Of a stretch of DNA of 64,000 nucleotides, positions 1-64,000 are shown in pieces. Both the position numbers and the translations under genes were made by a program. The stretch lies in contig NZ_SJOH01000016.1 of the NCBI RefSeq assembly GCF_004331285.1, forward strand, positions 1 through 64,000, in the 5' to 3' direction. The notes below the pieces were generated by a model. The model was not told where the DNA came from, made no database searches, and worked only from the letters and a program-made list of their open reading frames with translations. The first letter of the stretch is position 1. Every line of letters begins with the position of its first letter. Source of the DNA: Acinetobacter sp. ANC 3781 (lineage in GTDB: Bacteria; Pseudomonadota; Gammaproteobacteria; Pseudomonadales; Moraxellaceae).

Positions 1-461
1 CGGCGGGTAATGCTTCCGGGATTAACGATGGTGCAGCAGCCCTGCTGATTGCTTCGGATGAGGCGGTAGAAAAATATGGCTTAACACCGCGTGCCAAGAT
101 TATTGGCGCCACCGTGGTTGGTGTGGAACCCCGCATCATGGGCTTTGGCCCTGCACCTGCGATTAAAAAGCTGCTCAAGCAAACCGGTTTAACGCTGGAG
201 CAGATGGATGTGATTGAACTGAACGAAGCCTTTGCCGCACAAGCCTTGGCGGTGACGCGTGACTTAGGTATTGAAGATGGCTCAACCAAAGTCAATCCGA
301 ATGGTGGCGCGATCGCATTGGGTCATCCGCTTGGCGCATCCGGTGCTCGTCTGGTGACGACTGCGCTGAACCAGCTGGAACAGACGGGTGGCCACTACGC
401 GCTGTGTTCAATGTGTATTGGTGTCGGTCAAGGTATCGCTTTAATTATCGAACGTGTTTAA
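1..461 (+). CDS. catF: 3-oxoadipyl-CoA thiolase, 3' part (5' end outside window)
   Basis: Thiolase that cleaves 3-oxoadipyl-CoA with CoA to succinyl-CoA and acetyl-CoA, the last step of the beta-ketoadipate pathway. The open frame runs in from the left edge (codons start at base 3), so the N-terminal half with the nucleophilic cysteine is not visible. The visible part has the thiolase NASGINDGAAA motif, NEAFAAQ, the catalytic-His motif GHPLGASG and the C-terminal catalytic Cys in CSMCIGVGQG. The next gene is an enol-lactone hydrolase 65 bp downstream with no pcaB between. In Acinetobacter that order fits the cat (catechol) operon rather than the pca operon, so I use catF. The two paralogues are very similar, so pcaF remains possible. 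Confidence 0.9.
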   Translation, partial: AGNASGINDGAAALLIASDEAVEKYGLTPRAKIIGATVVGVEPRIMGFGPAPAIKKLLKQTGLTLEQMDVIELNEAFAAQALAVTRDLGIEDGSTKVNPNGGAIALGHPLGASGARLVTTALNQLEQTGGHYALCSMCIGVGQGIALIIERV

Positions 462-526
462 TTATTAAATGCTCTTTCCTCCCTCCTTTTGTAAAGGAGG
501 GATCGAGGGAGAATTAGGAAATAAAA

Positions 527-1303
527 ATGCCAACTTTTAACTCTAATGGTGCTCAAATCAATTACCAAACCTTTGGTAATGTCAATAAACCGGCGATTAT
601 CTTTTCAAATTCGCTCGGAACGAATTATGGAATGTGGCAACCTCAGATTAGTCATTTTCAAAATGATTTCTTTGTGATTTGTTATGACACACGTGGTCAT
701 GGCGCATCTTCAGCGCCTCAAGGTCCATATACGCTTGAGCAATTAGGTCAAGATGTCGTGAATCTGCTTGACCATCTTAATATTGAAAAAGCTGTTTTTT
801 GCGGTATTTCGATGGGTGGCTTAACTGGTCAATGGCTTGCTGTTTACAAAGCCAAGCGTTTTAACAAAGTTATTGTATGTAATACTGCAGCGAAAATTGG
901 TCAGCAAGAAGCGTGGAATGAGCGTGCAGCACTGGTACGTGAACAAGGTTTACAACCGATCGCTTCAACTGCAGCCGGGCGCTGGTTTACAGATAAGTTT
1001 ATTCAAAGCAATGCAGCAGAAGTTGAAAAGTTGCAAAATAGCCTGGCAGCTGGCAGCGCTGAAGGTTATGCAAGTTGTTGTGAAGCTTTAGCAAAAGCAG
1101 ATTTACGCGAACAACTCAAAGACATTGCTGTGCCAGTATTGGTCGTAGCAGGTCAGCAAGATCCCGTGACCACAGTAGCTGATGGTCAATTTATGGTTAA
1201 CCAGATTAAAAATAGTGCTTTATTTGAAATTAATGCCTCGCACATTTCAAATATTGAATGTCCAGATGAGTTCAATCAGGCGGTTCAAGAGTTTATTGCT
1301 TGA
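527..1303 (+). CDS. catD: 3-oxoadipate enol-lactonase
   Basis: Alpha/beta hydrolase of 258 residues, the normal length for enol-lactone hydrolases. It opens 3-oxoadipate enol-lactone to 3-oxoadipate in the cytoplasm. The visible triad is Ser95 in the nucleophile elbow GISMGG, Asp212 in GQQDPVT and His239 in NASHISN; the oxyanion-side motif is FSNSLGTNYGMW. It sits directly after the 3-oxoadipyl-CoA thiolase and is followed by an intrinsic terminator, so it is probably the last gene of the cat operon. The function is secure from the family; the choice of catD over pcaD rests on gene order. Confidence 0.92.
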   Translation: MPTFNSNGAQINYQTFGNVNKPAIIFSNSLGTNYGMWQPQISHFQNDFFVICYDTRGHGASSAPQGPYTLEQLGQDVVNLLDHLNIEKAVFCGISMGGLTGQWLAVYKAKRFNKVIVCNTAAKIGQQEAWNERAALVREQGLQPIASTAAGRWFTDKFIQSNAAEVEKLQNSLAAGSAEGYASCCEALAKADLREQLKDIAVPVLVVAGQQDPVTTVADGQFMVNQIKNSALFEINASHISNIECPDEFNQAVQEFIA

Positions 1304-1321
1304 TAGAAAAATAACACAATT

Positions 1322-1352
1322 AGCCCTCACAACTTTGTGGGGGCTTTTGTTT
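1322..1352 (+). terminator. intrinsic terminator after catD
   Basis: The arms AGCCCTCACA and TGTGGGGGCT (one T-G wobble) pair around a tiny loop and are followed by a T-rich tract. It lies about 20 bp after the catD stop and fits the end of the cat operon. Confidence 0.8.
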
Positions 1353-1455
1353 TTATAGCTGCTTAAAAGTAAAATTAAAGTGTTATGTAAAACTTATAAA
1401 AAGCTGAATAATTTATGATAAGTTTATCTAAATTAAAGACAGCGAACCGATAGAA

Positions 1456-2172
1456 ATGCCAAAAATCGTGATTTTTTCCGATGCAGGAATGAGTGCAGAA
1501 AGTGGAATTAATACCTTTCGTGATCATGATGGACTTTGGGAAAATCACAAGATTGAAGATGTAGCGACACCGCAGGCATGGCAAAGAAATCCAGAATTGG
1601 TGCAGCGCTTTTATAATGCACGGCGCAAAAGTGTTTTGGAAGCACAGCCAAATTTAGCACATCAACTCATTGCCAAAATCCAGGACTTTGCAGAATGTGA
1701 TGTCATTACCCAAAATATAGATGATTTACATGAACGCGCTGGCAGCCGGCATGTTTTACATTTACATGGCAATATTCGCTTAGCCAAAAGCTCTGCACCG
1801 GGGGCACAATATTCTGAGACCTTCTACCCTGTTCAAGGCTGGGAATTAAATCTGCAACGCGATAAATGTCCGCTGGGCTATCCGCTACGTCCGCATGTGG
1901 TCTGGTTTGGCGAAGCCGTCCCCGCTTATAAACACGCCATTCAACTGGTTCAAGATGCCGATATTTTTATCGTCATTGGATCCAGTTTGGTGGTTTGCCC
2001 AGTTGCCGGACTGATTCATGAAATACCTGCAACATGTGAAGCCTATTATATTGATCCTAAAGCTGATCATCTTCGTGTACCCAAGCAATATCATTTAATT
2101 CCCCAAACCGCGACTCAAGGTATGCAGATGCTATTTACCCAACTTAAAGAACGATTTCCAAACAAAACTTAA
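1456..2172 (+). CDS. Sir2-family NAD-dependent deacylase (zinc-less type)
   Basis: Sirtuin-like protein of 238 residues that would remove acyl groups from lysine using NAD. Visible motifs are the N-terminal NAD-binding region with SGINTFRDHDGLW (residues 16-28), TQNIDD (85-90) and the catalytic His104 in HLHG. The Cys-X2-Cys pairs that bind structural zinc in most sirtuins are missing; only a lone Cys occurs in RDKCPLGYP, followed by LRPHVVWFGE. This matches the zinc-less sirtuin subgroup. The usual GAG loop reads Asp9-Ala-Gly here, which replaces a nearly invariant glycine and could weaken NAD binding. It is probably a single-gene unit: the catD terminator precedes it and a 78 bp gap follows. 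Confidence 0.8.
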   Translation: MPKIVIFSDAGMSAESGINTFRDHDGLWENHKIEDVATPQAWQRNPELVQRFYNARRKSVLEAQPNLAHQLIAKIQDFAECDVITQNIDDLHERAGSRHVLHLHGNIRLAKSSAPGAQYSETFYPVQGWELNLQRDKCPLGYPLRPHVVWFGEAVPAYKHAIQLVQDADIFIVIGSSLVVCPVAGLIHEIPATCEAYYIDPKADHLRVPKQYHLIPQTATQGMQMLFTQLKERFPNKT

Positions 2173-2250
2173 AACAAGAAATATTTTCTATTAATCTTAC
2201 TGTGCATATTCAGACGAGATATAATTCAGCTCATTCAAACAAAATGTCAG

Positions 2251-2994
2251 ATGAAAATGTTTCAGGGGAAAAAGTTAATTTGTTTTGATTTAGATGGCAC
2301 CCTGATTGATTCCGTGGGAATCTGGAATCAAGTCGATGCAACCCTGATTCAGCAATTATCGAAGATTGAAGTGGATCTGAATACCATTCAGCAGCAGCGG
2401 GATATCCAGCTGAAAAACTTCAGACAATCTCCTGATCCATATTTGGAATATTGTGGCTATCTCAACGAATTTTATGCTTTTAAATTAACTAAAGCAGAAG
2501 TTAAGTCACGACGTTATAGTATTTCACGTTATTTTCTTGATCATATTGTTCAACTCAAACCTCAAGCCCACCTATTGATTGATGCGCTCAAACAACAAGG
2601 GATAAAATTAGCACTGACTACAACCACCAGTTTGTACAATATTCAGCGTTATCAAGACAACAATACCCTTATCAATAGTAAAATTGATTTCAAGAACGAT
2701 TTTTCACTCATCTTAACCCGAGAAAATGTCGAAAATATCAAGCCACATCCTGAAGTCTATCTAACCGCACTTCAGCATTTTCGCTTTAAGGCGGAAGAAT
2801 GTTTAATTATTGAAGACTCACTCATTGGTGTCGAGGCAGCGAAACAAGCCGGTATTGACGTTATTGCCATTTATGACCAATATTCGGCACATGAGTTAGA
2901 GGCAATTAAAGCTCAGGCAAATTATTTTGTGCAGGATTATGCCGAGTTATTAAATTCTATTCACGGGATAGAAAAGAAAAGATGTCGTGGCTGA
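2251..2994 (+). CDS. HAD-family hydrolase (beta-phosphoglucomutase-like phosphatase)
   Basis: Cytoplasmic haloacid-dehalogenase-superfamily phosphatase of 247 residues. Motif I is DLDGT (nucleophile Asp13, acid/base Asp15), an all-alpha cap spans about residues 25-95, motif II is the TTTTS region, motif III Lys lies in IKPHPEVY and motif IV is IEDSLIGVEAA. This is the layout of the phosphoglycolate-phosphatase and beta-phosphoglucomutase group. The substrate cannot be read from sequence. A second ATG two codons in is an equally possible start. It follows the sirtuin in the same direction and could be co-transcribed with it. Confidence 0.8.
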   Translation: MKMFQGKKLICFDLDGTLIDSVGIWNQVDATLIQQLSKIEVDLNTIQQQRDIQLKNFRQSPDPYLEYCGYLNEFYAFKLTKAEVKSRRYSISRYFLDHIVQLKPQAHLLIDALKQQGIKLALTTTTSLYNIQRYQDNNTLINSKIDFKNDFSLILTRENVENIKPHPEVYLTALQHFRFKAEECLIIEDSLIGVEAAKQAGIDVIAIYDQYSAHELEAIKAQANYFVQDYAELLNSIHGIEKKRCRG

Positions 2995-3026
2995 ACTAAA
3001 ATACGGCATCGGCTATAGTCATTCAA

Positions 3027-3690
3027 CTATTTCACTTTTTATAAATTGATTTTGAATCCACCAAATCTTCGGTTCTTCCGGTAGCTTTATCTTTTAACAT
3101 ATGGTTAATGAAATAATTGTCACCATTTTTGTTAATCATGAGTCAACTTTTAAGTTTTGAATTTTCTAAAGCATTTTCCAAGTACCCTAGATAACCTAGT
3201 GTTTTGGATCAATCTCAATAATGGCCTGCTCCTCCATTTTAATAAAGTTAACCAAGTTACTGTATGAACCAGAGTGGGAATAACTATCTTTAGTGAGGGA
3301 GAATGCTGCGATAACCGCCATATTAGTAAGCAGTAAATTATGATGACGCAGATTATTTTCCATTTCAGACAGGTGCTAACGATAGATTACTTCATCAGCG
3401 TTAGTCACTTTACGCCAGCCTGGATCGGCCTGATAGGGAGACAACGACGTAAATGGCATGCGCTTCATTTAAGCGACCAGCAGTTTTATTACTTAGACTT
3501 GCACTGATTGTCAGGGTAATTTTTAAAGGATGTTACTGAGCAGAATAGACCAAAGCCAAAGGAACAGTGTCGGCTTCATCTGTACCAGCAAACCCCATTG
3601 GACCTACTACAGCACTGTCTTAATCAATTCCTTTTACCATCATCCTAGCGTACTAGAATCATGGCATTTGTTGGGCTTACTGCTGGATTC
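3027..3690 (-). pseudogene. decayed minus-strand gene of unknown family
   Basis: On the minus strand this stretch reads as protein-like segments that change frame and carry several in-frame stops. Among them are a segment with NKTAGRLNEAHAIYVVV, one with QADPGWRKVTNADEVIYR, then LSEMENNLRHHNLLLTN and a closing segment INKNGDNYFINHMLKDK that ends ...DSKSIYKK before TGA at about 3027. At least two frameshifts and three to four stops are needed to join them. I do not recognise the family. The 3' end of the neighbouring thiolase (3702) is intact, so decay is confined to this unit. Confidence 0.45.
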
Positions 3691-3701
3691 ATTGTGCCAG
3701 T

Positions 3702-4871
3702 TTAAATTAATTCAACCGCAATAGCAGTCGCTTCACCACCACCAATACATAATGCAGCAATACCTTTTTTGCCGCCAGTACGTTGCAATGCATGAATCAA
3801 GGTCACAATAATACGTGAACCTGATGAACCGAGTGGATGACCGAGGGCACATGCACCACCGTTCACATTGACCTTAGCTTCATCTAAATTAAAAGCATCC
3901 ATAGCCGCCATGGTTACCATCGCAAAGGCTTCATTAATTTCCCAAAGATCAACTTCAGCAGCAGTCCAGCCGGTTTTCTTTAGAACTTTCTCAATTGCAC
4001 CCACCGGAGCAATACTAAATTCAGAAGGATGCTGTGAATGGCTGGCATAAGCTAAAACTTTAGCAACAGCTTCAAGTCCACGTTCAGCTGCAATTTCTTC
4101 TGAAGTAATTACCAGTGCAGAAGCCCCATCGCTGATTGAACTGGCATTTGCAGCGGTAATAGTGCCATCTTTTTTAAACGCAGGACGTAAAGTCGGAATT
4201 TTATCGGCTTTGGCATTCAGGGGTTGCTCATCTTGCTCAACCACCACATCGCCTTTACGGCTAGAGACGGTTACAGGTGCAATTTCAGCCTTAAAATAGT
4301 CGTTCTGGATTGCAGTAACGGCTTTATTTAGAGAGCTGATTGCAAAAGCATCTTGTTGCTCACGGGTATAGCCTTTTTTATCTGCCATTTCTTGTGCAAG
4401 TATGCCCATCGAAAGACCGGTTTCCGCATCTTCCAGACCTTCCTGGAACATATGGTCTGTGGTTTTACCATGCCCCATACGGTAACCGGCACGGGCTTTT
4501 TCAAGTAAATATGGCGCATTACTCATCGATTCCATACCCCCTGCAACCACGATTTGTGCAGAACCGGCTTTAACTGCATCGGCCGCTTGCATAACCGCTT
4601 TCATACCCGAACCACAAATTTTATTGATGGTGGTTGCACCGGTCGAATCAGGCAAGCCTGCCTGGCGCATGGCCTGACGTGCTGGCCCTTGCTTTAAACC
4701 TGCAGGCAACACGCAACCAAAAATCACTTCATCAATATCTGTAGGCTGTAAGCCTGAACGTGTGACTACTTCTTTAATAGCCACTGCACCTAAATCTGGT
4801 GCTGTACATGCTGAAAGCGAGCCTTGAAAACCACCCATCGCTGTACGTACAGCATTCACAATAACAATCAT
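3702..4871 (-). CDS. acetyl-CoA C-acyltransferase (thiolase)
   Basis: Full-length thiolase of 389 residues. The nucleophile is Cys86 in NKICGSGMKA; NEAFAMV, the catalytic His in GHPLGSSG and the C-terminal Cys in CIGGGEATA are all present. It condenses or cleaves acyl-CoA in beta-oxidation or acetoacetyl-CoA metabolism. The N-terminus (MIVIVNAVRTAMGGF) and the lack of a branched-substrate signature fit an acetyl-CoA acetyltransferase or FadA-like enzyme; chain-length specificity is not readable. The start has a GAGG-type ribosome site 9-10 bases upstream. On the same strand just upstream lies a broken acyl-CoA dehydrogenase, so this gene probably once belonged to a beta-oxidation operon and now stands alone. 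Confidence 0.9.
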   Translation of the reverse strand: MIVIVNAVRTAMGGFQGSLSACTAPDLGAVAIKEVVTRSGLQPTDIDEVIFGCVLPAGLKQGPARQAMRQAGLPDSTGATTINKICGSGMKAVMQAADAVKAGSAQIVVAGGMESMSNAPYLLEKARAGYRMGHGKTTDHMFQEGLEDAETGLSMGILAQEMADKKGYTREQQDAFAISSLNKAVTAIQNDYFKAEIAPVTVSSRKGDVVVEQDEQPLNAKADKIPTLRPAFKKDGTITAANASSISDGASALVITSEEIAAERGLEAVAKVLAYASHSQHPSEFSIAPVGAIEKVLKKTGWTAAEVDLWEINEAFAMVTMAAMDAFNLDEAKVNVNGGACALGHPLGSSGSRIIVTLIHALQRTGGKKGIAALCIGGGEATAIAVELI

Positions 4872-4966
4872 TCTTTTCCATCCTCATTTATAGATCTTAT
4901 CCACTGACATGAACAGAATACTCTACCCATGTCATTTCCTTTTGAAGTAAAGCATTGGTCTTAGAC

Positions 4967-5775
4967 TTAAGATTGAGCAGTAAAGTAGTCTTCAGGTAAC
5001 TGCATCATCAAGTTTGAACCGGCTTTAATTTGGGCAATATATGCAGTTAAGCCAGATAATATTTTTTCTGCAAAATACTGCGCCAAAATAAGTTTGTTTT
5101 GACAGAGTGCTTCTGTTTTAGCTTGAGCTGCTTGCGAGATTCTTGCAAACATATAACTAAAGCTCAGTAAGCCCAATGTATACAAGTAATCTACCGCAAC
5201 CCCATTAGCAAAATCAGCTGGCCTTTCGCCTGTTGCAAAATAAACCGGGTAATCGCTTCCACTTCATTACATGCTTTTAAAGTCGCGGCTTTAATCGCAA
5301 GTGAATTATCTAATGTAGCAAAAAATTCACGAATTTCAGTGATATATTTCGTCATATTAGTACCATTCTTGCGAATGGTTTTACGGCCGATTAAATCCTG
5401 AGCTTGTACACCATTGGTGCCTTCATAAATTTGCGAGATCTGCAGGTCACGCACGCATTGTTGCATGCCCCATTCCCGGATATATCCATGATCACCAAAC
5501 ACCATTTGGGCATCAAGCACAGTATTCAATGCCGTATCGGTTAAATAGGCTTTGGTAATTAGGGTTAACAACGCTACACGATCCTTACTTTTTCACCGCT
5601 TCTGCATCGCTAGGGCATTTAGTGATATCCAGTTGCTGCCCCACATACATCGCAAATGCATGTGATGTTTCATTGTTGGCACGACCATTAAGGAGCGTAC
5701 GGCGTACATCACCATGAACCAAAATTGAATCGGCTGGCTTCTAATGCTAGCTGAACAAAACCTCTTTTCTGTCAT
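4967..5775 (-). pseudogene. acyl-CoA dehydrogenase, C-terminal remnant
   Basis: Three consecutive minus-strand pieces together read as the C-terminal half of an acyl-CoA dehydrogenase of the long (about 600-residue) type. The first piece is frameshifted (GDVRRTLLNGRANNETSHAF region), the second carries the family-typical DLQISQIYEGTNGVQAQDLIGRKT, and the third holds the extra C-terminal helical domain ending in MQLPEDYFTAQS. Junctions near 5580 and 5188 need frameshifts, with a stop inside the first junction. The N-terminal FAD-binding half is absent, so this cannot be a working enzyme. Confidence 0.8.
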
Positions 5776-6147
5776 TTAAATTGACTTTGACTTAAGAAAT
5801 TCATTCTAAAACCTCATCTTTAAATGTACGGTTAAAATACCGTTTGATCAGAATATTATTTCTTTGCGTTTAATCTGTGATTCCACTTTTTAGGGCTAAA
5901 TAACAATAAAATAATTATTATCCAATTGGAATTTTATTGGCGATTATTGACCTCTCAGGTTCTCATTTATTGACTTTTAATTTTTGCTATGCACTTGAGC
6001 GCTATGAAATTCAAAATGGGGGTCAAATATAAATATCGAATTTTAAATATTAATTTTTACCAATTTCTAACCATAGTGGCATGGTCATAATAATTTTATT
6101 AGTATATGTTGAAGACGCTTTTTTAATGTTTGCTTGGAACAATTGCA
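5776..6147. other. intergenic region upstream of the TetR gene
   Basis: AT-rich 370 bp gap between the broken acyl-CoA dehydrogenase and the divergent TetR-type regulator. It contains the short palindrome CCAATTGG near 5920. No coding frame with a ribosome site was seen. It probably holds the two divergent promoters and the TetR operator, but I cannot define them. Confidence 0.4.
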
Positions 6148-6756
6148 ATGAATACAGTACGCCAACAAAATTTTCTATTACGAAAAGAGAAAATTTTAGC
6201 CATGGCAGAAACGCTTTTGCTGGATAACAATCAAGATATTACGCTTGGAGAATTAGCCTCTGAACTGGATATTGCCAAAGGCACCATTTATAAACATTTT
6301 AAAAGCAAAAATCAGCTGTATTTAGAACTGATTATTTTGAATGAAAAAAGATTATTAGAAATTTCAAAAAAATATAAAAACAATATTAAAACCTATGTTT
6401 CACAGTACATGCTTTACAACATGTTAAATTCTAACCGGACTATTTTATTACACGTGATTGAAGACCGACTAACCAACAATGAAAGAAAATTAAAAGAATT
6501 ATTTGAAGAATTATATCAGGTGCGTGAAGAACGGATTATTGAAATCAAAGACATGACCGATGAATATTTAACATCCTTAGATAGCGCCATGTCAATTCGC
6601 GATTATTTATCTTATATCTGGACCGTGACCTATGGTGCATCTTTACTCCTCAATTCAACCCATTATCAAAAATCCATTGGTTCTCGTGAACGTTTAATCA
6701 AGCTGTATATCAATCAGGCACTCATGACCCCGGATAAAATTTCTTCCGTAGATTAG
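6148..6756 (+). CDS. TetR/AcrR-family transcriptional regulator
   Basis: DNA-binding repressor of 202 residues. The N-terminal helix-turn-helix is clear: ITLGELASELDIAKGTIYKHFKSKNQLYLELI, about residues 32-65. The C-terminal ligand domain is helical and not assignable. The frame can be opened at a TTG at 6130, but ATG at 6148 is preceded by a GGAAC ribosome-site-like sequence and gives the usual short tail before the first helix, so I chose it. It is transcribed away from the acyl-CoA dehydrogenase remnant and thiolase; TetR regulators in this position commonly control such fatty acid genes, so its target may now be partly lost. Confidence 0.85.
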   Translation: MNTVRQQNFLLRKEKILAMAETLLLDNNQDITLGELASELDIAKGTIYKHFKSKNQLYLELIILNEKRLLEISKKYKNNIKTYVSQYMLYNMLNSNRTILLHVIEDRLTNNERKLKELFEELYQVREERIIEIKDMTDEYLTSLDSAMSIRDYLSYIWTVTYGASLLLNSTHYQKSIGSRERLIKLYINQALMTPDKISSVD

Positions 6757-6778
6757 TAAATCGATATGATTTAAATCA

Positions 6779-7720
6779 TTATTCTTGTTGCTGAATCATT
6801 CCAGGCATCGAACCATCCAGTTCATTCATTTGGCTGAATAATTCATAACACATCTGACGCAGCCATTGATGACTGGTTTTGTGATGACAAGACATATGCC
6901 AATATTGTTTTACGGCATAGCTTGGAAAGGTAATCGGCGCTTCTAAAATTTGTAAATTGCCGCGCGACAATAACACTTTACTTAAATAATAAGGCACGGT
7001 TGCTATGGCATCGGTTTCCTGTACCACTAGCCCCACACCTAAATAGCTTGGTAAACGCATTAAAATATTACGTTTTAATTCTAAATTAAGTAACTCATTT
7101 TCAATATGGTAATGCCCCATTCCAGCATCAATATCGATATGGGGTTCACTGATATATTGTTCAGTAGTTAAACTGTTTCCACTCAGCCTTGGATGATCTT
7201 TAGAAGCAATCACCACATAATATTGTTCAAATAATTTTTGTTGATAAAAACCATTTTCCAAATTGGGTAAAAAACCAATGGCTAAATCAATTTCCCCATT
7301 GGCCATCTGATAACTAGTTTCTGAAGTAATCGCGCGTACATTCAAGCGAATATGCGAAGCATGTTGTTTTAAATACTGTGAAATTTTAGGTAATAACACC
7401 AAATGTGAAACATCGGTCATGGCAATGGTAAATTTCTGCTGCGAAACCGATTGATCAAAATCAATGGTGAAATTATTGATGATCTCGACCTTACTTAGTG
7501 CTTCACTGACCAAGGGAAAAAGCTGTTTAGATAACTCGGTAGGAATCATCTCATTGCCAATTCTTAAAAAAAGCGGATCATTATAATGCTGTCTAATTTT
7601 ATTCAGAATATTACTGACCGTCGGTTGACTCATCGACAGATTTTCTGCTGCAACCGAAACACTTTTATATTTATAAATATAAAGAAAAACACTGAGTAAT
7701 TTACAGTCAAGCTCAAACAC
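6779..7720 (-). CDS. LysR-family transcriptional regulator
   Basis: LysR-type regulator of 313 residues, the family's normal length. The N-terminal winged helix-turn-helix (SVSVAAENLSMSQPTVSNILNKI, about residues 20-42) is followed by the periplasmic-binding-protein-like effector domain. It diverges from the GMC oxidoreductase and aldehyde dehydrogenase genes across a 296 bp gap, the standard LysR arrangement. It most likely controls those two genes in response to an alcohol, aldehyde or derived acid; this is inference from position only. Confidence 0.88.
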   Translation of the reverse strand: MFELDCKLLSVFLYIYKYKSVSVAAENLSMSQPTVSNILNKIRQHYNDPLFLRIGNEMIPTELSKQLFPLVSEALSKVEIINNFTIDFDQSVSQQKFTIAMTDVSHLVLLPKISQYLKQHASHIRLNVRAITSETSYQMANGEIDLAIGFLPNLENGFYQQKLFEQYYVVIASKDHPRLSGNSLTTEQYISEPHIDIDAGMGHYHIENELLNLELKRNILMRLPSYLGVGLVVQETDAIATVPYYLSKVLLSRGNLQILEAPITFPSYAVKQYWHMSCHHKTSHQWLRQMCYELFSQMNELDGSMPGMIQQQE

Positions 7721-8016
7721 TAATTAAAATCCTACTTGTTTTAATCCATAACAGATATACATCATCTGCTTTTTTAGTCTTATTTCCAATGCTCATTTAT
7801 ACCGAATATCGTATGAAACTGTAATTAGAACGGCAGTTAATTATATAAGTACAGGTAAGAATAAACCATTTTTTATTTTTTTGAATCAAGCGCTAAACTG
7901 TATATCTTTTCGCCTAAAGCTTCAGTAAGATCGAATTAAATGGGTGATAAAACAATAGAAATGTCACTTAAAACAAAAATGATATTCAAGAATAAATAAC
8001 AGGAACAAGATCCTCT

Positions 8017-9624
8017 ATGGAAAACCAGATGTTTGACTATATTGTCATTGGTGGTGGCAGTGCCGGCTGTGTTTTGGCTGGACGTTTATCAGAAAATCCA
8101 GAAATTTCAGTGTGTTTATTAGAAGCTGGCAGTCATGGCAATACATGGACGGTAAATACCCCCGCCGCAGCCGTGATCAGCATACCCAGCAAAATCAACA
8201 ATTGGGCCTTTGAAACTGTGTCACAGAAAGGTCTAAATGGCCGTAAAGGCTATCAACCGCGTGGTAAATGTTTAGGCGGATCATCTGCCATTAATGCGAT
8301 GATTTATGTGCGTGGCCATCAAAAAGATTATGACCGGTGGGCGGAACTGGGTAATCACGGTTGGAGTTATCAGGAGGTTCAGCCGTACTTCATTCGTTCG
8401 GAAAACAATCACGATATTCAAAATGAATATCATGGCAATGCCGGACCTTTATCAGTATCGAATTTGCGCACCGATAGTCCATGGCATGAACGTTATATCA
8501 CTGCTGCGAAAGAACAAGGTTATAAAATTCTGAATGACTTTAACGGGGCCGAACAAGAAGGTTTAGGTGTTTATCAAGTCACCCATATTAATGGCGAGCG
8601 CTGTAGTGCGGCGCGTGCCTATTTATTTCCGCATCTGGAACGTCCCAACCTGACCATTTATACCCATGCCTCTACCCAGCGCATTTTAATTGAAAATCAG
8701 GTTGCAGTGGGGGTCGAGGTTAAACATGGAGGACAACTTAAACAGCTGCGTGCCCATAAAGAAGTGCTGTTAAGCGCAGGTGCGATGCATTCGCCGCAAA
8801 TTTTAATGCTATCCGGTATTGGAGATGAACAGAAACTGGGCGAGCATAATATTGCCGTGACCAAACACCTGCCCGGTGTCGGTAAAAATTTCCACGATCA
8901 TCCTGATTTTATTTTTAGTTATACCGTTAGTGATATTGCGGGTACTTTTGGCGTTTCGCTGGCCGGTACGATTGACTTGATGAAGCAAATTTCACGCTAT
9001 CGTAAAGAGCGCCGTGGCATGCTCAGTACCAATTTTGCCGAGTGTGGCGGCTTTTTAAAAAGTACAGTAGATAAGGACATTCCAAATTTACAGCTGCATT
9101 TTGTTGTGGCCTTGGTCGATAACCACGCTCGTACTTTTCATGCCAGTCACGGTATTTCCTGTCATGTCTGCCTGCTGAATCCTAAAAGTCGCGGCAGTAT
9201 TCAAATCAGTGGCCCAAGCATTGAAGATCCCCTCCTAATTGACCCGAATTTTTTTGATCATGAAGATGATATTGAAGATATGGTCAATGCCTATAAATTA
9301 ACGCAACAACTGATGCATTCACCTGCCTTAAAAGCATTGCATAGAAAAGATCTGTTTTGTGCTTCGGTCAAAACCGATGACGAAATCCGGCATATTTTAC
9401 GTGAACGTGCAGATACGGTGTATCACCCTGTCGGCAGCTGTAAAATGGGGGTTGATGATATGGCCGTGGTTGATCCGCAGCTTTGTGTCTATGGGATTGA
9501 AAATCTACGCGTGGTCGATGCCTCGATTATGCCCAATGTGGTCAATGGCAATACCAACGCGCCAACCATCATGATTGCTGAAAAAGCGGTGGATATGATA
9601 CGCGCCAAACAGTTACATGCTTAA
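8017..9624 (+). CDS. GMC-family FAD-dependent alcohol/choline dehydrogenase
   Basis: GMC oxidoreductase of 535 residues, the length of AlkJ- or BetA-like alcohol dehydrogenases. It has the FAD-binding GGGSAGCVLAGRL motif near residue 12, GMC signature 1 around PRGKCLGGSSAINAMIY, signature 2 around LLSAGAMHSPQILMLSGIG, and the C-terminal active-site region YHPVGSCKMG with NGNTNAPTIMIAEKA. It would oxidise a primary alcohol to an aldehyde and pass electrons to the respiratory chain or another acceptor. An aldehyde dehydrogenase lies 167 bp downstream on the same strand, which supports a two-step alcohol-to-acid pathway. The substrate is unknown; BetA is less likely because betB, betI and betT are absent here. 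Confidence 0.88.
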   Translation: MENQMFDYIVIGGGSAGCVLAGRLSENPEISVCLLEAGSHGNTWTVNTPAAAVISIPSKINNWAFETVSQKGLNGRKGYQPRGKCLGGSSAINAMIYVRGHQKDYDRWAELGNHGWSYQEVQPYFIRSENNHDIQNEYHGNAGPLSVSNLRTDSPWHERYITAAKEQGYKILNDFNGAEQEGLGVYQVTHINGERCSAARAYLFPHLERPNLTIYTHASTQRILIENQVAVGVEVKHGGQLKQLRAHKEVLLSAGAMHSPQILMLSGIGDEQKLGEHNIAVTKHLPGVGKNFHDHPDFIFSYTVSDIAGTFGVSLAGTIDLMKQISRYRKERRGMLSTNFAECGGFLKSTVDKDIPNLQLHFVVALVDNHARTFHASHGISCHVCLLNPKSRGSIQISGPSIEDPLLIDPNFFDHEDDIEDMVNAYKLTQQLMHSPALKALHRKDLFCASVKTDDEIRHILRERADTVYHPVGSCKMGVDDMAVVDPQLCVYGIENLRVVDASIMPNVVNGNTNAPTIMIAEKAVDMIRAKQLHA

Positions 9625-9791
9625 CTCCAAAGAGAAGCGCATCATGCTCAGTCCACTCAAAATGACTTGAGGATAGATTTGAACCTGTTATGTAATATTT
9701 TAAAAGATTTAAAAGTATAACAAAGTGAGAATAACGGAATGATATTGAAAAATTCAAGTTACTCTCTCGCTACTGACAAAGGATATGTAAG

Positions 9792-11222
9792 ATGTTGAAT
9801 CATAAAATGGATCAAAGTGCAGATCAAAGTATCTGGATTGAGTTACAAGCATTATTCGAGAAGCAAAAACAGGCATTTACTGAAAACAGTTACCCGAGTT
9901 TAGAGCAGCGCAGGCAGCAGCTTAAAAATTTGCAGCAATTGATTCTGCAAAATAAAACCCAGATCAATGAGGCAATTAGTCAGGACTTTTCTAACCGAAG
10001 TCATTCGGAAACTGAAATGTTCGAGGTCATGACCAGTGTATTCGGCATTAAATATGCCTTAAAAAATTTGAAAAAATGGATGCGTCCAAGCAAACGTCAT
10101 ATTGGTATTCTTTTCCAACCTGCGACAGGTTATGTCTTGTATCAACCGGTTGGTGTGGTGGGGATAGTTGTCCCTTGGAATTACCCGCTATTTTTAGCCA
10201 TCGGCCCACTTTGCCAAGCCCTTGCGGCGGGTAATCGGGTGATGTTGAAAATGAGTGAATATACCCCTGAATTTTCTGCCTTATTCAAGCAACTGATTGC
10301 TCAAGCCTTTCCTGAAGATTTGGTGTGTGTGGTCAATGGTGATGCAGAAGTTGCGCAGCAATTTACCCAATTGCCTTTTAATCACATCTTGTTTACCGGT
10401 GCCAGTGAAGTCGGTAAACACGTCATGCGTGCAGCAGCCTGCAACCTTACGCCTGTGACTTTGGAACTTGGAGGAAAGTCTCCAGCGTTGGTCTTGGCCG
10501 ATGCCAATATTCGTGAAAGTGCACGGCGAATTGCTTTTGGAAAAGCCATGAATGCTGGACAAACCTGTGTGGCGCCCGATTATGTGCTGATTCCTGCGCA
10601 CTTAGAGGCCCAATTTATTGAAGATTACTCGACAGCCATTCAGGAGTTTTTCCCGACACTAGACAATAATCCGGATTACACTGCCATTATTAATGAGCGG
10701 CAGCTCAACCGCCTAAATCGCTATATTGAGGATGCAACTGCAAAAAATGCGACTGTGAATGTCATTACTGACACATCTTCAGGTCGACGTTTAGCACATT
10801 ATGTTTTAAGCAATGTCACAGATGATATGCAGGTGATGCAAAATGAAATTTTTGGTCCCTTATTGCCGATTGTGACTTATCAACAGCTCGATGAAGCGAT
10901 TGACTACATTAATCAAAGACCGCGACCTTTGGCTTTATATTATTTTGGTTATAACAAACAAGATCAGCAAAAAGTACTCATGCAAACGCATAGTGGCGGT
11001 GTTTGCCTCAATGAAACCTTGGTTCATGTCGGACAGGAAGATCTGCCTTTTGGCGGTATGGGTACATCGGGAATGGGTCATTATCATGGCTATGAAGGTT
11101 TTATCACCTTTAGTCATGCGAAAGCCGTGTTTAACCGCCCGAAATTTAGTTTGATGTATTTGTTTTATCCGCCTTATGGCACATTTATTCAAAAACTGAT
11201 TTTAAAACTGTTTATCCGTTAA
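9792..11222 (+). CDS. aldehyde dehydrogenase (coniferyl-aldehyde-dehydrogenase-like)
   Basis: NAD(P)-dependent aldehyde dehydrogenase of 476 residues. It has PWNYPLFLAIGPL, the NAD-loop motif FTGASEVGKHVM, the general base Glu in LELGGKSP and the catalytic Cys in NAGQTCVAPDY. The GQTCVAPDYVL context and the hydrophobic basic C-terminus (LFYPPYGTFIQKLILKLFIR) match the class 3 / coniferyl-aldehyde type, whose C-terminus often associates with membranes. The start ATG has an AAGGAT ribosome site. Together with the upstream GMC enzyme it would turn an alcohol into a carboxylic acid. A bidirectional terminator follows. Confidence 0.88.
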   Translation: MLNHKMDQSADQSIWIELQALFEKQKQAFTENSYPSLEQRRQQLKNLQQLILQNKTQINEAISQDFSNRSHSETEMFEVMTSVFGIKYALKNLKKWMRPSKRHIGILFQPATGYVLYQPVGVVGIVVPWNYPLFLAIGPLCQALAAGNRVMLKMSEYTPEFSALFKQLIAQAFPEDLVCVVNGDAEVAQQFTQLPFNHILFTGASEVGKHVMRAAACNLTPVTLELGGKSPALVLADANIRESARRIAFGKAMNAGQTCVAPDYVLIPAHLEAQFIEDYSTAIQEFFPTLDNNPDYTAIINERQLNRLNRYIEDATAKNATVNVITDTSSGRRLAHYVLSNVTDDMQVMQNEIFGPLLPIVTYQQLDEAIDYINQRPRPLALYYFGYNKQDQQKVLMQTHSGGVCLNETLVHVGQEDLPFGGMGTSGMGHYHGYEGFITFSHAKAVFNRPKFSLMYLFYPPYGTFIQKLILKLFIR

Positions 11223-11248
11223 GATTTTGTGATTCATACGTACTTAAT

Positions 11249-11280
11249 AAAAAAGCTGAAGATCAACTTCAGCCTTTTTA
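11249..11280. terminator. bidirectional intrinsic terminator
   Basis: GCTGAAG and CTTCAGC pair around a 5-base loop, with an A-run on the left and a T-run on the right. It lies between the convergent aldehyde dehydrogenase and cysK and can serve both. Confidence 0.85.
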
Positions 11281-11302
11281 TTCTCAAAAAATTCGTGACA
11301 CA

Positions 11303-12301
11303 TTAATCGGCAGAAATATCTTCAAATAAAACAGATGATAAATAACGCTCACCGGCATCCGGTAAAATCACCACAATGGTTTTGCCCGCGTTTTCAGGAC
11401 GTGCTGCCAGTTGAGCAGCTGCTGCCATTGCAGCACCACTTGAAATACCCACCAGAATGCCTTCATGAGTCGCTGTTTTACGTGCCCATTCAATTGCTGT
11501 TGCACTATCAATTGCAATGACTTCATCCACTAAATCTAAATCCAGATTTTTGGGAATAAAGTTTGCCCCAATGCCTTGAATTTTATGCGGTCCAGGAGTC
11601 AAAGGCTCGCCACGTTTGGCTTGTCCAATAATTGGAGATTCAGCCGGTTCAACAGCCACTGAATATAGCGCTTGATTTTTTACCCGCTCAAAATAACGTG
11701 AAATCCCTGAAATAGTTCCGCCCGTTCCTACTCCTGAAACCAGAATATCCACCTTACCAGTTGTGGCTTCCCAAATTTCTGGACCTGTGGTTTGTTCATG
11801 AATTTTAGGGTTGGCCGGGTTTTCAAATTGCTGCGGTAAATAATACAGTTCCGGTTGTTCAGTGGCCAAACGTACGGCTTCATCCACCGCACCCTTCATG
11901 CCTTTTGCAGGTTCAGTCAGGACCAGATTTGCACCAAATGCTTTTAACACTTTGCGACGTTCAACACTCATACTTGCAGGCATGGTCAAGGTGATGTCAT
12001 AACCTTTTGCCGCAGCGACAAATGCCAGTGCAATTCCGGTATTACCACTGGTCGGCTCTACAATATGCATGCCGGGTTTAAGCAAACCTTTTTCTTCAGC
12101 ATCTTTAATTAAAGCGGCACCAATACGACATTTTACTGAAAATGCAGGATTACGACTTTCAATTTTAGCCAGTACCGTTGCAGGTGAAGAAATTGAACGG
12201 TTAATACGAATTAATGGGGTGTTGCCAATAGACTCAGCATTATTACTATAAACCGCAATGCCTAAATTATTTGGTGTTGGAAATGCAGAATCTGTACTCA
12301 T
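11303..12301 (-). CDS. cysK: cysteine synthase A (O-acetylserine sulfhydrylase)
   Basis: PLP enzyme of 332 residues that makes cysteine from O-acetylserine and sulfide. The PLP lysine is Lys57 in SVKCRIG; the substrate loop is [11 protein letters not shown] and the phosphate-binding glycine loop is [14 protein letters not shown]. Fold type II layout and length agree with CysK. The active-site loop has SVKCR where SVKDR is more usual, a conservative oddity. The start lies 7-10 bases after a GGAGTT ribosome site. It is monocistronic, ending at a terminator shared with the aldehyde dehydrogenase and diverging from plsB. Confidence 0.93.
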
Positions 12302-12567
12302 TTTAACTCCTTGAGCGATTTTTTGATTTTAAAGCCATACATTCATCATAAGTCATTTAGACCGTGAAGATAAGTTTTTCTATTCCATTTTTTTCGTCTT
12401 AACTGTCTGTTTAAGCCTAAAAAATAAAGATTTTTTCATCATATCTCAACTTGGTTTTTCTTAAGTCATTACAACTTAAATGACTTATTTGTCATCAATA
12501 AGATTTGTATTTATCCTTGTTATTGCACACAATATCCAGCAAATGAAAACAGATTTTAGGGAAGCAA

Positions 12568-15069
12568 ATGTCTAATAAGGGTTATAGCCGATTCTATCGA
12601 CAATTTACGCAGAAAATCCTTGATAAAATCGTGACTCCTCAAGTCTTGGGCAATACAGAAGAATTAGAAAAAAATATAAAAAATAAACACGACAAAAAAT
12701 TAATTTGTTATGTATTACAAGATGCGTCACTCAGTAATACGGTATTAATCGACACTGAAGCGAAAGCGCGCAAACTGCCTTCAGTTTTTGCGCCATTAAC
12801 GATTCAGGAATTTAAAGAAGATGACTCGATCCTGGCTTTAAATGTACCGAGTTCAAAAAATGAGGCTTATCACTATTCTGCCAAACTGATTCGGCTAATT
12901 GAAGTTTTAGAAAAATATCCTGAATACGATATTGAACTGGTACCAGTGACGGTATTATGGGGACGTTCGCCTGAATATGAAGACTCCTGGTTTAAGGCTT
13001 TATTTTCTGATGCATGGTCTACCCCATCCAAATTAAAACAGGCCCTGAATATTTCATTATATAGTCGTGATAACTATATTGAATTTCATAAGCCCATTTC
13101 ACTTAAATCTGCCATGCAAAAAGCCAAAATTGAGCATCCGAATTTTTCTCCCGCCCATTCAATTGTTAAACAACTCAATAGCAATTTTAATAAACATAAA
13201 GAAGCAATTTTAGGCCCCGATTTATCTGACCGTCGTAATCTCATTAATAAGTTAATGAAGACTGAAACAGTTCAAGATGCCATTCGTAAAGAAAGTATTG
13301 ATCATAAAATTAGTATGTTTGAAGCGGAAAATCGTGCCAAAGGTTATTTAACCGAGGTGGTTTCTGATTTTTCATATTCAACCTTACGTTTTGCTGAACT
13401 TGCCCTGACCAAGTTATGGACACAACTTTATGATGGCATTGAAGTACATAATTTCGATACAGTACGTGAGTTAGCCAAGGATTATGAGATTGTCTATACG
13501 CCCTGCCATCGCAGTCACATCGATTACTTACTGCTCTCGTATGTGATTTTTAACCGTGGACTCATGGTTCCGCATATTGCCGCGGGGATTAATTTAAACC
13601 TGCCGATTGTCGGTCAAATCATGCGTGGCGGCGGTGCCTATTTTATTCGCCGTACCTTTAGCGGCAATGAACTTTACACCTCCGTATTTAAAGAATATTT
13701 GCATAGCCTTTTATCACGCAACACGCCTTTGGAATATTTTATTGAAGGTGGTCGTTCGCGCACAGGATTATTGTTGCCGCCTAAAAAAGGCATGCTTTCG
13801 ATGACGGTCCAAAGTCATTTACGCGGCGCGACCAAGCCGATTGCTTTTATTCCGACCTATTTTGGTTATGAAAAGCTGATGGAAGGGACTTCTTATTTAA
13901 ATGAACTGAATGGCAAGCCCAAGGAAGCGGAATCGATCTGGGGCATTTTAAGTTCAGCGCGTAAAATTGAAAAAGTCTTTGGACAAGTGCATGTTAATTT
14001 TGGTGAACCCATTTTTCTGGATAAAATTTTAACCGCTAATCAAGCCGATCAAATTAAATTAAATATTGATGACGAATTACCTCAACCTGTGGTTCAAACT
14101 GTCAACCAGGTCGCAAATTCTATTTTAGAAAATATTAATAAAGCAGTGGTGGTTAATCCTATTTCATTGATCTCACTAATTTTACTTAATGCTAAAAATC
14201 ATGCTTTAAGGGAATATGATTTAATCTTACAAATTGATCAATATCGTCAGTTATTAAATGAGGCGAAGTACGATCAACGAATGATGATGACGGAATTATC
14301 CAGCGCTGAAATTGTTCAATATGCTCAAAAATTAAAACAAGTTGAAAATTTTAGTCAAAATAATGAAAACTGGATTCGTGTGGCGGAAAGTCAAAAAATC
14401 CTGTTAAGTTATTTTAGTAATAATATTCTGCATTGTTTTATTGTTCCTGCATTAGTCGCCATGCTGATTCAATCTTATAAAAAGATCTCACGTCATTATT
14501 TAATGGATAGTGTTAAAAATATGTATCCCTATTTTAAAGAAGAGTTTTTCTTAAAATGGAATCTAGATGAATTGGAAAATGAGATTGGATTAATTTTAAA
14601 TAGTTTAGAACAGTTGGGCTGGATTATTCAACAAGAAACCACGGTATCGATTGCGTTAGATGAACAGATGCAAAATAAGCTGTTATCACTTGCGCATCTA
14701 TCTAGCTCTAGCTTGAATAACATGATCATAATTTCAGGTTTACTTAAGCAGTATGCTCCATCTCAAGCGCTTACGATGAAGGAGTTAGAGAAAATGGGCA
14801 AAACGGTATTGCAAAAACTTTTCCAGGCTCAAAAAATTCCGTCTGGTTATTATTTTGACAGTGCGACCTTAAAAAGTTTTATTTCCATACTTAAACAAAA
14901 CAGTTTATTAAGTATTCAAGATACTCATTTTGTTCTCAGTGATCATTTTGAAGAAAAAATGTCGGCTATTTTCAATTGGTATGATCCTGATAATCGTCAA
15001 GCCATAATTGAAACACTTCATTTTAATGAAAAGGAATTAAAAGAATTTAAACAAACCAGTAAAAAATAA
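12568..15069 (+). CDS. plsB: glycerol-3-phosphate 1-O-acyltransferase
   Basis: Inner-membrane enzyme of 833 residues that acylates glycerol-3-phosphate in the first step of phospholipid synthesis. The acyltransferase block is clear: HRSHIDYLLLSY (HX4D, about residues 313-324), GGGAYFIRRTF, EYFIEGGRSRTG and IAFIPTYFGYEKLMEG. The long N- and C-terminal helical regions are those of the PlsB family, and the length is as expected. The ribosome site GGGAAG precedes the ATG. It is transcribed alone and ends at a strong hairpin terminator. Confidence 0.95.
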   Translation: MSNKGYSRFYRQFTQKILDKIVTPQVLGNTEELEKNIKNKHDKKLICYVLQDASLSNTVLIDTEAKARKLPSVFAPLTIQEFKEDDSILALNVPSSKNEAYHYSAKLIRLIEVLEKYPEYDIELVPVTVLWGRSPEYEDSWFKALFSDAWSTPSKLKQALNISLYSRDNYIEFHKPISLKSAMQKAKIEHPNFSPAHSIVKQLNSNFNKHKEAILGPDLSDRRNLINKLMKTETVQDAIRKESIDHKISMFEAENRAKGYLTEVVSDFSYSTLRFAELALTKLWTQLYDGIEVHNFDTVRELAKDYEIVYTPCHRSHIDYLLLSYVIFNRGLMVPHIAAGINLNLPIVGQIMRGGGAYFIRRTFSGNELYTSVFKEYLHSLLSRNTPLEYFIEGGRSRTGLLLPPKKGMLSMTVQSHLRGATKPIAFIPTYFGYEKLMEGTSYLNELNGKPKEAESIWGILSSARKIEKVFGQVHVNFGEPIFLDKILTANQADQIKLNIDDELPQPVVQTVNQVANSILENINKAVVVNPISLISLILLNAKNHALREYDLILQIDQYRQLLNEAKYDQRMMMTELSSAEIVQYAQKLKQVENFSQNNENWIRVAESQKILLSYFSNNILHCFIVPALVAMLIQSYKKISRHYLMDSVKNMYPYFKEEFFLKWNLDELENEIGLILNSLEQLGWIIQQETTVSIALDEQMQNKLLSLAHLSSSSLNNMIIISGLLKQYAPSQALTMKELEKMGKTVLQKLFQAQKIPSGYYFDSATLKSFISILKQNSLLSIQDTHFVLSDHFEEKMSAIFNWYDPDNRQAIIETLHFNEKELKEFKQTSKK

Positions 15070-15090
15070 ATTATTCACATCTAGCAATAA

Positions 15091-15127
15091 AACAAGGCAT
15101 TTAACTGAAATTAAATGCCTTGTTTTA
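15091..15127 (+). terminator. intrinsic terminator after plsB
   Basis: ACAAGGCATTTAA and TTAAATGCCTTGT form a long perfect stem around a short loop, with T residues after it. It lies about 20 bp past the plsB stop. Confidence 0.9.
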
Positions 15128-15210
15128 TTGATATAAGAATATTTGATATTTAAGTTCATTAAAAACCATTGAAAATAGTGCTTTTTTCTCATGTATTCAA
15201 CTATACAGGC

Positions 15211-15227
15211 ATTATACTGCGTATATT
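15211..15227. promoter_or_regulatory. candidate operator/promoter of the ArsR-type gene
   Basis: ATTATAC-TGC-GTATATT is a near-perfect dyad (one mismatch). It contains TATACT, a plausible -10, about 30 bp before the ArsR start. AT-rich dyads overlapping the -10 are typical of autoregulated ArsR/BigR repressors. No convincing -35 was found, so this is a candidate only. Confidence 0.45.
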
Positions 15228-15256
15228 ACTGATGAGTAGTATGGAAATGCTGTTAT

Positions 15257-15574
15257 ATGAACACCGAGCTTGAAATTGCTTCTATGCATGATTCTATCGA
15301 TATCGTTGTCACGATATTAAAATCACTCGCCAATACAGATCGCCTACTTATTTTATGCCATCTTGCCAAACAGGAACTTAATGTTTCGCAAATTGAAGAA
15401 TTGACCCAAATTAATCAACCGACCTTATCTCAACAGCTGATGATGTTACGCAAAAGCGATGTCGTTTCCACCCGTCGTGATGGCAAACAGATTTTTTATT
15501 CGATTAAAGATGAAAAACTTGTTCAATTGTTAAATACTTTATACCAACTTTATTGCCCTAAGAATCTAATTTAG
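15257..15574 (+). CDS. ArsR-family regulator, BigR/SqrR-like two-cysteine type
   Basis: Winged-helix repressor of 105 residues. The recognition region is VSQIEELTQINQPTLSQQLMMLRKSDVVSTRRDGKQIFYSI, about residues 44-84. There are two cysteines, Cys34 in LILCHL and Cys100 in LYCPK. Their spacing of 66 residues equals that of the redox pair Cys42/Cys108 described for BigR-type persulfide sensors, and both flanking contexts agree. It therefore probably senses reactive sulfur or oxidation by disulfide formation rather than metal. A SulP anion transporter starts 101 bp downstream and is the likely target along with the regulator itself. Confidence 0.82.
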   Translation: MNTELEIASMHDSIDIVVTILKSLANTDRLLILCHLAKQELNVSQIEELTQINQPTLSQQLMMLRKSDVVSTRRDGKQIFYSIKDEKLVQLLNTLYQLYCPKNLI

Positions 15575-15675
15575 TTTTATTAATATCAGTAGATTAAATA
15601 GATAAAATGATCAGATTAAGACTTCTTAGCATTTTTTATGCATAATATATCTAAAATAGTGATTTAGCTTTAGAT

Positions 15676-17409
15676 ATGTCAGATTTAAATTCTCGCTTAA
15701 CAAGATTATTGCCCGCTTGGCAATGGCTGCGCAAATATGACCAAGCCAAATTTAAATCAGATCTTCTTTCTGCGCTGATTGTGATTGCAATGCTGGTTCC
15801 GCAAGGCATGGCCTATGCCATGCTTGCAGGTTTACCGCCTATAATGGGCTTGTATGCCAGCATTCTGCCTATGATTATCTATGCGATGATTGGTGGTAGT
15901 CCTACGCTATCCATTGGTCCGGTCGCTATTATTTCCATGATGACCTTTGCCACTTTAAATCCATTATTTGAAGTCGGTTCTCCAGTTTATATACAAGCCG
16001 CCTGTTTACTTGCAGTGATGGTCGGAATCATCTCCTTACTGCTCGGGATTTTTAGATTTGGATTTCTGATTCAACTGATTAGCCATCCCGTAATTCAAAG
16101 TTTTATTATCGCTTCTGCATTACTGATTGCTTTAGGTCAATTCAAATTTCTGGTTGATATTCCTTTAAAAGCCAATAATATTCCTGAATTTTTGCTCAGC
16201 TTTTGGCAATACATTGGGTATAGCAATATTCAAACCTTCATTTTTGGCATGTTTGCCCTACTCTTTCTGATTTATCTACCTAAAGTTTTAAATTCCAATG
16301 CCATTAAAAGTCGTATTGGGTCGACAGCTTTTATCTCTAAAGCATTACCGCTGGTACTCGTCGTTGCTTCAATTGCTGCGGTTTATTTTCTAAATTTGCA
16401 AGAAATCGGCATTAAAACTGTTGGAGAAATCCCGTCAGGTTTTCCGCCTCTCAGTATGCCGTATTGGAATATGGACTTGGTCATCACTCTATTGCCGGGT
16501 GCTGCAATGATCGCCATGATTAGCTTTGTCGAATCCTTATCCATCGCACAAGCGACAGCATTACAGCAGCGCAGTCATTTAAACAGCAACCAGGAACTCG
16601 TCGCCTTAGGTTTAGCCAATTTAAGTGCCGGTCTTAGTTCTGCCTTTCCGGTCACCGGCAGTTTATCTCGAACTGTCGTGAATGCAGATTCGGGGGCTAA
16701 AACACCACTGGCAGGTGTGTTTTCATCGCTGCTAATTGTGGTGGTCAGCCTATATTTCACTGGTTTTTTCCGTGATTTGCCTCTGGTTATTTTGGCAGCC
16801 ACCATTATAGTTTCTATCTGGAAGCTGGTCGATTTCAAACCTTTTATTGAAACCTGGCGTTATTCAAAAGCAGATGGTATTGCCATGTGGATTACCTTTT
16901 TTGGCGTGATCTGCATAGATATCTCTACCGGTTTAATCATTGGTATTGTCTCCACCTTTATGCTTTTATTGTGGCGAATTAGTCGTCCCCATATTGCGGT
17001 GATTGGTTTGGTTGAAGGCACGCAACATTTTAGAAATGTACAACGCCGTCAGGTGCTGACCTCTTCTAAGGTGCTTTCTATGCGTATTGATGAAAACCTG
17101 ACTTTTCTAAATGCCAATACTTTAAAAGGTTTCTTGATTAATGCGGTAAGTCAGCATAGGGACTTAGAACATGTGGTGATCAACTGTTCAAGTATTAGTG
17201 CGATTGACCTGAGTGCTTTAGAAATGCTGGAGGATGTAAATGCAGAATTTAAAAAAATTAATATCAAATTACATTTTTCAGAAATTAAGGGTCCAGTAAT
17301 GGATAAATTACAGCATTCAAAACTGTTAAAACATTTAAGTGGTCAAATTTATCTGTCTCATTTTCAGGCCATGCAAGAACTTTCTCCTGAAGTTTTTTTA
17401 AATTCTTAA
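15676..17409 (+). CDS. SulP-family anion (sulfate) transporter with STAS domain
   Basis: Inner-membrane protein of 577 residues. About 12 hydrophobic segments fill residues 30-430, with the SulP signature near the start (LSALIVIAMLVPQGMAYAMLAGLPP). A C-terminal STAS domain (about 450-560) has the conserved INCSSISAIDLSALEML region. SulP proteins move sulfate, bicarbonate or other anions by proton or sodium symport; the true substrate is not evident. The two-cysteine ArsR regulator directly upstream points to sulfur. The ribosome site is weak. No terminator was seen right after the stop. Confidence 0.88.
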   Translation: MSDLNSRLTRLLPAWQWLRKYDQAKFKSDLLSALIVIAMLVPQGMAYAMLAGLPPIMGLYASILPMIIYAMIGGSPTLSIGPVAIISMMTFATLNPLFEVGSPVYIQAACLLAVMVGIISLLLGIFRFGFLIQLISHPVIQSFIIASALLIALGQFKFLVDIPLKANNIPEFLLSFWQYIGYSNIQTFIFGMFALLFLIYLPKVLNSNAIKSRIGSTAFISKALPLVLVVASIAAVYFLNLQEIGIKTVGEIPSGFPPLSMPYWNMDLVITLLPGAAMIAMISFVESLSIAQATALQQRSHLNSNQELVALGLANLSAGLSSAFPVTGSLSRTVVNADSGAKTPLAGVFSSLLIVVVSLYFTGFFRDLPLVILAATIIVSIWKLVDFKPFIETWRYSKADGIAMWITFFGVICIDISTGLIIGIVSTFMLLLWRISRPHIAVIGLVEGTQHFRNVQRRQVLTSSKVLSMRIDENLTFLNANTLKGFLINAVSQHRDLEHVVINCSSISAIDLSALEMLEDVNAEFKKINIKLHFSEIKGPVMDKLQHSKLLKHLSGQIYLSHFQAMQELSPEVFLNS

Positions 17410-17722
17410 GATGTATATGTCCCGCTATAAATCTGTCTAGTCGGTTCGCAACAATCGACTGGATTAAATCTAAACAAGGCTTGGTAATCAAGAGAAGATT
17501 TTGAGGGAATTTCGATCTAATAAGGGAGTTTTAAAGTATATCTATAACCAGAATATTTAATTTCTATGAGTTTAAAAATATTTAAAAACAAGAATATCAA
17601 CTTTAAAAATAAGTAGTTAGTTTTTATATAAAAATTAATTTTTAGCAGCAACTATTTTAGGTATAAAATGGCGAGCATATTTGTAAATTTTTTAGTCCTC
17701 GTATTTGTAACAAGGCACCTCT
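17410..17722. other. intergenic region before sstT
   Basis: AT-rich 313 bp without a supported gene. It should hold the end of the SulP transcript and the sstT promoter, but I see no clear hairpin or operator. Confidence 0.4.
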
Positions 17723-18916
17723 ATGTTCACTGCTTTAATGCGTTTAAGTTTAGTCTCCCGAATTATTATCGCCATTATTTTAGGTATTGGTGTTGCTGTT
17801 TTGTTCCCTAATCTGGCTCCTTATTTAAGTCTGTTGGGTGACTTGTTTATTAAAGCGCTTAAATCTGTTGCTCCTATATTGGTTTTCGTGCTGGTTTTAT
17901 CCTCCATTGCTAATTTTAAAGTTGGACATGGCGCTAAAATCAAACCAATTATAGTGATGTATGCTGTGGGGATGTTCTTGGCTGCGTTAAGTGCAGTGAT
18001 TGCCAGCGTTATTTTCCCAAGTACCTTGTTTCTGGATATCCCTGCAAATACGGACTTACAACCGCCCGGCAGTCTGGTTGAAATTTTAAGAAATCTGCTT
18101 TTAAGTTTTGTGGCCAACCCTGTTGTTGCGATTAGTGAAGCGAACTTTATTGGTATTTTGGCTTGGGCTGTTGCTTTGGGTGCTGCATTCCGTCATGCCA
18201 ATGACAGCACAAAAGTATTGCTCACCGACGCTGCAAATGCGGTAAACACCGTGATTCGTCTGGTGATTAATTTTGCCCCAGTGGGGATTTTTGGTCTGGT
18301 GGCGGTCACAGTTGCAGAAGCCGGCTTAAGTACCTTCGAGAGCTATGCCCAATTATTGGCCGTACTGATTGGCACGATGTTCTTTGTGGCCTTGGTGATT
18401 AACCCAATTATGGTGGCATTTGTGACTCGTACAAACCCCTACCCACTGGTGTTTAAATGTCTACGTGAAAGCGGAATTACTGCCTTCTTCACCCGAAGCT
18501 CTGCAGCAAATATTCCAGTCAACCTGGATTTAGCCAAACGTTTAGGCGTGAATGAATCTACGGCAAATGTGGCCATTCCCCTTGGTGCGACCATTAACAT
18601 GGCCGGTGCTTCAGTCACTATTACGGTGCTGAGCCTGGCTGCTGTGAATACTTTAGGGATTCCGGTTGATTTCACCACCATGCTGGTTTTATCGGTTCTT
18701 GCAACTGTTTCAGCATGCGGTGCGTCTGGTGTTGCCGGTGGCTCTTTACTGCTGATTCCAGTAGCGTGTGGCTTATTCGGCATTAGTTCAGATATTGCCA
18801 TGCAGGTGGTTGCGATTGGCATGGTCATCAGCGTTTTGCAAGATTCGACTGAAACGGCATTAAATTCTTCTACAGATGTGCTATTTACTGCTGCTGTAGA
18901 CCGCGGTTTAGATTAA
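17723..18916 (+). CDS. sstT: serine/threonine:Na+ symporter
   Basis: Dicarboxylate/amino acid:cation symporter family protein of 397 residues that imports serine and threonine with sodium across the inner membrane. Family landmarks are [26 protein letters not shown] near the N-terminus, the hairpin region [23 protein letters not shown], the substrate motif [18 protein letters not shown] and the last motif [18 protein letters not shown]. These are characteristic of SstT rather than GltP or DctA. The start has an AAGGC ribosome site. The DUF1275 gene follows after 33 bp and may share its transcript. Confidence 0.93.
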
Positions 18917-18949
18917 GATAGTCATTATTAAGAATTTTTCTATGACGTT

Positions 18950-19624
18950 ATGCCTCTTCAAACTTTACCGCTTTGGGTTCAACTAGGTGCTTTTTTTCTT
19001 GCAATGAATGCGGGAATGATTAACGTCCTCGGGCTGGTAACCATTTTACATCAGTCCGTTTCACATATGACCGGTAATGTCAGCATGTTGGCCATGGCTT
19101 TATTGCACTGGCAACCTGAACAGATCGTTTACTTAGGCCTGGTTGTCCTGTGTTATGTAATCGGTTCATGTTATAGCGGAATAATACTGGGAAATAGCCA
19201 CTTTAGCTTAGGGCGCCGTTATGGTTTGCCTTTAAGCCTGGTGGCTTTTTTTATTTTAGTGTGCTGGTTTCTGTTGCCCTATTTCCCACGCTATGGTTTG
19301 CTTTGGGCATGTGTGGCAATGGGTGTACAAAATGCCATGTTTAGTCATTATAAAGGCACGATTATTCGAACCACCCATTTATCTGGTGTTTTGACCGATT
19401 TAGGTTTAGCGTTAGGTTATCGCTTACGTGGTTTAGATGTAGATCGCAGACGAATTATTCTCCATTTAGCCATTTTATTTGGATTTTTCATCGGTGGCTT
19501 AATTGCCAGCCTGATTTATCCTTATTTAAAATTAGATTCATTCCTTATCCCTGTGCTGTTGAGTTTGACGCTTAGCATCGTATATTGGGTTATTTATTTT
19601 CGTTATCGACGTATTCAAGAGTAG
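18950..19624 (+). CDS. DUF1275 (YoaK-type) membrane protein
   Basis: Inner-membrane protein of 224 residues with six or so hydrophobic segments. It has family-typical features: AGMINVLGLVTI followed by HMTGNVSMLAMAL in the first third, and AMGVQNAMFSHYKG with TTHLSGVLTDLGLALG in the middle. The family is widespread and its transported substrate, if any, is not established. It is 33 bp after sstT and 14 bp before the DUF2058 gene, so the three are probably one transcript, but I see no functional logic linking them. Confidence 0.85.
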   Translation: MPLQTLPLWVQLGAFFLAMNAGMINVLGLVTILHQSVSHMTGNVSMLAMALLHWQPEQIVYLGLVVLCYVIGSCYSGIILGNSHFSLGRRYGLPLSLVAFFILVCWFLLPYFPRYGLLWACVAMGVQNAMFSHYKGTIIRTTHLSGVLTDLGLALGYRLRGLDVDRRRIILHLAILFGFFIGGLIASLIYPYLKLDSFLIPVLLSLTLSIVYWVIYFRYRRIQE

Positions 19625-19638
19625 TTTCGGAATTTATT

Positions 19639-20175
19639 ATGGTCAAAAATGCATTACAGGCTCAATTGCTAAAAGCCGGTTTAGTCGATAATAAAAAGGC
19701 TAAAAAATTGTCTAAACAGGCAGTTCATGAACAACGTACTGGACAAAGCAACGAAGCTGAATTGAAAGCGAAAATTGCGCAAGATAAGCAGGAAAAACTC
19801 GCGAAAGATCAAGCGCTGGATTTAGAGAAAAAACGCCTGTTGCAGGGTAAAGAATTAAAAGCTGCCATTATCCAAATGATCAATCAGCACAAAATTCGCG
19901 ATATCGATGGTGAAGTGTCTTATCAATTTATTGACGAGAGTAAAATCAAAAAGATTTATCTCAATCAACAAATTTATAATGCGCTGGTTTCCGGTTCATT
20001 GGTGATTGCCAAAGAAAGCGAGAGTTATGCAGTTTTACCGAAAGCCTTGGCAGATCGCATTAATGACAAAATGGAAGGCTTTATTATTGTGAATAATTCT
20101 GAGAAGAATGAGCAAATTACTGATGAAGAAGATCCATATGCAGCTTATGTGATTCCTGATGATTTGATGTGGTAA
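19639..20175 (+). CDS. DUF2058 (YaiL-like) soluble protein
   Basis: Cytoplasmic protein of 178 residues. The N-terminal half is a charged, Lys/Glu/Gln-rich helix or coiled coil (about residues 10-75), including KNALQAQLLKAGLVDNKKAKK, the hallmark opening of this family. The C-terminal half is a small mixed domain ending DPYAAYVIPDDLMW. An upstream in-frame ATG at 19585 would overlap the previous gene; ATG at 19639 has the family-standard N-terminus and is preferred. Function is unknown. Confidence 0.85.
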   Translation: MVKNALQAQLLKAGLVDNKKAKKLSKQAVHEQRTGQSNEAELKAKIAQDKQEKLAKDQALDLEKKRLLQGKELKAAIIQMINQHKIRDIDGEVSYQFIDESKIKKIYLNQQIYNALVSGSLVIAKESESYAVLPKALADRINDKMEGFIIVNNSEKNEQITDEEDPYAAYVIPDDLMW

Positions 20176-20202
20176 GTTTAGTTTTTCAGTAATTTAAAAA
20201 GC

Positions 20203-20226
20203 GATGCCAATATCGGTGTTGGCATC
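20203..20226 (+). terminator. hairpin after the DUF2058 gene
   Basis: GATGCCAA and TTGGCATC form a perfect 8 bp stem with an 8-base loop, 28 bp after the stop. The downstream tract is only moderately T-rich, so termination is likely but not certain. Confidence 0.6.
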
Positions 20227-20407
20227 TCCTTCAAATACATAATACGATTAAATCAAATTTCAAAAATACTCATAGCCTGAGCTTAACTTTACTTGGTCGT
20301 TAATTCAGTTTGAATTCATGTAGCAAAAACGTTACCGCCTACAATGATAAAATCATAACTCTATAAACTATAAAGAATTTTTAAATTTCTATATTGAGGG
20401 TGCATTT

Positions 20408-21679
20408 TTGGAGCATTTTGCTTTTATCCGTAATATTCAAGATTGGTCAGATCAATATCCATGGTTAGAGATGCTAACCTCCCTAAGTATCCTGATTTTA
20501 CTGGCAGTTCTCGCAAACTTTATTGCCAAACAAGTGGTGGTTCGGGGTATTCGCAAGCTCGTTTCAAAGATGAAATGGGCTAATTCGAGTATTTTTGCTG
20601 AACATAGCGTCATCAGCCGTATTTCAAATATTGTGCCTGCGATTGTCATTATGAACGGCATAGTGACGATTCCGCACATTTCAGGAAAAGTGGTTACGTT
20701 GGTCCAGATGGGTGCACAAGCCTTTATTTTCCTGACTCTGGCGCTGGCCATCAGTGAATTTTTAAGTATTTTTAACCTGATTTATCAGCGTAATCCAAAA
20801 TCAAGAAATAAGCCGATTAAAGGCTATTTACAGTTGGTTAAGCTAATTATTTTTATTGTCTGTGGCTTAATGATTTTAGGGACATTTCTGAAAAAAGATG
20901 TCTTTACCTTGCTTGCAGGCTTTGGTGCCATGGCTGCCGTTCTGATGTTGGTGTTCCAAAATACCATTCTGTCTTTAGTTGCTTCAGTACAGATTTCATC
21001 TTATGACATGGTGCGTATTGGTGACTGGATTGAAATGCCTACCCTGAATGCAGATGGTGATGTCATTGATATGTCATTACATACCATTACCGTGCAAAAC
21101 TTTGATAAGACTTTTACCACCATTCCGACCAACAAACTGGTGACGGATACCTTTAAAAACTGGCGTGGCATGGCCTCTGCTGGTGTGCGCCGCATCAAAC
21201 GATCAATTTATATTGATCAGAGTAGCGTACATTTCATGACCGACAAAGAACAGCAGAAACTCAAAGAATTTCTATTGCTCGATCAATACTTAAACACCAA
21301 ACATAGTGAACTGGAAAGCTTTAATCAGCAACTGTCGAATCAGGCATCCTATAATCAGCGACGTTTAACCAATTTAGGGACATTTCGAGCCTATGTGGAA
21401 TTTTATTTAAATCAACATCCAGGTATCGCGCAAAATCAGTCTTTAATCATTCGCCAATTACAACCGACCAGTGAAGGTTTGCCACTGGAGATTTATGCTT
21501 TTACAAACACTACGGTATGGAAGGACTATGAGGCAATACAATCGGACATTTTTGATCACCTGATTGCAATTATCCCAGAATTTGGTTTGAAAGTTTATCA
21601 AGCTCCTTCTGGCGCTGATTTTAAGCAATTCTCAGCTGTTTCAGCGGTGATAGCAGAACCCAATCATCCATTGGTTTAA
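20408..21679 (+). CDS. mechanosensitive ion channel, YbdG/MscM-like
   Basis: MscS-superfamily channel of 423 residues in the inner membrane, which opens under membrane tension to release solutes. There are four to five hydrophobic segments in residues 20-180, the pore helix region TLLAGFGAMAAVLMLVFQNTILSLVAS, and then the beta-domain with SYDMVRIGDWIEMP, HTITVQNFDKTFTTIPT and FKNWRGMASAGVRRIKRSI. The spacing and length match E. coli YbdG closely. Translation probably starts at TTG at 20408, because GAGGG sits 7 bases upstream; the next ATG is 60 bp inside the first helix. Confidence 0.88.
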   Translation: MEHFAFIRNIQDWSDQYPWLEMLTSLSILILLAVLANFIAKQVVVRGIRKLVSKMKWANSSIFAEHSVISRISNIVPAIVIMNGIVTIPHISGKVVTLVQMGAQAFIFLTLALAISEFLSIFNLIYQRNPKSRNKPIKGYLQLVKLIIFIVCGLMILGTFLKKDVFTLLAGFGAMAAVLMLVFQNTILSLVASVQISSYDMVRIGDWIEMPTLNADGDVIDMSLHTITVQNFDKTFTTIPTNKLVTDTFKNWRGMASAGVRRIKRSIYIDQSSVHFMTDKEQQKLKEFLLLDQYLNTKHSELESFNQQLSNQASYNQRRLTNLGTFRAYVEFYLNQHPGIAQNQSLIIRQLQPTSEGLPLEIYAFTNTTVWKDYEAIQSDIFDHLIAIIPEFGLKVYQAPSGADFKQFSAVSAVIAEPNHPLV

Positions 21680-21807
21680 ACTTTAAAATAAAGAGTTGTT
21701 GTATGAATTGAAATAACTCTTTATTTAAGAAAATCAATGATAAATTATATTTTTTATAAGTATTAATGAAATGTAATTAATTTAAATGCCAAACTGATTA
21801 TGACTTT

Positions 21808-21833
21808 AAAAAACCCTCAAATGAGGGTTTTTT
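21808..21833. terminator. bidirectional intrinsic terminator
   Basis: AAAACCCTCA and TGAGGGTTTT form a compact stem flanked by A- and T-runs. It lies 130 bp after the channel gene and 110 bp beyond the end of the small minus-strand gene at 21943, so it may serve both. Confidence 0.85.
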
Positions 21834-21942
21834 ATATTACTTTTATTTTTCTTATTTTCTAATAAAAACAGTTTTAAAGAACTGAATTCAAAATTTTAAA
21901 TGAGAACCTATATGACCTTTTAATTTAGGAATTTACAAGTTT

Positions 21943-22104
21943 TTACTGAGGTTGCTTCATTAAATTTGTATGTTGAAGATGTTGGTTGGGTTGATCCAGC
22001 TGTGGATTAGGTGGAGTATATCCCTTCTCTTCGTTAGGTCTTTGAGAGAATTCAATATGTAGGTTCGGTTGATCCAGTTGCGGATCTTGTGGTTGGTTAT
22101 TCAT
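21943..22104 (-). CDS. small Pro/Gln/Asn-rich protein with internal repeat
   Basis: 53-residue open frame with an AGGGA ribosome site 9-10 bases upstream. The composition is strongly hydrophilic (Q, P, N, D, E) with no cysteine and no membrane segment. The heptad PQLDQPN occurs twice, at residues 8-14 and 34-40, each followed by a His-containing segment, so the protein is a tandem duplication. It is presumably disordered. Function is unknown. It belongs to a run of very small minus-strand genes up to 23677. Low complexity makes it hard to prove from sequence alone, but the ribosome site and exact repeat argue for a real gene. Confidence 0.55.
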   Translation of the reverse strand: MNNQPQDPQLDQPNLHIEFSQRPNEEKGYTPPNPQLDQPNQHLQHTNLMKQPQ

Positions 22105-22562
22105 GTTTAATTCCCTGTTCAGATGATGAATCTATATCGCGTGAATTTTACATCGCCTAAATTACGGTACTATCAATTTACTCTTTCTTTTGCTTTATCC
22201 TAGTCTAACTCTGTGTCAATTTCCTTCATTGTAAACCGGCATCACTTTATATTATTGATTCCCAACTAGACCTTTAAAATCACGTTCACAATTGTTACCT
22301 AAAACCACCGATCTTTAATATTAAAGTCATCCTTAAAAATCTCTTTACTTATATTTATTTCAGCATTATTTAATAGTGAAACTTCAAATTTAATATTGTT
22401 TAAGATGAGAACGATTAAATAACTACTGTAAAAAAATTAGGAATCCGGATTTTGAAAAACTTATTGATTAAGATGATCACGTAGAGCTTGAAAAATAGTC
22501 ATCACTTGAAGCTATAAAAATATGAGAAAAAATATAATTCCGTTTCTTTCATGAAGACTGAA
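22105..22562. other. intergenic region, possibly with gene remnants
   Basis: AT-rich 458 bp. On the minus strand 22299-22430 reads as a protein-like segment (KFEVSLLNNAEINISKEIF...) without any start codon, and a second frame just upstream would need a shift in a T7 run to join it. No intact gene is supported. Confidence 0.35.
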
Positions 22563-22601
22563 TCAAAAAACCAACCCTTTTAAAATTAAAAAGATTGGTT
22601 T
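22563..22601 (-). terminator. terminator for the glycine-zipper gene
   Basis: Read on the minus strand, AAACCAA and TTGGTTT pair around an AT-rich loop and end in a T-run. It lies 28 bp past the stop of the gene starting at 23120. Confidence 0.6.
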
Positions 22602-22628
22602 AAACGTGCTTGAGATTATAGAGTCGCT

Positions 22629-23120
22629 CTAGGGACGTAAACGATTCCATGCATCACGTGAGGCATGTTTAGCCTCTTCCCAGGACAGGCGGGATTCTGC
22701 TTTTGATTGTTCCCATTTAGAACGAAGATCTGGCTCTACATCTTCAAACCTTTTGGATGAATCATATGTAGATAAATCCTCATAACCTACACGATAAGCA
22801 TGCCGATAATCGCGATCATAGTCCAAATCCGGATAAGTATTTTGCGAGGACTTATAATAGGGTTGATGAGCACTGTTTTCACGCCAATAGGTATCTTCAA
22901 CAGTGGGATCTATCGCTTCACCTGCCGCACTGCCGGCTACACCACCCACTATCGCACCCACTGCTCCACCGACTATAGCTCCGATTGGGCCACCCGCACT
23001 ACCGATTGCGGCACCTGCAGCAGCCGCACTTGCAGCACCTACACCTGTTCCTACTGGGTGTGGATCTCGCTCATCATTATTTGGATTGTTTTTAATACGA
23101 TCTTCATCAGAATTTGCCAT
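22629..23120 (-). CDS. glycine-zipper protein of unknown function
   Basis: 163-residue protein in three parts. Residues 1-22 are a very polar, Asn/Asp-rich head (NSDEDRIKNNPNNDERDPHP). Residues about 23-70 form a Gly/Ala zipper with repeated GxxxG spacing (VGTGVGAASAAAAGAAIGSAGG, GAIVGGAVGAIVGGVAGSAAG) that could insert into or pack on a membrane. Residues 75-163 are a Tyr/Asp/Trp-rich tail (YWREN, YPDLDYDRDYRHAYRVGY, WEQSKAESRLSWEEAKHASRDAW). No signal peptide is evident. Related proteins occur across Acinetobacter and other proteobacteria without a known role. A ribosome site (AAGGAG) precedes the start. Its neighbours are other tiny hydrophilic proteins. Confidence 0.75.
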   Translation of the reverse strand: MANSDEDRIKNNPNNDERDPHPVGTGVGAASAAAAGAAIGSAGGPIGAIVGGAVGAIVGGVAGSAAGEAIDPTVEDTYWRENSAHQPYYKSSQNTYPDLDYDRDYRHAYRVGYEDLSTYDSSKRFEDVEPDLRSKWEQSKAESRLSWEEAKHASRDAWNRLRP

Positions 23121-23254
23121 CTTTTTTCTCCTTATAACAGTATTGTGTTTAGAAAAATTGGCTGATTCTAGCCAGTTTCACTTATAAAGGTTCATCTTCA
23201 TAAAAACGTTAAAATATTATTGCTCTAGTCCATCTTTAGCATGCTGGTACGGCT

Positions 23255-23425
23255 CTATGCGCTTGAGCTTATCTTGTGCATAGGACTAAGCAGTGTATTA
23301 CTTTGCCCATTCTTTAAATTTCCCATATTTTCATTTTTGTTTCTTTCATATAGGGAATAAAGAATCACCGCAATGATTACAGCGACTATGACAGCGACTA
23401 TGATTTTTACATCTTTTGAGTTCAT
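23255..23425 (-). CDS. 56-residue single-span membrane protein
   Basis: Short open frame with an AAGGGA ribosome site 9 bases upstream of ATG. Residues 1-6 are polar, residues 7-24 are a clean hydrophobic helix (KIIVAVIVAVIIAVILY), and the rest is polar and Asn/Ser-rich (ERNKNENMGNLKNGQ). This looks like a tail-out or N-in small membrane protein. No family is recognised. It lies between the glycine-zipper gene and the Gln-rich microprotein on the same strand. Confidence 0.55.
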   Translation of the reverse strand: MNSKDVKIIVAVIVAVIIAVILYSLYERNKNENMGNLKNGQSNTLLSPMHKISSSA

Positions 23426-23542
23426 ATTATTTTTCCCTTTTGATGATGAATAGAAATAATGAAACTATAAATCTGGTAAAACTTTGAACACAGATAAAAC
23501 CATGAATAAAGAATTAATATTCAGGAGCAAAAAATCAAAGTT

Positions 23543-23677
23543 TTATTTCTGTTGTTTAGGTGGGTGTTGTTGTTGGTGGTCGTTTTGTTGATTAGGTTGC
23601 TTTTGCAGATTTTGTTGTTGCTGCTGTTGATTTGATTGTTTTTTTGGATTTTGTTTAGCTGGTTCTTGAGTAGTCAT
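23543..23677 (-). CDS. 44-residue Gln-rich microprotein
   Basis: Open frame with an excellent ribosome site (TAGGAGGTAAG, 7-10 bases before ATG). The product is nearly all Gln, Asn, Pro, Lys and His, with a run of six Gln around residues 17-22, and has no hydrophobic core. It must be disordered. The strong ribosome site is the main reason to believe it is translated. Very hydrophilic small proteins of this kind are known among stress and desiccation proteins of Acinetobacter; that link is inference. Confidence 0.55.
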   Translation of the reverse strand: MTTQEPAKQNPKKQSNQQQQQQNLQKQPNQQNDHQQQHPPKQQK

Positions 23678-24493
23678 TTACACTTACCTCCTATAATATT
23701 TTGGTCTATAACGCCCTCATTCTGACTTTATTCACTTTACTCTTTATATTTCATTCACCAAGTCTTCATCTGTTTCAATTTCATTCAATGTAAATTTTAT
23801 AAATCTATATGCTTGATCCATAATTAAAACTTGAAGCATTTATTAACATTTATTACTAAAAGCATCATAAGATTTAAGCAATACACCATAAAATAAATCA
23901 ATATTACACAATGATTCGCTATACTAATTTCTAGATACATAAAAGATAAGTTAGTGTTTTTATATTATTAATATATTTTTATTAAAATAGATCACTAAAA
24001 ATATAACGTACCGGTTGTAGTCTTTTAAAGACTAGAATTTCTATCCAGCTTTATTTATGCTCTAAATATCCAGATAAGTAATGTATTTTTGAAAAAAGCG
24101 ATAGCGCTATGAAGCACTTATTTAATCGTAGCAGATTCAATAACTCCCCCTCTAATTGTTAATTAAATATTTTTTAAAGAGCTCTATGAGCTGATGAATT
24201 CCTATAATTTACTTTCATGATAGACTTCTGATAAATAGTAGATTTTTGACTAAATTGAGCAAATTAATTTTGGATTTAGGCTTCCGGCTTTTATTATACC
24301 CATGAATCTTTATACCTTAACCGTTTTACCAAGTATGGCGCAATTCGGGCCTCAACCTGATCAGGTTCTAATATCTAGATACTTGTTTGCAGCTATTCAG
24401 AAGAGCCTTAAGCGTTAATATAGAATAGTGTTTATACTGTAACAATTGCATAATACTGATATTGAATCGTTTGAATAAATTGGAGCGTAACCC
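23678..24493. other. gene-free 0.8 kb region
   Basis: AT-rich stretch between the microprotein cluster and the ABC exporter. The only distinct structure is the 17 bp palindrome TAGTCTTT-T-AAAGACTA at 24018-24034. A 38-codon frame at 24302 lacks a ribosome site and is not supported. Confidence 0.5.
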
Positions 24494-26347
24494 ATGTTGC
24501 AATGGTTTGAAAAACTGGTCGATCCTTACCCATCCAAAGGTTTAAACGAACCACTTCCAACACGCTTCTTTCCTTTTGTATGGCAAGCTGCAACGGGTGT
24601 TCGCCGATATCTGCTGTTACTGGTGTTATGTACTGCGGGAGCGGCAAGTTTTGAAGCGGTACTGTATGCAAAAATTGGCGATTTGGTTAATTGGTTGAGC
24701 AAGAGTCAACCCGACACCTTCTTAGCAGAGCATTCGCAAAATTTGACCCTCTTGACAGGTATTTTGTTGGCCAATATTTTATTCGCTAGCATGCAATCCG
24801 TGATCAAGCATCAAATTTTATATAGCACCTTTCCCATGCGTCTGCGTTGGCGCTTTCACAACCTACTTTTATTGCAAAGTCTGGATTTTTTCCACAATGA
24901 TTTTGCCGGCCGTTTATCGGCCAAAGTGATGCAAACTTCGCTTGCAATACGTGAGTTCTGGGTAATTTTGGGTGATATGCTGGCCTATGTGCTGATTTAT
25001 TTTGTCACCATCAGTTTTGTTCTGGGCGCTATTTCTCCTCTGCTGATTTTGCCACTCATGCTGTGGTTAGTACTATTCATTACGGCTGCCTGCTATTTTA
25101 TTCCACGTCTAAGCCAAATTTCCAATAAACAGGCCGATGCGCGTGCCGTAATGACCGGTCGCGTGACGGATGCCTATACCAATATTCAAACTGTGAAACT
25201 GTTTGCCCATGCGGGGCGTGAAAGTCAGTATGCCAAAGAATCCATGCAAGGCTTCATGATCACGGTGTATAAGCAAATGCGCTTAGGGGTGCAGTATGAA
25301 ATCAGCATTAATTTACTCAGTGTGGTTTTATATGTAGGCGTGTTAGGGACAGCGATTTGGCTCTGGATCAATGGACAAGCTGAACTGGGTATTATTGCTG
25401 CAACGACTGCCATGATATTAAAGCTCAACAGCATTGCTGAATTTATGATGTGGCAATCTTCTGCTTTATTTGAAAATGTCGGCACCATTCAAGACGGCAT
25501 GAAAACTATGGGCCGCCCGATTAGCATTCAAGACAAGAAAGATGCCAAGCCTTTACTGGTACAACATGGTGAAATCAAATTTGAAGATGTCAGCTTTGCC
25601 TATAACAATAAAAATGTGATAGATCATTTAGATTTAACCATCAAACCCGGTGAAAAAATCGGCATCGTGGGCCGTTCAGGTGCAGGTAAATCTACCCTGA
25701 TTCAATTGTTATTGCATTTTTATCATCTTAACCAAGGTCGCATTTCGATTGACGGTCAAAACATTGAAGATGTAACCCAGGATAGTCTGCGTAAAAGCAT
25801 TGCTTTGGTGACTCAAGATACTTCCTTATTGCACCGCACTGTGGCCGAAAATATTAAATATGGTCGCCCCCATGCAAGCGATGAAGAAATGTTTGAAGCC
25901 GTCCGTAAAGCTAAGGCAGAAGATTTTATTCCGCAACTGACCGACTTGCGTGGCAAAGCTGGCTATGAAGCCTATGTCGGTGAACGGGGTGTCAAACTCT
26001 CGGGTGGACAACGTCAACGTGTTGCGATTGCACGGGTATTTTTAAAAGATGCACCAATCTTGATTTTAGACGAAGCGACCAGTGCTTTAGACTCTGAAGT
26101 TGAAGCCGCAATCCAATCCAGTCTGGATGATTTAATGGAGGGTAAAACCGTTATCGCCATTGCACATCGCCTATCGACCATTGCCCAAATGGATCGTTTA
26201 GTTGTACTGGATGAAGGAAAAGTTGTGGAACAAGGTACGCATGATGAACTGGTCGCGCTGAATGGTATATATGCGCATTTGTGGCAAAGACAAACTGGCA
26301 GTTTTTTGATAGAACAACAGGCATTGAAGAAAAAGGAAGCGCATTGA
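24494..26347 (+). CDS. ABC exporter, fused membrane and ATPase domains
   Basis: 617-residue half-transporter that works as a dimer in the inner membrane. Six transmembrane helices occupy about residues 38-330, followed by the nucleotide-binding domain: Walker A GRSGAGKST (about 400), Q-loop VTQDTSLLHRTVAENI, signature LSGGQRQRVAIARVFL, Walker B ILILDEATSALD and the H-loop IAIAHRLSTI. The architecture is that of MsbA-type lipid or drug exporters. The substrate is not readable. Its stop overlaps the start of the MaoC-type gene by one base (TGATG), so the two are translationally coupled. Confidence 0.9.
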   Translation: MLQWFEKLVDPYPSKGLNEPLPTRFFPFVWQAATGVRRYLLLLVLCTAGAASFEAVLYAKIGDLVNWLSKSQPDTFLAEHSQNLTLLTGILLANILFASMQSVIKHQILYSTFPMRLRWRFHNLLLLQSLDFFHNDFAGRLSAKVMQTSLAIREFWVILGDMLAYVLIYFVTISFVLGAISPLLILPLMLWLVLFITAACYFIPRLSQISNKQADARAVMTGRVTDAYTNIQTVKLFAHAGRESQYAKESMQGFMITVYKQMRLGVQYEISINLLSVVLYVGVLGTAIWLWINGQAELGIIAATTAMILKLNSIAEFMMWQSSALFENVGTIQDGMKTMGRPISIQDKKDAKPLLVQHGEIKFEDVSFAYNNKNVIDHLDLTIKPGEKIGIVGRSGAGKSTLIQLLLHFYHLNQGRISIDGQNIEDVTQDSLRKSIALVTQDTSLLHRTVAENIKYGRPHASDEEMFEAVRKAKAEDFIPQLTDLRGKAGYEAYVGERGVKLSGGQRQRVAIARVFLKDAPILILDEATSALDSEVEAAIQSSLDDLMEGKTVIAIAHRLSTIAQMDRLVVLDEGKVVEQGTHDELVALNGIYAHLWQRQTGSFLIEQQALKKKEAH

Positions 26348-26796
26348 TGCTGTATTTAGAAGATATAAAAATCGGGGATCATTTCATTAGTCGTGAATAT
26401 GAAATGACCTTGGATGAAATTAAACAGTTTGCGCATGCGTATGATCCGCAAACTTTCCATACTGATGAAGATCAAGCTAACGAGCATCCTATTTTTCAAG
26501 GTATTGCAGCCAGTGGTTGGCATACCTGTGCCGTGACGATGCGTTTATGGACAGAATGTTTTCCGATTGCTTATGGCCTGATTGGTTCAGAATCTAACCT
26601 GCGCTGGCCACGACCAACCCGTCCTGGCGATAAAGTTCATGTTGAGGTTGAAATTGTTGCGATTACGCCATCAAAAACCAAAACTGACCGCGCTATAGTG
26701 AGCTATGTAACTCAGGCATTGAATCAGAATCATGATGTGCTGCTTATCTCTACAACGAAAATTGTGGTCTTTAAAAAGGAATTCAAACCTGTCTAA
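26347..26796 (+). CDS. MaoC-family enoyl-CoA hydratase/dehydratase
   Basis: Hot-dog-fold protein of 149 residues. The MaoC hydratase motif is visible as FAHAYDPQTFHTDEDQA (catalytic Asp and His), followed by FQGIAASGWHTCAVTMRL and a C-terminal RPTRPGDKVHVEVEI segment. It would hydrate or dehydrate an acyl-CoA or related thioester. A longer frame starting at 26281 lies inside the ABC gene; ATG at 26347 matches the family N-terminus (LYLEDIKIGDHF) and overlaps the ABC stop by one base. Confidence 0.88.
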   Translation: MLYLEDIKIGDHFISREYEMTLDEIKQFAHAYDPQTFHTDEDQANEHPIFQGIAASGWHTCAVTMRLWTECFPIAYGLIGSESNLRWPRPTRPGDKVHVEVEIVAITPSKTKTDRAIVSYVTQALNQNHDVLLISTTKIVVFKKEFKPV

Positions 26797-26906
26797 TTTA
26801 CAGGCTTTGATAAATTGTCGAACAATTTTAATAGGATACTGTTTCTTTTCATGCCAATATGAAAAATCAACAAATATAAAAATGACTTAAGTGCAATGGA
26901 TAGCGC

Positions 26907-27935
26907 ATGAAAACGATTTCTCCAAGACAGGATCAGGGAATACCAGGGGTTTACGGTCTATTGCTCCTCGATGTAGTGTCACGCTGGGGCTATAATGCAG
27001 AAGCCTTGTTTACTCCTTTCCATTTAAGCAGTGAACAGCTGGCAGAGCCAAATTTTCGCATTCCAACCCCTGTTGCAAATGAACTGGTTAAACATGCATT
27101 ACGTTTAACCGGCGAGTCGACGTTGGGTTTTCATTTGGGTACCCAAATGCGAATTTCCATTCATGGTTTTATTGGTTATGCCATTATGACGGCACATGAT
27201 ATTACCGATGCCCTGGTCTTGGCTAATCGCTTTATTCAGCTCCGTTTACCATTTTTACAGCTTTACTTCTCAACCTTTGGCGAGAAGGCAACACTGCAAT
27301 TGCAATGTGATTTTGATATTGAGCCTTTAAGAACTGAAATTACGATAGCATTGACCTTTGGTATTGTCACCATGGCAAAAGCCTTAACGGGCTGTGAGGA
27401 TTTATCTGGTGAAATTGATTTTGATTTCCCGAAACCAGCCGGTTTTGAGCGTTATATGGCAAAATTTCCATCGCATCATTTTCGTTTTGAACACCCCCAT
27501 TTACTCTCAAGTTTTGATAAGAAATACCTGAGTTTAAAAATGGTCAATGCTGACCCCCTTGCCAGCCAGATTGCGATTAACCAATGTGAAGCTGAACTCT
27601 CGGCATTAGGTGAACGCCGTCGTTTGGCCATGCGGGTGCGGGATATTTTGACCAATTCAGAGCAGCATTATTTAAGTATCGAAAATGTCGCAGATCGACT
27701 GCATATGTCCGATCGGACTTTAAAACGCCAATTAGCTGCCGAAGGTACGTCATTTTCAACTATCGTAGATGAAGTACGTTATCGTCACGCAACATCGCTG
27801 CTTTCCCGAACAGACTACACCCTAGAGCTGATTGCAGATGAACTTGGCTATAGTGACGTGGCCAATTTTAGCCGGGCATTTAAACGCTGGAGTGGCCGTA
27901 GTCCAAGCAATTGGCGTAAAGATCCTTACTTATAA
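26907..27935 (+). CDS. AraC-family transcriptional regulator with N-terminal sensor domain
   Basis: 342-residue regulator. Residues about 20-210 form the AraC-type ligand-binding domain found in OruR- and virulence-type regulators (FHLGTQMRISIHGFIGYAIMTAHDI region). Residues about 240-335 hold the double helix-turn-helix: LSIENVADRLHMSDRTLKRQL and LELIADELGYSDVANFSRAFKRWSGRSPSNWR. It is in the same direction as the ABC and MaoC genes, 110 bp after them, and could regulate them; its ligand is unknown. Confidence 0.88.
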   Translation: MKTISPRQDQGIPGVYGLLLLDVVSRWGYNAEALFTPFHLSSEQLAEPNFRIPTPVANELVKHALRLTGESTLGFHLGTQMRISIHGFIGYAIMTAHDITDALVLANRFIQLRLPFLQLYFSTFGEKATLQLQCDFDIEPLRTEITIALTFGIVTMAKALTGCEDLSGEIDFDFPKPAGFERYMAKFPSHHFRFEHPHLLSSFDKKYLSLKMVNADPLASQIAINQCEAELSALGERRRLAMRVRDILTNSEQHYLSIENVADRLHMSDRTLKRQLAAEGTSFSTIVDEVRYRHATSLLSRTDYTLELIADELGYSDVANFSRAFKRWSGRSPSNWRKDPYL

Positions 27936-28006
27936 ACTTTTTTTTTTAGCAAAAAACATGTATAAAACATGGCAAAAATGATTTGAATATTTTAAAGGAG
28001 TCATCA

Positions 28007-28381
28007 ATGAATCACCCTTCAGAATTAAAGTATGCCAGTACTCACGAATGGGTCAAAATTGAAGGTGATCTGGTTGTTACCGGTATTTCCGATCATGCAC
28101 AGGATGCTTTAGGGGATTTAGTCTACGTAGAAGCACCAGAAGTAGGCCAGCAAATTACTGCCGGCGAACAAGCAGGTGTGGTGGAGTCGGTTAAAACAGC
28201 TTCTGATATTCATGCTCCTGTTTCGGGTGAAGTAATTGAAGTCAATCCTGATCTTGAAGATGATCCGGACTTTGTGAATGATGATCCATATGGCAAGGGC
28301 TGGATTTATAAAATCAAGCCAAACAATATGGCAGATGTCGAAAAGTTACTTTCAAACAGTGAATATGAAGCAGGTTTATAA
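28007..28381 (+). CDS. gcvH: glycine cleavage system H protein
   Basis: 124-residue lipoyl carrier that shuttles the aminomethyl group between the P and T proteins of glycine cleavage and is a lipoate donor in some bacteria. The lipoyl-lysine motif is [19 protein letters not shown]; the N-terminus [13 protein letters not shown] and the tail [10 protein letters not shown] are typical. A frame from 27983 exists, but ATG at 28007 follows a perfect AAAGGAG site. The partner genes gcvT and gcvP are not in the window. Confidence 0.95.
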
Positions 28382-28397
28382 TCCTGGTTATATCTAT

Positions 28398-28428
28398 AAA
28401 AAATCAGTCTTTATGACTGATTTTTTTT
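28398..28428 (+). terminator. intrinsic terminator after gcvH
   Basis: AAATCAGTC and GACTGATTT pair around a 5-base loop and run into eight or more T residues. Confidence 0.9.
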
Positions 28429-28696
28429 ATTTCAAGCGAACCCTAGTTAAATATATAAATACTGGATCTAAAATCACAATATGAGATTAATAATTAAAAA
28501 AATTAAAAATTAAACAAATTAATATATTTTATTATTGCTTCAGCTATACTTTTTAATAGTAATCATCTAAAATCTATACAATCTAACGATGATCTGACTT
28601 ATCTTTATTTATTATAAAAACATTTTTCTAGCCTACAAAAATAATTGCCTCGATAAGCCTGATAAATCGTCTACTTCTTACGAATCTAGGTAAATT

Positions 28697-29878
28697 ATGT
28701 CTCCTGCAAATACACAACAGTTATGGAATAAATCCTTTATTCTATGTCTGGCCAATAATCTATTCTTGTTTGTGTTTTATTTTGCCCAAACGACTATTTT
28801 ACCTATTTATATTTTAAATGAGCTACATGGAACTTTAGCGCAAGCGGGTTTAGCCATGACACTATTTATGGCATCATCAATTGCGGTTCGTCCCTTTAGT
28901 GGTTTAATTATTGAAAAATTTGGACGTAAAAAAACCTTATACGTTTCCGAAGCCTTATTTTGTCTGTTTTCTTTTGCTTATTTATTTGCTGACAATTTAA
29001 GCTTTCTTTTAGTTATTCGATTCTTGCATGGAATTTGGTTCAGCATTTTAACTACGGTGACGGTACCGATTGCCAATGATTTCATTCCTGCACAGCGTAA
29101 AGGCGAAGGTATGGGATATTTTGTCATGTCTATTAATTTGGGTATTGTACTTGGCCCTTTGCTCGGCTTGACCTTAATCCAGCCCCTGTCTTATACCATG
29201 GTCGCAGCAATTCTAGCTGCTATTATCTGTATAGGCTTTATTTTTTGTTTTATGATTCCCATTCAGACAGAAGCCAAACCAGTGCTAACGAAAGGCAAAC
29301 AGCGTTTATCTATGCAAGATTTTGTAGAGAAGAAGGCTTTGCCCGTGTCAATTATGGCCATGATCATTTCTTTTTCTTATGCCAGTATCATGTCGTTCAT
29401 TTCAACATTTGCCGAATCAAAAAATCTGCTTCCCTATGCCAGCTTATTCTTTGTGGTCTTTGCAATTTCAATGATGAGCTTGCGACCAATCACTGGGAAA
29501 ATTTATGATCGTAAAGGCCCCAACTATGTGGTTTATCCTGCTATTGCCTTATTTTCCATTGGGCTGATTGTTTTAAGCCAAATCAATACAGTGACTGGAT
29601 TGATGCTTGCTGCAGTATTTGTGGGTATGGGCTTTGGTTCGGCTCAACCCTGCTTGCAGACCATTTCCATTCAGCGCTCACCCAAAGATCGAATTGGGCA
29701 TGCAACCTCAACCTTCTTTACCTGTTATGACATCGGAATTGCGATTGGTTCGATCTTGCTCGGTGCGGTGATTGCTCACCAAGGCTACAGTTTTGCCTAT
29801 CTCCTCTGTGCATTGATCACGGCATCAAGCTTAATTTTTTATAAGTTATTTGTAGATCGTAAACATACTGTAGCCTAA
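28697..29878 (+). CDS. MFS transporter (drug/metabolite exporter type)
   Basis: Major facilitator of 393 residues with 12 predicted helices. The loop 2-3 motif is FSGLIIEKFGRKKTLY and the helix 4-5 loop shows RKGEGMGYFVMSINLG. The central loop is short, and RPITGKIYDRKGPNYVVYP repeats motif A in the second half. It probably exports a small molecule by proton antiport. It is clearly a paralogue of the MFS gene at 56762 (shared AQAGL, RGEG/KGEG, RPxTG-DRKG and HATSTFF/FATSTFF motifs). The ribosome site is weak. Confidence 0.88.
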   Translation: MSPANTQQLWNKSFILCLANNLFLFVFYFAQTTILPIYILNELHGTLAQAGLAMTLFMASSIAVRPFSGLIIEKFGRKKTLYVSEALFCLFSFAYLFADNLSFLLVIRFLHGIWFSILTTVTVPIANDFIPAQRKGEGMGYFVMSINLGIVLGPLLGLTLIQPLSYTMVAAILAAIICIGFIFCFMIPIQTEAKPVLTKGKQRLSMQDFVEKKALPVSIMAMIISFSYASIMSFISTFAESKNLLPYASLFFVVFAISMMSLRPITGKIYDRKGPNYVVYPAIALFSIGLIVLSQINTVTGLMLAAVFVGMGFGSAQPCLQTISIQRSPKDRIGHATSTFFTCYDIGIAIGSILLGAVIAHQGYSFAYLLCALITASSLIFYKLFVDRKHTVA

Positions 29879-29905
29879 AAAGGCTATCTAGATGGGTACA
29901 AAACA

Positions 29906-29944
29906 AATAAGCATCCTCCCAAAATGGAATAATGCTTATTTTTA
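29906..29944. terminator. bidirectional terminator between MFS and pilU
   Basis: AATAAGCAT and ATGCTTATT pair around a 17-base loop and are followed by a T-rich tract. It sits between the convergent MFS and pilU genes. Confidence 0.7.
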
Positions 29945-29978
29945 TCATATCGTTGGACATTACTTGCCCATGACTCCA

Positions 29979-31184
29979 CTAGGTTAGGTTCTCTTGCTTG
30001 CTTTCACTTTCTTCTGGATTACGTTCTTGCACCATGCTAAATGATGTTGCTGTACCAGCTACAGATTGATCATCTCTCGGACTTTTTAATTTGATTTGTA
30101 AGCGTAATTCATTCATGGAATCGGCATTACGTAAGGATTCCTCATAACTAATTGCACCCTGATTATACAAATCAAATAAGGCCTGATCGAAAGTTTGCAT
30201 GCCGAGTTCACGGGATTTCTTCATGATTTCTTTGAGTTCATGCAATTGACCTTTAAGAATATTATCGGCAATTAAAGGAGTATTCAGTAAAATTTCAATC
30301 GCCGCACGACGTCCACGTCCATCTTGAGTACGGACTAAACGCTGTGAAATAATGGCTTTCATATTGGAAGACAAATCCATCAGTAATTGATTTTTTCGTT
30401 CTTCAGGGAAAAAGTTAATAATCCGATCAAGGGCCTGATTGGCATTATTCGCGTGTAGCGTTCCTAGACATAAGTGCCCGGTTTCCGCAAAAGCAATTGC
30501 GTGTTCCATTGTTTCAGTATCACGGATTTCACCAATTAAAATAACGTCTGGTGCCTGACGTAAAGTATTTTTCAAAGCATTGTGCCATGAGTGACTATCC
30601 ACCCCAACTTCACGGTGAGTAATCATGGATTTTTTATGTTTATGTACAAATTCTACCGGGTCTTCAACCGTAATAATATGCCCTGCTGAATTTTCATTGC
30701 GATGATCAATCATGGCTGCTAAAGAGGTTGACTTGCCCGAACCGGTCGCGCCCACCACTAAAATCAAGCCACGTTTTGCCATCATCACATCTTTAAGCGA
30801 TTCAGGTAATTTTAACTGGGCAAAATTTGGAATTTCAGCAGTAATGGTACGAATCACCATACCCACTTGTAACTGTTGTTGAAATACATTAATACGAAAA
30901 CGCGAAACATCGGGAACGCTAATGGCAAAGTTACATTCGAGTTCATTTTCAAATTCCTGTCGCTGCTTTTCATTCATTAAACTATAGGCAAACAGTTTGG
31001 TTTTATCCGCTGTTAGCGCTTGTTGTCCAATCGGTTTCATCATCCCTTGATGTTTAATACTCGGCGGAAAATCTGCTGAAATAAACAAGTCTGAGCCACC
31101 ATATTCCACGACCTTGGTGAGCATATGAAATATTATTTTACGCGCTTCTTCCAATAATTCCGCACTATACATATTTGTTCCCAT
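29979..31184 (-). CDS. pilU: type IV pilus retraction ATPase PilU
   Basis: Hexameric cytoplasmic ATPase of 401 residues that supports PilT in retracting type IV pili for twitching and DNA uptake. It has the N-terminal GGSDLFISADFPPSIK domain, Walker A VVGATGSGKST (about 145), the Asp box ITVEDPVEFVHK, Walker B DVILIGEIRDTETMEHA, the His box TLHANNANQALDRI and a long polar tail (residues 370-401) typical of PilU rather than PilT. No pilT is adjacent here. The start has an MGTNMYSAEL beginning; Met5 is an alternative. Confidence 0.92.
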   Translation of the reverse strand: MGTNMYSAELLEEARKIIFHMLTKVVEYGGSDLFISADFPPSIKHQGMMKPIGQQALTADKTKLFAYSLMNEKQRQEFENELECNFAISVPDVSRFRINVFQQQLQVGMVIRTITAEIPNFAQLKLPESLKDVMMAKRGLILVVGATGSGKSTSLAAMIDHRNENSAGHIITVEDPVEFVHKHKKSMITHREVGVDSHSWHNALKNTLRQAPDVILIGEIRDTETMEHAIAFAETGHLCLGTLHANNANQALDRIINFFPEERKNQLLMDLSSNMKAIISQRLVRTQDGRGRRAAIEILLNTPLIADNILKGQLHELKEIMKKSRELGMQTFDQALFDLYNQGAISYEESLRNADSMNELRLQIKLKSPRDDQSVAGTATSFSMVQERNPEESESKQENLT

Positions 31185-31405
31185 TTAAAATTATTTCAAG
31201 TACCAAGCAACACATAGAGTGAATTGTATTTATTAACCAATCAGTTATTACTTAGTCTCAATTTTTATTATTCTGCCTAAAGAAATCATACCACTCAAAT
31301 CTGTTAATTCTAATCAGTTAAAGAAATTGACAAAAAATGTATAGAGCATCAACAAAGTATTGTTCTAAATTTAAACAGATAATACAAAGGTGCTTATGAG
31401 CAACA

Positions 31406-31432
31406 ATGCAGCCGCGATTAACGGGGCTGCAT
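31406..31432 (-). terminator. hairpin after aroG
   Basis: ATGCAGCC and GGCTGCAT form a perfect 8 bp stem with an 11-base loop, 30 bp past the aroG stop. No strong T-run follows, so it may protect the 3' end or assist factor-dependent termination. Confidence 0.5.
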
Positions 31433-31461
31433 CATAAAATAAGCATGTTGGTTCAGAAATA

Positions 31462-32523
31462 TTAAGCACTGCGCTTTAATTGAGAAATACGAAGTGAATC
31501 TACAACTTCTAATAAAAGTTGCTGTGTTTTATCCCACCCTAAACAACCATCAGTAACAGATTGACCATAAGTCATATTACATGAAATCTTTTGCTGACCG
31601 TCCGCCAAATGACTTTCTAACATCACGCCACGAACATGGGTATGAACGCGTTCATCTATAATGGTACGTAAAACTTCAGATTGTAATAAAGGGTTTTTGT
31701 GGCTGTTACCATGACTGCAATCAATCACTAAAGCAGGTAATTCCCCTTTGGTTTTTTCTTTAATTTTTTCAATTTCAGCCAATGCGTAGTTAGGCCCTGA
31801 ATTTGCACCGCGTAAAATCAGATGGGCTTTCGGATTGCCTTTAGACTCTAAAATACACGGTAGGCCAGATTGACTCATGCCTAAAAATTGATGTGGATGT
31901 GCAGCCGATTGAATGGCATCAAGTGCAATTTGAATAGAGCCATCTGTACCATTTTTGAAACCAATGCTGTACGGCATGTGACTTGAAATTTCACGGTGAA
32001 TTTGTGATTCGCTGGTACGTGCACCAATTGCACCCCAAGCCAGTAAATCATCGAAATATGCAGTCGCCATCGGGCTTAAAATTTCAGAAGCAAGGGGTAA
32101 ACCCATTTCTATAATTTGTAAGTATAACTGACGTGATTTCTCTAAGCCCAATTGCATATTCGATGAACCATCTAGATTTGGGTCATACAGGAAACCTTTC
32201 CAGCCAATAGTGGTACGTGGTTTTTCAATATATGCACGCATAACCAGAAAAATTTGATCAGCGATTTGGCTTTGTAATTGTTGTAGTTTTTCAGCATATT
32301 CGAGTGCAGAAATGGGGTCATGAATTGAACATGGGCCTGTTACCACCATTAAACGATGATCTTTGCCATCTAAAATGTTTTGAATAGTTTGACGCTGCTC
32401 GGCAATTTGCTGAGCCAATTTTCCAGATAAAGGCAATTGTGCCTTCAATTGATGAGGCAAACTTAAAATAGTTTCTTTTTCAGGAGTTTGCGTTTGTTGT
32501 AAAGCAGTATTTAAAGCATTCAT
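31462..32523 (-). CDS. aroG: 3-deoxy-7-phosphoheptulonate synthase (class I DAHP synthase)
   Basis: 353-residue enzyme that condenses phosphoenolpyruvate and erythrose-4-phosphate, the entry step of aromatic amino acid synthesis. It has VTGPCSIHDPISALEYA (metal-ligand Cys), MRAYIEKPRTTIGWKG, GARTSESQIHRE, IGFKNGTDGSI, LRGANSGPNY, VIDCSHGNSHK and ESHLADGQQK, all class I AroG/F/H hallmarks. Which amino acid inhibits it cannot be decided. The start has an AGGAAA site. Upstream lies a leader with its own peptide, alternative hairpins and a terminator that should control expression by attenuation (see separate entries). Confidence 0.94.
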   Translation of the reverse strand: MNALNTALQQTQTPEKETILSLPHQLKAQLPLSGKLAQQIAEQRQTIQNILDGKDHRLMVVTGPCSIHDPISALEYAEKLQQLQSQIADQIFLVMRAYIEKPRTTIGWKGFLYDPNLDGSSNMQLGLEKSRQLYLQIIEMGLPLASEILSPMATAYFDDLLAWGAIGARTSESQIHREISSHMPYSIGFKNGTDGSIQIALDAIQSAAHPHQFLGMSQSGLPCILESKGNPKAHLILRGANSGPNYALAEIEKIKEKTKGELPALVIDCSHGNSHKNPLLQSEVLRTIIDERVHTHVRGVMLESHLADGQQKISCNMTYGQSVTDGCLGWDKTQQLLLEVVDSLRISQLKRSA

Positions 32524-32697
32524 TGGTCTTTCCTGGGGACTTTTTCCAGTCCAATCTTTTATTTGAGCGTTATGGGTCTAACGGATTGCGAGGCAAGGGT
32601 CATTACTTGACTAAAATAAAACCAATAGAAGTTACTAAAATATGAGTAGTTTAATGTTTTCATGAAGTAACTCCAAAAGTATATAAAAAATAAAGCA

Positions 32698-32730
32698 TAA
32701 AAAAACCTGATCAGGGTTGCCGATCAGGTT
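32698..32730 (-). terminator. attenuator terminator in the aroG leader
   Basis: On the minus strand AACCTGATC (32722-32730) and GATCAGGTT (32704-32712) form a perfect 9 bp stem with loop GGCAACCCT, followed by a run of T. It lies about 175 bp before the aroG start, inside the leader. The loop contains GGCAACC (32715-32721), which can instead pair with GGTTGCC upstream and would prevent the stem. Confidence 0.85.
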
Positions 32731-32742
32731 ATAAAACTTGGT

Positions 32743-32777
32743 GGGCAACCATTTATTGCCCGAACGCATTCAGGCAA
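32743..32777 (-). promoter_or_regulatory. alternative RNA arms of the aroG attenuator
   Basis: In transcript order there are three arms. Arm 1 TTGCCTGAA (32777-32769) directly follows the leader stop codon. Arm 2 TTCGGGCAA (32764-32756) pairs with arm 1 over 9 bp with one G-U. Arm 3 GGTTGCCC (32750-32743) can pair with arm 2 (GGGCAA/TTGCCC) or with arm 4 GGCAACC in the terminator loop. A ribosome paused at the leader's aromatic codons leaves 1-2 free to form, so 3-4 blocks the terminator. A ribosome at the stop codon covers arm 1, so 2-3 forms and the terminator folds. Confidence 0.75.
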
Positions 32778-32834
32778 CTATCTAAATTGCCAAAAATAAT
32801 AACGTGCGTTTGAGGTGACTGGTTGCTTTAACAT
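32778..32834 (-). CDS. aroG leader peptide (aromatic-rich)
   Basis: 18-residue peptide MLKQPVTSNARYYFWQFR. Residues 12-15 are Tyr-Tyr-Phe-Trp and residue 17 is Phe, so all three aromatic amino acids are sensed within six codons near the end. The TAG stop abuts the first attenuator arm. The upstream sequence is purine-rich (GAAGAAATAAAG) rather than a strong ribosome site. Its position 29 bases into the predicted transcript, directly before mutually exclusive hairpins and a terminator, marks it as a leader peptide for ribosome-mediated attenuation of aroG. Confidence 0.78.
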   Translation of the reverse strand: MLKQPVTSNARYYFWQFR

Positions 32835-32869
32835 CTTTATTTCTTCAAAAAAGTATGTGTATTAAAATT

Positions 32870-32898
32870 AAAATACGCTGTATTCATACATTTGACAA
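32870..32898 (-). promoter_or_regulatory. aroG promoter
   Basis: On the minus strand TTGTCA (32898-32893) and TATTTT (32875-32870) are spaced by exactly 17 bp, a good sigma-70 promoter. The start point would be near 32863, about 29 bases before the leader peptide. Confidence 0.65.
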
Positions 32899-33475
32899 GG
32901 GTTTTATACAAAATAAAAATACATAAATTGGTCAACTTTTACTTATCTATGGTTTAAAAAAACACCAAAACAATAAGCTTTGCTTTTTTTTCAAATTTTA
33001 TAAACATGCCCCCCTCACTTTCTACTCAAACTTTTATGGCCCATTTTCCTTGATTCCGAAAATTCACAATGCGCCATTGAGCAATCTACTCATAGATTGA
33101 TCTATTACGATAAGTTGAGAAAAAAATTTAATTATTAAATTTATGGACTGATGAGTAAGAGCTCTTTTCGAATTTATATGTAGACGAGATCGCCTTATGC
33201 AAAATTACTGCCTTGATCATTTAGCTTTGATTATGCAGCAGGGTTAATTTTTATTTTATAATTTCTCTCTTTTTTGTATAAATTAATAATTTAAGACATT
33301 AATAAGTAAAACAAAATTAGTTTTTTATGTTTACGGCTTGATATTTTGAACAGTTTTTTCAGTTACAAAAAAACACAATTACAGATTTAGGAAGTGATGT
33401 CAAAAATACAAAACATTATTTTATAAATATCATTACTTTATATTATAAGAAAACTTATCAATCTAAATTATTACG
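32899..33475. other. gene-free region between the aroG and hpd promoters
   Basis: Very AT-rich. No open frame with a ribosome site was found on either strand. I looked for a TyrR-type box (TGTAAA-N6-TTTACA) and found none. Confidence 0.45.
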
Positions 33476-33500
33476 CAATACGTAATTAAATTATGTATTG
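33476..33500. promoter_or_regulatory. dyad upstream of hpd, candidate operator
   Basis: CAATACGTAAT-TAA-ATTATGTATTG is an 11 bp inverted repeat with one mismatch and a 3-base spacer, about 215 bp before hpd. ATTACG-CAATA-CGTAAT (33470-33486) overlaps it. The symmetry suits a dimeric regulator of the tyrosine catabolic genes. Confidence 0.5.
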
Positions 33501-33540
33501 AATAATAAAAAAGCCGCCGTATGATGAGAAAATAAATTAA

Positions 33541-33588
33541 TTTTATCGTATAAGGTTTTGTTTTCGAGCAAAAACTCGAACGATAAAA
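33541..33588. promoter_or_regulatory. nested inverted repeat in the hpd leader
   Basis: TTTTATCG (33541-33548) pairs with CGATAAAA (33581-33588). Inside it, TTCGAG (33563-33568) pairs with CTCGAA (33575-33580) around CAAAAA. The right arms are contiguous, giving a 14 bp stem side with a 14-base bulge on the left. It could be an RNA structure in the 5' leader or two stacked operators. Confidence 0.45.
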
Positions 33589-33712
33589 GAGTATCAGGCA
33601 AACGGATTTGTCATAAAAATTGAACTGATTAATATGATTTTTCTTGTTTGTTTAAAAGTGAATAGGTTAAAAACAGGCAATAGGATTGCTTTTAATAAAA
33701 TGAGGATGTTGT

Positions 33713-34774
33713 ATGAATAAGCTAGCCAACCCTTTAGAACTTTGTGGATTTGAATTTATTGAATTCGTGTCTAAAGATGGAGATCTAGATGAAATTTTTC
33801 AAACCATCGGCTTTAGCAAAGTTGCCAAACATAAATCGAAAAATGTGTATTTATGGCGTCAAGGCAACATTAATATCATTCTCAATTATCAGCCTGAATC
33901 TTATGCAGCGTTCTTCTTTAAAGAACATGGTCCCTCTGCATGCGCAATGGGTTTTAGGACCAAAGATGCCGCGAAAGCATTTAACAAAGCTGTTGAATTG
34001 GGCGCAGAACCGATTTATTCAAAAATCGGCCCAATGGAACTAAATATTCCGGCGATTAAAGGCATTGGTGGCTCGCCTATTTTCTTGGTCGATCGTGATA
34101 TTTATCAAAGTGATTTTATTTTCTTTGATGATATGAATTCGCATCCAGTTGGAACAGGCTTAAAAGAAATCGATCATTTAACCCATAACGTCTACAAAGG
34201 TCGTATGCAGTATTGGTCAGATTTTTATGGGAAAATTTTTAATTTTCAGGAAATTCGCTATTTTGATATTAAAGGTGAATATACCGGTTTGACTTCTAAA
34301 GCGCTCACTGCACCTGATGGGAAAATCCGTATTCCCCTGAATGAAGATTCTGACAAAGGTAATGGTCAAATTGCTGAATTCTTAAACGAGTTCAATGGTG
34401 AAGGCATTCAACATATCGCTTTTATTACCGATGACCTGATTGCGACTTGGGATAAGTTAAAAGCCTTGGGTGCCAAATTTATGACGCCCCCTCCAGCCAC
34501 TTATTATGACATGCTTCCTGATCGTTTACCGAACCACGGCGAACCGACTGATGAACTTCAAAAACGCGGTATTTTATTAGACGGCAATACTGAAGGCGAA
34601 GACAAACGTCTGTTATTGCAAATTTTCTCGGAAAATATGTTGGGTCCCGTATTCTTTGAGTTTATTCAACGTAAAGATGATGACGGTTTTGGAGAAGGCA
34701 ACTTTAAAGCATTGTTTGAATCAATTGAACGCGATCAAATCAAACGTGGTGTACTGGATATTTCAAAAGCCTAA
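33713..34774 (+). CDS. hpd: 4-hydroxyphenylpyruvate dioxygenase
   Basis: Fe(II) dioxygenase of 353 residues that converts 4-hydroxyphenylpyruvate to homogentisate in tyrosine breakdown. It has two vicinal-oxygen-chelate domains. The C-terminal one shows the iron ligands in DHLTHNV (His), [10 protein letters not shown] (His) and [26 protein letters not shown] (Glu). The length is right for the bacterial enzyme. The start has a GAGGAT site. A permease and an aromatic aminotransferase follow on the same strand, which together make an uptake and degradation unit. Confidence 0.95.
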
Positions 34775-34808
34775 TCGCAGTGTGAACATTTAAGTTGTCC
34801 TTTATTTT

Positions 34809-34835
34809 CATGCGCATACATTGAGTATGTGCATG
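34809..34835. terminator. hairpin after hpd
   Basis: CATGCGCATAC and GTATGTGCATG pair over 11 bp (one G-U) with loop ATTGA, 35 bp after the hpd stop. No clean T-run follows, so it may only partly reduce read-through into the permease or stabilise the hpd message. Confidence 0.5.
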
Positions 34836-34968
34836 GAAAATATACATCTTATTTAAATATTTTAATAAAATTTCTGATACTGCTCTGATGATTGCATAAA
34901 ATAAGAATTAGAAATGATCACAATCATCCCGATATAGAGCACTATCTCAGCACGGATGAAGATAGAAA

Positions 34969-36369
34969 ATGCAGCAAATTGAACAAGGAAACCTGAAAAA
35001 AGGTTTAAGTAATCGTCATATCCAGCTGATCGCATTGGGTGGTTCGATCGGTACAGGGCTATTTCTCGGTATTGCACAAACCATTAAGCTTGCTGGTCCA
35101 TCGGTTATTTTAGGTTATGCCATAGCCGGACTGATTGCTTTTTTAATGATGCGCCAATTGGGTGAAATGATTGTAGAAGAACCCGTCAGTGGCTCGTTTA
35201 GTCATTTTGCTTATAAGTACTGGGGCAAATTTGCCGGCTTTATGTCTGGATGGAATTACTGGGTTTTGAATATTCTGGTCTGTATGGCAGAACTCAGCGC
35301 GATTGGTCTTTATATTCATTACTGGTGGCCGGAAATTCCGACCTGGGTTTCAGCACTGGGATTCTTTATTTTCATCAATGTAATTAACCTTTTACACGTC
35401 AAATTGTTTGGTGAAATGGAATTCTGGTTAGCCATTATTAAAGTTCTGGCCATTATTGCAATGATTGCTTTTGGTAGCTATTTACTGGCAAGTGGCAGTG
35501 GTGGCACCCAATCCAGTCTGCAAAATTTATGGGAATTAGGCGGCTTCTTCCCGAATGGTGTCATGGGATTGGTCATGGCAATGGCGATGATTATGTTTGC
35601 TTTTGGTGGCATTGAATTGGTGGGGATTGCGGCTGCAGAAACGGATAATCCGCAAAAAACCTTACCTAAAGCGATTAACCAAATCGTTTACCGGGTCCTG
35701 TTATTTTATATCTTAAGTCTAGTGATTATTTTATCGCTTTATCCATGGAATCAAATGGCACAAGGTGGCAGTCCTTTTGTTCTTATTTTTGATTCTCTGG
35801 GCAGTCAAACCGTCGCAACGATTTTAAATTTTGTAGTGCTGACTGCGGCTGTTTCTGTATATAACAGTACCAATTATTGTACCAGCCGTATGTTGTTAGG
35901 CTTGGCTCAACAAGGAAATGCACCTAAAATTTTAAGTAAAATTAACACGCGTGGTATTCCAGTGAATGCGGTTATGATCTCTGCATTTTTTACATTAATG
36001 TGTGTGTTGGTCAATTACTTATTTCCTGAAAAAGCGTTTAGCCTGCTGATGATGCTGGTGGTTGCAGCGATTGTGATTAACTGGGTGGTCATTTCATATA
36101 CACATTTGAAATTTAAGAAACATAGAATTGCGATGAATGCACCAACGCAATTTCCAAGCATTGCATACCCTTTTACAAATTATGTCTGCATTATCTTTAT
36201 GTGCGGCATTTTGCTGATTATGAGCCAAACCCCTGATATGCGCATTGCGGTACTGATGATTCCCGTCTGGATTGCAGTTTTGTCGATTGCCTATTATTTT
36301 AAAAATAAGAAAATAACCGATCCTCAATTGGCAATAAAAGATAAAATGCGCTCTGTTCCGAAGGCTTGA
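34969..36369 (+). CDS. amino acid permease (AroP/ProY-like, APC superfamily)
   Basis: 466-residue inner-membrane symporter with 12 hydrophobic segments. The amino acid permease signature spans [18 protein letters not shown] and [50 protein letters not shown], with the conserved Glu/Ile segment of helix 6, is also present. It is closest in pattern to aromatic amino acid or proline permeases of gammaproteobacteria. Its position between hpd and tyrB argues for tyrosine/phenylalanine import; specificity is inference. Confidence 0.88.
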
Positions 36370-36401
36370 TTTGTTTACTACATATAACGAAGGATGTATT
36401 C

Positions 36402-37607
36402 ATGTTCCACCATGTTGATACTTATGCAGGTGATCCGATTCTTTCTCTAATGGAAGAATTTGGAAAAGACCAACGCTCTCATAAAGTTAATCTAAGTATT
36501 GGCTTGTACTACAATGAAGACAATATTGTTCCTCAACTCAATGCCGTTAAAGCGGCTTATAAAAATATTGAAGCGAGCAATGATCAGGTCAAGCTCTATT
36601 TACCTATGGATGGCTTGAAATCTTATAATCAAGCTACTCAAGCGCTCGTTTTGGGACAAGAAAGCCAAGCACGTCGTGATGGTCGTGCTGTGACCATTCA
36701 AACTTTGGGCGGTTCTGGCGCACTCAAAGTCGGTGCAGATTTTCTTAAAAAATATTTTCCTGAATCTGATGTTTGGGTCAGTCAACCGACTTGGGAAAAT
36801 CATATTGCCATCTTTAATGGTGCTGGTCTGCATACGCATTTCTATCCATATTTTGATGCAGCAACCAATGGTGTCAATGTGCCAGCGATGCTGGAAAAAT
36901 TAAAACAGCTTCCTACTAAAAGTATTGTGCTGTTACATCCTTGTTGTCACAACCCGACAGGTGCAGATTTAACGCCTGCTGAATGGGATCAAGTGATTGA
37001 AGTATTACAGAAACGGGATCTGATTCCATTTTTGGACATTGCTTATCAAGGTTTTGGCCAGGGTCTGGAACAAGACGCTTATGCCATTCGCGCTTTAGAT
37101 CAAACCGGGATGAATTTTATTGTCAGCAATTCATTCTCTAAAATTTTCTCTCTTTATGGCGAACGTATCGGCGGTTTAACATTTGTCTGTGATGATCAAG
37201 CTACTGCACAAAAAGTGTTAGGACAATTAAAGGCAACAGTACGCCGTATTTACTCAAGCCCTCCAACCACAGGCGCTTTGTTGGTTGATAATGTTTTGAA
37301 TAATGCCGATCTGACTGCTCAATGGGAAGCTGAACTGAAAGAAATGCGCGAACGTATTATTAAAATGCGTCAAATTTTAAATGAAAAACTAAGCCAAGCC
37401 TTGCCTGAGCGTGACTTTAGTTATCTGGTCAAACAGCAAGGCATGTTTAGCTATACCGGTTTAACGGCTGAACAGGTTGATATCTTGAAAGATCAATACG
37501 GTATTTATTTGGTACGTAGTGGCCGTATGTGCGCAGCCGGTCTAAATTTAAATAATATTGATTATGTCGCAGATTCAATTACAGAAGTGATTAAGGCAAC
37601 TGCTTAA
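36402..37607 (+). CDS. tyrB: aromatic amino acid aminotransferase
   Basis: PLP aminotransferase of 401 residues, class Ia (AspC/TyrB). It has the N-terminal [19 protein letters not shown], substrate region [25 protein letters not shown] (Asn binding the PLP ring region), [12 protein letters not shown] (Asp and Tyr) and the PLP lysine in [18 protein letters not shown]; the C-terminal [10 protein letters not shown] holds the substrate Arg. It transfers the amino group of tyrosine or phenylalanine to 2-oxoglutarate and makes the substrate of hpd. A longer frame from 36366 overlaps the permease; ATG at 36402 has a GAAGGAT site and the family-standard start. Confidence 0.93.
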
Positions 37608-37618
37608 ACCAGCTAATA

Positions 37619-37648
37619 TAAAAAACGGGCAATATGCCCGTTTTTTTA
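37619..37648. terminator. bidirectional terminator between tyrB and adhC
   Basis: AAAAACGGGCA and TGCCCGTTTTT form a strong stem with A- and T-runs on either side, between convergent genes. Confidence 0.9.
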
Positions 37649-37674
37649 TATTGCAGAAGATTAGTCTTTGAAGA

Positions 37675-38793
<1,119 letters not shown>

Positions 38794-38912
38794 TTAATCA
38801 TCCTTTATAGGGTTCTTTAACAGATGAGCTACAGTAACCGCTTTTTATTGTCCGATTCAACCTTTAACATGATGATAATATGTACTTATAACTTTATGAC
38901 TTTATAATAATT

Positions 38913-40466
38913 ATGCAGATTAGATCATCTATTCATGCTGTCTTGTTTTCTTTTACAGTACTCATACTGACAGGATGCAGTTTGCCGATGAATGAATCAA
39001 AAAAACAGCCTCCTATTCAGGTTCATGCTAAACACTGGTTAAACGGTTCAAATGTTGACACACAAATAGCACAAGGTCTCACTGCTTATTTGACTTTGGA
39101 TGATGCGTTTATCAGTATTGCCTCAAGGCTGCATTTGATTAATAAAGCGCAACATAATCTCGATTTGCAGTACTACATCTGGGAAGATGATTCGATTGGA
39201 CACCTGATGCTGGCAGAGCTTTTAAAAGCCGCAGATCGTGGAGTAAAAGTTCGATTACTGATTGATGACCAGAACGGAACAAAACTCGATTTCACCTTAA
39301 AACAACTGGCGAAACATCCAAACTTTGAAATCAAACTTTTTAATCCATATAAATTCAGAAAGTTGCGCGTGATTGATTACGTATTTCGTCTAAAAAACAT
39401 TAACCGCCGTATGCATAACAAGCTGATTATTGCGGATGGTGCGATTGCGGTTACTGGCGGGCGCAATATCAGCCGTGAATACTTTGATGCCAGTGAAAAT
39501 TTCCAGTTTACCGATATGGATATTTTGTTCTATGGAAATGCAGTCAAAAATGCTAATCAAGTTTTTCAGGACTTTTGGAATGATGATTTAAGTTATTCTA
39601 CCGTGCAGTTACTGGGCACTGCTCGACAAGAGCAACTCTCCAAATTACGCAAGTTTTATCAACTTACCGCCTTGCAAAAAGATCAGCTCAAAAAACGAAT
39701 TGAATTGGCCGAAAAGCAGATCAATCAGCACTTAAAAGACCGTCCCATCAATTGGGCTAAAGCACATTTTATTGCAGACTCGCCGGATAAAATTCGTGGA
39801 GAAGCATCAGGTGATCAACTGATTTATCGTCAGATGTTAAATATTATGGGTGAGCCAAAGCAACACCTTGAGCTGGTTTCCGCCTATTTTGTCCCGACCA
39901 AAAAAGGTACAGAGTATTTAACCCAACTGGTGAAGAACAATGTGGAGGTTCGGGTACTGACCAATTCATTCATGGCCAATGATGTTCCCTTGGTACATGC
40001 TTTTTATAAAAAGTATCGTCATGATCTGCTGCAAGGCGGGATTAAACTTTATGAGTTCAAACCTTATATTGAACGGCATAAACGTACTTGGTATGAAGTG
40101 GTCACAGGTAATGTCATTCCAGCTAAAAATAAAAATGCCTCTAGCTTGCATGCAAAATTTTTTGATATCGACGGCATGGTGTTTATTGGTTCATTTAACT
40201 TTGACCCACGTTCAGCCAATTTAAACACCGAAGTGGGATTGGTGGTTGAATCAAATCTACTTCAAGATCAGATTTCAACCTCACTAGATCAATATTTACC
40301 GCAAATTGCTTATGAATTAAAACTCAACTCGCAAAGTGAAGTGATTTGGCTGGATCATCAAAAAGATGGATCTATAGTTAGATATAGCCAAGACCCTGAA
40401 AGTACGAAATTTCAACGTTTTGCCATGAAAGTAGTGTCTTATTTACCTATTGAATGGATGATGTAA
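38913..40466 (+). CDS. phospholipase D-family lipoprotein (ClsC-like)
   Basis: 517-residue protein with a lipoprotein signal (hydrophobic residues 8-20, lipobox LTGC with Cys22), so it is probably membrane-anchored outside the cytoplasm. Two PLD HKD motifs are present: MHNKLIIADGAIAVTGGRN (about residue 170) and LHAKFFDIDGMVFIGSFNFDPRS (about 413), each with the conserved H-x-K-x4-D spacing. The PLD superfamily includes cardiolipin synthase C and phosphodiesterases; which reaction it performs is not clear. It diverges from frmA. No terminator was seen. Confidence 0.87.
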   Translation: MQIRSSIHAVLFSFTVLILTGCSLPMNESKKQPPIQVHAKHWLNGSNVDTQIAQGLTAYLTLDDAFISIASRLHLINKAQHNLDLQYYIWEDDSIGHLMLAELLKAADRGVKVRLLIDDQNGTKLDFTLKQLAKHPNFEIKLFNPYKFRKLRVIDYVFRLKNINRRMHNKLIIADGAIAVTGGRNISREYFDASENFQFTDMDILFYGNAVKNANQVFQDFWNDDLSYSTVQLLGTARQEQLSKLRKFYQLTALQKDQLKKRIELAEKQINQHLKDRPINWAKAHFIADSPDKIRGEASGDQLIYRQMLNIMGEPKQHLELVSAYFVPTKKGTEYLTQLVKNNVEVRVLTNSFMANDVPLVHAFYKKYRHDLLQGGIKLYEFKPYIERHKRTWYEVVTGNVIPAKNKNASSLHAKFFDIDGMVFIGSFNFDPRSANLNTEVGLVVESNLLQDQISTSLDQYLPQIAYELKLNSQSEVIWLDHQKDGSIVRYSQDPESTKFQRFAMKVVSYLPIEWMM

Positions 40467-40728
40467 TGACAAGTTAATGACACTTACATCCATAATACCT
40501 TTTTAATTCCCTTGGTCTTTTGGTTTGTAAAATATGGTTGATGATTTAAATCAATAGAACTCGGTACTTATTTAATTAACATTATGGTTTTGACTTATAC
40601 AAGATCGCATCTCATTTATACATATTTTAGATCAATCAGTACAATGGTTTTACTCATTTCCTGATTTGATTTAACATTGCCTTCTTTCGAGTTTCTAACT
40701 CACATTCTCCCTATCGTGATCATCTGTA

Positions 40729-41166
40729 ATGCAATTTTTTGATTTAAGTCGTCAATTTAATTTGATTGATATTTTAGCGCCCAACAAAACATTGAATGAA
40801 CTTGGACAACAAGAATGGTTTTTAGCTCAAGTTCGTGTGGAATATGATTGCCTATCAGATTCTGAAATTGTTGAAGGTCAGGCTGTTTTGAAATCCAGTG
40901 AAAATATTCAACTGGAACTGGAATGGTTAATTCAGGATACCGGTGCAGAATTGCAGGTTTTATTTAAAGGTATTGAAACTGAAGCCAATGAAGAAACCTT
41001 GCTCTTGGTTAAAGGCGCTCAAATTGTAGATCGTGACCGAAATAAAATTTCTGCACAAGCTTTAAGTTTATGGATTAATGGCGCCTTACTACCCATGCTA
41101 CCGAATATCCGCCGTGAAATTAAATCCCGTTTAAATCTATGGGACTATGTTGAATATGATGGATAA
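40729..41166 (+). CDS. conserved hypothetical protein
   Basis: Acidic 145-residue protein with no signal peptide or membrane segment. It opens MQFFDLSRQFNLIDILAPNKTLNELGQQEW and closes RREIKSRLNLWDYVEYD. I do not recognise the family. Mixed beta strands dominate by residue pattern. Codon use and composition resemble the neighbours, which supports a real gene. A 262 bp gap precedes it. Confidence 0.65.
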   Translation: MQFFDLSRQFNLIDILAPNKTLNELGQQEWFLAQVRVEYDCLSDSEIVEGQAVLKSSENIQLELEWLIQDTGAELQVLFKGIETEANEETLLLVKGAQIVDRDRNKISAQALSLWINGALLPMLPNIRREIKSRLNLWDYVEYDG

Positions 41167-41307
41167 GTGTTGAAATCTATTCAAACGGATTTAAACAGTT
41201 TCATTTAATTTTTGAAGCTCGATTTTGGTATGAATGACCAGTCAGATAGCTAAAACTGTATTTAAATTTACTTTATCTTATTAAAAATAATAAAAAGGAA
41301 AATCAAA

Positions 41308-41804
41308 ATGAATCTACAACAATGGCAGTATATTCGTAAAATAGTGAATGACGCTCAAAAAGCTGGCATGCACTGCTCTATTGCACAGTAGATGCACAGT
41401 TGCAGCCGACCATCACACCGATTGGTACTTTATTTCTTAGAGAAAGCCAAACCGATTTTTTCTTTGATAGTTATGCTGAGTCTTTCAAAGAAAATTTGCC
41501 GTAGAATAATAAAGACTGTATTCAAGCGATTAATAGCAGCCGGTTATTTTGGTTAAAATCTTTATTGAAAGGTGAATTTAGTGATTATCGGGGTGTGCGA
41601 CTTTATGTCGAAATTGGTGAACTACGCCCTGCCATGAATGAAGAGTTAACTCAAATTGCAAAACGTATTCAAATTCTGAAATGGAGCAAAGGTAGCCAGT
41701 TAATCTGGTCTGATTTTACCCAGGTCCGGGATTTTACCGTTCATTCTTTTAGAGGGGTAAAATATCCCAAAATGATGCCTTTCAATCAAGAAACTTACTT
41801 ATAG
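41308..41804 (+). pseudogene. pyridoxamine-phosphate-oxidase-like protein, frameshifted
   Basis: Starts with a GGAAAATC ribosome-type site and ATG (MNLQQWQYIRKIVNDAQKAGMHCSIA). A one-base loss near 41387 shifts the frame into VDAQLQPTITPIGTLFLRESQTDFFFDSYAESF. A TAG after ENLP near 41502 interrupts it, and the rest runs on to ...KYPKMMPFNQETYL. The restored product (about 165 residues) resembles flavin-binding split-barrel proteins, where the IGTLFL segment and a final His/Trp region are typical. Two lesions make it a pseudogene. Confidence 0.7.
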
Positions 41805-42392
41805 TAAGCCTGTTTCTTTAAATAACTGGGCATATGCTTCGGCTTTCTTTTCAACTGCTAAAGGATAAGCTCTTGAAGATGAAGGCATGCGATATAAAGT
41901 TAATTCACGATTTGCGAAATTAGCTTGAGAAGACTGTCCAATTTGCGGTTTTTCAGTATGCTCTGGCATAGAAAGCATGAGGGTGTCTGTCGCTTTATCG
42001 CCCGTGGTCATAATGCTGTGACACGCCGGAATCTGTTGTAGCAGTTTGGCTAAATCAGTCGGTTTGGCTATTTGCAGGAATTTATCCGAGGCATTGCCTT
42101 TTAAGCGAACAATTTGATATGCCGTGTCAAAAATTGCAATGCCTTTTTCAGTCAGAAAATCTCGGATTTGTTGTTCTTTAAAATTTTTATTCTTGATATC
42201 TAAAAAGTATTCTTTATTCCGAAAGAAAACCAAACCAAAAATTTTCCACATATCATTCTGATAGTTTGGATAATAAAATTCCATTTTCCAACGACTTTTG
42301 GGTGGTGGAAAGCTGCCCATCATGAGCAACTTGGCATTTTCTGGTAGAAATGGTTTAAGTGGATGAGTTTCAATTTGCAGTTCAGTGCTCAT
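41799..42392 (-). CDS. uracil-DNA-glycosylase-family protein
   Basis: 197-residue protein of the uracil-DNA glycosylase superfamily. The N-terminal LLMMGSFPPPKSRWKMEFYYPNYQNDMWKIFG matches the active-site opening of this subgroup (G-S-F-P with downstream FYYPN-Q-N-WKI). IMTTGDKATDTL is the central strand and YRMPSSSRAYPLAVEKKAEAY is the DNA-intercalation and substrate motif (PSSSRAY). The lesion recognised (uracil, hypoxanthine or other) is unknown. Its last codons overlap the end of the convergent pseudogene by a few bases. Confidence 0.78.
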   Translation of the reverse strand: MSTELQIETHPLKPFLPENAKLLMMGSFPPPKSRWKMEFYYPNYQNDMWKIFGLVFFRNKEYFLDIKNKNFKEQQIRDFLTEKGIAIFDTAYQIVRLKGNASDKFLQIAKPTDLAKLLQQIPACHSIMTTGDKATDTLMLSMPEHTEKPQIGQSSQANFANRELTLYRMPSSSRAYPLAVEKKAEAYAQLFKETGLL

Positions 42393-42422
42393 AACAGCCC
42401 ATTTATCAATCTTTAACTTAAT

Positions 42423-43133
42423 TTAAAACATTTGACGGATTTTATCTGCGATTTGTTGTCCCCAAAATGTATAGATTTCCTTACCAGGATGAAAACCATC
42501 CTCTGCCATTTCTAAATTAAGCATTTTAAATCGTTCCAAATCATACTCGATCAATTGCATATTGACCTGCTGCTGCACAAATCTTTCAAGAGTTTTGTTC
42601 ATGCCTTTGGCATATTCCCCCAATAACCATGCCAAGGGATTGGGTAAAGCTGGGAATCTATTCATTGGCGGTACGCTAGAGGCAATAATCAACTCGGGCA
42701 TGAATTTCTGATTAATTTCTGCATAAAGTTTTTGCTGTTTTTTAATTCAGTTTTTAGGTGGCGTCAGTTTGGTAATGTCATTTACTCCTACAGAAGTAAT
42801 GACAACATCAAAATGTCGAAGCGACATATTTTTGACAGTTTTGATTATTTCTCCAGTGGTATGCCCTGTTTTTGCTTCAAGCCTATAACTGATTTCGTAT
42901 TGATTTTTTAATTGATTCAACACGGCACCTAGTAAAGCATCCTTCTGAGTTTCCACCCCGACACCTGCCGCAGCAGAATCACCTAAAATTAAAATAGACA
43001 AGGGCTTTCCTGTCCCGATAATCCCATGACGATTGCCATCCGGTTCTGGTAAGCGCAAGGTATTTTTTTTGACTGCATTGCCTTGAATAATCAGTGATGG
43101 AATAAGGACAATAGTCGAAATTTTTAAAAACAT
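42423..43133 (-). pseudogene. SGNH/GDSL-type esterase broken by one in-frame TGA
   Basis: A 236-codon frame with a single in-frame TGA at 42749-42747. Before it are ILGDSAAAGVGVETQ (block I, nucleophile Ser), AKTGHTTGEII (block II) and TSVGVNDITKLTPPKN (GxND block III). After it, the same frame continues IKKQQKLYAEINQKFMPELIIASSVPPM and ends with DGFHPGKEIYTFWGQQIADKI (block V Asp/His). A TGG-to-TGA change at one Trp codon would explain it. An N-terminal hydrophobic stretch suggests export. It is functional only if TGA is read through. Confidence 0.8.
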
Positions 43134-43173
43134 AACGGATACAAGTCACGGAAATATTCTGAGCAATATACAA

Positions 43174-43838
43174 TTTTAGCTTGTTAAAATCATTGACTCA
43201 ATGGATGTAGGACGCAAAAATTAAAACAATATCATGGTCTTAAAATATGAAATATTATTCTATTTTGCGGTATCACTATATTACATCACAGCAATTCTCT
43301 TTGATGGTCAGTAATATGCTCAATTGCAAAATACCTCTAAATCTTTATCTATCTAAGTTAAATATGGAAAAGGGTCATATCTTTTGTCTATTTTCATTTT
43401 CCTCATCCTGAATTTTAAAAATTCTTTAATCAAAAACTTATCCTCTAGATAGAGGCTGAAGTTGTGAATCAGCGTGACGCTCAAAACGGTATTACTTGGT
43501 TCCACTTTAGGTGGAGCGTATTGGGGATTACAAAATGCTAAATGTATAGAGTATGATCATTTTAATGATTGGAATTTAGGGTCTTTTGATATCTGAGAAG
43601 AGACTTCTATTCAGTAAATATATTCTTTTAATTCTTTGTAAAATTCAGCGCTATCTATTTAGAATAAAAAATTAGCTTTTCAGTAAATTAATAAAAATTA
43701 ATTCATAAAAAAGCTAAAGGACTCCATTTTTGGAATAAATTGTCTACGTTTCACACGGGATTCATATTAAAGTGATTCTAATAATTTAAATACGAAACTC
43801 TTATACTTTTATTATTGACTTGGTCAAGAGTAATCAAT
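43174..43838. other. mostly gene-free region
   Basis: AT-rich 665 bp. It includes the small palindrome CCTCTA-GA-TAGAGG at 43442-43455 and a 40-codon GTG-started frame at 43474-43596 (TLKTVLLGSTLGGAYWGLQ...), which has no good ribosome site and may be a gene scrap. Confidence 0.4.
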
Positions 43839-44150
43839 ATGGACTATTGGAATAGTGTCTTTTTAATTGCAATCATTGCAATAGTTGGTCTTACCGTTAT
43901 CACATTAATCGTTGGCTGCAAAATTTGGAAAAACCTTATAGTTACGCTCATAATTTCTACCCTGATCAGCTTTCTGGTTTTATGCACGATTAGCTTTTTG
44001 TGGAAACAAGGTATCTATATATCATGGAACAATAATAACCTTTTGAACCAGGTATTGACTGCTGAAATGGGACTCATGAGTTTTGTTGTAGGTGGAGTGA
44101 GTACCTTTATTATGATGTTAGGAATTCTGATTTCTAAAAATAATAGATAA
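43839..44150 (+). CDS. 103-residue membrane protein of unknown function
   Basis: Three hydrophobic segments at about residues 6-28, 34-54 and 75-98, with few charged residues. An upstream in-frame TTG at 43815 exists, but ATG at 43839 follows an AAGAG site and is preferred. I do not recognise the family. It is isolated between non-coding stretches, and the flanking decay leaves open that it is an orphan. Confidence 0.55.
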   Translation: MDYWNSVFLIAIIAIVGLTVITLIVGCKIWKNLIVTLIISTLISFLVLCTISFLWKQGIYISWNNNNLLNQVLTAEMGLMSFVVGGVSTFIMMLGILISKNNR

Positions 44151-44275
44151 TTTTGTCACTTATTGCGATCTTATAACTGCTCTTTTATAGGGTTTCAGTA
44201 TCTGCTAAATATAAATCACTGTCTTATAAATATATTATTTTTATCAACATAAGCTCTTAAAGTTTATTAAAAAAT

Positions 44276-44298
44276 AAAAGGCGCATTCAGCGCCTTTT
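44276..44298. terminator. intrinsic terminator after the SDR gene
   Basis: AAAAGGCGC and GCGCCTTTT pair around ATTCA; A- and T-runs allow function in both directions. Confidence 0.9.
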
Positions 44299-44311
44299 AT
44301 TCATTAGATCC

Positions 44312-45055
44312 TCAACCCAACTTATTTATCCACTTTAAAGGCAATACTTTCATGGCCAAACCCAGTGGCAACCATGGCCATTGTGGGACATAAGCTTTGA
44401 CCGGTACTTTTTCAATGGCTTGAGCAAGTAAATGGGAACCGGTTTTCTCATCTACCTCAAAAGGTAATTTCTTCGCGCCTTCATTCAGTTCGGTACGAAT
44501 ATAACCCGGGAATATGGTGCTGACTTTAATGGGTGTATTCATGAGTTCAGCGCGTATACCTTCAGCCAAATGTGCAACCCCTGCCTTGCTTGCACCGTAC
44601 GCCGTTAAATGTTTAGGCATACCACGCATCGCACTCATGGAGGAAATCATTACCAGATGACCTGAATTTTGCGCACGGAAAATTTCAACAGCCGCCTCAC
44701 ATTGCGCTAAAGCAGAAATAAAGTTGGTTTCTACTGTGGCACGGTTAACCTCAAAATTTCCCTTACCAATACGACGACCTTCCCCTACGCCCGCGTTTAC
44801 GATCACGCGGTCAATTGTGCCAAAGTCTGCTTTGAAAGCTTTAAATACTTCAAAGACTTGATCGTAATTAGTAACGTCCAAAGTTTTTGCAATCACTTTG
44901 ATACCATATTTACTTTCAAGTTCTTGTTTTAAAGTTTCAAGACGTTCCAAACGACGTGCGCAAATCGCAAGGTTATAACCCTTTTGTGCAAATTCACGTG
45001 CCATACCTGCACCAATTCCCGAACTTGATCCGGTAATTAATATTGTTTTTGCCAT
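44312..45055 (-). CDS. SDR-family short-chain dehydrogenase
   Basis: NAD(P)-dependent oxidoreductase of 247 residues. It has TGSSSGIGAGMAREFA for cofactor binding (residues 7-22), the NAG motif VIVNAGVGEG, the catalytic Ser in MVMISSMSAMRG-type context and Tyr-x3-Lys in YGASKAG. ICARR after the second strand points to NADP(H). It is the last gene of a four-gene operon with a histidine phosphatase, a phosphotransferase-like protein and an acyl-CoA dehydrogenase, so its substrate may be an acyl-CoA-derived ketone or alcohol; this is inference. Confidence 0.88.
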   Translation of the reverse strand: MAKTILITGSSSGIGAGMAREFAQKGYNLAICARRLERLETLKQELESKYGIKVIAKTLDVTNYDQVFEVFKAFKADFGTIDRVIVNAGVGEGRRIGKGNFEVNRATVETNFISALAQCEAAVEIFRAQNSGHLVMISSMSAMRGMPKHLTAYGASKAGVAHLAEGIRAELMNTPIKVSTIFPGYIRTELNEGAKKLPFEVDEKTGSHLLAQAIEKVPVKAYVPQWPWLPLGLAMKVLPLKWINKLG

Positions 45056-45085
45056 GATCTATTCCTTTTCCTATTTTTTTTAATC

Positions 45086-45784
45086 TTAAATCCATGTCAG
45101 TAATTGAGAATCTGCTGCTTTAATAAAATGATGTTCATTTAAACTCAGTAATTGCGGCTCGTTTCCAACCAAACGTAATGTCGTCATACTAGTGTTGGCA
45201 ATTGCCCAATTCAATGCAAAAGTACGATTTGCATTAAGTTCGAGTAATTTTCCTGCAGCCACTGAAATCACACCACCGGATGTAAACACCACCGCATAAC
45301 GAGGCTTGGTTTTTGCCAGTTCATCACTTAAATTTTGCAGTGCTGTTTCTACACGGCTTTTAAAATTTGGCCAAGATTCGTCATATTCATGGTGATAATC
45401 TCCCCCAGTCCAGCGTTCAATGGCACCTTCGAAAATTTTGGCTAAATACGCACGTGGATTGGCTTCATTTTCGACATCCTGTTTTAACAAATGTGGTTCA
45501 TTAAAACGCGGTTCATACTGGGCAAAAACCTGTTGATGATTAAACTCATTCCAAGCATTGTTAGTGATGATGTGGGTATCAGGAAAACATTCAGCCAAAG
45601 CAAGATTGGCGGTTTGTTGATGGCGCTGCATCGAACCGGCAATGACATACGGTTCTTCTTTCAGAATCTGATTAAAATACTGACCCAATAATTTTGCCTG
45701 TAATTCGCCATTCGGTGAAAGTTTGTCATAGCTTTCCGCACCAAAGGACGCCTGTCCATGACGAATCAGATAAATCGTGGTCAT
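45086..45784 (-). CDS. histidine phosphatase family protein
   Basis: Phosphoglycerate-mutase-like protein of 232 residues. The N-terminal LIRHGQASFG carries the phospho-accepting His, and Arg of MQRHQQTANLA and the later His/Glu positions follow the family. It removes phosphate from a small molecule or protein. Its ATG overlaps the stop of the upstream phosphotransferase-like gene by 4 bases (ATGA), so the two are coupled. A kinase-like and a phosphatase-like enzyme side by side suggest opposing or sequential phosphate chemistry. Confidence 0.86.
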   Translation of the reverse strand: MTTIYLIRHGQASFGAESYDKLSPNGELQAKLLGQYFNQILKEEPYVIAGSMQRHQQTANLALAECFPDTHIITNNAWNEFNHQQVFAQYEPRFNEPHLLKQDVENEANPRAYLAKIFEGAIERWTGGDYHHEYDESWPNFKSRVETALQNLSDELAKTKPRYAVVFTSGGVISVAAGKLLELNANRTFALNWAIANTSMTTLRLVGNEPQLLSLNEHHFIKAADSQLLTWI

Positions 45785-46908
45785 TTTACTTTTCCTAAAA
45801 TTTCCTGAAGTTTTGCTTTATATTTTTGCGCAATATCATTGGCTTCGAACTTTTGTTTACCAATCAGTTTTAATGCACGAATATGCAAGGCATGAATCAC
45901 GATCCAAAAATCCTTAAATGCGGGATTATTGGTTTGTTGATGATAATAACGATAATAAATTTGCTGGGCAATCACGGCTAAACGGAAAATGCCGAACACT
46001 TCATAAAAAGCCCAGTTTTCAGTTTGAAGATCCATTTTTTTTAAATAGTAATCGACCACTTGTTTACGGCTAAACATACCTTTTAAATGAGTGGGCTGAC
46101 GACGTGTCGATTTAAAAATCATATTATCAGTATCTTCGACCCAATAAGCCAAAGCCGAACCCAAATCCATCAACGGATCGCCCAAAGTCGCCATTTCCCA
46201 ATCCAGCACGCCAATTACTTCAGTGGGATTGTTCGGATCTAGAATCACATTATCAAAACGCCAGTCATTATGAATAATACAGGTATTGGTATCGTCAGGA
46301 ATATTTTCTAATAACCATTTACGCACAAATTTGAATGAAGGGACGTTGAGGGTATGCGCTTTCTCAAAACGTGCATCCCAGCCTTCGACCTGACGACGAC
46401 AATAACCGTCGCCCTTGCCGAGTTTTTCAAGTTCAGTCCCCTGATAGGGTACTTGATGCAATTCGATCAACTTATCAATGACATTGACACACAGCTTATT
46501 GACTTCGGCTTCGCCAAACTGCAATTCAGGCGGTAATTTTGCCCGTGGGATAATGCCTTTAATACGTTTCATCACATAAAAGTCACAACCAATCACCGAT
46601 TCATCCTGACACAGCGCAACCATTTCTGGCAGTACAGAATAAAAAGGTGAAAGATGATGTTGAACATGATATTCACGTGCCATGTCATGGGCAGATTTGG
46701 CTTTGGTGCCTTTGGGCGGACGACGCAAGATTAAATCGGCATTGTCATATTTCAAACGGTACGTCCAGTTCGATGCACCCCCTGAATATTGGGTGACAGC
46801 GACCTGACCGTGTAGATCAATACCTTGTTGCTTAAGCCAATTTTCTACAGCGACCGCATCCAGTTCTTCACCTTCACGGACCTTTCCACCAATATCAATA
46901 ACTGACAT
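45781..46908 (-). CDS. phosphotransferase (APH/ACAD10-type kinase-like)
   Basis: 375-residue protein with the aminoglycoside-phosphotransferase kinase fold: GGASNWTYRLKYDNADLILRRPP as the nucleotide loop and Lys strand, catalytic loop IHNDWRFDNVILDP and metal-site GVLDWEMATLGDPLMDLG. It matches the kinase domain found in mammalian ACAD10/ACAD11, which lies next to an acyl-CoA dehydrogenase domain. Those are linked to 4-hydroxyacyl-CoA breakdown by phosphorylation. Here the separate acyl-CoA dehydrogenase gene is just upstream, in the same operon. Antibiotic resistance is unlikely. Confidence 0.87.
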   Translation of the reverse strand: MSVIDIGGKVREGEELDAVAVENWLKQQGIDLHGQVAVTQYSGGASNWTYRLKYDNADLILRRPPKGTKAKSAHDMAREYHVQHHLSPFYSVLPEMVALCQDESVIGCDFYVMKRIKGIIPRAKLPPELQFGEAEVNKLCVNVIDKLIELHQVPYQGTELEKLGKGDGYCRRQVEGWDARFEKAHTLNVPSFKFVRKWLLENIPDDTNTCIIHNDWRFDNVILDPNNPTEVIGVLDWEMATLGDPLMDLGSALAYWVEDTDNMIFKSTRRQPTHLKGMFSRKQVVDYYLKKMDLQTENWAFYEVFGIFRLAVIAQQIYYRYYHQQTNNPAFKDFWIVIHALHIRALKLIGKQKFEANDIAQKYKAKLQEILGKVK

Positions 46909-47039
46909 GATTATTTCCCTAAATCATCAATTTCAAAAGACTTCTTACTCTCCTTATTTACACCTTTTTCATTTTCCATTGATAGGAAAATTTGCATGAA
47001 GTTGTAAGAAGTCTCATCTACACGCTAGATTTTTAAATC

Positions 47040-48278
47040 TTATTTACGATGTGAACCATAACCATGTTTGGCCAGTTCAAGTTTGGCAATCATGCCTTTA
47101 TGCACTTCATCAGGACCATCAGCCAAACGTAGACTACGTGCTTGGGCAAAGAAACTTGTCAGTGGTGTATCACGGGAAACACCTGCACCGCCATGCATCT
47201 GGATCGCCATGTCCACCACTTTTTCCAGCACACTGGGCGCAACCACTTTAATCGCAGAAATTTCACTCAAAGCAGCCATATTGCCTAAAGTATCCATTTT
47301 ATAAGCAGCATACAAGGTTAAAAGTCGGGCTTGATCAATGGCGACCCGCGCTTCAGCAACGCGTTCCAGATTACCGCCCAGTTTTAAAATTTCTTTACCA
47401 AAAGCAGTTCGAGTCATGCCACGATCAATCATTAATTCTAATGATTTTTCCGCAGCCCCAATACAACGCATGCAATGATGAATTCGGCCAGGGCCTAAAC
47501 GACCTTGTGCAATTTCAAAACCTTGCCCAGCACCACCAATAAAGTTGGCAACTGGTACACGGACATTATTGAAGCTGATCTCGCCGTGACCATGTGGTGC
47601 ATCATAATCACCAAACACCGGTAACATGCGTTCAATTTTCACACCCGGATTATTAATAGGCACTAAAACCATAGAGTGTTGATGATGTCGGTCTTTGCTT
47701 TCATCTGGCGTGTGTGCCATAAAAATGATGATTTTTGCATTGGGATCGCCTAAACCTGACGACCACCATTTACGACCATTTAAAATAATTTCATCACCTT
47801 CTATCACTGCGGTAGCTTGCATATTAGTTGCATCACTTGAAGCTACTTCTGGTTCCGTCATACAAAATACAGAACGGATTTTTCCTTCAAGTAATGGCAT
47901 TAACCATTGCTGTTTTTGCAGTTCACTACCATAACGCCATAACACTTCCATGTTGCCACTGTCAGGTGCATTACAGTTAAATACCGTGGGTGCAATTAAA
48001 CTGCGTCCTGTCAGTTCAGCAATATGGGCATACTCCTGTACAGATAAACCCTGTCCTAATACAGGATCAGGCAGAAACATGTTCCAAAGCCCCGCTGCTT
48101 TGGCTTTACTTTTTAGGACTTCGATTTGCACGGGCCATTGCCATGTTGTCCAGTTACCCCCCTGATTTAGCGTATGAACATCATTCCAAAACGCTGTTTC
48201 AACAGGTTCAATTTCATTTTTAATAAAAATTTTGGTGCGTTCTATAAAATCTTGTGCACGTGCTGATAATTCAAACAT
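47040..48278 (-). CDS. acyl-CoA dehydrogenase (ACAD10/11-like)
   Basis: FAD enzyme of 412 residues. It has FCMTEPEVASSDATNMQ (flavin and substrate loop), NGRKWWSSGLGDPNAKI, GPGRIHHCMRCIGAAEKSLELM, MIDRGMTRTAFGKEI and the C-terminal QMHGGAGVSRDTPLTSFFAQARSLRLADGPDEVHKGMIAKLEL. The catalytic base position follows the ACAD10/11 subgroup. It introduces a double bond into an acyl-CoA. With the kinase-like protein, phosphatase and SDR downstream it probably degrades hydroxy fatty acids or similar chains. A LysR regulator diverges upstream. Confidence 0.9.
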   Translation of the reverse strand: MFELSARAQDFIERTKIFIKNEIEPVETAFWNDVHTLNQGGNWTTWQWPVQIEVLKSKAKAAGLWNMFLPDPVLGQGLSVQEYAHIAELTGRSLIAPTVFNCNAPDSGNMEVLWRYGSELQKQQWLMPLLEGKIRSVFCMTEPEVASSDATNMQATAVIEGDEIILNGRKWWSSGLGDPNAKIIIFMAHTPDESKDRHHQHSMVLVPINNPGVKIERMLPVFGDYDAPHGHGEISFNNVRVPVANFIGGAGQGFEIAQGRLGPGRIHHCMRCIGAAEKSLELMIDRGMTRTAFGKEILKLGGNLERVAEARVAIDQARLLTLYAAYKMDTLGNMAALSEISAIKVVAPSVLEKVVDMAIQMHGGAGVSRDTPLTSFFAQARSLRLADGPDEVHKGMIAKLELAKHGYGSHRK

Positions 48279-48372
48279 GGCAACTTCCCTCTAAATATTT
48301 TCATCACTGCTCTTTACAACACCTTAGCTTGAAAAATATTATGAACAAAATGATTTAATTCAATAGAACACT

Positions 48373-49302
48373 ATGAACAATATTCATAATAAAAGTACGA
48401 TTGGTAGTACTGTTGATATGGCAATTTTCCACCGTATCGATATTAATTTATATCCACTTTTTATTGCGATTTATGAGCAAAAAAGTATTTCCAAAGCTGC
48501 ACAAATTTTATGTATCAGCCAATCTGCGGCCAGTCATGCTTTACAACGCTTAAGACAAAATTTACAGGATGATTTATTTGTCCGTGCAGGCAGTAAAATG
48601 TTACCTACTCCCTTTGCGGAACAAATTTATCCTGTGATTAAAAATGCTTTGATTGCAATTCAAGGTATTTCACTACAAAAACAAAATTTTGATTCAAGCA
48701 TGGTGCAAACTTTAAAAATTGCAGTGCATGATGAAATTGAACCGATTATCTTCCCTAAACTGGTGAAGCATTTTCATCAACTTGATTTAGCCATTCAGTT
48801 TTCCAGTATTAAGCTAGACCGTAAAAATGTGGTTACTGATCTTGCTACTCAGCAAATAGATTTTGTGATTGATTTAGAAAAAAACTTTGGAGAAAAAACT
48901 CAGTTTGAAAAACTGGTGCAAGACCAATTTGTGGTATGTACTCAACAGCAAAGCATGACCGAAGATATTTATCTGGCCTCACCACATATTGGCGTTTCAT
49001 CACGACGTACTGGGGTTTTGGTTGAAGATATTTATTTGAATCGAAAACAACTTTCCCGTCATATTTTTTTACGTTGTCAACATTATTCAACTGCCTTACA
49101 GATTTTAAGTCAACAATCTCAAGCCATTCTTACCATTCCTAAACATATATTGGTTCATTTACAATTGGCAGAGGGTTTGAATGTTTTTGATATTCCAGTT
49201 GAATTACCTAATCTTGTTATGGGGATGTATTGGCATAAGGATCGTGAATTAAATTCACGGCATAAATTTTTACGAAGTGAAATTTCTAAAATTTTTGCTT
49301 AG
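48373..49302 (+). CDS. LysR-family transcriptional regulator
   Basis: 309-residue LysR protein. The helix-turn-helix is KSISKAAQILCISQSAASHALQRLRQNL, about residues 37-64. Residues before about 20 are unusually long, and ATG at 48418 (MAIFHRIDINLYPLF) could be the true start. It is divergent from the acyl-CoA dehydrogenase operon over 94 bp and probably controls it. Its final codons include the first copy of the CTTAGGCTATTT repeat. Confidence 0.86.
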   Translation: MNNIHNKSTIGSTVDMAIFHRIDINLYPLFIAIYEQKSISKAAQILCISQSAASHALQRLRQNLQDDLFVRAGSKMLPTPFAEQIYPVIKNALIAIQGISLQKQNFDSSMVQTLKIAVHDEIEPIIFPKLVKHFHQLDLAIQFSSIKLDRKNVVTDLATQQIDFVIDLEKNFGEKTQFEKLVQDQFVVCTQQQSMTEDIYLASPHIGVSSRRTGVLVEDIYLNRKQLSRHIFLRCQHYSTALQILSQQSQAILTIPKHILVHLQLAEGLNVFDIPVELPNLVMGMYWHKDRELNSRHKFLRSEISKIFA

Positions 49303-49393
49303 GCTATTTTAGCAAGAATGATTTATTTAACTTAGGCTATTTATCCACGCATCTATAGTCTTTCAGCATTTAGAGGAAATGCTTAGGCTATTT
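49298..49393. repeat. three copies of the 12-mer CTTAGGCTATTT
   Basis: Exact copies lie at 49298-49309, 49331-49342 and 49382-49393, all in the same direction. The first overlaps the stop codon of the LysR gene. A fourth exact copy lies at 52475-52486 inside the unknown gene at 51865. The spacings are irregular (33 and 51 bases), so it is not a simple tandem duplication. Confidence 0.7.
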
Positions 49394-49521
49394 TTAATAG
49401 TACAAAATGAAACACTAACTGTTTAGCTTTTAAGCCGTACAAACTCTGGCTTTCACCTACAATGATCCATCTCCTAGCTGTGTCTATATATAGCTAATTT
49501 TTAAGGATTTGGATTATAACT

Positions 49522-50073
49522 TTGTTGCATCTCTCCCCTACCTCGCAAATTGTGCTGGGGCTATTAGCCTTATGTTTTTCCTATTATGTGCTGCATAAAA
49601 TCACCATTTATTTAAAGAATTTATTTCAGCCGTTTAAGAAAGGTAAAAAATACTGGTGCCGTGTGAGTGCAGTAAGTGATGGCGATACTCTTACCTGCTA
49701 CCGTTTTAATATAAGACGCTCTGAAACCAAATTACGCTTTGCTTATGTGGATGCACCTGAATCTAGCCAAAGCTATGGCAAGGAATCCCAGCGCTTGGTC
49801 CAAAGCATGGTAAAAAATAAAATGGTTCGGGTAAAAATTACCGATATCGACCGTTATGGACGCTGTGTCGGTGTGGTATATCGCTATCGCAAGAATATTA
49901 ATGAAGAGATTGTTAAACGCGGTGCTGCATGGGTATATGAAGAATATATCAAGGATAAAAACCATTTGCGCTATATGCTGGACTTGCAAAATAAGGCCAA
50001 AAAACAGAAAAAAGGTTTATGGAAAAGTTCCCGCCCTGTACGCCCGAGTGTTTATCGTAAACAGGGCAAATAA
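49522..50073 (+). CDS. membrane-anchored thermonuclease-family nuclease
   Basis: 183-residue Staphylococcal-nuclease-like enzyme. An N-terminal hydrophobic helix (about residues 8-30) should anchor it to the membrane. The OB-fold core follows: CRVSAVSDGDTLTCY, LRFAYVDAPESSQSYGKES (Asp and Glu of the active site) and ITDIDRYGRCVGVVY (Arg), and then GAAWVYEEY. It would cut single-stranded DNA or RNA outside or at the membrane. The start is a TTG at 49522 with GGAT upstream; no ATG opens the domain earlier. Confidence 0.84.
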   Translation: MLHLSPTSQIVLGLLALCFSYYVLHKITIYLKNLFQPFKKGKKYWCRVSAVSDGDTLTCYRFNIRRSETKLRFAYVDAPESSQSYGKESQRLVQSMVKNKMVRVKITDIDRYGRCVGVVYRYRKNINEEIVKRGAAWVYEEYIKDKNHLRYMLDLQNKAKKQKKGLWKSSRPVRPSVYRKQGK

Positions 50074-50145
50074 TATTTTTATAAATTTGAATATTAAGAT
50101 AGATGTATATAAATTTTAAATACATATCAAAATTAAAATAAATTT

Positions 50146-51606
50146 TTATATCAAACGCGCTAATTCATTTTGTATGAGTTGGCGTAATTTTTTCATGCAT
50201 AATTTAATTTCAGTGTCGTTAAGTGAACTAAACCCCAGTACAAAACCATATTCATTATCATATTCATAAAACTGGCTTAGACGGGTAATGGCAATATTAT
50301 GTAGTTCTGCACCATTGACCAAAGCTTGCTCCAATGCATTTGGAATCTCTGCTTTAAAATAACATGCAACCTGCATACTCGGATGATGCTGTTTCACAAA
50401 ACAGAATTCAGATAAATAGAACTCAAAACAACTCATAAACGTTTGATAACGCTTTAAATAGAGCTGTTGCATCTGTCTTAAATATTCAGCGTAATGGCCG
50501 CGTTGCATAAAATTTCCAAGCAAAACCTGAAAATATTGGGACGGCGCACTGCCATCAATATAATTACGATAACGCTTAAAAGGCTCAATTAGAGCTTTGG
50601 GCAAAATCATATAAGAGAGTCGTAAACTTGGTAAAATATATTTACTGAAAGAGCCAAGATAAATCGTCCGTTGATAAGGATCAAAACCTAAAATGGCAGT
50701 ATTTCCTATTTTATTTAATAACAGTGCATCATAATCATCTTCAAGAATATAACTATTATTTTTTTCTGCGTATTCAAGAATTTGCTTTTTTCGTGCTGTA
50801 CTCATTTGAATACCACTCGGATACTGACTAGCAGGTGTTACATAAATTGCTTTTACATCGTAAATATTGGCACAATCCTGTATTTTCAATCCTTCAGGAT
50901 CTAAGCCAATACATTTTAAATCCAGATTCATATGCTTAAAAAGTTGATAGGCATTGGAATAATATGGATTCTCCATAATAATTTTATCATTCGAATTGAA
51001 TAGTACCCGTCCACACAGATATAAGGCTTGCTGGGTACTATTCACAATAAGCACTTGTTCTGCAGATATTTGAGCATTACGATTCAAATTAATATGTTGG
51101 GCAATTTGCTGACATAATAAATCATCACCTGCAGTATTATCTTTTAAGAAGATATTTAAACCATACTGGTTTAGCGCATTTTTTTCTGTTTCGTACCATT
51201 TTTTAAATGGGAAATTACGTATTTCAGGCATACCGTCAGCAAAAAAATTCAGGTTTTGATCAAAAAATAAATTCTCTAATTGTTCGGTATTTTCCGGAAG
51301 TCGATATTCAACCGTTTCAGATGGTAGCTGTTCTACTTTTAATTGTGCTTTAATAAAAGTGCCTTTCCCTTTGATTCGTTCAAATATTCTTTCTTGTTCT
51401 AATTGGGCATACACTTTTTCAATGGTATCACGTGATACCCCTAAGTATTCGGATAAAAATCGTGTGGATGGGCATTTAAAATCAGACTGCAAATGTAATT
51501 GTGGCAAGGTTTCTTTAATGGCTAAATATATTTTAGTTCTTAATTTATTCTCATTATTCTGTGCAAGATTTTGATTTAATAACTGGATAAATTCATTTTT
51601 TTTCAT
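50146..51606 (-). CDS. MocR/PdxR-type regulator (GntR-aminotransferase fusion)
   Basis: 486-residue fusion. Residues about 20-85 form a GntR winged helix (TRFLSEYLGVSRDTIEKVYAQLEQERIF) and residues 110-480 a class I aminotransferase-like domain. The PLP lysine lies in GSFSKYILPSLRLSYMI, with EDDYDALLLN for the ring Asp. Family members regulate vitamin B6, GABA or taurine genes using PLP as ligand. The target is unknown; the neighbour is an unknown gene on the same strand. Confidence 0.86.
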   Translation of the reverse strand: MKKNEFIQLLNQNLAQNNENKLRTKIYLAIKETLPQLHLQSDFKCPSTRFLSEYLGVSRDTIEKVYAQLEQERIFERIKGKGTFIKAQLKVEQLPSETVEYRLPENTEQLENLFFDQNLNFFADGMPEIRNFPFKKWYETEKNALNQYGLNIFLKDNTAGDDLLCQQIAQHINLNRNAQISAEQVLIVNSTQQALYLCGRVLFNSNDKIIMENPYYSNAYQLFKHMNLDLKCIGLDPEGLKIQDCANIYDVKAIYVTPASQYPSGIQMSTARKKQILEYAEKNNSYILEDDYDALLLNKIGNTAILGFDPYQRTIYLGSFSKYILPSLRLSYMILPKALIEPFKRYRNYIDGSAPSQYFQVLLGNFMQRGHYAEYLRQMQQLYLKRYQTFMSCFEFYLSEFCFVKQHHPSMQVACYFKAEIPNALEQALVNGAELHNIAITRLSQFYEYDNEYGFVLGFSSLNDTEIKLCMKKLRQLIQNELARLI

Positions 51607-51864
51607 TTCATAACCTGCACGTATCCTGCTTATTTAGACAACAATTAAAAACGCCTTATCGAAACAAGGGAGTGTCTTCAAAAAACTTAATATTAAGAGT
51701 GAATTATCTTTTTGAGCGTGTACCTTTGTTGCTTCAGGCAGCCTCTTCTGATGTGAAAGCATATACTGTGGTTCATTGCTTTTTGCCAAGAAGAAAAAAC
51801 TAAGGAATATGCAGCCTAACAGCAGAATGATTCACAGCACCAAATATGATAAGGGTTATTTAGC

Positions 51865-52677
51865 TCATTCATTAGCATATCTCAATTTTGATTCAAGATT
51901 GTTTTTAAAGATGGTTTCGGTAAATTCACCAAAAACAGATAATTTTTCAAAAAGATGTTCGCTGTACATCAAATCATCAATCAAATGCGCTGCATCATTT
52001 AATTTCATATGAAACTGACGACTGACTAAAGGTGCATTTTCATTTGTGATGTTTTGACAAACTCGTGCTAATTCGGGAGTCTTTCTTTTCCAGAATAGTG
52101 TTTTAAAATCAATTTCTGTCAAATTAAACTGTTTTTGCTCCAGTAATATCTCATCAAGCTGGACTTGAAATAGACTTTCTAACTGTTGTTTGGCAGCAGA
52201 ATCCATTCCACTCTGCCCGATTATGGTTATATGCTGACAAGCAGGATCAAGTAAGGCTTTGGCTAAAGCATACATTTTAAACTCAACCGCATTAAATTCA
52301 CTCGGCACCAAATCCAGACATAAATTCATTTCAGCAATGGATTGCTGATTTTTCAGTTCTAACGCATCAAGACGAAAATAATGGGTATAGACCTGTTTAA
52401 CAATATTCTGTCTGGGGGCAATATAAATCGTATTCTGATTCAGGATAGCATGGATAAAAGGTGTAAATAAATAACTTAGGCTATTTTCTAAAGTGGAGCT
52501 TTGAAGGATGTAATTATGGGATGATTGCTGCATAGATCGGGCGGCTAGACTTTGCTGAAGAATGGCATCAAATTCGTCAAGAGTATGAATTCCCAGTCTT
52601 TGCAGGATTTTTTCCGAATCAATTTGATTCAAATCAAAAAAATCTAAAATAAATTGGAAGCTTAGACTTTGCAGCAT
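51865..52677 (-). CDS. conserved hypothetical protein
   Basis: 270-residue protein with no signal peptide. A TTG 15 bases upstream could open the frame, but ATG at 52677 has GAGG 5 bases before it and is preferred. The residue pattern suggests a helical N-terminus (LQSLSFQFILDFFDLNQIDSEKILQRLG) and a central alpha/beta part (HITIIGQSGMDSAAKQQLESLF). I do not recognise the family. It lies between the cio operon (upstream, same strand) and the MocR regulator. Confidence 0.6.
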   Translation of the reverse strand: MLQSLSFQFILDFFDLNQIDSEKILQRLGIHTLDEFDAILQQSLAARSMQQSSHNYILQSSTLENSLSYLFTPFIHAILNQNTIYIAPRQNIVKQVYTHYFRLDALELKNQQSIAEMNLCLDLVPSEFNAVEFKMYALAKALLDPACQHITIIGQSGMDSAAKQQLESLFQVQLDEILLEQKQFNLTEIDFKTLFWKRKTPELARVCQNITNENAPLVSRQFHMKLNDAAHLIDDLMYSEHLFEKLSVFGEFTETIFKNNLESKLRYANE

Positions 52678-52763
52678 GATCGCCTCGGACAATACGCACT
52701 ATAAAATGAATAAACATAATATAAGACTTGAACTACAATGAAGTGGTCTGCGTTATGACAAGC

Positions 52764-52794
52764 AAGTGGTCTGTTTTTAGCAGACCGCTTTTAA
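52764..52794 (-). terminator. hairpin after the cio operon
   Basis: AAGTGGTCTG and CAGACCGCTT (one G-U) pair around TTTTTAG; T-rich on the minus-strand side is limited. A direct repeat of AAGTGGTCTG lies 23 bp to the left at 52741. It probably ends the cioAB-DUF2474 transcript. Confidence 0.6.
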
Positions 52795-52812
52795 AGTAAC
52801 TTGAGTTGTTGA

Positions 52813-52923
52813 TTAGATATAGGCCAATTGAATCAAGAGCCTGAATGCACCCGCCACTAGAACTAAAGCGAAAAATCCACCTAGCCACAACACAATAAAC
52901 CACTGGGTTTGTGAGAGTTTCAT
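52813..52923 (-). CDS. DUF2474 small subunit of cytochrome bd-type oxidase
   Basis: 36-residue single-span protein beginning MKLSQTQWFIVLWLGGFFALVL and ending RLLIQLAYI, with a GGAGTG ribosome site. It directly follows the cydB-type gene. Tiny membrane subunits of this kind (CydX, and DUF2474 in cyanide-insensitive oxidases) sit at the end of bd oxidase operons and stabilise the heme core. Size, position and the one helix fit; it is easily missed in annotation. Confidence 0.75.
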   Translation of the reverse strand: MKLSQTQWFIVLWLGGFFALVLVAGAFRLLIQLAYI

Positions 52924-52932
52924 ATTCACTCC

Positions 52933-53937
52933 TTAATGATAGCCTTTATCACCAATCCGGACTTTATCGCGGAATACCCAATAGGATAATCCTGTATACA
53001 TCAGAATAATGGGAATCAGCAGTAGCGCACCAATTAAGGTAAATAACTGGCTACTCTGTGGGGCGGCGGCCTCCCAGATGGTAACGGATGGCGGGATGAT
53101 ATAAGGCCATAAACTGATGAGAAAGCCGGTATAAGCCAAAATTACCAAAGCTAGAGTGTACATAAACGGGCTAAGTTCTTTGCGCTGTTTACAGGCACGT
53201 AAAGCCATAAAGGTAAACACTAAAACCAGAATCGGGACAGGACTAAAATAGGTGAGTTGTGGTTGACTAAACCAGCGTTCGGCAATTTCCGGATGAGCTA
53301 AAGGCGTATAAATACTAACGCAGCCAAAAATAATGAATAAGGCAACAATCATCTTCGGCATGATTTGGTACATTCGACTTTGCAAGTCGGCATCTGTTTT
53401 AAAGATGAGCCAGCCACAGCCCAGGGTGGCATAAAGCACCACCACGCCTATACCTGTAAAGACTGAAAATGGGGTTAACCAGTCTAAACCGCCACCGGTA
53501 TATACGCCATTTGTGGTTTTAATTCCTTGAATGTACGCCCCTAGAATAATGCCCTGTAAAAATCCGGTTAAAATAGATCCTCCAATAAAGGCCATATCCC
53601 AAAAATGTCGGTTACGTCTGGATTTAAAACGGAATTCGAAAGCTACTCCACGGAAAATAAGCGCCACCACCATCAGAATAATGGGCAAGTACAGTGCAGA
53701 AAGTACCGTTGAATAAACCAGAGGAAATGCAGCAAATAATCCGGCTCCTCCCAACACCATCCAGGTTTCATTGCCATCCCATACTGGAGCAACAGTATTC
53801 ATCATCACATCACGTTCTTGTTGACCTTTAAAGAAGGGAAACAAGATGCCGATACCTAAATCAAAACCATCCAGTACCACATAAATCAGTACACCAACAG
53901 CAATAATTACAATCCAGATAAAAGATAAATCAATCAT
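52933..53937 (-). CDS. cioB: cytochrome bd-type quinol oxidase subunit II
   Basis: 334-residue inner-membrane subunit with eight or nine helices. The subunit II hallmark opening is IDLSFIWIVIIAVGVLIYVVLDGFDLGIG, followed by APVWDGNETWMVLGGAGLFAAFPLVYSTVLSALYLP and FRGVAFEFRFK. With subunit I it oxidises quinol and reduces oxygen to water. Its ATG overlaps the subunit I stop by 4 bases (ATGA). The pairing with a short-Q-loop subunit I suggests the cyanide-insensitive CioAB subtype; cydB is the general name. Confidence 0.92.
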   Translation of the reverse strand: MIDLSFIWIVIIAVGVLIYVVLDGFDLGIGILFPFFKGQQERDVMMNTVAPVWDGNETWMVLGGAGLFAAFPLVYSTVLSALYLPIILMVVALIFRGVAFEFRFKSRRNRHFWDMAFIGGSILTGFLQGIILGAYIQGIKTTNGVYTGGGLDWLTPFSVFTGIGVVVLYATLGCGWLIFKTDADLQSRMYQIMPKMIVALFIIFGCVSIYTPLAHPEIAERWFSQPQLTYFSPVPILVLVFTFMALRACKQRKELSPFMYTLALVILAYTGFLISLWPYIIPPSVTIWEAAAPQSSQLFTLIGALLLIPIILMYTGLSYWVFRDKVRIGDKGYH

Positions 53938-55373
53938 TTGTCATTCTCCTGGTGGTTGTCGAGAGGCTGACCATCCAGCTCTTCATCGGTACTGCCCAAT
54001 GGACGATGCGAAGCTTGAATAACCTTTTCTTCGCTATGTGGTACTGAATGAACAAATTCCGGACCTTTATGCATGATTCGCAACATGTAATAAATGCCAA
54101 TACCAAAGACCACGCAATACACCACTACAAAAATAATCAGGGTTAATCCGACTTGTTCTGCCGACACTGGGGATAAGGCATCTTTAGTCCGCATCACCCC
54201 ATAGACAACCCAAGGCTGACGTCCTACTTCTGTGGTAAACCAGCCCGCCAACATTGCGATAAAACCAGATGGCCCCATAATCAGTGCAAAACGGTGAAAC
54301 CATGGACTTTCATAGAACCTGCCAGTTTTTCTGAGCCACAAACCTATTAGTGCTAATAACAGCATCAACACGCCCAGACCGACCATGATCCGGAAGCTCC
54401 AAAACACAATGGTTGAGTTTGGTCGGTCTTCAGGTGCAAATTCTTTCAAGCCTTGAACTTTGCCCTGCATAGAATGGGTTAAAATCAGGCTTCCCACATT
54501 TGGAATACCTATTGCATATTTCGTTTCTTCTGCCTGCATATCTGGAATACCAAATAAATACAAAGGCATGCCTTCATTATGATTGGTTTCCCAGTGCCCT
54601 TCTATCGCCGCGATTTTCGCCGGTTGATACTTTAAGGTATTGATCCCATGCATATCTCCAATCAGAACCTGCAAAGGTGTAAGAACCAACAGCATCCATA
54701 AGGCCATGGAAAAAGACGTTTTTACCAAAGCATCACGGCGACCTTTGATTAAATGCCATGCTGCTGTGCTGGCCACCAGCAAGGCTGAGACCAAGAATGC
54801 AGCCATTGCCATATGCGCCAGGCGGTATGGAAAAGAGGGATTAAAAACTATCGCCAACCAGTCTTGTGGAACGATAATGCCATTTTCAATGCTGAAACCT
54901 TGTGGGGTCTGCATCCAGCTGTTTGAAGATAGAATCCAGAACATGGAAATACAGGTTCCGACTGCCACCATGACAGTTGCAAAGAAATGTGCCCGAGGAC
55001 CAACGCGCCCCCAGCCAAACAGCATAATGCCCAAAAATCCGGCCTCCAGAAAGAAGGCACTCAGCACCTCATAGGCTAAAAGTGGTCCTGTAACACTACC
55101 CGAGATTCGCGAGAATTCGCTCCAGTTGGTTCCGAACTGGTAACTCATGACCACGCCTGAAACCACCCCCATACCAAAGGCAATCGCAAATATTTTAACC
55201 CAAAACTTAAACAGGTCTTGATATACCGGGTTTTGAGTTCTGAGCCAGCGCCATTCTAAAACAGCAAGGAAGCTTGCAAGACCAATCGAAATTGCAGGAA
55301 AAATAATATGAAATGATACGGTGAAAGCAAATTGAATTCGTGCCAGTTCAAGTGCGGTTAATCCTAGATTCAT
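53934..55373 (-). CDS. cioA: cytochrome bd-type quinol oxidase subunit I
   Basis: 479-residue heme-carrying subunit. It has LELARIQFAFTVSFHIIFPAISIG (heme b595 ligand His22), the second heme region FPYRLAHMAMAAFLV, and GWFTTEVGRQPWVVYGVMRT of the quinol site. The length is shorter than E. coli CydA, fitting the short Q-loop (CioA) type. A polar C-terminal tail follows the last helix (about residues 440-479). A longer frame from 55424 exists, but ATG at 55373 has an AAGGTG site and the standard start. Operon order: cioA, cioB, DUF2474. Confidence 0.93.
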   Translation of the reverse strand: MNLGLTALELARIQFAFTVSFHIIFPAISIGLASFLAVLEWRWLRTQNPVYQDLFKFWVKIFAIAFGMGVVSGVVMSYQFGTNWSEFSRISGSVTGPLLAYEVLSAFFLEAGFLGIMLFGWGRVGPRAHFFATVMVAVGTCISMFWILSSNSWMQTPQGFSIENGIIVPQDWLAIVFNPSFPYRLAHMAMAAFLVSALLVASTAAWHLIKGRRDALVKTSFSMALWMLLVLTPLQVLIGDMHGINTLKYQPAKIAAIEGHWETNHNEGMPLYLFGIPDMQAEETKYAIGIPNVGSLILTHSMQGKVQGLKEFAPEDRPNSTIVFWSFRIMVGLGVLMLLLALIGLWLRKTGRFYESPWFHRFALIMGPSGFIAMLAGWFTTEVGRQPWVVYGVMRTKDALSPVSAEQVGLTLIIFVVVYCVVFGIGIYYMLRIMHKGPEFVHSVPHSEEKVIQASHRPLGSTDEELDGQPLDNHQENDK

Positions 55374-55646
55374 AACATCACCTTTTTTAATTCGTCGATA
55401 TGGTGAGTGAACACGCAGATACACAATCGCGTTATTTTTTTGTTTTGACCTGTTTCAGAATACTCTCGAAACTTCAGCAAAGTATGTTGATTTATTATTT
55501 CAGCATTATTTAAAGGACTTAAAATTTGGGCCCAGGCTGTCTTTTTCCTCATATATGAAGGAAAGAAATAAATATTCATGGCAATCTCTATAAAAATGGT
55601 TCATTAGTTTCATGTCTAAAACATGGCATCCAATTTTTTATACAGA

Positions 55647-56072
55647 TCAAGGTGGAGCTCGACCCTGCGGTATTAAAAACAGCCGTTGTAGCTCAAAATA
55701 AACGTATTTAAAGCGCTGTACAAATACCAAAAAACGTACCTGTATCCGCTCTATCACTGTTTTAATAGCAAAATCAGGATGCAGAACCAGGTCGGAATAA
55801 ACTTTGCAATATTGACATTGATGATTATGTGCATGATGTATAGGGTCATGCTGATAAGAAAAATAATGACCTAAAAATTCTAAATGATATTTTGTTTCAC
55901 GAACTGGATTAGAAGTATCGACCTGATCAAATGAAGGTGCAATTAAATGATGGGTCATGGATAGACAGACCGGAGTAATATGATATTTTCCCGGCAGCAA
56001 TGGCTGTAAATATACAGCAAGCTGTAAAAGTATTATTGCAAAAGCAAGCAGCAACCCATTACGTAGAAGCAA
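55647..56072 (-). CDS. DUF2946-like small secreted or membrane protein
   Basis: 141-residue protein with an N-terminal hydrophobic segment (residues 5-25) that can act as signal or anchor. A His/Cys cluster in the middle (HHAHNHQCQYCKVYSDLV) resembles the DUF2946 family, in which a His-x-CxxC motif suggests metal (copper) binding, and the product ends with a Pro-rich tail (GRAPP). No function is established. It is a single gene with no copper resistance genes adjacent in the window. Confidence 0.6.
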   Translation of the reverse strand: MLLRNGLLLAFAIILLQLAVYLQPLLPGKYHITPVCLSMTHHLIAPSFDQVDTSNPVRETKYHLEFLGHYFSYQHDPIHHAHNHQCQYCKVYSDLVLHPDFAIKTVIERIQVRFLVFVQRFKYVYFELQRLFLIPQGRAPP

Positions 56073-56324
56073 AATTTAATCTCAAACCATGTTTACCTGG
56101 CGATTTATTAGAAGCATTTAAGAGCAGAATTTAAATTCCATACCCTTCAATTCAACTTCTATCTACCTTCTAGTTTATAAAAAAGTATTTTCAAGGTGGT
56201 CTGAATATATTTAAGTCATTGGTCTTTTTTTGTCTAGAAAATTTATTTTCAACCTGATTAATACTTGAATCATCTTATAAAGAGGCGTAAAGTTAAATTA
56301 ATTTAGTTACCCTGGCTAACTATA

Positions 56325-56765
56325 ATGTCACCTCAACTTAAATTCCGAGCTTCATTATTACGCTGCGCGCGTCTCCTGAGTGATGAAATCAATACCATTT
56401 TATTGCCCCATCATTTGAATTATTCCTTATGGCAAGTGCTGTATGTAATTCAGTTAAAACAAGGCTGCACCTCGATCGACATTGCAGAGTATCTGAATGT
56501 CTCCAAGCCATCCATTGCAAAACGTATCCATGCACTGATGCAACTAGAAGTACTTGAACAAGTCGATACTGAAGACAAACGGCAAAAGAAACTGATCCTG
56601 AGTCAAAAAGGTATACAACTTTTTCAAATTTGCTCTGAAAAAATGGATGTTTTTGAACAGCAATTGCTCTTTCCACTAGATCAAGATATGCAAAAAATTA
56701 CCCTGACTACCCTTCATACGCTTATGGATCATCTGCAAGATCTTAAATCAGGTACACAACCATGA
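56325..56765 (+). CDS. MarR-family transcriptional regulator
   Basis: 146-residue MarR protein. The winged helix is CTSIDIAEYLNVSKPSIAKRIHALMQLEVLEQVDTEDKRQKKLILS, about residues 47-92, and the flanking helices serve dimerisation. It ends 4 bases inside the start of an MFS transporter (ATGA overlap), so it is coupled to it and most likely represses it until a small molecule is bound. A likely operator lies in the 250 bp upstream gap but no clear dyad was fixed. Confidence 0.86.
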   Translation: MSPQLKFRASLLRCARLLSDEINTILLPHHLNYSLWQVLYVIQLKQGCTSIDIAEYLNVSKPSIAKRIHALMQLEVLEQVDTEDKRQKKLILSQKGIQLFQICSEKMDVFEQQLLFPLDQDMQKITLTTLHTLMDHLQDLKSGTQP

Positions 56766-57967
56766 ATGAAAATGCCCCCTTATGGTCGAGAAATTTTATT
56801 CTTGTTAGCGCTATTAACTTTCAACTGGTACTGACCTTTTATCTGCTTGTAGTGGTGATCGTCGGTTATGCGGTAGCTGAACTCGGTGCAACCACGGCGC
56901 AAGCAGGCCTAGTCTCGGGTTTATTTATTGTCGGTACGCTAATTGGCCGTTTGTTTGTAGGCAAATTTCTAGAACGCTTTGGAGGTAAAACCACACTAAT
57001 TGTGGGTTTAACCGGCTTCCTGATCTTTTCTGGCTTCTATTTTATGAAGTTCGATGTAGGTATGCTTTTACTTGTGCGATTTATGCATGGTTTTATGATG
57101 GGCATGGCCTCTACTGTTTTAGGAACCATTATTGCGCAAATATTGCCGCCAACTCGTCGCGGTGAAGGCATTGGTTACTACAGCATGAGCAGTACTTTGG
57201 GAACAGCGATTGGTCCTTTCCTCGCCATATGGATGATGCTGCACATTGGTTATGATTCCATTTTTATTGTTTCAAGCATTATCGCATTGAGTTGTCTTAT
57301 AGTGGCTCTGCTGGTTCAAGTACCTAATCTTGCGCAACAAAATAACCTGCTTGATATTTCTGTGCCCGCTGAGAAACCCAGCTGGATTTCCCAATTTATT
57401 GAACACAAAGCACTGCCGATTTCTTTTGTTATGTTATTGGCATCTGTTTGCTATTCAGGTGTGTTGTCCTTTATCAACTTTTACGCCAAAGAAATTGATC
57501 TGGTTGAAACAGCCTCTTTTTTCTTCTTGATGTATGCCATTGCGATCTTGATATCGCGTCCCTTTACCGGTCCATTGCTGGATCGTAAGGGTGAAAATAT
57601 CATCATGTATCCTGCTTTTATTATTATGGCAATTGCCATGGTTTTATTAAGCCAGGTACAAAGTTCGTTGATGCTTCTGGTTTGTGCAGGCTTACTGGGT
57701 TTTGGTTATGGCAATATTCAATCTGTTTGCCAAACTGTTGCGGTAAAAAGTGCCAGTATTGAGCGGATGGGTTTTGCGACCTCAACCTTCTTTATTTTTC
57801 TCGATGCAGGTTTAGGTTTTGGTCCTTATTTCATTGGTCACGCACTGGATTATATTGATTATTCACAACTGTATTTCTACAGCGCAATGTGTGTTTTAGT
57901 CTGTATTGTAGTTTACTATCTATTGCATGGCCGCAAGGCAAGCAAACGCCGATACATCTCTGCTTAA
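56762..57967 (+). CDS. MFS transporter (drug-efflux type)
   Basis: 401-residue, 12-helix transporter. Motif A is LFVGKFLERFGGKTTLI, and RRGEGIGYYSMSSTLGTAIGPF is the helix 4-5 region. RPFTGPLLDRKGENIIMYP is the second-half motif A and GFATSTFFIFLDAGLGFGPY is in helix 11. It forms an operon with the MarR regulator, as multidrug or aromatic compound exporters commonly do. It is a paralogue of the MFS gene at 28697. Confidence 0.89.
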   Translation: MNENAPLWSRNFILVSAINFQLVLTFYLLVVVIVGYAVAELGATTAQAGLVSGLFIVGTLIGRLFVGKFLERFGGKTTLIVGLTGFLIFSGFYFMKFDVGMLLLVRFMHGFMMGMASTVLGTIIAQILPPTRRGEGIGYYSMSSTLGTAIGPFLAIWMMLHIGYDSIFIVSSIIALSCLIVALLVQVPNLAQQNNLLDISVPAEKPSWISQFIEHKALPISFVMLLASVCYSGVLSFINFYAKEIDLVETASFFFLMYAIAILISRPFTGPLLDRKGENIIMYPAFIIMAIAMVLLSQVQSSLMLLVCAGLLGFGYGNIQSVCQTVAVKSASIERMGFATSTFFIFLDAGLGFGPYFIGHALDYIDYSQLYFYSAMCVLVCIVVYYLLHGRKASKRRYISA

Positions 57968-58023
57968 AAACAGGCATCTAAAAATAGCGCTGGTAGAAAG
58001 TCCCCTTTTACAAAAGCGGATTT

Positions 58024-58057
58024 AAAAAAAGAGAGATCAATCTGACCTCTCTTTTTT
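58024..58057. terminator. bidirectional terminator after the MFS gene
   Basis: AAAAGAGAG and CTCTCTTTT pair around ATCAATCTGAC with A- and T-runs, between the MFS gene and the convergent nitroreductase. Confidence 0.85.
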
Positions 58058-58082
58058 ATTTTCTTTCTTGCAAAATCAACAA

Positions 58083-58685
58083 TTATTTAAACACTTTAAA
58101 GCGCACTGCATCATCCATATAAGCTTTGTCTTTGGCTTCACCTTCGACTGAACCAAACACGAGCTGTGCCCGGAGTTTCCAACTTGCAGGAATATTCCAT
58201 TCAGCATGTACTTGCTCATCGACAATCGGGTTGTAATGCTGTAGTGATGCACCTAAACCATCAGTATGTAAGGCAGTCCAAGTCGCGAATTGTGCAATGG
58301 CTGTAGAATGCTCTGCCCAAACCGGGAAGTTATCGGCATAAGATGGGAACTGCTCTTGCAAGCCTTGAATCACGTCCATATCTTCAAAAAATAGAACGGT
58401 ACCTACACCGGCAGCAAAGCTATCCATTTTAGCTACGGTTTTTGCAGCAGCGTCTTCATCTTTCGCATAAGACTTGAGTTTTTCTTTCACAAAGCCCCAA
58501 AACTTTTCATGCTCATCATTAAATAAAATTACGGCACGTGAAGATTGCGAGTTAAAAGATGATGGACTTTGCTTAATTGCATGTTGAATCAATTCAGTTA
58601 AGTATTCTGGACTTTGTTCTACATTTTTACCCACTGCATAAATGGTACGGCGTTTATTAATTAAATCTAAAAACTGATTCGACAT
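58083..58685 (-). CDS. nitroreductase family protein (Frm2-like)
   Basis: FMN-binding nitroreductase of 200 residues. It opens with FLDLINKRRTIYAVGKNV and QSPSSFNSQSSRAVILF (FMN-binding Arg and Ser), then AQFATWTALHTDGLGASLQHYNPIVDE and VFGSVEGEAKDK. This layout is that of the fatty-acid-responsive nitroreductase subgroup of small oxygen-insensitive enzymes. Substrate is not known. The start has an AAGGATTT-type site. Confidence 0.85.
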   Translation of the reverse strand: MSNQFLDLINKRRTIYAVGKNVEQSPEYLTELIQHAIKQSPSSFNSQSSRAVILFNDEHEKFWGFVKEKLKSYAKDEDAAAKTVAKMDSFAAGVGTVLFFEDMDVIQGLQEQFPSYADNFPVWAEHSTAIAQFATWTALHTDGLGASLQHYNPIVDEQVHAEWNIPASWKLRAQLVFGSVEGEAKDKAYMDDAVRFKVFK

Positions 58686-58918
58686 TTACTGAAATCCTTT
58701 GATATTTCCTCGGGAAGATTTGAACCAATCTGCTTACGCTGTTAAGAAAATGTGAAATATTAAATTTCATAACAATGAAAATGCAAATTTGTTACTGCCT
58801 TACCATATGCAATAATAATTCCAATATCTAGTACATTTTATTGATAATTAAATCTTTAATTTTTTATATAGAATCTTGCCTACAATTCAGTCAAAGCTTT
58901 TATAAACGACGAGGCTAT

Positions 58919-58947
58919 AAAAAACCCCCAATATTTGGAGGATTTTT
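58919..58947 (-). terminator. terminator for the gene at 58966
   Basis: CCTCCAAA and TTGGGGG (one mismatch) on the minus strand are followed by TTTTTTAT, 19 bp after the stop. Confidence 0.65.
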
Positions 58948-58965
58948 ATACTATTAACTTCTATT

Positions 58966-59457
58966 TTAGAATTTAGCATTTAATATACTTTGTGATACTT
59001 TTTGCTTCCAGATATCACGTAAAGTTGGTAAATAGAATTTTTCACCAATTTCAACCAGTTCAGCATCAATTAATGCATGAATTTCGTGCATAAACAAATA
59101 ATCCAATTCAACTGTTTTCAGGGTCTTATGAGCTTTGGCAAACTCTCTACGCTTTTGTTGCGCGGCTTTAACCAATTGATCTGCATAATTCTTATTTTTA
59201 AATTGAGAAATCGCATTTAGACGTAATTCAATCACGCCCCAGCCACTTAACAGTAATTTAAATAACTCAAAATCTTTTGTGGTCGATTCCCACGTCATTT
59301 CATCCAGATTCTCATCGTTAGGAAGCACCGGAAGCAGCAGCTCCATCACACTCGGAAAAATCTTTTTAAAATTCAAAATAAATTTAACAGGATGCTCACC
59401 AGGATAATCCTTAAATTGCACCTTTTTCTGAACATCTGTTAAATAAACATCAAGCAT
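58966..59457 (-). CDS. conserved hypothetical protein
   Basis: 163-residue soluble protein (starting MLDVYLTDVQKKV; a Met two codons upstream is an alternative). It is helical and charged, with Trp-rich centre LLLSGWGVIELRL and a long Lys/Arg helix (ADQLVKAAQQKRREFAKAHK). I do not recognise the family. It follows fumC after about 100 bp on the same strand but has its own terminator. Confidence 0.6.
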   Translation of the reverse strand: MLDVYLTDVQKKVQFKDYPGEHPVKFILNFKKIFPSVMELLLPVLPNDENLDEMTWESTTKDFELFKLLLSGWGVIELRLNAISQFKNKNYADQLVKAAQQKRREFAKAHKTLKTVELDYLFMHEIHALIDAELVEIGEKFYLPTLRDIWKQKVSQSILNAKF

Positions 59458-59558
59458 AATCAATCATCAGCAGTTAATCTCTCGCTATATTGTACGCATA
59501 TATGCCACAGATAAAAACCACTGATGATCAATAGATCAGTGTTCAAGCCACTAGATGC

Positions 59559-60953
59559 TTATTTCACGTTAGCTGAAACCATATTTTCAGGGATCACCAC
59601 GGCATCAAACTGTTCTGCTGTCACCAAGTTCAATTCAACTGCAACCTGTTTTAAGGTCTTGCCTTCTTTATAAGCTGTTTTTGCCACTTTTGCTGCATTT
59701 TCATATCCAATTACCGGGTTTAAAGCAGTGACTAACATGAGTGAATTATGCAGGAAATAATCAATTTTTTCACGGTTTGGCTCAATTCCCACAGCACAAT
59801 GATCATTGAAACTATTACATGCATCACCCAGTAATTGAATCGATTGCAACAGGTTAAATGCAATCACTGGCATGAATACATTTAACTCAAAGTTACCCGA
59901 AGCCCCTGCAACATTAATGGTCGTATCATTACCCATAACCTGTGCCACTACCATGGTCATGGCTTCACTCTGGGTTGGATTGACCTTGCCTGGCATAATG
60001 CTTGAACCAGGTTCATTTTCAGGAATACGAATCTCTCCAAAACCACAACGTGGCCCACTGGCTAACCAGCGAATATCATTGGCAATTTTATTTAGACTGA
60101 CTGCTAATGTTTTTAAAGCACCCGACGCAAATACCGCAGCATCACGCCCTGCTAAAGCTTCAAACTTATTCGGCGCAGTGACAAATGGCAAATCGGTTAA
60201 TGTCGCCAATTCTGCCGCTGCTTTTACTGCATACTCCGGATGTGCATTTAAGCCAGTCCCGACAGCCGTTCCTCCTAAAGGTAGCTCATACAACCCTTCA
60301 AGTGCCTGATGTAAACGTTTCAATCCGTGGTCAAGCTGTGATACATAGCCACTAAATTCTTGCCCTAAAGTTAATGGTGTTGCATCCTGTAAATGTGTGC
60401 GTCCAATTTTAACAATATCTGAAAATTCCTTCGATTTTTCGTCTAATGTATCGCGTAAACGTTGTACTGCTGGAATGAGCAATTCGTTCATTTGCAGGCT
60501 GGCTGCAACATGAATGGCGGTTGGAAAAGAATCATTAGTGGATTGCGCACGGTTCACATGATCATTCGGGTGTACTGGCTTTTGCGAACCTAAAGGATTG
60601 CCCAGTTTTTGATTGGCAATATTGGCGATCACTTCATTACAGTTCATATTGCTTTGCGTACCTGAACCGGTTTGCCAGACCACCAATGGAAACTGTGCAT
60701 CCCATTTCCCAGTAATCACTTCTTCCGCTGCATTGACAATATAATGTGACAATTCATGCGGAATTTGATCTAACTCGGCATTGGTGATGGCTGCCGCTTT
60801 TTTTACCAGCCCCATGGCCCGAATCATTGGTCGTGGTAAGCGTTCTTGCCCAATTTTAAAGTTTTGCAAACTCCGCTGTGTTTGCGCACCCCACATTGCT
60901 TCACTCGGAACTTCAACATCGCCCATTGTGTCGTGTTCAATACGTGTTTGCAT
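59559..60953 (-). CDS. fumC: class II fumarate hydratase
   Basis: 464-residue tetrameric TCA-cycle enzyme that interconverts fumarate and malate. It has [16 protein letters not shown] at the start, the [14 protein letters not shown] region, [19 protein letters not shown] and the signature [15 protein letters not shown] with the catalytic Ser loop. The frame can start four codons earlier, but ATG at 60953 is the family start. Iron-free and heat-stable type. It diverges in function from its neighbours and is probably monocistronic. Confidence 0.95.
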
Positions 60954-61072
60954 CCTCAACCTCATTTCAATCTAGTTATATAACTTTAGCCAATTCATCT
61001 GTTTTGACATATTTAATGATCTTAATCAAATGTCTTATAATTATAAATGATTATTGTTTACATATAATTTTT

Positions 61073-62080
61073 TTAATGTCCTTTTAGTGTTTGCTGATAA
61101 AATCGCCAGGAATCTTCTATCATTTGGGTAATGGTGCGTTTAGGCTGCCATTTCAAAATTTCATGCGCTTTGCCTGTGGTTGCCCCAATCTGGTCTAATT
61201 CAGCATAAGTATAAAATGGTGCATCTATAGTTTTAATTTCGCTCTGGGTGACTTTGGCGACTTCGCTCAGTAAAGCACGAATGGACATATTCTGCCCTGC
61301 AATATTAAAAGCATCACAGGTATAAGGTTGAATTCTAAGCCATTGCAAAGTCGCTATAATGGCATCACAGCAATCCAACACATGTAAAAAACTGCGTTCG
61401 ACGGTACGATCTAAGGTATGAGCTTGCTGACGTAACTCAATATAATCTCGTTGTTTGGCGGCAGCTTGCAATGCCAAGGGAATAATATTTTTAGGTAAAG
61501 GTGCCACGAACTCTCCTAACACCGCATGTTCAAAGGCACCTGCAATATTACTTAATCTCAAGATTGCAATTTTCCATTCACTGTCTGTTAATGCAGTATC
61601 TCGGATGATTTCTTCTGCCATTTGTTGCGACTTGATATAAGGATTCGGATAAGAATAGTTAAAAGGCATTTCTTCTGACAGGGTTGAACTTGACTGTCCA
61701 TATACGGCCAAACTGGATAAATGGATTAAGGTTCGAACTCCTGTGCGCTGCATAGCACGCAGCAAACTCATAATGCAGCTCACATTATCGTTATAGTATT
61801 CCAGTGGTTTAAGTGCCGATTCCTCAATTGATTTAAAGCCTGCGGCATGAATGACCGCTTCTACAGAATATTGTTCAAAAACTTTGTTTAAAGCGGGTGT
61901 ATTACGAATATCAATTTTGACAAATGGCACATACATACCGGAAATAAATTCGAGACGTTCTAAGGTTTGTAAACTTGCATTGGATAAATTATCAACAATA
62001 ATGACTTCTTGCCCATGCGCCATGAGGCTTAAAGCAATATGTGAACCAATAAAGCCTAAACCACCAGTCACTAAAATCAT
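61073..62080 (-). CDS. NAD-dependent epimerase, GalE-like with altered active site
   Basis: 335-residue extended-SDR protein. The NAD-binding loop is TGGLGFIGSHIAL (residues 5-17), followed by IVDNLSN (28-34), IHAAGFKSIEESALKPLEYYNDNV (78-100) and the catalytic LSSLAVYG (Ser123) as in UDP-glucose 4-epimerase. The YxxxK motif reads Tyr148-Ile-Lys-Ser-Gln152, so the catalytic Lys is Gln. The sugar-site RDYIHV motif reads RSFLHV. It therefore may be an atypical or inactive epimerase. No sugar operon partners are visible. Confidence 0.8.
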   Translation of the reverse strand: MILVTGGLGFIGSHIALSLMAHGQEVIIVDNLSNASLQTLERLEFISGMYVPFVKIDIRNTPALNKVFEQYSVEAVIHAAGFKSIEESALKPLEYYNDNVSCIMSLLRAMQRTGVRTLIHLSSLAVYGQSSSTLSEEMPFNYSYPNPYIKSQQMAEEIIRDTALTDSEWKIAILRLSNIAGAFEHAVLGEFVAPLPKNIIPLALQAAAKQRDYIELRQQAHTLDRTVERSFLHVLDCCDAIIATLQWLRIQPYTCDAFNIAGQNMSIRALLSEVAKVTQSEIKTIDAPFYTYAELDQIGATTGKAHEILKWQPKRTITQMIEDSWRFYQQTLKGH

Positions 62081-62176
62081 TGTTTAGATACTCCTTATAT
62101 TAATCAGTATCTTATATTTTATAGATGTATTTTTGGTGTCCTTGCTAACTTATCCACAGATACTATAAATAAAAAA

Positions 62177-62202
62177 CCGACTCAAAATTTCTCTTGAGTC
62201 GG
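62177..62202 (-). terminator. intrinsic terminator on the minus strand, orphan
   Basis: CCGACTCAA and TTGAGTCGG form a perfect 9 bp stem, and the minus-strand side ends in TTTTTTATT. It lies upstream of the GalE-like gene, with no gene ending there, so it either ends a lost gene or is a leader terminator for the epimerase. Confidence 0.75.
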
Positions 62203-62693
62203 CTAGTCTGCAAGAGAATTATAAGATTATGTTAAAGGCTTAGAATATTTCATGTGTTGCAGTTATGACTATTAACTGTTGTTATTTATGATAAGAGATA
62301 ATTACTCATTGAGTAGTTTTTATTCAGACGATTCTTCATTAATTTTAAATGAATTAAGACTATTTTTATATTAAAATGGTTAAAGCCCCGACTTGAGAGC
62401 TTTTAAAAAGTCGATCTGATTGAATAATCTTATATTGTAAACTTCATAGTTTTGCGTCATCTGTATTCTGCAAGAATTTTAAGAAAAATATCTAAAAGCT
62501 TTAATGCTTGTGTAATTAGTCTTGTAAAAATTTCAATTAAACTTGTCTATTTTCAATATATTCTCTGCTTATAAAAATATACTTCGATGGTTTTTGACGT
62601 TCTAACCTTTACTGTCTAATTTAGACAGAGGGCAATACAACAAAACAATATTTAAAAATTTTGTCATGCTAATAACAATAAAGAGGGTTTTTA
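62203..62693. other. gene-free region
   Basis: AT-rich 490 bp between the orphan terminator and the amidohydrolase pseudogene. No supported open frame or structure. Confidence 0.5.
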
Positions 62694-63178
62694 TTGTCAA
62701 TAAACCAGGACGGAAATAATAATGAGCAAAATCAACAGACTAAACAGGCAGATTTAATCTCTGAAAGTGCTACAGTTTATACTGCAGATACTAAGGATGT
62801 TGAAGCTCAGGCAGGTGCGGAAAAAGATGGAAAAATTGTTTATATGAGTAATGATACCGGGCATAAAACATGGCGTGATTAAGATACACGCGTGATCAAC
62901 TTACAAGGTAAAACTTTATTGCCAGGCTTTATTGCTACTCATAACCATGCATATCTTCGTGCAGAATCGATGTATTGGGTAAACTTAGCAGCGCCGAGTC
63001 TGGAAGGTTATAAACAAGAAACTCAAGCCTTTTTAGCCACACGTCCAGATACTAAACAAATTCGTGGTGTCGGTTGGAATTTGAAATATATTCTTGAATA
63101 GGCTGAGGCAACAGGCCGTTCTCCAACACAGTTAAAAACTGTTCTAAGAATAAAATCAGGACATAAAAAAAGGCGCTA
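62694..63178 (+). pseudogene. YtcJ-type amidohydrolase remnant
   Basis: The N-terminal part of a metal-dependent amidohydrolase. It reads TADTKDVEAQAGAEKDGKIVYM, then an in-frame TAA at 62880, then RVINLQGKTLLPGFIATHNHAYLRAESMYWVNLAAPSLEGY (the HxH metal motif as HNHAYLRAES) and IRGVGWNLKYILE, then TAG near 63099 and a short tail before TAA. The family protein is about 550 residues, so the C-terminal two thirds are gone. The opening codon is TTG. It is not functional. Confidence 0.75.
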
Positions 63179-63226
63179 ATTGAGCCTACTTGAGTTTTCA
63201 AGCCTGTTTCCAGTCTTCAATTAATT

Positions 63227-63334
63227 TCATTTTAAAGTTTCCTCAAGTTGTGTGATTTTTTCTTTCATGAGTGATTTGAATAATGGATGAACCAACTCAG
63301 ATGCATGCGGCGATAAGCGAGACTCTTGAGTCAT
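63227..63334 (-). CDS. 35-residue phage-like small protein
   Basis: Short frame with an AGGAAAGG ribosome site before ATG, beginning MTQESRLSPHASELVHPLFK. Its TGA overlaps the ATG of a following frame (63230-63200) that reads MKLIEDWKQA and then stops. That start resembles N-termini of phage holin-type proteins in Acinetobacter prophages. The pair looks like a prophage lysis-region scrap. Neither identity can be proven without a search. Confidence 0.35.
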   Translation of the reverse strand: MTQESRLSPHASELVHPLFKSLMKEKITQLEETLK

Positions 63335-63668
63335 TTCCTTTCCTGTAAGCAATAAAAGAACATCTAAGAAGTGGACAGACATAAAAAACCGATCTCATTT
63401 GGGTTGGCTTACATTTTCTAGATATAGGTACAAATAGTTATTGTGAGCAAAATTGTTAAGAACCATCATGCTTGCATTTTTCATAATTCCATTCGACACC
63501 AATGGGTAGTTGGAAAACATATTTCATAGGAAATATGTTTTCCTCTTTACTTTCCGGTCCAGTGAAATCAAAAACCCCGGTGTTAGGTCACTGGGATTTT
63601 CTTTGGTTAATATAGGTTTAGGGAGTAAAAAAGCAGCCTAGGGTGCCTTATATGCAGTCTTAACTAAA
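63335..63668. other. gene-free region with a terminator
   Basis: 333 bp with no supported gene apart from the hairpin at 63570-63600. Confidence 0.5.
63570..63600 (-). terminator. terminator for the partial gene at the right edge
   Basis: CCCGGTG and CACTGGG (one G-U) pair around TTAGGT with A/T-rich flanks, 69 bp past the stop of the minus-strand gene at 63669. Confidence 0.6.
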
Positions 63669-64000
63669 TTATTTAATTTCAGATTCTTCAATATTTTTAG
63701 GTAAATTAAGACTGACTTTGAAATTTCCAATTTCATTCTCACCTCCCCAATCACCATATATTAATGCTGTAACTTCAATTGCTGCATCTTCAGATAAGTT
63801 CTTATTATTTAATAATTTTAGAAATTTTAGAGCATCATCGTCGCTCAAATACCCCACTTGAATATCATTAATAAGTACCATAACTGCATGTGTATATTCA
63901 GTATTGGTGAAGTCCTTAACCAAAAGCGCAGTAACCACTTTGCTTACTGAATTTTCAAGCTTTGGGCCTACTATTTCAACTAATGGCTCTTGGTGATCTC
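63669..64000 (-). CDS. hypothetical protein, 5' end outside window
   Basis: Open frame from the right edge to a TAA. The frame stays open to the window border (…EPLVEIVGPKLENSVSKVV), so a GTG inside is probably not the real start. The visible part includes HAVMVLINDIQVGYLSDDDALKFLKLLNNKN, which resembles the VYIDGKxVGYLSxxDA core of HIRAN-type DNA-associated domains. The family call is weak; the rest of the protein is needed. Confidence 0.5.
   Translation of the reverse strand, partial: DHQEPLVEIVGPKLENSVSKVVTALLVKDFTNTEYTHAVMVLINDIQVGYLSDDDALKFLKLLNNKNLSEDAAIEVTALIYGDWGGENEIGNFKVSLNLPKNIEESEIK

Follow-up and report, generated by a model that had tools for sequence, protein, structure and literature searches.

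A putative two-stage attenuator for tyrosine, phenylalanine, and tryptophan upstream of a DAHP synthase gene in Acinetobacter, and its likely counterpart in Pseudomonas sRNA P15

RESULTS AND DISCUSSION

On the minus strand of the window, by which we mean the whole 64,000-nucleotide stretch of Acinetobacter DNA analyzed here, the 375 nt from a putative promoter to a 3-deoxy-7-phosphoheptulonate (DAHP) synthase gene carry a leader peptide, a set of alternately pairing arms, an intrinsic terminator, a second leader peptide, a hairpin, and a ribosome-binding site, in that order. We consider it probable that this stretch senses charged Tyr, Phe, and Trp tRNA in two stages arranged in tandem. The ribosome positions, the read-through on starvation, and the whole of the stage 2 mechanism are what we infer; judging by alignments, the stem of arms 1 and 2, the terminator, and the hairpin after leader 2 hold compensatory changes, and the arrangement is common to Acinetobacter and Pseudomonas. 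Finely balanced, to our minds, is the broader picture in which a single mRNA leader shared by both genera has two successive aromatic-rich open reading frames (ORFs) that gate transcription and then translation of the entry enzyme in response to the same three aminoacyl-tRNA pools, and which would account for the Pseudomonas small RNA (sRNA) P15 as the transcript left when stage 1 terminates.

The DAHP synthase locus

The gene that ends this arrangement (31462 to 32523, minus strand, as for all features of the leader) encodes an aroG-type, type I DAHP synthase, which matches NCBIfam NF009395 and TIGR00034 above cutoff and is thereby a member of the pathway of the sensed amino acids. Its ribosome-binding site, AGGA, was read at 32531 to 32534. 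At the other end, the promoter hexamers with a 17-nt spacer that had been picked out in an earlier reading of the sequence alone are present as a putative sigma-70-type promoter (TTGTCA-17 nt-TATTTT, 32870 to 32898), of a kind of site that is not above chance in the region (9 observed versus 9.9 expected). Across 60 aligned Acinetobacter upstream regions, the −35 hexamer is mostly conserved and the −10 hexamer is kept in a more variable form.

A second type I DAHP synthase gene, 48% identical, lies outside the window (G000:C8:89512-90510, L203), and the terminator motif described below is absent upstream of this other paralog (L192 to L203). Among 99 sampled Moraxellaceae genomes, those of genera other than Acinetobacter each gave no more than a single match to the query (45 to 51% identity), and we take these single matches to be the other paralog. 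Divergent from aroG, on the plus strand at 33713 to 37607, are genes for an HPPD-type dioxygenase, an amino acid permease, and a class I/II aminotransferase, likely functioning in tyrosine breakdown and uptake and adjoining the attenuated synthesis gene. Downstream of aroG, at 29979 to 31184 on the minus strand, is a gene for a type II/IV secretion ATPase (PF00437), presumably a PilT/PilU-like pilus motor.

Stage 1: leader peptide 1, pairing arms, and terminator

Leader peptide 1 (MLKQPVTSNARYYFWQFR, then a stop codon; 32778 to 32834) has aromatic codons at positions 12 to 15 and 17. It can be read directly on the minus strand with the Tyr, Phe, and Trp codons noted in the sequence-only reading, and it has the form MLKQP...YYFWQFR. 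There are 101 distinct leader 1 sequences, many loci being one species fetched from both genome sources. In the commonest form (18 residues, 83 sequences), positions 13, 14, and 17 are always aromatic, and positions 12 and 15 are aromatic in 89%. Between pairs of leaders, 50.5% of the single-nucleotide codon differences are synonymous, versus a random expectation of 17.3%, which indicates that the leader 1 codons are under protein-level selection in Acinetobacter. By these comparisons, leader 1 has the character of the short ORF with end-product codons that belongs to a ribosome-mediated transcription attenuator. Since Phe17 is so close to arm 1 that a ribosome stalled there should cover part of it, Tyr12 to Trp15 are likely the sensing codons, given the size of a ribosome footprint.

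The pairing elements begin within the leader ORF itself. Arm 0 (GGCAA, 32787 to 32791) falls within codons Trp15-Gln16 and pairs with the TTGCC of arm 1 (TTGCCTGAA, 32769 to 32777), which lies directly 3' of the stop codon; 87.3% of cells in this stem are paired among 44 sequences, a figure that includes misaligned rows. Arm 2 (TTCGGGCAA, 32756 to 32764) forms with arm 1 a stem that is 94.1% paired and has compensatory changes in two pairs. Arm 3 (GGTTGCCC, 32743 to 32750) can pair either with arm 2 (96.2% paired) or with arm 4 (GGCAACC, 32715 to 32721; 96.4% paired), which sits at the apex of the terminator hairpin. The three pairings proposed at the outset, namely, arms 1-2 over 9 bp, arms 2-3 over 6 bp, and arms 3-4 over 7 bp, all pair as described. 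An intrinsic terminator with a T run (32699 to 32730) stands between the leader ORF and the structural gene, as in an attenuator, and the 8-bp core of its stem is paired in 100% of cells in the 44 sequences, with compensatory changes in two pairs. It had been described as a 9-bp hairpin with arm 4 as its loop; the terminator itself is present, but its stem (32730 to 32704) is 11 bp long when G-U pairs are counted, and arm 4 comprises the top two base pairs together with the loop.

Two mutually exclusive chains of these arms link the leader codons to the terminator, as expected of an attenuator, with compensatory changes only in 1:2 and the terminator. In the 44 aligned sequences, the chain of 0:1, 2:3, and the terminator has 95.4% of its cells paired, versus 14 to 50% in slid controls, and the chain of 1:2 and 3:4 has 95.1%, versus 28 to 51%. 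None of 500 shuffles attained the stage 1 covariation score or its count of doubly changed cells; pairs with double changes (2 and 2) and pair types were no more numerous than in shuffles (119, 420, 221, and 286 of 500 reach them). Within Acinetobacter, compensatory changes are absent from 0:1, 2:3, and 3:4, though pairing there is conserved.

Computed energies were −28.2 kcal/mol for 0:1 and 2:3 with the terminator, −26.1 kcal/mol for 1:2 with the terminator, and −20.9 kcal/mol for 1:2 with 3:4. This order points to the terminator as the default of ribosome-free RNA once arm 0 is included, and untranslated RNA should accordingly be predicted to terminate. Since 1:2 with the terminator is nearly as stable as the default fold, stage 1 must rest on the order of folding; in this model, the terminator's 3' arm must not emerge until 3:4 has formed. 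From geometry, the 3' arm of the terminator following right after arm 4, the 3:4 helix and the terminator could not both stand complete.

We propose that stage 1 is a transcription attenuator of the his operon kind built from arms 0 to 4. With no ribosome on the leader, 0:1 and 2:3 would form and the terminator would fold. A ribosome at the leader 1 stop codon would cover arm 1, again allowing 2:3 and the terminator. A ribosome stalled at Tyr12 to Trp15, in turn, would cover arm 0 and leave arm 1 free to form 1:2, after which arm 3 would take the terminator apex (3:4) and RNA polymerase would read through. The logic first suggested, with four arms, was of the attenuator kind as well, but four arms alone would have untranslated RNA antiterminate, and arm 0 is needed. 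That earlier interpretation was right in kind but incomplete: newly seen beyond it are arm 0 (32791 to 32787), leader 2 (32663 to 32559) with its hairpin, and the P15 counterpart, the last three of which are taken up below.

Conservation of stage 1 across Acinetobacter

A search for the gene in 175 Acinetobacter genomes and a named collection gave 188 ortholog loci, in 179 of which leader 1, the arms, and the terminator could be parsed by pattern. The nine pattern failures (L067, L083, L089, L121, L162, L106, L129, L151, and L170) have the element by eye, some with weaker pairing: the terminator has a mismatch in L067 and L129 and is shorter in L162, and arm 3 reads ATTGCCC in L106 and L170. 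The terminator motif is kept even in 19 orthologs of only 52 to 69% protein identity. Six of 25 genomes that were searched again had only the other paralog, which is without the motif. Upstream of aroG in L057 is a terminator variant whose apex and stem letters are unlike the genus consensus. With leader codons and stems kept in this way, the original claim is supported across the genus: a DAHP synthase gene preceded by a ribosome-mediated transcription attenuator whose leader has codons for Tyr, Phe, and Trp.

Stage 2: leader peptide 2 and its possible role in the translation of aroG

Downstream of the terminator, preceded by a GGAG ribosome-binding site (32671 to 32674), is a second leader peptide (MKTLNYSYFSNFYWFYFSQVMTLASQSVRPITLK, then a stop codon; 32559 to 32663), found in all 179 parsed loci. 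The rule used for leader 2, an ORF after the terminator with a ribosome-binding site and at least 5 aromatic residues, picked it out in 127 of 127 distinct regions, versus 4.6% of 2,540 dinucleotide shuffles. In roughly 95% or more of the 57 sequences of the commonest length, an aromatic residue occupies each of positions 8, 9, 13, 14, 16, and 17, and 42.1% of single-nucleotide changes are synonymous, versus 18.5% expected. Both leaders are, by these patterns of substitution, conserved as peptides. The last codons of leader 2 (RPITLK, 32579 to 32559) show almost no variation, even at wobble positions, which points to RNA; a search of the organism's own genome for a trans-acting antisense partner of this invariant end, with up to 3 mismatches, returned only the site itself.

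In the main group of loci, leader 2 stops 20 to 45 nt before aroG, and the gap holds a hairpin (GGACT..AGTCC, 32537 to 32552) between the leader 2 stop codon and the aroG ribosome-binding site. Four of its six pairs have compensatory changes in an alignment of 48 of 52 sequences (the other four, L014, L016, L146, and L166, have the start codon set wrongly), a result reached by none of 500 shuffles. The divergent loci L177, L178, L181, L183, L184, and L185 have, by eye, a gap hairpin with other letters. In L174, L175, L176, L179, L180, and L182, leader 2 ends 8 to 17 nt before the likely aroG start, and in L186 to L191 it overlaps that start by about 25 nt in another frame.

We asked how leader 2 RNA might bear on aroG. 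Once RNA polymerase has read through, leader 2 most likely governs the translation of aroG, whether a conserved hairpin follows it or it extends as far as the gene or into it: the leader 2 RNA would mask the aroG start, which would be opened by a ribosome stalling on the aromatic codons of this leader. In an RNAalifold prediction from 64 sequences, the leader 2 end pairs with upstream aromatic codons and the aroG start codon with Ser7-Tyr8 of leader 2, the probabilities being modest (about 0.2 to 0.5). Predicted partners include GGTTT in the Trp14-Phe15 codons (32619 to 32623) with AGACC (32579 to 32575), 87.5% paired, and GCTCAAA at the leader 2 end (32562 to 32568) with TTTAGT (32639 to 32634), 98.3% paired, each with no compensatory change. 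Together the long-range stems of leader 2 are 91.9% paired, versus 23 to 47% in slid controls; compensatory changes occur in 0 pairs, and the covariation score is 0.100 versus 0.101 in shuffles. Because these stems are paired but lack compensatory changes, the comparison is neutral on the long-range pairing of leader 2.

Predicted opening costs of the aroG start were computed for the first 36 of 47 non-redundant Acinetobacter sequences (a set that leaves out L173 to L183, L186 to L191, L088, and L163). The cost was 7.32 kcal/mol with the real leader 2 versus 5.54 kcal/mol with shuffled leader 2, and it was higher in 29 of the 36. A ribosome-sized mask placed at the leader 2 Trp codon brought the cost down by 1.66 kcal/mol versus 0.16 in shuffles (26 of 36); with the mask at the leader 2 stop codon instead, the mean cost was not lowered (7.68). 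For the window itself, the Trp mask lowered the cost from 6.75 to 3.90. L014, L016, and L146 entered this test with a wrong start codon, and a hand count without them gives 27/33 and 25/33; the sequences are related, so the Wilcoxon P values are too small. Among loci of the P15 type, described in the next section, the first 13 gave no group effect of the Trp mask (relief of 0.12 versus 0.07). The full 38 gave a reduction of 0.76 versus 0.10 in shuffles (30 of 38), but real and shuffled leader 2 masked the aroG start to the same extent (6.27 versus 6.30). These modeled folds lend moderate support, short of proof, to translational gating of aroG by leader 2.

Relationship to Pseudomonas sRNA P15

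P15 is reportedly an RNA first described in 2006 by Livny. At Rfam gathering thresholds there was no match in the window, and a permissive Rfam search of a short stretch returned a weak full-length match to the P15 family, RF00627, at 23.3 bits versus a cutoff of 70. Locus L071 scored 33.4 bits, also below that cutoff (L071:5027-5176 additionally has a subthreshold match to Rfam STnc430, at 32.8 bits versus a cutoff of 47). In Pseudomonas massiliensis, P15 (82 bits) precedes the orthologous gene. Above cutoff, P15 turned up in 84 of the 119 genomes searched from the G321 family and in 10 of the 194 searched from the order. We examined 40 P15 loci, made up of one named locus, 14 from the order survey, and 25 others from among the best-scoring of the family survey, four of the 40 being below cutoff. 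All of them precede the same DAHP synthase gene.

The likeness extends to the parts of the element. All 40 P15 loci have a leader 1 (such as YYFGYWFSHRRA), and 38 have a leader 2 (such as MNTTYYRYYRNSDWRFSSALRATQRALPRTLR). The two others, L211 and L215, keep leader 1 and the terminator and are without leader 2 by the rule used, which makes them natural controls for stage 2. By a rule requiring at least 4 bp and −3 kcal/mol, 32 of the 38 P15-type loci with leader 2 have a hairpin between this leader and the aroG ribosome-binding site; L090, L212, L213, L214, L216, and L217 do not. Arm 3 pairs with the terminator apex over 6 to 9 bp in the 40 P15 loci, with changed letters as in L217, a pairing that 9% of shuffles also attain on average. 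The 5' end of the RF00627 model falls in the aromatic codons of leader 1, so that the last leader codons are inside the model.

A model built from Acinetobacter alone, R1, was tried on 20 P15 loci and matched 18 of them at the P15 position and on the P15 strand; the E values, which are rough, reach 0.15 and are below 0.001 in nine of the 18. L211 and L216 were unmatched. When R1 was used to look for other copies in 19 genomes, it gave many weak matches; six places were read, and by eye each is an ordinary terminator and not a leader, with one of the six following tRNA genes.

The window element and P15 thus share their position before the same DAHP synthase gene, the leader codons at the 5' end of the model, the alternating arms, and the pairing of arm 3 with the terminator apex. 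They differ in that the window falls below the 70-bit cutoff and that P15 is catalogued as an sRNA. By the cutoff, the window element is not a member of RF00627, but these likenesses suggest that the two are most likely one family. Because the same arrangement in Pseudomonas contains P15, P15 is probably the terminated product of the stage 1 attenuator there.

Alternative explanations

The main rival to translational gating is simple coupling, in which stage 1 would be the sole sensor and leader 2 a coupling ORF whose ribosomes guard the RNA against Rho or RNases or, on terminating, are handed to aroG, the hairpin bringing the leader 2 stop codon close to the aroG ribosome-binding site. We regard this as rather unlikely, though several features of the loci suit it: the close approach of leader 2 to the likely aroG start in six loci and its overlap in L186 to L191, the longer gaps that are usually filled by a hairpin of variable loop length, and the long-range masking stems without covariation. 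Coupling would, however, leave without a reason the strong aromatic bias of leader 2, which is kept through large changes in the peptide, and it would lower aroG expression just when aromatics are scarce; masking and relief above those of shuffled leaders in Acinetobacter also speak against it.

For stage 1, leader 1 might act as an arrest peptide and not by codon-specific stalling, and conservation in Acinetobacter does extend beyond the aromatic residues to the N-terminal MLKQP and to C-terminal residues. Yet the number and order of the aromatic residues shift by lineage (YYFWQFR, YYFWQFFR, YAYFWHFR, and YYFGYWFSHRRA), which suits codon sensing, and the conserved Gln16 codon coincides with arm 0, so that we hold an arrest peptide to be quite improbable. 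Slightly less credence still goes to P15 and its Acinetobacter counterpart being trans-acting small RNAs or a metabolite riboswitch. Rfam does file P15 as an RNA gene, "Pseudomonas sRNA P15," and a riboswitch has been suggested for P15 from gene order (PMC2527527). Such a role, however, sits poorly with the place of all 40 P15 loci before the DAHP synthase gene together with an aromatic leader ORF, with the last codons of that ORF inside the Rfam model, and with the protein-level selection on the leader codons in Acinetobacter. A terminated leader, once released, could act in trans as a side role. An attenuator that senses aromatic codons in tandem leaders remains our preferred reading, and it is this reading that we set beside known systems.

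Comparison with known attenuators

In the his attenuator of enterobacteria (arms A to F), ribosome-free RNA terminates and stalling shifts the register of pairing. Stage 1 resembles it in its odd-even chain of arms, its predicted termination without a ribosome, and its shift of register on stalling; it differs in that the antiterminator of Acinetobacter pairs with the apex of the terminator and not with its 5' arm and in that three amino acids are sensed instead of one. The pheA and trp leaders encode a short peptide rich in end-product codons and have an intrinsic terminator before the gene. Those features are found here too, but the Acinetobacter leader combines Tyr, Phe, and Trp codons, precedes the pathway entry enzyme, and has a second leader after the terminator. 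The mgtCBR leader of Salmonella has two short ORFs, and in erm-type translational attenuators a ribosome stalled in the leader frees the following gene's start. The Acinetobacter leader is like the former in having two regulatory ORFs and like the latter in the mechanism we infer for stage 2, and it is unlike both in that its two ORFs carry codons for the same three amino acids. Proteobacterial attenuators are said to have been treated by comparative genomics by Vitreschak in 2004.

Closer to the present gene, predicted cis-regulatory RNA motifs have been listed before the DAHP synthase genes aroH and aroF of Shewanella, with a table entry for aroF, "Attenuator sensing tyr-tRNA," that cites E. 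coli work (PMC2659441). In the portion of that report consulted here, these motifs are given with no leader peptide and no tandem arrangement, and they belong to another genus. In the open-licence PMC literature that was searched, no attenuator turned up for this DAHP synthase in either Acinetobacter or Pseudomonas. The novelty suggested in the sequence-only reading is reduced, since Rfam already lists the Pseudomonas version as sRNA P15, though without this function. The less usual features of the system are the sensing of three aromatics at the pathway entry and the presence of a second aromatic leader after the terminator.

Significance

Our reading gives a testable function to an RNA, P15, that is filed in Rfam as an sRNA, and it would mean that, in Acinetobacter and Pseudomonas, all three aromatic amino acids are sensed where the shikimate pathway begins. 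Other "sRNAs" located just before biosynthetic genes may merit rereading in this light. Finally, the locus may be a case of two leader ORFs acting in series, as gates on the transcription and then on the translation of one gene.
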